Shown one piece after another: positions 1 to 21,337 of a stretch of 21,337 nucleotides of DNA. The notes beneath the pieces are model-generated. The model saw nothing but the letters and a program-made list of their open reading frames with translations. It was not told the DNA's origin and searched no databases. Position 1 is the stretch's first letter, and the number at the start of each line of letters is the position of its first letter. Source of the DNA: Chloroflexota bacterium. Lineage in GTDB: Bacteria > Chloroflexota > UBA6077 > CF-72. The stretch is from contig JAFAPL010000520.1 in assembly GCA_019247135.1 (NCBI GenBank), positions 1-21,337 on the forward strand. The letters are read 5' to 3'. A program made the position numbers and the translations under genes.

Positions 1-130
1 TGACGAAGCCGAAGACAACCGCGGTCGTCAACGACCACACTGGCAAATCGACCAGCACTTCGGTCGAGCGTAACGTGATGTAGAGTTCCTGCAGCAGGAC
101 AGCCCAAATGCGCTCAATTGAAATGCCCAT
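1..130 (-). CDS. ABC-2 type transporter permease, N-terminal fragment (runs off left edge)
   Basis: Only the first 43 codons are inside the window. They read from an ATG at 130 as MGISIERIWAVLLQELYITL, continuing RSTEVLVDLPVWSLTTAVVFGFV. A short amphipathic start, a conserved 'LLQELY' segment and the beginning of a hydrophobic first membrane helix are typical of permeases that pair with an ABC-2 ATPase. The start codon overlaps the last 17 nt of the ATPase gene, so the two are almost certainly translated together. The substrate cannot be read from this fragment; drug, lipid, polysaccharide or sodium export are all possible for the family. The frame was found by reading the minus strand directly, since the fragment is too short to stand out as an open frame. 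Confidence 0.72.
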   Translation of the reverse strand, partial: MGISIERIWAVLLQELYITLRSTEVLVDLPVWSLTTAVVFGFV

Positions 131-1052
131 CGCCTCGCGCAATCCGCATGAATACATCTTCCAATGTAGGCTTCCGTATATCGATATCTAACACCTGCAC
201 GCCGGCGTTTCCGATCTCGTAAATCACGTGTGGGACGAGGTGTTCGTCCGTCGTCACGAGGACCACGTCGTCCGCTGGCTGTTCGAGATTCCACTCAGGA
301 AAACTCGCCCGCAGCGCATTCGCGACGACGCCGTCGCTGCCGCGAAATCTCACCCGAACCTGGGTGTTGCCGATACGCCGTGTCAGCGCGGCCGGCGAAT
401 CGCGCGCGACGATGCGCCCGTGGTCCAGAAAGATGACTTCGTCGCAGATGCGTGTGACCTCGTCCATCTGGTGGCTGGTGTAGACGATCGACAGATTGCG
501 TTGCTCGCGCAGCCTCTCGATGAGCGACAGCGTCCGATCGGCAATGTCCGGATCGAGAGAGGCCGTGGGTTCGTCCATGAGAATGATGTCGGGATCGTTC
601 AGCAGCGCCTTGACCAGGCTGACACGGGTCTTCTGGCCCGATGACAGGGTCCGACATAGTTGGCCCATGAGCTCCGTGATCGCGAAGTACTTGCCCAGCT
701 CACGTATCTTCTGTTCCGGCTGTTTGATTCGATACAGCCGGGCGAAAACGATCAAATTCTCCCAGACCGTGATGCGACTTTGAAGCATGTTGTAGGAAGA
801 CGAAAAATTGATGCGTTGTAAACATGCTTCGCGTTGCTCGTGCAGGTCCTGTCCGAAATAGCGAATCGATCCGCCATCTGGAAGAGTAATGCCAACCAGC
901 ATCTGGATGGTGGTTGTTTTGCCTGCGCCATTGGGTCCGAGAAGGCCGAGGACGGTGCCTTTGTGGAGCTCGAAGCTGAGGTCGTCGACAGCACGAAAAG
1001 ACCCGTACCGTTTGGTCAGGTTGTGGACTTCGAGGACCGTTTCGTGGATCAA
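114..1052 (-). CDS. ABC-2 type transporter ATP-binding protein
   Basis: This is a 312-residue cytoplasmic ATPase that should energise the permease starting at 130. Visible motifs are Walker A GPNGAGKT (residues 39-46), signature LSSGQ (136-140), Walker B ILMDE (157-161) and the switch His194 in YTSHQMDE. A C-terminal extension of about 90 residues ends in 'TLEDVFMRIARG', as in DrrA/CcmA-like export ATPases. The start is taken as TTG at 1052, whose last bases overlap the stop codon of the HugZ-like gene (TTGA), giving direct translational coupling. The next in-frame upstream ATG at 1085 lies inside that gene and would add residues absent from the family. Odd point: the segment that normally carries the Q-loop glutamine reads INFSSSYNMLQSRITVWENL, with serine where Gln is expected. 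Export function is likely; the substrate is unknown. Confidence 0.9.
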   Translation of the reverse strand: MIHETVLEVHNLTKRYGSFRAVDDLSFELHKGTVLGLLGPNGAGKTTTIQMLVGITLPDGGSIRYFGQDLHEQREACLQRINFSSSYNMLQSRITVWENLIVFARLYRIKQPEQKIRELGKYFAITELMGQLCRTLSSGQKTRVSLVKALLNDPDIILMDEPTASLDPDIADRTLSLIERLREQRNLSIVYTSHQMDEVTRICDEVIFLDHGRIVARDSPAALTRRIGNTQVRVRFRGSDGVVANALRASFPEWNLEQPADDVVLVTTDEHLVPHVIYEIGNAGVQVLDIDIRKPTLEDVFMRIARGDGHFN

Positions 1053-1507
1053 GCCGTTGCGATGAGCTCGGCGGCATCGAGCCAACCCATGTCGCCGTAG
1101 CCAGCAATGAAGCGCGCTGCTCGCACGTGCAGAACGTAGAGACGGAAATCGAGCACGCTGAAGTATTCAGCTGTGTCGGGGTGCCGCTCGACATAACGCT
1201 GCCGAGCATCGGCTACCGCCTCGTCGGCCGTGAGCTCCGCGACCTCCCCGAGCAGCGTGAGCCGCGCGCCTGCCTGACCGCCGCCGTCCTGCACGAGCAA
1301 GCTGGCGCGCGCGTCGGCGCGCAGGTTGCGGGTGTGCTCCGCGAGGTTGCTCAGCAACAGCAGCGGCTCGCCCCGCACGTCGAGCGCGTACGGCGCAAGG
1401 GAAGCAAACGGCCAGCCCGCGTGCCGCACCGAGAGCGTCGCCAGGACGCCCTCCTGCTGCCCGGCCACTAGCTGCTGCGCGGAAATCACTGAGCTAGCCT
1501 GCATCAA
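1049..1507 (-). CDS. HugZ-like pyridoxamine 5'-phosphate oxidase family protein
   Basis: This 152-residue protein has the FMN-binding split-barrel fold. Recognisable family blocks are 'SLAPYALDVRGEPLLLLSNLAEHTRNL' (about residues 36-62), 'RASLLVQD' and the C-terminal 'AARFIAGYGDMGWL'. These match the N-terminal domain of HugZ/HutZ heme-utilisation proteins. The usual C-terminal DUF2470 domain is absent, so true heme-oxygenase activity is uncertain. The start may be TTG 1507 or ATG 1504. An AGAAGG Shine-Dalgarno at 1517-1522 is 9 nt from the TTG and 12 nt from the ATG, which mildly favours the TTG. It is the first gene of a set with the ABC ATPase and permease and ends in a TTGA overlap with the ATPase. 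An inverted repeat lies just upstream (1524-1542). A direct role with the transporter is not established. Confidence 0.82.
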   Translation of the reverse strand: MMQASSVISAQQLVAGQQEGVLATLSVRHAGWPFASLAPYALDVRGEPLLLLSNLAEHTRNLRADARASLLVQDGGGQAGARLTLLGEVAELTADEAVADARQRYVERHPDTAEYFSVLDFRLYVLHVRAARFIAGYGDMGWLDAAELIATA

Positions 1508-1523
1508 TCATTGCGACCTTCTG

Positions 1524-1542
1524 CGTGACCGCCGCCGTCACG
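1524..1542. promoter_or_regulatory. Inverted repeat upstream of the HugZ-like gene
   Basis: CGTGAC and GTCACG form perfect 6-bp arms around a 7-nt GC-only spacer, 17-35 nt before the start of the HugZ-like gene. It lies immediately upstream of the Shine-Dalgarno, so it could be an operator or an mRNA hairpin controlling translation. No matching regulator gene is in the window, and short GC-rich inverted repeats also arise by chance. Confidence 0.25.
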
Positions 1543-1592
1543 TCGTGGGCTGGCGTTAACACGTCCAGATTGTTCAATTTGTCCGGGGCGTC

Positions 1593-1604
1593 GAGCCGCG
1601 GCTC
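1593..1604. terminator. Perfect 12-bp palindrome downstream of msrB
   Basis: GAGCCGCGGCTC is a perfect palindrome 14 bp past the msrB stop codon. Together with the adjacent GAGGCTC it could fold into a hairpin on the minus-strand transcript. There is no run of T residues after it, so it is at best a weak or Rho-assisted terminator. The rest of the 110-bp gap between msrB and the HugZ-like gene shows no clear -10/-35 pair. Confidence 0.25.
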
Positions 1605-1617
1605 CTTCGCGAGAGCC

Positions 1618-2016
1618 TCACTCCTCGGGGTCGAGCTTCAGCGCCGCCGAGTTGATGCAATACCGCAGCCCGGTCGGCTGTGGCCCATCTTCGAAGACAT
1701 GCCCGAGATGCCCGCCGCAGTCGGCGCACTTCACCTCCGTCCGCACCATCCCGTAGGTGCGATCCTGTTCTTCCTCAACTGCTCCACCTTCAGCCGGTGC
1801 CCAGAAGCTCGGCCAGCCTGAGCCTGACTCGTATTTCTCGTCGGACCGAAACAGCGGCTTGCCACAGCCTGCGCAGCGGTACGTGCCCGCCTGTTTGGCA
1901 TGCTCGTACTCCCCGGTGAACGGCCGCTCGGTGCCTTTTTCGCGCAACACGTGATACTGCCCTGGCGTCAGCTCCTGCCGCCACTCAGCTTCGCTCTTCT
2001 GAACTCTGGGTGTCAT
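1618..2016 (-). CDS. msrB: Peptide-methionine (R)-S-oxide reductase MsrB
   Basis: This 132-residue enzyme reduces the R-epimer of methionine sulfoxide in oxidised proteins and acts in the cytoplasm. All family hallmarks are visible: the two zinc pairs CAGC (Cys48, Cys51) and CADC (Cys97, Cys100), the GWPSF block (67-71), the HLGHVF block, and the catalytic cysteine in RYCINSAAL (Cys120). The residue that is a recycling cysteine in enzymes such as E. coli MsrB (SGCGWPSF) is serine here (Ser66), so regeneration must use thioredoxin directly or another route. The start is ATG 2016, which gives the normal family length; the longer open frame would add an arginine-rich tail from the overlapping gene. 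It overlaps the end of the upstream lipoprotein gene by 32 nt and is probably the last gene of that operon. Confidence 0.93.
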
Positions 2017-2653
2017 GCGATTGAGCGTAACGCCGGAGCGCGAGAAGCATCTGCCCATTACTCTGTCGTGGCGGCAGCCTGGACTGGGACCGCGGCCACA
2101 CGACCGCGGCAAAGAGCAGCAACCCGAGGCTCAGCGGGAGCACCCATGGCACGCTCAGTGTGATCGGCTCCCCTGATGCGGCGGCAGCGGAAGCCCCACG
2201 GCGACCGCCGAGGTAGGTCACCAGCCTCTGGATGTGCCCGCCGACGACTGTCGCCTCGACCTCCTCGTCGAAATTCGCCGGCGGCGTGGCGCCAGAAACG
2301 GTGCGTCGCACGTGCTCGGCCCAGGTGACCGTGTCGCCCGAGACGTGGCGGTCGCCGAGCGTGTACGTGTCCTGCAGGCGATAGGCCATGATCGCGCGCA
2401 CCGCGTCTCGGCCGGACCAGTTGACGCCCTGACTACTGCGGAGCTCGGGCGAGTCGCCGAAACTGGCCATCGTCGCGTCCAGGTCGCGCGCCTCGCGTGC
2501 GGCGATGAAGTCCTCGACCACCCGCGCGGCGTCGTCGCTGCTGGTCAACTGTGGCGGCGCGCACGCGGTGGCCGCGAGCGCAGCGAGCGTAGCGAGCACC
2601 AGCGCCACCCACAGCACTCCGACGTACCGCACCCCCGGAGCATATCGTCTCAA
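1985..2653 (-). CDS. NTF2-like (SnoaL/DUF4440-type) lipoprotein with C-terminal membrane segment
   Basis: This 222-residue protein begins [20 protein letters not shown], then [12 protein letters not shown]. That is a basic N-region, a long hydrophobic stretch and a lipobox-like ATAC, suggesting a lipid-anchored exported protein. The middle ([34 protein letters not shown]...[13 protein letters not shown]) is typical of NTF2-like/SnoaL cone folds. A second hydrophobic helix ([18 protein letters not shown]) and an Arg-rich tail follow near the C terminus, so the protein may be anchored at both ends. The start is TTG 2653, which overlaps the stop of the GH172 gene as TTGA and has a GGAG 5 nt before it. 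A GTG 21 nt further in is an alternative. The ligand or enzymatic role is unknown. Confidence 0.7.
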
Positions 2654-3708
2654 ATGATCTCCAGGTAATCCCGATCGGGCAGCACCGGAAACGTGGCAGT
2701 GGGCAGCGTCTGATACCAGTACGCGACCGACGCAATATCGCATTGCAGAGGCAAATACCGCCGGCCACTGCGCCAACCTAACGCCTGCAACGTGACCCTC
2801 AGGCGCGAGGTGAACCGGATCGGATCCACAATATGCCAGCGGTAAGCTCCGAAACGCTGCTGGGAGCGGTACAGGCCATCCGGTCGCAACACCTGGTGCA
2901 TGCCCAGAAACGGGGTGGAATACGTGGTGTACTCGCCGTTGACATCCCAGTTCCAGGCGCCGCCGAAATAATCCTCGGTGCCGGTGCCGCAAATCGTCGG
3001 AAACTCCACGTCGTCGTCCATGAAGAACTTGAATTCACCTTCGCCCCACCAGCCGGAGTTCGTCACTCCGACGGCGAGGTATGTACCGACGTAGTGGCCG
3101 GCGCCCGCGACGCCGTCCAGGACCCTGTAGACATCGCGGTACGGCAGTGGATTCACACGCCGGAACTGCGCATGAAAATACGCCGCGCTCTCCGGTACAT
3201 CGTGCAGCGCGTAATTGAGCTGGTAGTAGCAGGTCAGCGGCTCAGGTCCGCGGTTCTCGAGCGTTAGCCGCGCGCGCTGCCGGAATGGCATCTCCCAGAA
3301 ACAGTTCAGTCCGTTGTTGGGGTTGACCGTCACCGGCAGTGAGTTCAGCTGCGCGAACGGACCCCAGCCGGCGGCGAAAAAATCCGCCAGCGGCGACTCT
3401 ACCGAGGGCTGTGCCTGTCCGTCCCAGTAGATCCGCAGGATGGCATCGCGACCGAGCGGGCGGCCGGTGAACCACATACTGCGGACAGACCCCGGCCCCT
3501 CGATGTCGCCCAATGTGAACGTTTCGCCGGCGCCGATCGAGACCGAGGGCGAGATCTTCCAGCCAGCTCCGAGGTCGCGCGCGGCCGCCGCTCCGGTGCC
3601 GCTCATTGCCATGCCGCCACTCCCAGGCGCGCCGGAGAAGTTCTCAGGACTGACCGAGCGGGACCGCGCATTCGAGATCTGCGCCAGATTGCTGAGCATT
3701 GGAAGCAT
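2650..3708 (-). CDS. GH172 / DUF2961 family glycoside hydrolase-like protein
   Basis: This is a 352-residue protein of the DUF2961 family, now called GH172. Characterised members are alpha-D-fructofuranosidases, a difructose-dianhydride I synthase and related furanosidases. Family blocks include 'GAGETFTLGDIEGPGSVRSMWFTG' near the N terminus, 'LRIYWDGQ', 'WEMPFRQRARLTLENRG' and the strongly conserved 'CGTGTEDYFGGAWNW' around residues 237-251. No signal peptide is visible, so a cytoplasmic location is likely. The start is ATG 3708 (MLPML): a TANNNT box lies 9 nt upstream, and the longer frame to 3744 would run into the divergent gene. It is the first gene of a minus-strand set with the NTF2-like lipoprotein and msrB. 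The actual sugar substrate cannot be told from sequence. Confidence 0.85.
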   Translation of the reverse strand: MLPMLSNLAQISNARSRSVSPENFSGAPGSGGMAMSGTGAAAARDLGAGWKISPSVSIGAGETFTLGDIEGPGSVRSMWFTGRPLGRDAILRIYWDGQAQPSVESPLADFFAAGWGPFAQLNSLPVTVNPNNGLNCFWEMPFRQRARLTLENRGPEPLTCYYQLNYALHDVPESAAYFHAQFRRVNPLPYRDVYRVLDGVAGAGHYVGTYLAVGVTNSGWWGEGEFKFFMDDDVEFPTICGTGTEDYFGGAWNWDVNGEYTTYSTPFLGMHQVLRPDGLYRSQQRFGAYRWHIVDPIRFTSRLRVTLQALGWRSGRRYLPLQCDIASVAYWYQTLPTATFPVLPDRDYLEII

Positions 3709-3717
3709 GCGCCGCTC

Positions 3718-3727
3718 AGGGTACGCT
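3718..3727. promoter_or_regulatory. Shared divergent -10 element AGGGTACGCT (GH172 gene / MetE-like gene)
   Basis: The 25 bp between the start codons (3709-3733) contain AGGGTACGCT. The plus strand reads TACGCT (3722-3727) 6 nt before ATG 3734; the minus strand reads TACCCT (3723-3718) 9 nt before ATG 3708. Both fit the TANNNT -10 consensus and share the central TA. With a normal -10 to start distance, transcription would begin at or within a few nt of each start codon, so both mRNAs would be leaderless. No -35 hexamers are evident. This also selects 3734 over 3743 as the start of the MetE-like gene. Confidence 0.55.
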
Positions 3728-3733
3728 GGCGGC

Positions 3734-4834
3734 ATGCCAGGCATGCTTCGCGCCGATCACGTCGGAAGTCTTCTCCGACCCGCGGCGCTGCTGGAGGCGC
3801 GTGCCGCTTTTTCTCGTGGCGCGTTGTCTGCAGACGTATTGCGGCAGCAAGAAGACGCGGCGATTCTCGAAGCCTTGCGGCGGCAAGGCGACGTCGGCCT
3901 GGAAACCTTCACCGATGGCGAGTTCCGACGTGGCTCCTGGATCACGGACATGGCCGAAGCCGTCGAGGGTTTCGCGCCGCAGAGTCGGACCATGCAATGG
4001 AAGGGTCCGTCCGGCGGAGAAGAAGCGAGCACGTCGAGCATCGTGGCTGGTCGGTTACGTGCGCGCCGCCGACTGACCGGGCACGAAGCGGCATTCGCGG
4101 TGCGTCACGCTCGTGGAGCAGTGAAGGTCACGCTGCCGGCGCCGTCCAACTTTTATGTCGCGAGCTGGAAACCGGGTGTCACCGACGCGGTGTATGGATC
4201 ACGGCGCGAGATGGGCGATGCGGCTGCGCAGATCGTTCGCAACGAAATCTCGGCGTTGTTCGACGAAGGCGTCGCGTACGTCCAATTGGATGCGCCGTTT
4301 TACAGCTCGTTTATCGACGAGAGCGAGCGCGCGCGGCTACGTTCGACTGGAGTGGACCCTGAGGCTGGGATCCTGGACGCGGTTGCGGTTGATTCGGCGG
4401 CGGTTGCTGAACTTGCACGGCGCGGCAGAACCCTCGCGCTGCACGTGTGTCGGGGGAACTCGCGCAGTCGGTGGCTTGCCGAAGGCGCGTACGACTCGAT
4501 TGCGGAGCCGCTTTTCACGACGCTGGACGTGGATCGCTTGCTGCTGGAGTACGATTCGCCGCGCTCCGGTTCGTTCGCGCCGCTCCGCTTCGTCCCGCGT
4601 GACCGGATCGCGGTGCTCGGCCTGGTCACGACGAAAGAACCGCAATTGGAGTCGCCTGACGACCTCCGCCGGCGGATCGACTCCGCCACCGCGTACCTGC
4701 CACTGGAGCAGTTGGCGGTGAGCCCCCAATGCGGCTTCGCCTCAGTCGCCGCGGGCAACCTGCTCAGCGAAGCCGATCAATGGCGCAAACTGGCCCTGGT
4801 GGTCGAAGTCGCCCGCGCCGTCTGGGGCCAGTGA
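3734..4834 (+). CDS. MetE-like cobalamin-independent methionine synthase family protein
   Basis: This 366-residue protein matches the C-terminal catalytic (zinc) domain of MetE, as in the short YxjG/YxjH-type proteins. It opens with 'MLRADHVGSLLRP' and 'TDGEFRRGSW', the usual family start. All four zinc ligands can be placed: His237 and Cys239 in ALHVCRGN, Glu272 in LLEYDSPRSG and Cys333 in SPQCGFAS. Such enzymes transfer a methyl group to a thiol such as homocysteine; the donor in stand-alone short forms is often not methyltetrahydrofolate and must be considered unknown. The start is ATG 3734, supported by the TACGCT box; ATG 3743 is the alternative. An open frame continues upstream to 3440 but crosses the divergent GH172 gene. 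A role as demethylase partner of the nearby Rieske oxygenase is only speculation. Confidence 0.87.
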   Translation: MPGMLRADHVGSLLRPAALLEARAAFSRGALSADVLRQQEDAAILEALRRQGDVGLETFTDGEFRRGSWITDMAEAVEGFAPQSRTMQWKGPSGGEEASTSSIVAGRLRARRRLTGHEAAFAVRHARGAVKVTLPAPSNFYVASWKPGVTDAVYGSRREMGDAAAQIVRNEISALFDEGVAYVQLDAPFYSSFIDESERARLRSTGVDPEAGILDAVAVDSAAVAELARRGRTLALHVCRGNSRSRWLAEGAYDSIAEPLFTTLDVDRLLLEYDSPRSGSFAPLRFVPRDRIAVLGLVTTKEPQLESPDDLRRRIDSATAYLPLEQLAVSPQCGFASVAAGNLLSEADQWRKLALVVEVARAVWGQ

Positions 4835-4873
4835 TCCGTTGCTCAGAACAAAGCCTGCACGCTCGCGGGAATG

Positions 4874-4950
4874 TGGTCGGGCGGAGAGGATTTGAACCTC
4901 CGACCCCAGCAACCCCATTGCTGTGCGCTACCAGACTGCGCTACCGCCCG
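4874..4950 (-). tRNA. tRNA-Pro (anticodon GGG), CCA encoded
   Basis: Read on the minus strand from 4950, the acceptor arm CGGGCGG pairs with CCGCCCG, followed by discriminator A and an encoded CCA (4876-4874). The D arm is GCGC AGTCTGGTA GCGC, the anticodon stem is CAGCA/TGCTG with loop ATGGGGT, and the T arm is GGAGG TTCAAAT CCTC-type. The anticodon GGG is at 4916-4914 with G37 next to it, as usual for proline tRNAs, and reads CCC/CCU. The CGGGCGGTAGCGCAG start is also characteristic of bacterial tRNA-Pro. Without CCA the gene is 4877-4950. Confidence 0.95.
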
Positions 4951-4959
4951 TGTCGGGCT

Positions 4960-4965
4960 AGTGTA
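4960..4965 (-). promoter_or_regulatory. Candidate -10 box for tRNA-Pro
   Basis: TACACT on the minus strand ends 9 nt before the mature tRNA 5' end, which fits a transcription start about 3 nt upstream of the tRNA. A clear -35 was not found: the sequence about 17 bp upstream is TGCCGC. Confidence 0.4.
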
Positions 4966-5016
4966 GCGCAGCCTCGCGGGGCGCGGCATTCGGGATCGTG
5001 GGGGGCAGGCGTGCAG

Positions 5017-5022
5017 TACGCT
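5017..5022 (+). promoter_or_regulatory. Candidate -10 box for the Rieske oxygenase gene
   Basis: TACGCT fits TANNNT and would give a transcription start near 5029. That leaves a short leader of about 26 nt containing the GGGGGG ribosome-binding stretch before GTG 5055. No convincing -35 hexamer is visible. Unlike the divergent pairs, this gene appears to have a normal leader. Confidence 0.35.
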
Positions 5023-5054
5023 TGGCGTGAAGGTCGTTGCGGGGGGTAAGCAAG

Positions 5055-6371
5055 GTGCTGAGCAAGCAAGACAACGAACGGGTGTGCCGCGTCGGGCCAG
5101 GCACCGTGATGGGGAACCTGATGCGCCAGTACTGGCTGCCAGCGTTGCTCTCGTCGGAGCTGCCGGGGCCCGACAGCGACCCCGTTCGCGTCATGCTGCT
5201 CGGCGAAAAGCTCATCGCCTTCAGAGACAGCAATGGCCAGGTCGGCCTGGTCCAGAACAACTGCCCGCATCGCGGCGCATCGCTGTTCTTCGGCCGCAAC
5301 GAGGAGTGCGGCCTGCGCTGCGTGTACCACGGCTGGAAATTCGACACCTCCGGTCAATGCGTGGACATGCCCAACGAGCCAGCCGAGTCCGACTTTCGAA
5401 CGAAAGTCAGGGCTATGGCCTACCCCACCCGCGAACGGGGTGGGATCGTCTTCGCCTATATGGGCCCGCGATCGGAGCCGCCGCCATTACCCGACATTGA
5501 GGCCAATTCGCTGCCCGAGGGCACCTGGACCGTCGGCGCCGTTCAGCGTCAGTGCAACTGGCTGCAAGCGCTCGAGGGCGATATCGATACCTCGCACTTC
5601 GGCTTTTTGCATTTCGGGGCGACGGATGCGGACTCGGTCGAGCCAGATACGTTCCAGTACTACACGTTGAAGGACCGCTCGCCGCGGTACGCGGTGCTCG
5701 ATACCGACTACGGCGCCAGCTATGGGGCCTATCGTCCAGCGCAGCCCGGCATGCTCTACTGGCGCATCTGCCACTTCCTGTTCCCGTTCTGGACGATGAT
5801 TCCGACCGGCGTGCTGGGTCTGCAGAAGATCGCTCGCGCCTGGGTGCCGATGGACGACGAGCACACGCTGTTCTTCACGATGTCGCCGAAACCGGCCGTC
5901 GATCCGCGTCATGCACGGCCGTACCCGAGAAAAATCCCGCAGGTCGGACCGATGCGGCCAAACACCACCGACTGGTTCGGACGCTTTCGACTCGAGAACT
6001 CGGCCGCCAACGACTACAAGATCGATCGAGACATGCAGCGGCGGCGGGAAGACTTCACGGGCATCCGTGGCATCCACGACCAGGATCAGGCGGTGACCGA
6101 GAGCATGGGGCCGATCTACGACCGGTCCACCGAGCGCCTCGGTAGTAGCGACGCGATGGTCATTCGAGTGCGGCGGCGCCTGCTGGCCGCGGCGGACGAG
6201 CTCGATGCGAAGGGGGCGGTGCCGTATTCGGTGGACCATCCGGAGATCTATCGACAGCGATCGGGTGGCACCTTCCTACCGGAGGGCGCGAACTGGTTCG
6301 AGGCAACCGCCGAGCTGCGCAGGGCGTACGTCGATCACCCGGAGCTGGACCCCAGTCTGGCACGCCTCTGA
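5055..6371 (+). CDS. Rieske non-heme iron oxygenase, aromatic ring-hydroxylating/demethylating oxygenase subunit
   Basis: This 438-residue protein has an N-terminal Rieske [2Fe-2S] centre, CPH-x16-CVYH (Cys70, His72, Cys89, His92). The catalytic domain carries the mononuclear iron motif D-x2-H-x4-H in GDIDTSHFGFLH (Asp178, His181, His186). It opens with 'RVGPGTVMGNLMRQYWLPALL', typical of the phthalate 4,5-dioxygenase/LigX-like group of single-subunit oxygenases, which hydroxylate or O-demethylate aromatic acids. The start is GTG 5055, with a GGGGGG stretch about 8 nt upstream; a TTG at 5037 is a less likely alternative. No ferredoxin or flavin reductase partner is adjacent, so electrons must come from proteins encoded elsewhere. 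It converges with the F420-type oxidoreductase gene. The exact substrate is not predictable. Confidence 0.9.
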   Translation: MLSKQDNERVCRVGPGTVMGNLMRQYWLPALLSSELPGPDSDPVRVMLLGEKLIAFRDSNGQVGLVQNNCPHRGASLFFGRNEECGLRCVYHGWKFDTSGQCVDMPNEPAESDFRTKVRAMAYPTRERGGIVFAYMGPRSEPPPLPDIEANSLPEGTWTVGAVQRQCNWLQALEGDIDTSHFGFLHFGATDADSVEPDTFQYYTLKDRSPRYAVLDTDYGASYGAYRPAQPGMLYWRICHFLFPFWTMIPTGVLGLQKIARAWVPMDDEHTLFFTMSPKPAVDPRHARPYPRKIPQVGPMRPNTTDWFGRFRLENSAANDYKIDRDMQRRREDFTGIRGIHDQDQAVTESMGPIYDRSTERLGSSDAMVIRVRRRLLAAADELDAKGAVPYSVDHPEIYRQRSGGTFLPEGANWFEATAELRRAYVDHPELDPSLARL

Positions 6372-6390
6372 GTTTCTTCACGGCGTGCCA
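6358..6390. terminator. Candidate bidirectional hairpin terminator between convergent genes
   Basis: TGGCACGCC (6358-6366) and GGCGTGCCA (6382-6390) form a perfect 9-bp stem around a 15-nt loop. The loop contains the Rieske stop codon, and the structure sits between two convergent stop codons 24 bp apart. It lacks a T tract on either strand, so termination would be less efficient than a classical intrinsic terminator. Confidence 0.4.
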
Positions 6391-6395
6391 CAGCG

Positions 6396-7292
6396 TCACG
6401 CCGCTCGAAATGGCTCGAACAATCGCACCAGGCGGTCCAGCGTCGGCAGCACGTCGTCGGGCGAGCTCGAGAAATGGCGGAGGTGCACTCGAAGCACCGT
6501 CACACCGATCTCGATGAGCGTCGGAACGCGGTCCAGCGATCGCTCCAGGGAGCCATCAACCGCGCCGAGGCCGTCGCAAATGTCCAGCTTCGAGACATCC
6601 CGACCAGCAGACCCAAAACGGTCGCGCAAGGTCGCGATCGCGTCCGCCTTCTGCTGGAGGGTCATGCCCAGTCCACCATAGGGCATCCACCCGTCCCCCC
6701 AGGTCACGATGCGGCGGATCTGGCGCGGCGTGAACTTGCCGCCAAACCAGATCGGGATGCGCTCTCCGGCGGCCGGCCGCGGCGAGCAGAACATGCCGTC
6801 GAAGTTGACGTGCGTCGAGTGGAACGACGCGGGCACCTGTTCCCACAGCACGCGGCACGCGGCGATCGTGTCGTCCAGGATCTCACCGCGCTTGTAGTAA
6901 TCCACGCCGAGGGCGTCGTACTCGTCCTTCTGCCAGCTCGCGGTCACGCCCATGACGAACCGGCCGTGCGAGAGCGCATGAAGGGTTGCGGCTGTTTTCG
7001 CGAGGAGACCGGCCGGTCGTAGTGGAGCGATGACGATGCCGGACAGCACCTTGATGCGCTGCGTCGCTCCGGCAAAGGCGGCCAGCGTGCTGAGGACCTC
7101 GGTTTGCGGCATCTCCAGGTGGTGCCGCTCCCAGCCCTGGCCCGCCTCGAGCGCATGCAAGCCCATCAACACGTGCTCCGTGCTGTCGATGTAGTCAACG
7201 CCGGCGGCATCCGCCGCGCGAGCGACCTCGAGTAACCGGTGCTGCTCCGCGATCGGGTACATGGCGGCTTCGGCGGTGACGCAGAGTCTCAT
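6396..7292 (-). CDS. LLM class (luciferase-like) F420-dependent oxidoreductase
   Basis: This 298-residue protein has the TIM-barrel luciferase-like monooxygenase family fold. Typical segments are 'LLEVARAADAAGVDYIDSTEHVL', 'TQRIKVLSGIVIAPLRPAGLLAKTAATLHALSHGRFVMGVTASW', 'EYDALGVDYYKRGEILDD' and 'PRPAAGERIPIWFGG'. The 'G.P...GGK' sugar-phosphate region and overall pattern fit F420-dependent subgroups better than FMN-dependent alkanal monooxygenases, but the cofactor is inferred by family. The start is ATG 7292; a symmetric -10 element is shared with the divergent dehydrogenase gene and suggests a leaderless message. The reaction could be hydride transfer to, or oxygenation of, an organic substrate. 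The surrounding catabolic genes hint at aromatic or hydroxyacid metabolism, without proof. Confidence 0.87.
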   Translation of the reverse strand: MRLCVTAEAAMYPIAEQHRLLEVARAADAAGVDYIDSTEHVLMGLHALEAGQGWERHHLEMPQTEVLSTLAAFAGATQRIKVLSGIVIAPLRPAGLLAKTAATLHALSHGRFVMGVTASWQKDEYDALGVDYYKRGEILDDTIAACRVLWEQVPASFHSTHVNFDGMFCSPRPAAGERIPIWFGGKFTPRQIRRIVTWGDGWMPYGGLGMTLQQKADAIATLRDRFGSAGRDVSKLDICDGLGAVDGSLERSLDRVPTLIEIGVTVLRVHLRHFSSSPDDVLPTLDRLVRLFEPFRAA

Positions 7293-7299
7293 CGGGCGG

Positions 7300-7313
7300 C
7301 GATGCTAGCATCG
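7300..7313. promoter_or_regulatory. Perfect 14-bp palindrome with shared divergent -10 boxes
   Basis: CGATGCTAGCATCG is a perfect palindrome in the 28 bp between two divergent start codons. It contains ATGCTAGCAT (7302-7311), so both strands read the -10 box TAGCAT, each ending exactly 9 nt before its start codon (ATG 7321 plus, ATG 7292 minus). The most direct reading is a symmetric bidirectional promoter giving near-leaderless transcripts. The palindrome could in addition be an operator for a dimeric regulator. Confidence 0.6.
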
Positions 7314-7320
7314 GCCTTCG

Positions 7321-8319
7321 ATGCATGGGACCGTGCTGCTGGCCGCCGGACTGGGACAGTTCGAACCGTTAGCCGAGCGGCTGCGGGCGCACGGCTGCGA
7401 CGTCCAGACGTTCAGCGGCCGCGAACAGCTTGCGGCCTTGATTCGCGAGGCGGACGTCGTGGTCGGATCGCCCGCTCAAAAGTTCCAGGTTGACGGCACG
7501 ATCCTGAGCACGGGCACGCGGCTGCGTGCTGTCAACAGCATGGTCATCGGCACGGAGATCATCGACGTCGATGCGTGTACGGAACTCGGCATCCTGGTCG
7601 CGAACGGGGCGATCGCCGAAAACTTCCTCGGCGTGGCCGAATCCACGGTCATGCTCATCCTGGCCCTGACGCTCGACCTCAAGGCAAAGGAGCGCACCCT
7701 CCGCGAGGGGACCAGCTTTCGGCCGTCTTCGACTCGGTCAGCGCTGTTGAACGGCCGCACCATCGGACTGATCGGGCTCGGACGTGTTGGACGCGCCGTG
7801 GCGGAGCGTCTGCAGGGCTGGAATGTGCGGCTCCTCGGGTACGACCCATATGTCGACGGAGCACCGCTCGCGGTCGAGCTGGTGCAGCTTGATGAACTTT
7901 TGAGATCGAGCGACATCGTCTCGATTCACGTGGCCTTGAACAACAGCTCACGTGGACTGCTCGGCGCACGCGAGCTGGCGCTCATGCCTCCGCATGCGTA
8001 TCTGTTGAACACGGCGCGTGGCAACGTCGTCGACGAGCCGGCCCTGGCCGAGGCACTGAACAGCGGGCGCCTCGCGGGCGCGGCCGTCGACGCATGGACG
8101 GAGGAACCAACGCCGCGCGACAACCCGTTACTGTCGGTGGACCCCGACAAGATCATCGTGACCGGTCACTGCATCGCGCACAGCGCGCGGCTCCCATCGT
8201 TGCTGGTGGATGCGGCTGAAGAGAACGTCCTGCGCGAGCTGCGCGGTGAAGTGCCGCGCTTCGTGGTGAACCCCGCCGTTCTCACAACGTGGAACGCGCG
8301 GGTCGCCGCGCTAGCTTGA
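7321..8319 (+). CDS. D-2-hydroxyacid dehydrogenase family protein (NAD(P)-dependent)
   Basis: This 332-residue protein belongs to the D-isomer-specific 2-hydroxyacid dehydrogenase family (SerA, glyoxylate/hydroxypyruvate reductase, D-lactate dehydrogenase). It has the Rossmann motif GLIGLGRVGRAV (residues 149-160), an acidic residue at the end of the second strand (Asp175 in GYDPY, favouring NAD), and the catalytic set Arg233 in LNTARG, Glu262 in DAWTEEP and His283 in VTGHCIAHS. The last block is usually TPH-[IL]-[AG], so GHCIAHS is a mild departure. The length is normal for two-domain members without an ACT domain. The start ATG 7321 is fixed by the symmetric -10 element. It converges with the amidohydrolase gene, leaving only 2 bp between stops. 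The substrate is unknown; hydroxypyruvate-like acids are plausible. Confidence 0.9.
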   Translation: MHGTVLLAAGLGQFEPLAERLRAHGCDVQTFSGREQLAALIREADVVVGSPAQKFQVDGTILSTGTRLRAVNSMVIGTEIIDVDACTELGILVANGAIAENFLGVAESTVMLILALTLDLKAKERTLREGTSFRPSSTRSALLNGRTIGLIGLGRVGRAVAERLQGWNVRLLGYDPYVDGAPLAVELVQLDELLRSSDIVSIHVALNNSSRGLLGARELALMPPHAYLLNTARGNVVDEPALAEALNSGRLAGAAVDAWTEEPTPRDNPLLSVDPDKIIVTGHCIAHSARLPSLLVDAAEENVLRELRGEVPRFVVNPAVLTTWNARVAALA

Positions 8320-8340
8320 TCTCACCGGGCCGCAGTGAGA
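8320..8340. terminator. Short hairpin at a convergent gene end
   Basis: TCTCAC and GTGAGA form a 6-bp stem with a 9-nt loop across the 2-bp gap between the convergent dehydrogenase and amidohydrolase genes, mostly inside the latter's coding end. It is GC-poor in the stem and has no T tract, so it is only a weak terminator candidate. Confidence 0.2.
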
Positions 8341-9308
8341 CCGAGCAGCCCGACCGCGTTGTCGCGCTTGATCTGCTGTTTATCCCCTTCGGATAGGCCA
8401 GCGACGCCGTCCACGATCTCTACCGGGTTCTCCTGGCCCATGTCGAACGGGTAGTCCGTTCCGAGCACGACCTGGGACGCGCCTACCTGAGCAATGATGT
8501 GAGCCAGGTTGAACGCGTTGTACATGAGGTTGTCCACCCAGAGCCGCCGAACGTAGTGGCTCGGCGGGTTGGGAATCGTCTGCGCCTCTGGACGGACCTC
8601 ATAGCCGTGGTCGCTCCGACTGCAATACGAGGGCAAGTAGCCGCCGCCATGCGCGCCGAGGATCTTCAAGCGCGGGTGCCGCTCGAGCACACCGCCGAAG
8701 ATGATGTGCGTCAACGCCAGCGTCGTGTCGAGTGGATTGCCGATGATATTGGCGAGGTAGTATTTCGCGACGCGGTCACCGAGCGTGGTGCCGGAGGGGT
8801 GGATGAAGACGAGCGCGCCGTGCTGCTCGGCGGCGGCCCAGAACGGCTCGAAACGCTCGTCGTCCAGGTCGAGTCCCTGGACGTTGCTGGAAATCTCCAC
8901 CCCTTTGAAGGCGCCGCTCGAAGACATCGCGCCTTCGAGCTGGCGTGCCGCAAGGTCGGGAAACTGGAGCGATACGAACGCGAGCCCGACGAACCGCTCG
9001 GGATTCGACTGGCAAACGTGCTGCACGGCCGTATTCGCGGCCTCCACGATCTGTTCCGATAGCTCCCTGTCGGCCCAGTAGGCGTAGTTGGGCATGTGGC
9101 TGACGACCTGCATGTCGATGCCTTCTCGGTCCATCGTCTCGATGCGGACGTCCAGGCTCTCGAACATGCGCTTGTAGCGCGACTGCATGAGAAACTCGTT
9201 GTGCGGGTTGGCGTCCCGCGATGGTGCACGAGAGGTCAGCTCGACGAGCTTCGGCGACAACACGTGGGCGTGCATGTCTACGGTCCGGGGCGATGGCACG
9301 CGCGCCAT
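8322..9308 (-). CDS. ACMSD-like amidohydrolase family protein (metal-dependent decarboxylase/hydrolase)
   Basis: This 328-residue TIM-barrel protein belongs to the amidohydrolase_2 group. That group includes 2-amino-3-carboxymuconate-6-semialdehyde decarboxylase (ACMSD) and gamma-resorcylate and 5-carboxyvanillate decarboxylases. The metal ligands are visible: HxH in VDMHAH (His13, His15), His170 in VFIHPSG and Asp285 in LGTDYPF. His220 in GAHGGGYLP corresponds to the catalytic histidine. The length matches ACMSD (about 330). It begins at ATG 9308 with TAGCGT 6 nt upstream, sharing a divergent promoter region with the E1 alpha gene. Decarboxylation of an aromatic or ring-opened acid would fit the neighbouring Rieske oxygenase, but hydrolysis cannot be excluded by sequence alone. 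Confidence 0.88.
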   Translation of the reverse strand: MARVPSPRTVDMHAHVLSPKLVELTSRAPSRDANPHNEFLMQSRYKRMFESLDVRIETMDREGIDMQVVSHMPNYAYWADRELSEQIVEAANTAVQHVCQSNPERFVGLAFVSLQFPDLAARQLEGAMSSSGAFKGVEISSNVQGLDLDDERFEPFWAAAEQHGALVFIHPSGTTLGDRVAKYYLANIIGNPLDTTLALTHIIFGGVLERHPRLKILGAHGGGYLPSYCSRSDHGYEVRPEAQTIPNPPSHYVRRLWVDNLMYNAFNLAHIIAQVGASQVVLGTDYPFDMGQENPVEIVDGVAGLSEGDKQQIKRDNAVGLLGLTAAR

Positions 9309-9314
9309 GGTAGG

Positions 9315-9324
9315 ACGCTATCAT
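9315..9324. promoter_or_regulatory. Shared divergent -10 element ACGCTATCAT (amidohydrolase / E1 alpha operon)
   Basis: In the 24 bp between start codons, ACGCTATCAT gives TATCAT on the plus strand, 8 nt before GTG 9333, and TAGCGT on the minus strand, 6 nt before ATG 9308. The two -10 boxes share the central TA at 9319-9320. Predicted starts fall at or within 2 nt of each start codon, implying leaderless messages, and no Shine-Dalgarno is present for either gene. It is the likely promoter of the whole E1 alpha-E1 beta-E2-VOC operon. Confidence 0.55.
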
Positions 9325-9332
9325 CGGCGTTC

Positions 9333-10385
9333 GTGGCGGTCGGCTCGACGAGCCTGGAGGAAGTGCTCGCCGCGTGTATGCCGGCGCTGGCCCGCGCGCC
9401 GCGGCCGTTCAGCGTGCTCGACCCCGCGGGCAGCCTGGTTGGACCCGAGCCCGAACTGAGTACGGAACAGCTCCAGTCGGCGTATCGCTGGATGGTGTTT
9501 GGCCGCCAGCTCGACGAACGCGGTCTCCAGCTCCAGCGCCAGGGTCGCGTCGGCGTGTGGGGACCGATGATCGGTCAGGAGGCCGCACAGGTCGGCCTCG
9601 GCATGGTCATGCACGACGGTGATTGGATCTTCCCGTCGTATCGGGAGGCGATCACGCTGTGTATGCGCGGACTCAGTCTGACCGACCTGTTCGCCTACTA
9701 CCGCGGCCTGTACTGGCCCGCCGATCCCGCGCGCACGGGCATCTTTCCACTCCAGATCGTGATTGGCGATCAGTCGCTGCACGCGGTTGGCGCAGGCATG
9801 GCGTTCGCCCTGCGTGACGAGCCACGCGTCGCGGTGGGTGTGATCGGTGATGGCGCGACCTCGCAGGGCGATTTTCTCGAGGCGCTGAATTTCTCGGCCG
9901 TGTTCAACGCCCGAACGGTGCTGTTCATCCAGAACAACCAGTGGGCCATCAGCATGCCGCGCGCACAGCAAACCGCGAGCGAGACGCTTGCGCAAAAAGG
10001 CCTCGCGCAGGGTGTGACCAGCCTGCTGGTCGACGGCAATGACGTGCTCGCCGTCTATACCGCTTGCGCGTGGGCCTTCTTCAGGGCACGCCGCGGCGAT
10101 GGCCCCGTGCTCATCGAAGCGTTGACGTATCGAATTGGCGCGCACACAACCGCCGACGACCCTCGGCGTTATCAGCCAGCGGATGAGATCGAAGCGTGGC
10201 GACGGCGGGATCCTCTGCCGCGTTTTCAGCGCTACCTGGAGCAGCGATCGCTATGGCAGCCGTCACTCGAAGACACGGCGAGAGCCGACGCGTTACGCGA
10301 GGTCGACGACGCGCTTCAGCAGGCAGAAGCGCGACCAACGCCTTCCTTCGACGAATACGTGCAGGTAGCGACACCTGGTGGCTGA
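9333..10385 (+). CDS. 2-oxoacid dehydrogenase E1 component, alpha subunit (pyruvate or branched-chain type)
   Basis: This 350-residue thiamine diphosphate enzyme subunit catalyses, with E1 beta, decarboxylation of a 2-oxoacid and transfer of the acyl group to the E2 lipoyl arm. The ThDP/Mg motif runs from GDG (residues 172-174, GDGATSQGDFLEALNF) to NN (201-202, IQNNQWAIS). The active-site block 'YRIGAHTTADDPRRY' and the GQEA block (81-84) are present. The start is GTG 9333, not the longer open frame to 9096, which overlaps the divergent gene. It is supported by TATCAT 8 nt upstream. The gene overlaps E1 beta by 8 nt. Sequence features resemble Gram-positive PDH E1 alpha, but branched-chain substrates are equally plausible given the epimerase-like gene in the operon. 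Confidence 0.93.
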   Translation: MAVGSTSLEEVLAACMPALARAPRPFSVLDPAGSLVGPEPELSTEQLQSAYRWMVFGRQLDERGLQLQRQGRVGVWGPMIGQEAAQVGLGMVMHDGDWIFPSYREAITLCMRGLSLTDLFAYYRGLYWPADPARTGIFPLQIVIGDQSLHAVGAGMAFALRDEPRVAVGVIGDGATSQGDFLEALNFSAVFNARTVLFIQNNQWAISMPRAQQTASETLAQKGLAQGVTSLLVDGNDVLAVYTACAWAFFRARRGDGPVLIEALTYRIGAHTTADDPRRYQPADEIEAWRRRDPLPRFQRYLEQRSLWQPSLEDTARADALREVDDALQQAEARPTPSFDEYVQVATPGG

Positions 10386-11355
10386 GGCGGTCATGGCCGA
10401 GGCCATCAACCGGGCGCTGCGACAGGCCCTCGCAGCGGATGAGCGAGTGCTGGTGGTGGGGCAGGACGTCGGCAAGCTGGGCGGTGTCTTCCGCGTTACC
10501 GATGGTCTGCAGGCAGAGTTCGGCGCCAAACGCGTATTCGACACGCCGCTCGCAGAATCGGCCATCGTTGGAACCGCGTTCGGGATGGCGCTCGCGGGCA
10601 TGGTCCCGATCGCGGAGATCCAGTTCATGGGGTTCATGTACAAGTGTGCTGATCAGCTGATCGCGCAAGCCGCTCAGATCCGTGCCCGCACCTGGGGCCA
10701 GTCGACCGCACCACTCGTTGTCCGAACAGCCTACGGCGGCGGAGTGCGAACTCCTGAACACCACTCCGACAGCCTCGAAGGCGTCCTCATGGGGTCGCCA
10801 GGCCTGAAGGTGGTCGTGCCGAGCACGCCGATCGATGCCGCTGGACTGTTGCTTTCAGCTATCGACGACCCCGACCCGGTGGTCATGATGGAGCCGATCC
10901 GAATGTATCGCGCTATGCGCGAGGAGCTTCCGGAGAAGCTCCAGGCTGTCCCTCTCGGCAAGGCCCGTGTCCGACGTCATGGCACCGACATCACGATCAT
11001 TGGCTGGGGGGCGATGCTGACGCCCGCACTGCAAGCTGCAGAAACAGTAGCCGCCGACGGCATCGAGGCGGAAGTGATCGACCCGCGCACGCTGTCGCCG
11101 CTGGATTGGGACACGCTGACCGAGTCAGTCGAGAAGACTGGCCGGCTGATTGTGGTGCATGAGGCACCACGCACGGGCGGGCCAGGCGGCGAATTCGTCG
11201 CGAATCTGGTCGAACGCTGCTTCTACGCGCTGAAGAGCCCGCCGCGGCGGATCGCTGGTCGCGACGTCGTCTATCCCCCGCAGCTTCTCGAGGACGAGTA
11301 TCTCTCTGACGTTGCCGCGATCGCCGCCGCGGTGCGCGAAAGCATGGACGAGTAA
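10378..11355 (+). CDS. 2-oxoacid dehydrogenase E1 component, beta subunit
   Basis: This 325-residue transketolase-like subunit completes the E1 heterotetramer. It shows the N-terminal 'INRALRQALAADERVLVVGQDVG' segment and 'FDTPLAESAIVGTAFGMALAGMVPIAEIQF', where Glu60 should contact the ThDP aminopyrimidine. The block 'YGGGVRTPEHHSDSLEGVLMGSPGLKVVVPSTPIDAAGLL' and the C-terminal transketolase-C domain (ITIIGWGAMLTPALQAAE...EAEVIDPRTLSPLDWDTL) follow. The start is GTG 10378, overlapping E1 alpha; ATG 10393 is possible but would trim the N terminus. The stop is directly followed by the GTG of E2 without a gap. Length and motifs are normal for the family. Confidence 0.94.
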   Translation: MAEAVMAEAINRALRQALAADERVLVVGQDVGKLGGVFRVTDGLQAEFGAKRVFDTPLAESAIVGTAFGMALAGMVPIAEIQFMGFMYKCADQLIAQAAQIRARTWGQSTAPLVVRTAYGGGVRTPEHHSDSLEGVLMGSPGLKVVVPSTPIDAAGLLLSAIDDPDPVVMMEPIRMYRAMREELPEKLQAVPLGKARVRRHGTDITIIGWGAMLTPALQAAETVAADGIEAEVIDPRTLSPLDWDTLTESVEKTGRLIVVHEAPRTGGPGGEFVANLVERCFYALKSPPRRIAGRDVVYPPQLLEDEYLSDVAAIAAAVRESMDE

Positions 11356-12564
11356 GTGGCGTACGAGTTCAAGCTGCCTGACCTTGGCGAGGGCATCCAT
11401 GAGGCGCAGGTGCTGACCTGGAAGGTCCGAACTGGCGATACGGTCGCTGCGTTTCAAGCGTTGTGCGAGGTCGAGTCCGCCAAAGCGGCCGTCGAGCTGA
11501 CGTCGCCCGTGGCTGGACAGGTCCGCGAAACGCGAGTCGCCGAAGGCGATGTTGCGCACCTGGGTGAAGTGCTCGTCGTCATCGATACCGATGCACAGCA
11601 GGCTGAACCGGAGTGGTTTGGGATCGTCGGGACGGCTCCGCAGGCTGCGCCGTCGACGCCGTCGGAAAAGGTGTTCGCGGCGCCGTTTGTTCGAAAGCTC
11701 GCGCGAGATTTGAACGTGCGACTCGAAGACGTGCCTGGTTCGGGTCCGCAGGGTCGTGTACGCGCCGCAGACGTTCAAGCGTTTGTGCATAAAGCCACGG
11801 CTGCAGAACCGACCGAAGTCCGAGCAATCCCGCGCGGCACGGAAGTGCAGCCAACAGGGGGCCGAGCGATCCCGCTGCGCGGCATGCGCAAGGCGATTGC
11901 CGACCACATGGTGGAGGCGGTGCAGCGAGCGCCGCAGGTCACCTCCATGGACCTCTTCGACGTCACCGAGCTTCACCGCGCGCGCGAGGTGTTGTTGCCT
12001 GTCGCACAAACGGAGAACGTCAGGCTGACGTACTTGCCGTTCTTTGTTCGTGCGGCGGTCGAGGCGTTGCGAGCAGTTCCCGAGGCTAACGCGACGGTCG
12101 ACGACGCGGCCGGCGTGATTCGATTGCACGACCAGTTCAACGTCGGCATCGCGACGGCAGTCCCGGGCGGGCTCGTCGTGCCAGTGGTGAAGAATGCCGA
12201 TCAGATGAGCCTGCTCGAGCTTGCGCGGGAGATCGAACGATTGGTTTCGGCAGCCCGCGAACGGCGTATCTCGACGGAGGAGCTGACTCGGGGCACGTTC
12301 ACCGTTACCAGCTTTGGCGGCTTGCCTGGCAGTCCGCTGTTCGCGACCCCGATTTTGAACTACCCCGAGGTCGCCATTCTCGGCATCGGTCGGATCGATC
12401 TTCAGGCGCGCGTCGTGGACGGCCAGGTGGTGCCGAGGCAGTGCGCGGGCGTGTCGTTCACGTTCGACCATCGGGTCCTCGATGGCGAGGGCGCCGGGCG
12501 CTTCATGGCCGCGCTCAAGCGCTATGTCGAGCAGCCGCTCGAGCTGTTGTTGCGCTTGCGATGA
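11356..12564 (+). CDS. Dihydrolipoamide acyltransferase E2 component
   Basis: This 402-residue core subunit accepts the acyl group from E1 and transfers it to CoA. Domains in order are one lipoyl domain (1-80, lipoylated Lys43 in EVESAKAAVEL), a linker, the E1/E3-binding domain (about 107-143, APFVRKLARDLNVRLEDVPGSGPQGRVRAADV) and the catalytic acyltransferase domain (about 172-402). The latter has the active-site block FDHRVLDGEGAG (His372, Asp376). The SAKA lipoylation motif replaces the common SDKA/TDKA; similar TAKA forms are known in branched-chain type E2s. The start is GTG 11356, abutting the E1 beta stop. The downstream gene starts within its stop codon (ATGA). No E3 dihydrolipoamide dehydrogenase gene lies in the window. 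Confidence 0.94.
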   Translation: MAYEFKLPDLGEGIHEAQVLTWKVRTGDTVAAFQALCEVESAKAAVELTSPVAGQVRETRVAEGDVAHLGEVLVVIDTDAQQAEPEWFGIVGTAPQAAPSTPSEKVFAAPFVRKLARDLNVRLEDVPGSGPQGRVRAADVQAFVHKATAAEPTEVRAIPRGTEVQPTGGRAIPLRGMRKAIADHMVEAVQRAPQVTSMDLFDVTELHRAREVLLPVAQTENVRLTYLPFFVRAAVEALRAVPEANATVDDAAGVIRLHDQFNVGIATAVPGGLVVPVVKNADQMSLLELAREIERLVSAARERRISTEELTRGTFTVTSFGGLPGSPLFATPILNYPEVAILGIGRIDLQARVVDGQVVPRQCAGVSFTFDHRVLDGEGAGRFMAALKRYVEQPLELLLRLR

Positions 12565-13037
12565 ACGGCGAGCTGACGGGACAGCTCGGCGTCCTCGCGC
12601 TCGACCATACGGCGCTGGCGGTGCGCTCGATCGAGGCTGCTCTGCCGCTGTATCGAGACCTGCTGGGCGGCGTGCCGTCTGGCTACGAGCGGATCTCGAA
12701 CAAGGGATTCATGTGGATGACGCTGCGATACCCGAATGGCAGTCAGGTCGAGCTGCTTTCGCCGACCGGGCCGGGGTTCCTGGCGACCTTCCTCGACAAA
12801 CGCGGCGAGGGTCCACACCACATGACGTTCATCGTCCACGATGTGCGTGTGGCGGTTGAGCGTGCCCGCGCGGCGGGACTCCGTGTGGTCGACGAAGACT
12901 ATCGCGACCAGCGCTGGCAGGAGGCGTTCATCTCGCCGCGCACGGCCTTCGGCACCATCATTCAGCTCGCGCAGACGAACCTCTCGCAGTTCGAGCGCGA
13001 ACAACACTGGAAAGTGGCGGACATGCACGTGCCGTAG
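12561..13037 (+). CDS. VOC family protein, methylmalonyl-CoA epimerase/glyoxalase-like
   Basis: This 158-residue protein has two beta-alpha-beta-beta-beta modules of the vicinal oxygen chelate superfamily. It starts 'LDHTALAVRSIEAALPLYRDLLGG', as methylmalonyl-CoA epimerases do. Metal-ligand positions can be placed at His16, Glu64 (QVELLSP) and His86/87 (GPHHMTF). The fourth, normally Glu in a 'GxxIELxQ' block, is Gln135 here (FGTIIQLAQ). The start is ATG 12561, overlapping the E2 stop (ATGA); the longer frame to 12441 lies inside E2. Placement as last gene of a 2-oxoacid dehydrogenase operon suggests handling of a CoA thioester such as methylmalonyl-CoA from branched-chain amino acid or propionate breakdown. 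Another VOC lyase or epimerase role is possible because of the ligand change. Confidence 0.8.
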   Translation: MNGELTGQLGVLALDHTALAVRSIEAALPLYRDLLGGVPSGYERISNKGFMWMTLRYPNGSQVELLSPTGPGFLATFLDKRGEGPHHMTFIVHDVRVAVERARAAGLRVVDEDYRDQRWQEAFISPRTAFGTIIQLAQTNLSQFEREQHWKVADMHVP

Positions 13038-13056
13038 CTGCGCCTGAGTTGTTGTC

Positions 13057-13156
13057 TCAGATGCAGGCTGGCGCGGGATCAGTCCAATGATTTCTCAAAG
13101 GTCACCTTTGGAATCCGCGGGTCGAGGCGGCAGCCCGCATGACAAACCGGATTTCG
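13057..13156 (+). repeat. 100-bp direct repeat, copy 1
   Basis: This copy begins TCAGATGCAGGCTGGCGCGG and ends AAACCGGATTTCG. Inside is a near-perfect inverted repeat CAAAGGT-C-ACCTTTG, and further on GCGGGT and GCCCGC can pair as a second stem. It differs from copy 2 at four positions only. Confidence 0.85.
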
Positions 13157-13194
13157 TGGGCGCATCGCGCGGGGCTCCGCTCTGGCGTGGCATT

Positions 13195-13294
13195 TCAGAT
13201 GCGAGCTGGCGCGGGATCAGTCCGATGATTTCTCAAAGGTCACCTTTAGAATCCGCGGGTCGAGGCGGCAGCCCGCATGACAAACCGGATTTCG
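13195..13294 (+). repeat. 100-bp direct repeat, copy 2
   Basis: This copy lies 138 bp downstream of copy 1 and is identical apart from four substitutions (A/G, G/A, A/G and G/A). The CAAAGGT-C-ACCTTT core is kept with one end base changed. Sequence just upstream (CTCTGGCGTGGCATTTCAG) recurs before copy 3 as CTCTGGCGTGGCATCTCAG, so the true unit extends leftwards there. Confidence 0.85.
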
Positions 13295-13320
13295 CGCGAG
13301 CTCTGCTCTGGCGTGGCATC

Positions 13321-13412
13321 TCAGATGCGGGCTGGCGCGCAACCGCCCTTGCGTCAACTTTCGAAGTTGAACCACTGGCTCGATCGAGCGGCAGCCCGCA
13401 CGCGAAACCGCG
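13321..13412 (+). repeat. Diverged third copy of the repeat
   Basis: The ends match the other copies (TCAGATGCGGGCTGGCGCG at the left, CGGCAGCCCGCA and AAACCG at the right), and the spacing between these ends differs from copy 2 by only 3 nt. The centre is replaced by other sequence that carries a different inverted repeat, TCAACTT-TCG-AAGTTGA (13354-13370), near the position of the CAAAGGT hairpin. Confidence 0.65.
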
Positions 13413-13462
13413 AAAGCGCCCCGTGAGCAAAGCGCGAAACGACCTCGCGCAGCGGGCCAAAT

Positions 13463-13488
13463 GAGTCTCAGCGCAACGCGCTAGACTC
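13463..13488. promoter_or_regulatory. Strong inverted repeat just upstream of the sensor kinase
   Basis: GAGTCTCAGCGC (13463-13474) and GCGCTAGACTC (13478-13488) form an 11-bp stem with one bulged C and an AAC loop. Its right arm contains TAGACT (13482-13487), a TANNNT -10 candidate that would start transcription near 13494, about 11 nt before ATG 13505. It could be an operator over the promoter or a terminator for upstream reading without a T tract. Confidence 0.45.
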
Positions 13489-13504
13489 CTGCGCACATCC
13501 GATC

Positions 13505-16500
13505 ATGCGCAGCGCTGACGCGCACCCGGGTCCTGGCGCTGCACCGCCTGAGGAGCAGTCGCGTCTTCTTCGCTCGCTACACGAACTCTCGGTCACCACC
13601 TCGCGAAGCGTCGATGCCGACGAGCTCGTCAAGCGTGTCGCCCACAGTGCCTGCCAGCTACTCGCCGCCGACGCCGTCTCGCTGTATCTCTGGGACGACT
13701 CCAGCGACTGCCTGGTGCCCGTCTACAGCAACGACCCGCGCGTTGACGAGCAGCCACTTCGACCAGGCGAGGGCGCCGCAGGCCAGGCACTGGCGCGTCT
13801 GGAGCCGATCCTCGTCCAGGATTACGCCACATACGAGCACGCCGTCCCATGGGCCAGCCGGCGCGGGCTGCAATCGGTCGAAGCCGTGCCGCTCCTCGTC
13901 GGCGACCGTCCAATCGGTGTGCTCGTCGCCAGCTTCTACCACCGGGTCCCCCTGGGTCCCAACGAGGAACGCCTCCTGGCGCTCCTGGCCGCGCACCTCG
14001 CGCCCGCTCTCGAGGCGGCCCGCCTGTACGCGGCGTCGGACCTCGAGCGGCAACGTGAACGCGTCCTGCGTGAGATAACTCAAGCGCTGGCGGCCAACCT
14101 CACCGAACGTGAAGTCCTGGCACTGGCTGTCAGGCATAGTGCCCGCCTGCTGCGTGCGCCATACGCCCGCATCTGGCTGTTGGAGCCAGATGGCGAGCTG
14201 AGCTGCGCCGCGGCCGAGGGCTTCGTGCACAGCGGAACGTTCTCGCGACGACTCGAGCGGGACAGTACATCCGGCCGTGTGGCCCGTCAGCAGATTGTCA
14301 ATCTGGAAAATGCTCCTGCCGAGACGAGCTGGCGATTCAATCGCGAGTTCGGCGAGCGAACTGGCCTGAGTGCCTATCTCGGCGCTGGTTTGTGGCGAGC
14401 AGGTCAGTCACTCGGTGTTCTCGAGGTGATGCGCCAGACACAGCGTCGCTTCGATCCTTCCGAGGAGCAACTGCTGGTCAGTGTCGCGAACGCTGTCGCG
14501 GTGGCGGTCAGCAATGCTCGCACGCACGCCGCCGTTGAGCGCCTGGCGCGCGAGGCCGAACGACGCGCGACGGCGCTGGCCGAATCCGAGCTGTTGCTTC
14601 GCTCGGTGTACGACGCAATCGGCTCCGGCGTCCTGGTGTTCGACAGTCAGGAACTGGTCATCAACGCGAACGCGGCGGCCGAGGAAATCCTGGGGCGCAA
14701 TGTCACCTCCCTCGTGGGCATGCACTCTGGCGACTTCAAGCCGGCGATCGGTAAGGACGGCTCGCCCATGCCTCCAGACCAGCGGCCGTTCGCGGTTGCC
14801 GCTCGGACCGGCGTGGCGGTTCGCAAGATCGTGTTTCAGATAGAGCGACCAGACGGACAGCGCCGCTGGGTCCAGGTGGACGCGGTGCCACTGTTCGATG
14901 GCGAGGGAGATCTGAGACGCGTCATCTCCAGCTTCATCGACATCACCGACCGCAAACGCTCCGAGGCAGCCCTGCACGAGCGCGACACGATCCTCGAGGC
15001 AGTCGCATTCGCCGCCGAACAGCTCTTGACCGCGCCCGACTGGGAACAGAGCATCGACGCTGTCCTGCGAGAGCTGGGGGCGGCGACTGGCGTCAGTCGC
15101 GTGTACATCGTGCCCGGCGCTGCTGAAGAGCCAGAAGGCTTCGGCGCGCACCAGTGGACCGCCGGGGGCATCTCACCGCGACAGCTCGACAGCCAGAGTG
15201 GATCGTATCTGCAGGCGTCTGGTTTGCACCGCTGGGAGGCCATCCTGCGCGAGGGCTCCATTGTCCAGGGACAGTCGAGCCAGTTTCCTCCTGACGAGCA
15301 GGAGGTCCTGGCCAGCCAGGGCGTGTGCTCGCTCATGGTGGTGCCCGTGTTCGCGGGCGAAACATGGTGGGGTTTCGTCGGGTTCGACGACTGTCGCGAG
15401 GAGCGGACATGGGCGGTTGGTGCCGTAGAGGTAGTGAGGACTGCAGCGGGCACCATCGGAGCCGCGATTCTGCGTCGCCGCGCCGAGGCGGAACGTCTGC
15501 AGCTGGTGCGCGAGCAGTCAGCGCGCGCGGCGGCCGAGGCGGCCCAGGCCAGATTCGCGTTCCTGGCCGAAGCGAGTCGGCTGCTGGCGGCATCGCTTGA
15601 CTACACGACCACGCTGCAGAGTGTGGCGCATCTGGCCGTGCCGACCCTGGCCGACTACTGCGCCGTGGACATGCGCCAGCCGGACGGCTCGGTTTGGCGC
15701 GTCGCCACCGCCCACGTCGACCCGGAGACAGAGGATTGGCTGCGTGCGCGTGGTCTGGGCCAGGTCACTGACCCGAACGGGCCAGACCGCGTCGCACGTG
15801 TCATCCGGACTGGTGAGCCGCTGCTCTTTCGGTCGTTGCCGGAGGAAGGCACACCGGCGTGGGTGCGTGAAGCCCGTCGGGTCGCCCCAGATCGTCCGAT
15901 CCATTTCACGTCGGGTCTGATGGTCCCCCTCTACACACGCGCGGGTCTGGCTGGCGTGATTACGTGCCTTGCTTTGCGACAGCGGCGACCCTACGACGCG
16001 CGCGACCTCAGCCTCGCACAGGACCTGGCACGGCGCTGCAGCATGGCCATCGAGAACGCCGACCTGTACCGTGAGGCCCGCGAGGCCATCAGCATCCGCG
16101 ACGAGTTCCTCTCGGTGGCGGCACACGAGTTGAAGACGCCAATGACGAGCTTGCGCGGCTACGCGCAACTCCTCGAGCGCGAGTTCCAGCGCAGCGAGTC
16201 GCCCAATCCGGTGCGCGCCGCGCGCGCAGCCTTGACCATCCAGGTGCAAGCAGACAAGCTCGCGCGTCTGGTTGGGCAACTCCTCGACGTCTCGCGCATT
16301 CAGTCGGGCATGCTCGCCATCCAACGCGAGCAGACGGATGTGACCGAGCTGGTGCGCGGCGCAGTCGACGCGGCGCGGAATCAGTTGCGCGAGCATACGA
16401 TCCTGTTCGACGCACCCGGTGGGCTGGTACTCGAGATCGATCCGTTGCGCATCGAGCAGGTGGTCACCAATCTCCTGGACAACGCGATCAAGTACAGCCC

Positions 16501-16780
16501 CGAGGGCGGACAGATCGAGGTGTCAGTCTCGGCGGATGACGGTTTCGTCGATCTGTCGGTGCGTGATCACGGTGTCGGTGTTCCGATCGAGCACCGCGGG
16601 CATATCTTCGACCGCTTCTATCAGGCCCACGCGGGAGGGCCGTTGACCAGCATGGCTGGCATGGGCCTCGGACTCTACATCAGCCGCCAGATTGTGGAAC
16701 TGCACGGTGGTTCGATCACCGCAGAGTACCCCGACGACGGCGGCACGCGGCTCAACGTGAAACTGCCGCGACTAGCGTAG
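13505..16780 (+). CDS. Multi-GAF/PAS sensor histidine kinase
   Basis: This 1091-residue protein has no obvious membrane segment, so it is probably a soluble cytoplasmic sensor. Domains in order are GAF (about 20-180), GAF (185-345), PAS with a PAC-like end 'ISSFIDITDRKRSE' (361-490), GAF-like (495-660), GAF (680-850), HisKA (864-930) with phospho-acceptor His874 in AAHELKTPMTSL, and HATPase_c (about 975-1090). The last shows the N box VTNLLDNAIKYSPEGG, G1 DHGVGVP, F box IFDRFYQ and G2 GMGLGLYI. The GAF domains lack an evident CxxC or bilin-type cysteine motif on reading, so the ligand is unknown. No response regulator is adjacent. The start is ATG 13505, with TAGACT about 18 nt upstream. Its end overlaps the convergent permease gene by 9 nt. 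Confidence 0.92.
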   Translation: MRSADAHPGPGAAPPEEQSRLLRSLHELSVTTSRSVDADELVKRVAHSACQLLAADAVSLYLWDDSSDCLVPVYSNDPRVDEQPLRPGEGAAGQALARLEPILVQDYATYEHAVPWASRRGLQSVEAVPLLVGDRPIGVLVASFYHRVPLGPNEERLLALLAAHLAPALEAARLYAASDLERQRERVLREITQALAANLTEREVLALAVRHSARLLRAPYARIWLLEPDGELSCAAAEGFVHSGTFSRRLERDSTSGRVARQQIVNLENAPAETSWRFNREFGERTGLSAYLGAGLWRAGQSLGVLEVMRQTQRRFDPSEEQLLVSVANAVAVAVSNARTHAAVERLAREAERRATALAESELLLRSVYDAIGSGVLVFDSQELVINANAAAEEILGRNVTSLVGMHSGDFKPAIGKDGSPMPPDQRPFAVAARTGVAVRKIVFQIERPDGQRRWVQVDAVPLFDGEGDLRRVISSFIDITDRKRSEAALHERDTILEAVAFAAEQLLTAPDWEQSIDAVLRELGAATGVSRVYIVPGAAEEPEGFGAHQWTAGGISPRQLDSQSGSYLQASGLHRWEAILREGSIVQGQSSQFPPDEQEVLASQGVCSLMVVPVFAGETWWGFVGFDDCREERTWAVGAVEVVRTAAGTIGAAILRRRAEAERLQLVREQSARAAAEAAQARFAFLAEASRLLAASLDYTTTLQSVAHLAVPTLADYCAVDMRQPDGSVWRVATAHVDPETEDWLRARGLGQVTDPNGPDRVARVIRTGEPLLFRSLPEEGTPAWVREARRVAPDRPIHFTSGLMVPLYTRAGLAGVITCLALRQRRPYDARDLSLAQDLARRCSMAIENADLYREAREAISIRDEFLSVAAHELKTPMTSLRGYAQLLEREFQRSESPNPVRAARAALTIQVQADKLARLVGQLLDVSRIQSGMLAIQREQTDVTELVRGAVDAARNQLREHTILFDAPGGLVLEIDPLRIEQVVTNLLDNAIKYSPEGGQIEVSVSADDGFVDLSVRDHGVGVPIEHRGHIFDRFYQAHAGGPLTSMAGMGLGLYISRQIVELHGGSITAEYPDDGGTRLNVKLPRLA

Positions 16781-17680
16781 GCGCGGGTCGAAGGCGTCGC
16801 GCAACGCGTCGCCCATCAGATTGAAGGCGAGCACCGTCACCAGGATCGCCAGGCCTGGGAAGGTGGCGATCCACGGCGCGTCGATTACATAGTTGCGACC
16901 CGCCGCCAGCATGTTGCCCCAGTCCGGCGTGGGCGGTTGCGTGCCGAGGCCAAGGAAGCTGAGGCCCGCCGTGTCGATGATCGCCGCTCCGACATTCAAT
17001 GTGGTCTGGACAATGACCGGCGCGAGCGTATTCGGCAACACGTGTTGCAGCATGACCCGCCGATCGGCCGCTCCCAACGCCCGCGCGGCCTCGACGTAAT
17101 CGCGCCCGCGTACCGCCAGCACGGCTCCCCGCACCACGCGCGCGTAGTGCGGGATGTAGACGATGCCGATGGCGATCATCGCATTGCGCAGCCCCGGCCC
17201 GAGGATCGCCACGACCGCGATGGCCAGCAAGATGTACGGGAACGCCAGGATCACGTCCATCACGCGCATGACGACGTTGTCGGTGCGGCCGCCGTAGTAC
17301 GCCGCAAGCATGCCGAGGATCAGTCCGGCCGCGAGCGCGATCGTTGCCGCCGTCGCACCGGCCTGCAGCGACGCCTGGGCACCCCAGATCACCCGGCTCA
17401 ATACGTCGCGACCGAACTCATCGGTACCCATGAGATGCGCGGCGGACGGAGCCTGTCGCTCTACGCGGAAGTCCTGGCGCGTCGGGCTGTAGGGAGCGAC
17501 CTGGCCCGCGAAGACCGCGGCCAGAATGACGACCACGAGCACGATTGCACCGATCAGACCGGTTCGCGAGCGCACGAAACGGCGCCGAGCCGCTGTCCAC
17601 GGACTTGGCGCCTGGCGTGGAACGCCCGTCGCGCGAACAGCCGGCTGTGCGGGTACCGCGATGGGCTCGGTGAGTGCCAT
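16772..17680 (-). CDS. Dipeptide/oligopeptide ABC transporter permease (DppC/OppC type)
   Basis: This 302-residue inner-membrane permease has a cytoplasmic N-terminal tail, a first helix (GLIGAIVLVVVILAAVF, about 42-58) and the OppC_N block leading to 'HLMGTDEFGRDVLSRVIWGAQASL', characteristic of DppC/OppC. The EAA loop 'YVEAARALGAADRRVMLQHVLPN' should contact the ATPase. The C-terminal 'LSFLGLGTQPPTPDWGNML' and 'FNLMGDALRDAFDPRLR' complete the family pattern. It starts 3 nt after the DppB-like gene stop. The family also transports nickel, glutathione, opines and other solutes, so peptide specificity is not certain. No DppD/DppF ATPases follow, because the opposite-strand kinase gene abuts it. 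Confidence 0.93.
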   Translation of the reverse strand: MALTEPIAVPAQPAVRATGVPRQAPSPWTAARRRFVRSRTGLIGAIVLVVVILAAVFAGQVAPYSPTRQDFRVERQAPSAAHLMGTDEFGRDVLSRVIWGAQASLQAGATAATIALAAGLILGMLAAYYGGRTDNVVMRVMDVILAFPYILLAIAVVAILGPGLRNAMIAIGIVYIPHYARVVRGAVLAVRGRDYVEAARALGAADRRVMLQHVLPNTLAPVIVQTTLNVGAAIIDTAGLSFLGLGTQPPTPDWGNMLAAGRNYVIDAPWIATFPGLAILVTVLAFNLMGDALRDAFDPRLR

Positions 17681-17683
17681 GCG

Positions 17684-18688
17684 CTACGCGTACCTGATGC
17701 GCGGGTCGAGTACGGCGTAGAGCACGTCGACAAAGAGGTTGATCAGGACGATGAACAGCGCCACGATCAGGACGGTGTCTTGCACCACGGGGTAGTCACG
17801 CGACGTGATCGCCGTGACGACATACCGGCCGACACCAATGCGCCCGAACACCGTCTCGGTCAGGACGGCGCCGCTGATCAACGCGCCCGCTTGCAGTCCG
17901 ATCACCGTCACGACGGGGATCAACGCATTTTTGAGCGCGTGCTGCATCACGACGCCGCGTTCGCGCAGTCCCTTGGCGCGCGCAGTCACGAGATACTCAC
18001 TGCTGAGCACTTCGAGCATGCTCGAGCGTCCCATGCGCGTGATGATCGCCATGGTGACGGTGCTCAATGTGATGGCGGGCAGAATCAGGTGCCACAACAC
18101 ATCTTGAAACGCGCCGAAATCGCCGGCCAGCAACGCGTCAATGGTCAGGAAGTGTGTCCGGGCCGGAATGTCGATCGTGTTTGTAACCGTGCCCGACAAC
18201 GGGAACCAACCAGCACGCGCGCCTAGCCAGTAGATCAGCATCAGGCCGATCCAGAAGACCGGCATTGAAATGCCAACGAGTGAGCCGACCATCGTGAAGT
18301 ATTCGACGCCTGTGTGGCGTTTGATGGCCGCTAGAATGCCAGCGGGTAGACCGATTACCACGGCGATGATCAACGCGCCGATCGAGAGTTCTATGGTTGG
18401 CGCGAAGTTGGTGATCAACTCCTGACCGATGTCGCCGCCGGTGCGGATCGAGTTTCCGAGATGCAGCGTGAATGTGTTCCTGAGAAAGTCGACGTATTGC
18501 AGCGGCAAAGGCTCATTCAGGCCAAGTGCTTGCCGCATTCGTTCGATCTCGGCCGTGCTGGCTTTATCGCCAGCCAGCGCGACCGCTGGATCGCCGGGAA
18601 TCATTCGCAAGGCCAGGAAGACGACCGTTGCGACGCCCCAGAGCACCGGAATGGTGTGAACGAATCGACGAATGATGTAGGTGCGCAT
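17684..18688 (-). CDS. Dipeptide/oligopeptide ABC transporter permease (DppB/OppB type)
   Basis: This 334-residue inner-membrane permease begins MRTYIIRRFVHTIPVLWGVA, with the block 'FLALRMIPGDPAVALAG', typical of the DppB N terminus. It has several hydrophobic helices, the EAA loop 'SSEYLVTARAKGLRERGVVMQHALKNALIPVVTVIG' and the C-terminal 'SGAVLTETVFGRIGVGRYVVTAI...LDPRIRYA'. It pairs with the DppC-like permease 3 nt downstream. The 50-bp gap to the upstream binding-protein gene holds degenerate 7-nt repeats and no Shine-Dalgarno, so how translation starts here is unclear. It probably shares one message with the binding protein. Confidence 0.94.
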   Translation of the reverse strand: MRTYIIRRFVHTIPVLWGVATVVFLALRMIPGDPAVALAGDKASTAEIERMRQALGLNEPLPLQYVDFLRNTFTLHLGNSIRTGGDIGQELITNFAPTIELSIGALIIAVVIGLPAGILAAIKRHTGVEYFTMVGSLVGISMPVFWIGLMLIYWLGARAGWFPLSGTVTNTIDIPARTHFLTIDALLAGDFGAFQDVLWHLILPAITLSTVTMAIITRMGRSSMLEVLSSEYLVTARAKGLRERGVVMQHALKNALIPVVTVIGLQAGALISGAVLTETVFGRIGVGRYVVTAITSRDYPVVQDTVLIVALFIVLINLFVDVLYAVLDPRIRYA

Positions 18689-18689
18689 G

Positions 18690-18738
18690 AGCCGTCAGCG
18701 TCAGCCGTGGACTGATAGCTGATAGCTCACAGCCGTGG
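18690..18738. repeat. Degenerate 6-8-nt tandem repeats between binding-protein and permease genes
   Basis: The whole 50-bp gap is built from short units beginning AGC: AGCCGTC, AGCGTC, AGCCGTGG, ACTGAT, AGCTGAT, AGCTCAC, AGCCGTGG. CAGCCGTGG occurs twice (18702-18710, 18730-18738) and GATAGCT twice in tandem (18714-18727). It resembles heptanucleotide short tandem repeats known from cyanobacterial intergenic regions. Confidence 0.6.
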
Positions 18739-20493
18739 TCACGCCAGTGCGACGTTATTGAAGTAATAGATATACGTCGGTTGCATGACGAAATTCTGAA
18801 CGCGCTTCCGAAGCGCAACCTGCTGCTTCATGTGCGTCAGGAACACCCAGGGTGCGTCATCGACGATGCGCGTTTCGGCCTGATTGAACAGAGCCTTGCG
18901 CTTGGCCTGGTCCGTTTCCTGATCGGCTTGATTCAACAGTTGATCCACTTCAGGGACGCTATACCAGGACGTGTTGGTTGCGCCCTTGTTCTCGGTCAGG
19001 AAAAAGACATTGAGGAAGTTATCGGGATCCCCAGTGTCCGCCTGCCAGCCGTTCAGCTCTACGCCGAATTTGCCCGCGCGGCGGTCAACGCGGAACTGTG
19101 CCCACTCCTCGGTCTTGATCTCACTGTTGACGCCAATGTCCTGCCAGTACTGCTGAATCGCTTCGGCCAGCTTGGAACCCTGCGGGTTGTAGCCGCGCGC
19201 CACGGTGTACGCCCAGAGGGTGAGCGTGTGACCGTCGTAGCCCGAATCCTTGAGCAACTGTTTGGCTTTATCGGGATCGAACGGATAGCCCTTGATGTCC
19301 GCATCGAAGCCCCATGAGGTTGGTGGCAGAACACCGGTTTCGGGTACGCCCGCGCCGCTGTACAGGCTGTCGGCAAGCTCCTGTTTGTTCACCGCGTAGT
19401 TCAAGGCCTGACGGAACGACTTGTTCTGCCATTCCGCCTGCTGCAGGTTGAAGTCCGCGTAGCTGACGTTCAAGCCTGGTTGCTCGAGCACGTCCGTGTC
19501 GTTCTGGCCTTTGAGTGAGGCGACGTCTTTTGGATCGATCGGCCAGGCCACGTCGGCCTCGCCGCGCTGGATCTTGAGCGCGCGGACCGATGGCTCGGGG
19601 ACGGTCTGGAACACGATACGTTGCAGCTTCGGTTTGGCTCCCCAGTAGCCGTCGAAAAGCTCGACCGTGATGTGGTCGTTCTTGACCCATTCGACGAACT
19701 TGAACGGTCCCGTTCCCACGGGCGCATCGTTGATGCCCTTGCCAACCTTTTGCAGTTGTTGCATGGACATGATGAACCCGGGTGGGATCGATAGATTCGA
19801 CAGAAGCGGCGAGTATCGATCTTTCAGCGTGAAGGTGACGTCCATGTCACCGGTCGCTTCGACTTTGCTGACGACGTTGCCGATATACGTGTCGATGAAC
19901 GGGAACCCGCCGTAATCGCCCTGCGCCTCCTGGTACAGCGGGTTGTCCTTGTTGATGCTGCGATCGAAGCTGAATGCGACAGCCTTCGCGTTCAGGTCCG
20001 AGCCGTCGTGGAACTTGACGCCTTTGCGCAAGTGGAAGACGACGCTCTTGCCGTCCGGCGAGGTGTCCCAGCTTTCGGCCAGGGCGGGCTCGACGTCAGT
20101 ACCGCCCGACTTGTATTTGACCAGCCCTTCGTACATGGCCGTATCGGCCATGAAGCCTTCCTGAGCCGTCATCGCGGGCGGATCGAGGCGATCCGTATCC
20201 GCGTCCCACACGAACGTGAGGGTGTTGGCGGCGGTCGCCTGCACGGCGGCTGGCGCCGTGGTCGCAGCGGCAGCCGGTGCCGTGGTCGCCGCGGGTGCGG
20301 TCGTCGGCGCGGCGGGTGCGGTGGTCGGTTTGGCGGCAGCGGCTGCGGTGGGCGCGGTCGTCGGCTGAGCGGCTGGCGCGGTGGTGGGCGACGCTGCGGG
20401 CGCCGCGGGACCGCATGCCGCCAGGAGTCCCATGCCAGTGGCCACGCCGGCCAGGCTCAGGAATCGGCGGCGAGTCAGCGACGTACGTGTCAT
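18739..20493 (-). CDS. Extracellular solute-binding lipoprotein, family 5 (peptide/nickel type)
   Basis: This 584-residue substrate-binding protein serves the DppB/DppC-like permeases. The N terminus MTRTSLTRRRFLSLAGVATG carries a twin-arginine motif (TRRRFLS) and a lipobox LLAAC (Cys27), so it is likely exported folded and lipid-anchored outside. A Thr-Ala-Pro linker of about 60 residues follows (about 29-88), then the SBP_bac_5 domain: 'ALAESWDTSPDGKSVVFHLRKGVKFHDGSDLNAKAVAFSFDR', 'GTGPFKFVEW', 'FRQALNYAVNKQEL' and 'FDPDKAKQLLKDSGY'. The start ATG 20493 gives this signal peptide and has GGGGAG 11 nt upstream; the longer frame to 20559 would add a non-signal sequence. The ligand cannot be read from sequence. 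Confidence 0.94.
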   Translation of the reverse strand: MTRTSLTRRRFLSLAGVATGMGLLAACGPAAPAASPTTAPAAQPTTAPTAAAAAKPTTAPAAPTTAPAATTAPAAAATTAPAAVQATAANTLTFVWDADTDRLDPPAMTAQEGFMADTAMYEGLVKYKSGGTDVEPALAESWDTSPDGKSVVFHLRKGVKFHDGSDLNAKAVAFSFDRSINKDNPLYQEAQGDYGGFPFIDTYIGNVVSKVEATGDMDVTFTLKDRYSPLLSNLSIPPGFIMSMQQLQKVGKGINDAPVGTGPFKFVEWVKNDHITVELFDGYWGAKPKLQRIVFQTVPEPSVRALKIQRGEADVAWPIDPKDVASLKGQNDTDVLEQPGLNVSYADFNLQQAEWQNKSFRQALNYAVNKQELADSLYSGAGVPETGVLPPTSWGFDADIKGYPFDPDKAKQLLKDSGYDGHTLTLWAYTVARGYNPQGSKLAEAIQQYWQDIGVNSEIKTEEWAQFRVDRRAGKFGVELNGWQADTGDPDNFLNVFFLTENKGATNTSWYSVPEVDQLLNQADQETDQAKRKALFNQAETRIVDDAPWVFLTHMKQQVALRKRVQNFVMQPTYIYYFNNVALA

Positions 20494-20528
20494 AGCTTGT
20501 GGACTCCCCGAGTCGGTTGGTGCGCGCC

Positions 20529-20534
20529 AGAATA
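20529..20534 (-). promoter_or_regulatory. Candidate extended -10 promoter of the transporter operon
   Basis: On the minus strand, TGC-TATTCT is an extended -10 element. It predicts a transcription start near 20522 and a leader of about 29 nt that includes the GGGGAG ribosome-binding site. No good -35 hexamer was found, as expected for an extended -10. The rest of the 114-bp gap to the upstream gene shows nothing distinct. Confidence 0.45.
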
Positions 20535-20607
20535 GCATGCACCCTCCCCGCATTCGCACGAAACGGATCGTGCTGCCAGGTGCGAGACAGTTGAGCAGTT
20601 ACGCCCG

Positions 20608-21337
20608 CTATCCAGGCACGCCGATGCCGAGCAGCAGGCCGTCCTTTTTAATCGCCGGACTGGTGACGGTGAACAGCACGACTCCGTCGACGGGCGACTG
20701 GATTTCTTCCAGCGGGTTTCCGAGCAGATCGACCATCTGGCCGAGCTGCTGACCTGCTCGCACTGCGTCTTTCACGGCCACACGGTTGAGAAAGATGCCT
20801 TCGTGCGCCGACCGCAGCCACTCGAAAGCCTTCAGCACGCGCGGTGGCTCAACACCGCGCGGCGGCGAGTCCGTCAGCAATCCGAGCGTCCGCCAGATGT
20901 TCAACACGCCGTCCACGTGCCGCTGAATCGCGTCCTGCTCGGGCAGGCCGCAGCGACCTGACTCGGCGATGATCGCGGGCACGCCCCGCTCTGCCGCGGC
21001 GGCGAACAATAGCCCCGCTCGCTCGCCCGACGGCATCGCCACCATCGACCAGCGCACACCGTAGCTGTTGCACATCTCGCGAGCGACAGCGTCCACCTCC
21101 GCGTTGCCCGTCTCGCGCATCGACACGAACGGATCGAGGTCTTCGATCATGTCGCCCGCGTGAAGGTCCATCGCGTAGTCGCACTTGACCACGATGTCGT
21201 TCAGCAAGTGATAGGCGAACCGCTCACTCCAGGCTCCGCTCGGGCTGCCTGGGAAGACCCGATTGATGTTGTCGTTATCGACCGGGTTCACATAGATGCA
21301 GCGCTCGAAAAAGCCCGGCCGATTGAGCAAAGGAATG
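20608..21337 (-). CDS. Succinylglutamate desuccinylase/aspartoacylase (AstE/AspA) family protein, N-terminus beyond right edge
   Basis: The visible 242 residues begin in mid-protein (IPLLNRPGFFERCIYVNPVD, then NDNINRVFPGSPSG), which is the conserved 'NPxGF...YVNPxDxxNxNRxFPG' block of M14-type zinc deacylases. The third zinc ligand His is in 'CDYAMDLHAGD'. 'AIIAESGRCGLPEQDAIQRHVDGVLNIWRTLG' and a C-terminal beta-rich part ('SPVDGVVLFTVTSPAIKKDGLLLGIG') follow. The first two zinc ligands (HxxE) should lie outside the window. The frame stays open to base 21337, so an apparent TTG start at 21330 is only an artefact of the edge. The enzyme removes an acyl group from an amino-acid-like amide. Its position before the peptide-type importer suggests processing of an imported N-acyl compound, which is an inference. 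Confidence 0.87.
   Translation of the reverse strand, partial: IPLLNRPGFFERCIYVNPVDNDNINRVFPGSPSGAWSERFAYHLLNDIVVKCDYAMDLHAGDMIEDLDPFVSMRETGNAEVDAVAREMCNSYGVRWSMVAMPSGERAGLLFAAAAERGVPAIIAESGRCGLPEQDAIQRHVDGVLNIWRTLGLLTDSPPRGVEPPRVLKAFEWLRSAHEGIFLNRVAVKDAVRAGQQLGQMVDLLGNPLEEIQSPVDGVVLFTVTSPAIKKDGLLLGIGVPG

Follow-up and report, generated by a model that had tools for sequence, protein, structure and literature searches.

Compact divergent gene pairs in a soil Chloroflexota bacterium appear to combine bidirectional promoters with leaderless starts

Results

Three compact divergent pairs

The window is a 21.3-kb stretch of DNA from a soil Chloroflexota bacterium. Motif-blind gene calling identified three divergent protein-coding pairs in it; a tRNA-Pro gene on the minus strand and a Rieske gene on the plus strand are also divergent neighbors but do not form a protein-protein pair. 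The gaps of the three pairs are 25, 28, and 24 bp long, and each contains ANNNTANNNT, that is, two inverted TANNNT −10 boxes overlapping via one common TA. This core occurs nine times in the whole window. Start codons were predicted with a purpose-written script, and their first bases lie 26, 29, and 25 nt apart in gaps 1, 2, and 3. Shuffling each gap 100,000 times produced the core anywhere in 0.07%, 0.5%, and 2.1% of shuffles, and the core with both spacings at 6–9 nt in 0.016%, 0.029%, and 0.44%, figures that are flattering, as the pattern was picked post hoc from gaps already seen.

Gap 1 (3709–3733, 25 bp) separates a minus-strand gene at 2650–3708, which has no NCBIfam match and which we take to be DUF2961-like, from a plus-strand methionine-synthase-like gene of the MetE C-terminal family at 3734–4834 (PRK06520, 1.1e-82, under its cut-off). 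Orthologs of the left gene are 75% identical in the related genomes G002 and G003, and the G001 match is in two pieces of 75% and 80%. From its letters and from ortholog comparison, the shared core, AGGGTACGCT, was placed at 3718–3727, 9 and 6 nt from the two starts. It comprises a minus-strand box, TACCCT (3718–3723, 9 nt from the ATG), and a plus-strand box, TACGCT (3722–3727, 6 nt from the ATG at 3734). By orthology, the shared core is kept in one of three relatives: G003 carries AGAGTACGCT in a 26-bp gap with spacings of 7 and 9 nt, and the orthologous gaps in G002 and G001 have separate boxes in 83 and 108 bp, respectively. TACGCT itself precedes the methionine-synthase-like orthologs by 8 nt in G002 and 9 nt in G003.

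Gap 2 (7293–7320, 28 bp) lies between an LLM-class F420-dependent oxidoreductase gene (6396–7292, minus strand; TIGR03619, over cut-off) and a gene of the D-2-hydroxyacid dehydrogenase family (7321–8319, plus strand; several families matched, all under their cut-offs). Its core, ATGCTAGCAT at 7302–7311, is a perfect palindrome whose two strands both read TAGCAT, with 9 nt between box and ATG on either side. An ortholog search found no such pair at the corresponding place in G001, G002, or G003, and we regard it as window-only.

Gap 3 (9309–9332, 24 bp) is flanked on the minus side by a gene at 8322–9308 without an NCBIfam match, presumably amidohydrolase-like, and on the plus side by a pyruvate dehydrogenase E1 alpha-like gene at 9333–10385 (TIGR03181, 5.8e-118, slightly under its cut-off). 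The core is ACGCTATCAT at 9315–9324, with spacings of 6 and 8 nt. Its plus-strand box, TATCAT (9319–9324), stands 8 nt from the GTG at 9333 and is identical, at the same distance, in G001, G002, and G003 (4/4 with the window). The minus side is less straightforward. The first-pass annotation had paired the ATG at 9308 with TAGCGT (9315–9320, minus strand, 6 nt away), a box that is absent in G001. The G001 ortholog instead favors the in-frame GTG at 9299 with the conserved box TACCAT (ATGGTA; 9307–9312, minus strand), 7 nt from that GTG in the window and 6 nt in G001. Our motif-aware model also picked GTG 9299, with a leaderless posterior of only 0.44, and the motif-blind caller placed the start at 9275. 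With GTG 9299 the gap becomes 33 bp with two separate boxes. The minus gene probably uses the ATGGTA box and the in-frame GTG, not the shared core, and gap 3 most likely holds two leaderless promoters, ATGGTA and TATCAT, that lie close together but do not share a box. The earlier description of one core in all three gaps thus stands for the letters, the lengths, and the 6–9 nt spacings as first assigned, but not for the minus start of gap 3.

The same annotation saw no Shine-Dalgarno sequence in the gaps, and indeed a 20-nt search at the six flanking start codons found no GGAG, GAGG, or AGGA. The contrast it drew with two other genes was not confirmed: GGGGGG, but none of the three words, accompanies the called Rieske start (GTG 5055), and the start of the binding protein gene is uncertain, one of its candidate ATGs, near 20493, having GGGGAG upstream.

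The shared core in short gaps of related genomes

We tested the promoter rule in the three Chloroflexota relatives G001, G002, and G003. ANNNTANNNT was present in 11 of 21 divergent gaps of 16–40 bp, vs 0.88 expected (500 shuffles, maximum 4), a count that omits gaps below 16 bp, the window, six contigs carrying the window's orthologs, and pairs running off a contig. The predicted enrichment in short divergent gaps is thus borne out. Starts called without any motif gave 10 of 24 (0.82 expected, maximum 5). The core was found in 0 of 29 convergent gaps (0.47 expected) and in 6 of 188 co-directional gaps (3.2 expected); centered cores in co-directional gaps of 16–40 bp numbered 3/188, vs 0.3 expected. 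Only 2 of the 21 short divergent gaps have the core 5–10 nt from both starts (0.13 expected), and several core-bearing gaps are leaderless on one side only.

The relative placement of the boxes is restricted. Among 22 gaps of 12–40 bp, shift +4, which gives the shared TA, occurred 11 times (0.84 expected) and shift −1, which gives TANNNTA, 7 times (0.98 expected); six other shifts occurred once each. Gaps of 81–200 bp showed no excess of either (19 vs 16.8 and 14 vs 17.0). Furthermore, an A stands four bases before the TA in 16/21 cases when the coding-only partner start is 5–16 nt beyond (slack 4), in 3/10 at 17–22 nt, and in 10/80 at 23–60 nt. These counts are per gene and distance bin, a pair or gene may recur, and they omit the window and keep the ortholog contigs. 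The sequences, their enrichment, and their partial conservation are direct observations.

Leaderless-type promoters

That leaderless-type promoters are in use had been proposed from the window, and they prove common in its nearest genomes. TANNNT lies 6–9 nt upstream of 18.3% of 416 divergent-gene starts, vs 0.4% of 15,297 in-gene ATG or GTG codons. An unsupervised model learned the same element (T 0.81, A 0.91, T 0.98) with a spacing peak at 6–9 nt, and assigned 38.5% of the genes in 288 divergent pairs to its leaderless class. When the upstream DNA was shuffled, this class fell to 0–0.5% of genes; the mean leaderless posterior was 0.34 for real and still 0.11 for shuffled DNA. The 416 starts, the model, and the 288 pairs include the window. 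About one third of divergently placed genes in this Chloroflexota family look leaderless.

Where both genes of a pair were classed as leaderless, 44 of 52 pairs have separate boxes. At gaps below 46 bp, 8 of 11 such pairs sit exactly at shift +4; two of the eight are the window's own and one is a gap-1 ortholog. No −35 element stands out upstream of leaderless boxes, TTGAC staying at or below 4% per position in 252 sequences. Prompted by the G002 and G001 orthologs of gap 1, we asked whether the two boxes of a divergent leaderless pair tend to be inverted copies of the same −10 sequence. The tendency was not significant in 42 pairs (p = 0.086), with one of four position sets giving 0.03.

Frequency of the design

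The first-pass annotation had proposed a general rule of gene organization, and the relatives speak against it. With the window, the six ortholog contigs, and pairs running off a contig again set aside, just 22 of 278 divergent pairs (8%) are separated by 40 bp or less, the median being 134 bp, and core-bearing short gaps make up 11 of the 278, not most pairs. Because short gaps are rare and most double-leaderless pairs have separate boxes, the shared core is a recurring minority design, an exception in these relatives and not a genome-scale rule.

Requiring the core 5–10 nt from both starts, with starts set by coding potential, returned 4 of 208 pairs (three from the window, one from a relative), and decoys with two other letter orders returned 2 pairs each; this test is start-limited, yet its outcome counts against generality. 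A strict ATG/ATG pattern had 23 sites in the three whole genomes (21.7 Mb), vs 31 for a composition-matched control pattern. We checked the context of all 23 target sites and 22 of the 31 control sites: 8/23 target sites (10 counting two ambiguous ones) lie between two divergent open ORFs, vs 1/22 control sites. At target sites L264 and L280 both ORFs are open, and the filter failed them since the caller placed the site inside a gene. The sole passing control site, L297, contains a pair of −10 boxes of its own, ATCGTA and TACGAT, set directly end to end.

Over 16 genomes and ignoring gene context, the pattern had 70 sites vs 51 for a reversed control, a comparison that is uninformative alone. 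Among 20 of the 46 sites outside the family, two (L312 and L317) lie between ORFs of at least 100 aa with coding scores above 12, as scored by the family-trained coding model without the inside-a-gene filter. At 59 Actinobacterial loci, which surround one orthologous gene and are not independent, the leaderless signal is strong and sharp at 6–7 nt; neither the shared core nor a gap of 1–37 bp was found in any of 36 double-leaderless pairs (136 divergent pairs).

Discussion

These gaps appear to unite, in compact form, bidirectional promoters and leaderless starts, both already known from bacteria. We consider it fairly likely that the two are fused here, in shared form in gaps 1 and 2 and as separate boxes in gap 3. 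Gaps 1 and 2 have the symmetric overlap of −10 elements on both strands that marks bidirectional promoters, and the starts have TANNNT about 6–9 nt upstream without Shine-Dalgarno words (six starts, three words, 20 nt). Gaps 1 and 2 would then be read by the housekeeping sigma factor in both directions, with the common TA serving as positions −12/−11 of both boxes. Since the inverted boxes overlap by that TA, one polymerase at a time would bind, in either direction. Box-to-start distances of 6–9 nt would let transcription begin at or a few nt from each start codon, yielding two (nearly) leaderless mRNAs with 5′ ends ~26–29 nt apart. For two genes no more than 40 bp apart, a common box would be the favored and cheapest solution. 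We infer the start sites, the polymerase use, and the translation of leaderless mRNAs from sequence. Mutual exclusion, as first proposed, follows sterically from this layout, but its obligatory form is unsupported: in the available text of PMC12825309, basal firing in E. coli was too low for competition at all five bidirectional promoters tested.

Divergent genes could in practice hardly be arranged more compactly: ~25 bp would hold both promoters and both translation starts. Such a layout would join the literatures on leaderless genes and on bidirectional promoters, and offer natural pairs in which polymerase orientation is testable free of leader RNA effects. Start-codon annotation in these Chloroflexota would also benefit, the −10 box being a marker of the start.

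The strongest competitor, to which we give perhaps one chance in four, is that each gene has its own independent leaderless promoter, that the two are simply near each other, and that the shared TA does not function as a single element. TATCAT stays with the E1-alpha gene in 4/4 genomes even as the opposing gene and its box vary, separate boxes prevail among double-leaderless pairs (44/52), and a shared box, needing four fixed letters instead of six, is the likeliest chance form once genes are close. However, the shared form of gap 1 is kept in two lineages, loci L264 and L270 keep theirs, and below 46 bp double-leaderless pairs concentrate at exactly shift +4 (8/11). It is improbable that the cores act as operators, in which a regulator would recognize the palindrome and the TA box would be there by chance. 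The gap 2 core is a perfect palindrome, as is the conserved GGTACGTTAACGTACC between Crp/Fnr-like and metallo-hydrolase-like genes in G001 and G003 (L264, L270), but gaps differ in the bases that separate the fixed A, TA, and T, TANNNT recurs at a fixed distance from start codons, and none of the six flanking genes is regulator-like (two of the six judged by eye only).

Equally improbable is that the species of the window follows the design genome-wide, as an organization rule that its relatives lack. Two to three of three window pairs have the design, vs 11 core-bearing short gaps among 278 pairs in relatives; against this, n is 3, the pairs were selected after being seen, and the minus side of gap 3 is doubtful. 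A bolder version, which we think unlikely, is that selection has turned the shared-TA promoter with two leaderless sides into a wiring element of this soil Chloroflexota family. Genes would be held ~25 bp apart, a 10-bp near-palindrome would serve both promoters and set both 5′ ends, expression would be coupled by polymerase orientation, and the window's species would use it far more than its relatives.

The preferred reading, bidirectional promoters fused with leaderless starts, has precedents on both sides. The available sections of work by Warman, Grainger and colleagues describe symmetrical −10 elements giving divergent RNAs, with preferred start-site spacings of 18, 10, and 23 bp, 18 bp being commonest (PMC12825309, PMC10268837). 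By geometry derived here, the shared-TA core corresponds to their 23-bp class and TANNNTA to the 18-bp class. Unlike in their data, the 23-bp form is the commoner one in our compact gaps (11 vs 7, small numbers), and transcription of one or both sides is often predicted to begin at a start codon; the word leaderless is absent from PMC12825309. In the Bradyrhizobium csoR-cueA divergon, as far as the accessible text goes, divergent −10 elements partly overlap and the csoR mRNA is leaderless by 5′ RACE, but this is a single case with only one leaderless side, a 42-nt cueA leader, and a CsoR box on top (PMC5057107). Mycobacterium tuberculosis lysG-lysE is likewise divergent, with promoters overlapping around an inverted repeat; per the portion available, a further lysE promoter gives a leaderless transcript, but it is a separate promoter, and the intergenic region is 108 bp (PMC5648196).

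TANNNT leaderless promoters are shared with Actinobacteria and Deinococcus-Thermus (PMC3898074, PMC3160421, PMC12340547), and the available sections of these three papers describe no −10 box common to two leaderless genes. PMC3160421, in the part at hand, places TANNNT ~12 bp before the start codon and reports leaderless genes in 4 of 12 Chloroflexi genomes (4.7%). PMC3898074, likewise in part, calls closely juxtaposed divergent promoters common, and includes prpD and its regulator, a divergent pair with both start sites at the start codons.

Shared −10 core in the divergent gaps of the window

The window (21,337 bp, GC content 58–67% per 2 kb) contains three divergent protein-coding pairs. 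Gap 1 (3709–3733, 25 bp) separates a DUF2961-like gene (minus strand) from a methionine-synthase-like gene (plus strand), gap 2 (7293–7320, 28 bp) an LLM oxidoreductase from a dehydrogenase, and gap 3 (9309–9332, 24 bp) an amidohydrolase-like gene from PDH E1-alpha. Read from the letters, each gap holds A-NNN-TA-NNN-T, which is two opposite-facing TANNNT −10 boxes with one TA in common, located 6–9 nt from the start codon on either side, as the first-pass annotation had described. Per-gap shuffles reproduced the core with both spacings in 0.016%, 0.029%, and 0.44% of cases for gaps 1, 2, and 3, figures that are too favorable because the pattern was picked after the gaps were seen. None of the words GGAG, GAGG, or AGGA lies within 20 nt of any of the six starts, in keeping with the earlier reading that these gaps lack a Shine-Dalgarno sequence.

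The LLM oxidoreductase label comes from a family match above the curated cut-off; the E1-alpha, dehydrogenase, and methionine-synthase-like labels come from family matches below theirs. The DUF2961-like and amidohydrolase-like labels, and below the glycosyltransferase-like, Crp/Fnr-like, and metallo-hydrolase-like ones, are what we take these genes to be from the look of their sequences. Elsewhere in the window, a tRNA-Pro (ggg) gene at 4874–4950 on the minus strand forms a head-to-head pair with the Rieske gene. A gene starting at 2016, presumably MsrB-like, carries TACGCT 7 nt upstream of its ATG; this box seems to fall within the end of the preceding gene and may be an internal leaderless promoter.

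Leaderless-type starts in related genomes

The best relatives of the window's E1-alpha protein are four Chloroflexi/Chloroflexota MAGs at 66–71% identity. Three of them (G001, G002, and G003), listed in one family, have a longer stretch of gene order in common with the window. We assembled ~2.07 Mb of their contigs, ortholog loci included, and called genes with our own script, which is blind to promoters. This family does have leaderless-type starts: TANNNT is present 6–9 nt upstream of 18.3% of 416 divergent-gene starts vs 0.4% of 15,297 in-gene ATG/GTG codons. A start model trained without supervision recovered T-A-N-N-N-T, its spacing peaking at 6–9 nt, and it also learned a GGAGG-like Shine-Dalgarno class; the lineage therefore mixes both modes. 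The mean leaderless posterior was 0.34 for divergent genes (576 genes), 0.20 for distant co-directional genes, and 0.14 for close co-directional genes, the first to be read against the 0.11 that divergent starts still give after shuffling of their upstream DNA. The mean Shine-Dalgarno posteriors were 0.28, 0.34, and 0.41, respectively. In divergent pairs, leaderless was the best class for 38.5% of genes, vs 0–0.5% of divergent starts in three shuffles of the upstream DNA.

The core is enriched in short divergent gaps

We counted 278 divergent pairs in the kin contigs other than the ortholog contigs, with the window also set aside. The core occurs in 11 of 21 divergent gaps of 16–40 bp, vs 0.88 expected by shuffling (maximum 4 in 500), and in none of 29 convergent gaps (0.47 expected), so the motif check proposed in the first-pass annotation came out in its favor in these relatives. 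Start calls made motif-free gave 10 of 24 short divergent gaps (0.82 expected). Co-directional gaps held the core in 6 of 188 cases (3.2 expected), with three centered cores (0.3 expected), and divergent gaps of 41–80 bp in 6 of 44 (3.6 expected). When the partner start was placed from coding potential alone, an A stood four bases before TA in 16 of 21 cases with that start 5–16 nt beyond the A, in 3 of 10 at 17–22 nt, and in 10 of 80 at 23–60 nt, which agrees with the enrichment in short gaps.

Two overlaps were common in the 22 gaps of 12–40 bp: the shared TA (11 vs 0.84 expected) and TANNNTA (7 vs 0.98 expected), the two arrangements with only four fixed letters. Six other box shifts were each seen once. 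In gaps of 41–80 bp, both overlaps were found 6 times vs ~3.6, and gaps of 81–200 bp showed no excess of either. By our own geometry, the shared TA corresponds to the 23-bp class and TANNNTA to the 18-bp class of bidirectional promoters, two of the start-site spacing classes described in PMC12825309 and PMC10268837.

A minority design

The proposal that such promoters form a genome-scale rule did not hold. Gaps of 40 bp or less make up 22 of the 278 kin pairs (median gap 134 bp), and only 2 of 21 short kin gaps have the core 5–10 nt from both starts; in others, one side looks leaderless and the opposite side has a short leader. The strict ATG/ATG core, with 23 sites in the whole genomes of the three relatives, is not commoner than a composition-matched control pattern (31 sites). 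The contrast is in location, not number: 8 of the 23 core sites, or 10 if two ambiguous calls are counted, are flanked on both sides by divergent open ORFs of at least 100 aa, vs 1 of 22 control sites examined, and that one holds two abutting −10 boxes. Among 288 divergent pairs, 52 are double-leaderless; 8 of these share the TA (two window gaps and the G003 gap-1 ortholog included), and all 8 are among the 11 with gaps below 46 bp.

Orthologs of the three gaps

All three relatives have the gap-1 genes in divergent orientation. In G003, the gap is 26 bp long and the shared core is kept as AGAGTACGCT. G002 (L214, 83-bp gap, TACGCTAGG twice) and G001 (L218, 108-bp gap, TACCATT twice) have two separate boxes, which repeat a single extended −10 sequence in inverted orientation at opposite ends of the gap. 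From sequence, these two loci give the impression of a former palindromic shared core whose halves inserted DNA has pushed apart; as a general trend, matched inverted −10 copies were not significant over 42 pairs. On the same G001 contig (C195; L216 and L218), the match to the DUF2961-like gene falls into two adjacent pieces in different frames, which points to either gene disruption or an assembly error.

The gap-2 dehydrogenase gene was not found at the corresponding place in the three relatives (best kin match 50% identity, located elsewhere), and their oxidoreductase gene has a co-directional upstream neighbor. Therefore, the gap-2 pair is particular to the window. Within 6396–9308, the dehydrogenase gene (7321–8319) separates the oxidoreductase gene from the amidohydrolase-like gene. 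These two adjoin in G001; the dehydrogenase gene may have been either inserted in the window or lost in G001.

At gap 3, E1-alpha has TATCAT 8 nt before its GTG, identical in the window (9309–9333) and all three relatives (L001, L002, and L003). Its divergent partner is amidohydrolase-like in the window and G001 and glycosyltransferase-like in G002 and G003, so E1-alpha keeps its leaderless-type box despite the change of partner. In G001, a GTG with ATGGTA at a distance of 6 nt suits the amidohydrolase-like gene as its start, and by eye no in-frame ATG, GTG, or TTG occurs in the 39 nt upstream of that GTG. The window has ATGGTA 7 nt from the corresponding GTG. This common arrangement counts against the minus-strand box originally assigned to gap 3 and favors the in-frame GTG. 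In G002, where the gap is 31 bp, the exact core AAAGTATCAT lies 13 nt from the ATG of the glycosyltransferase-like gene; the 24-bp gap of G003 contains GAAGTATCAT, without the A.

Proposed mechanism and known systems

Most likely, holoenzyme would bind the shared −10 in either orientation and open the same TA whichever way it faces. Transcription would then most likely begin at or beside the start codon on each strand, with ribosomes probably loading on the 5′ AUG or GUG. Holoenzyme bound one way would block the opposite way at that moment, and to this extent the suggested mutual exclusivity stands. Exclusive expression of the two genes need not follow: in PMC12825309, basal firing of all five tested E. 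coli bidirectional promoters was too low for competition, and exclusion emerged once one side was activated.

Both components are already known, namely leaderless TANNNT genes (PMC3898074, PMC3160421, and PMC12340547) and bidirectional promoters (PMC12825309 and PMC10268837). No description of doubly leaderless pairs with a shared box, taken as a class, was found in the available portions of the mostly open-access literature on leaderless promoters, bidirectional or divergent-overlapping promoters, and Chloroflexi. PMC3898074 documents two divergent genes that are each transcribed from the start codon. In the csoR-cueA divergon, a single case, the −10 elements overlap and one of the two genes is leaderless (PMC5057107).

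Minor observations

A perfect palindrome, GGTACGTTAACGTACC, is conserved between two divergent ORFs in G001 (L264) and G003 (L270), where it also serves as a shared-TA core. The flanking Crp/Fnr-like regulator and metallo-hydrolase-like gene are 70% and 78% identical between these genomes, and the palindrome may be an autoregulatory operator. In the window, a short ORF at 13087–13464 with a repeated peptide (ISQRSPLESAGRGGSPHDKPDF) precedes a long histidine-kinase-like gene and looks like a repeated DNA unit.
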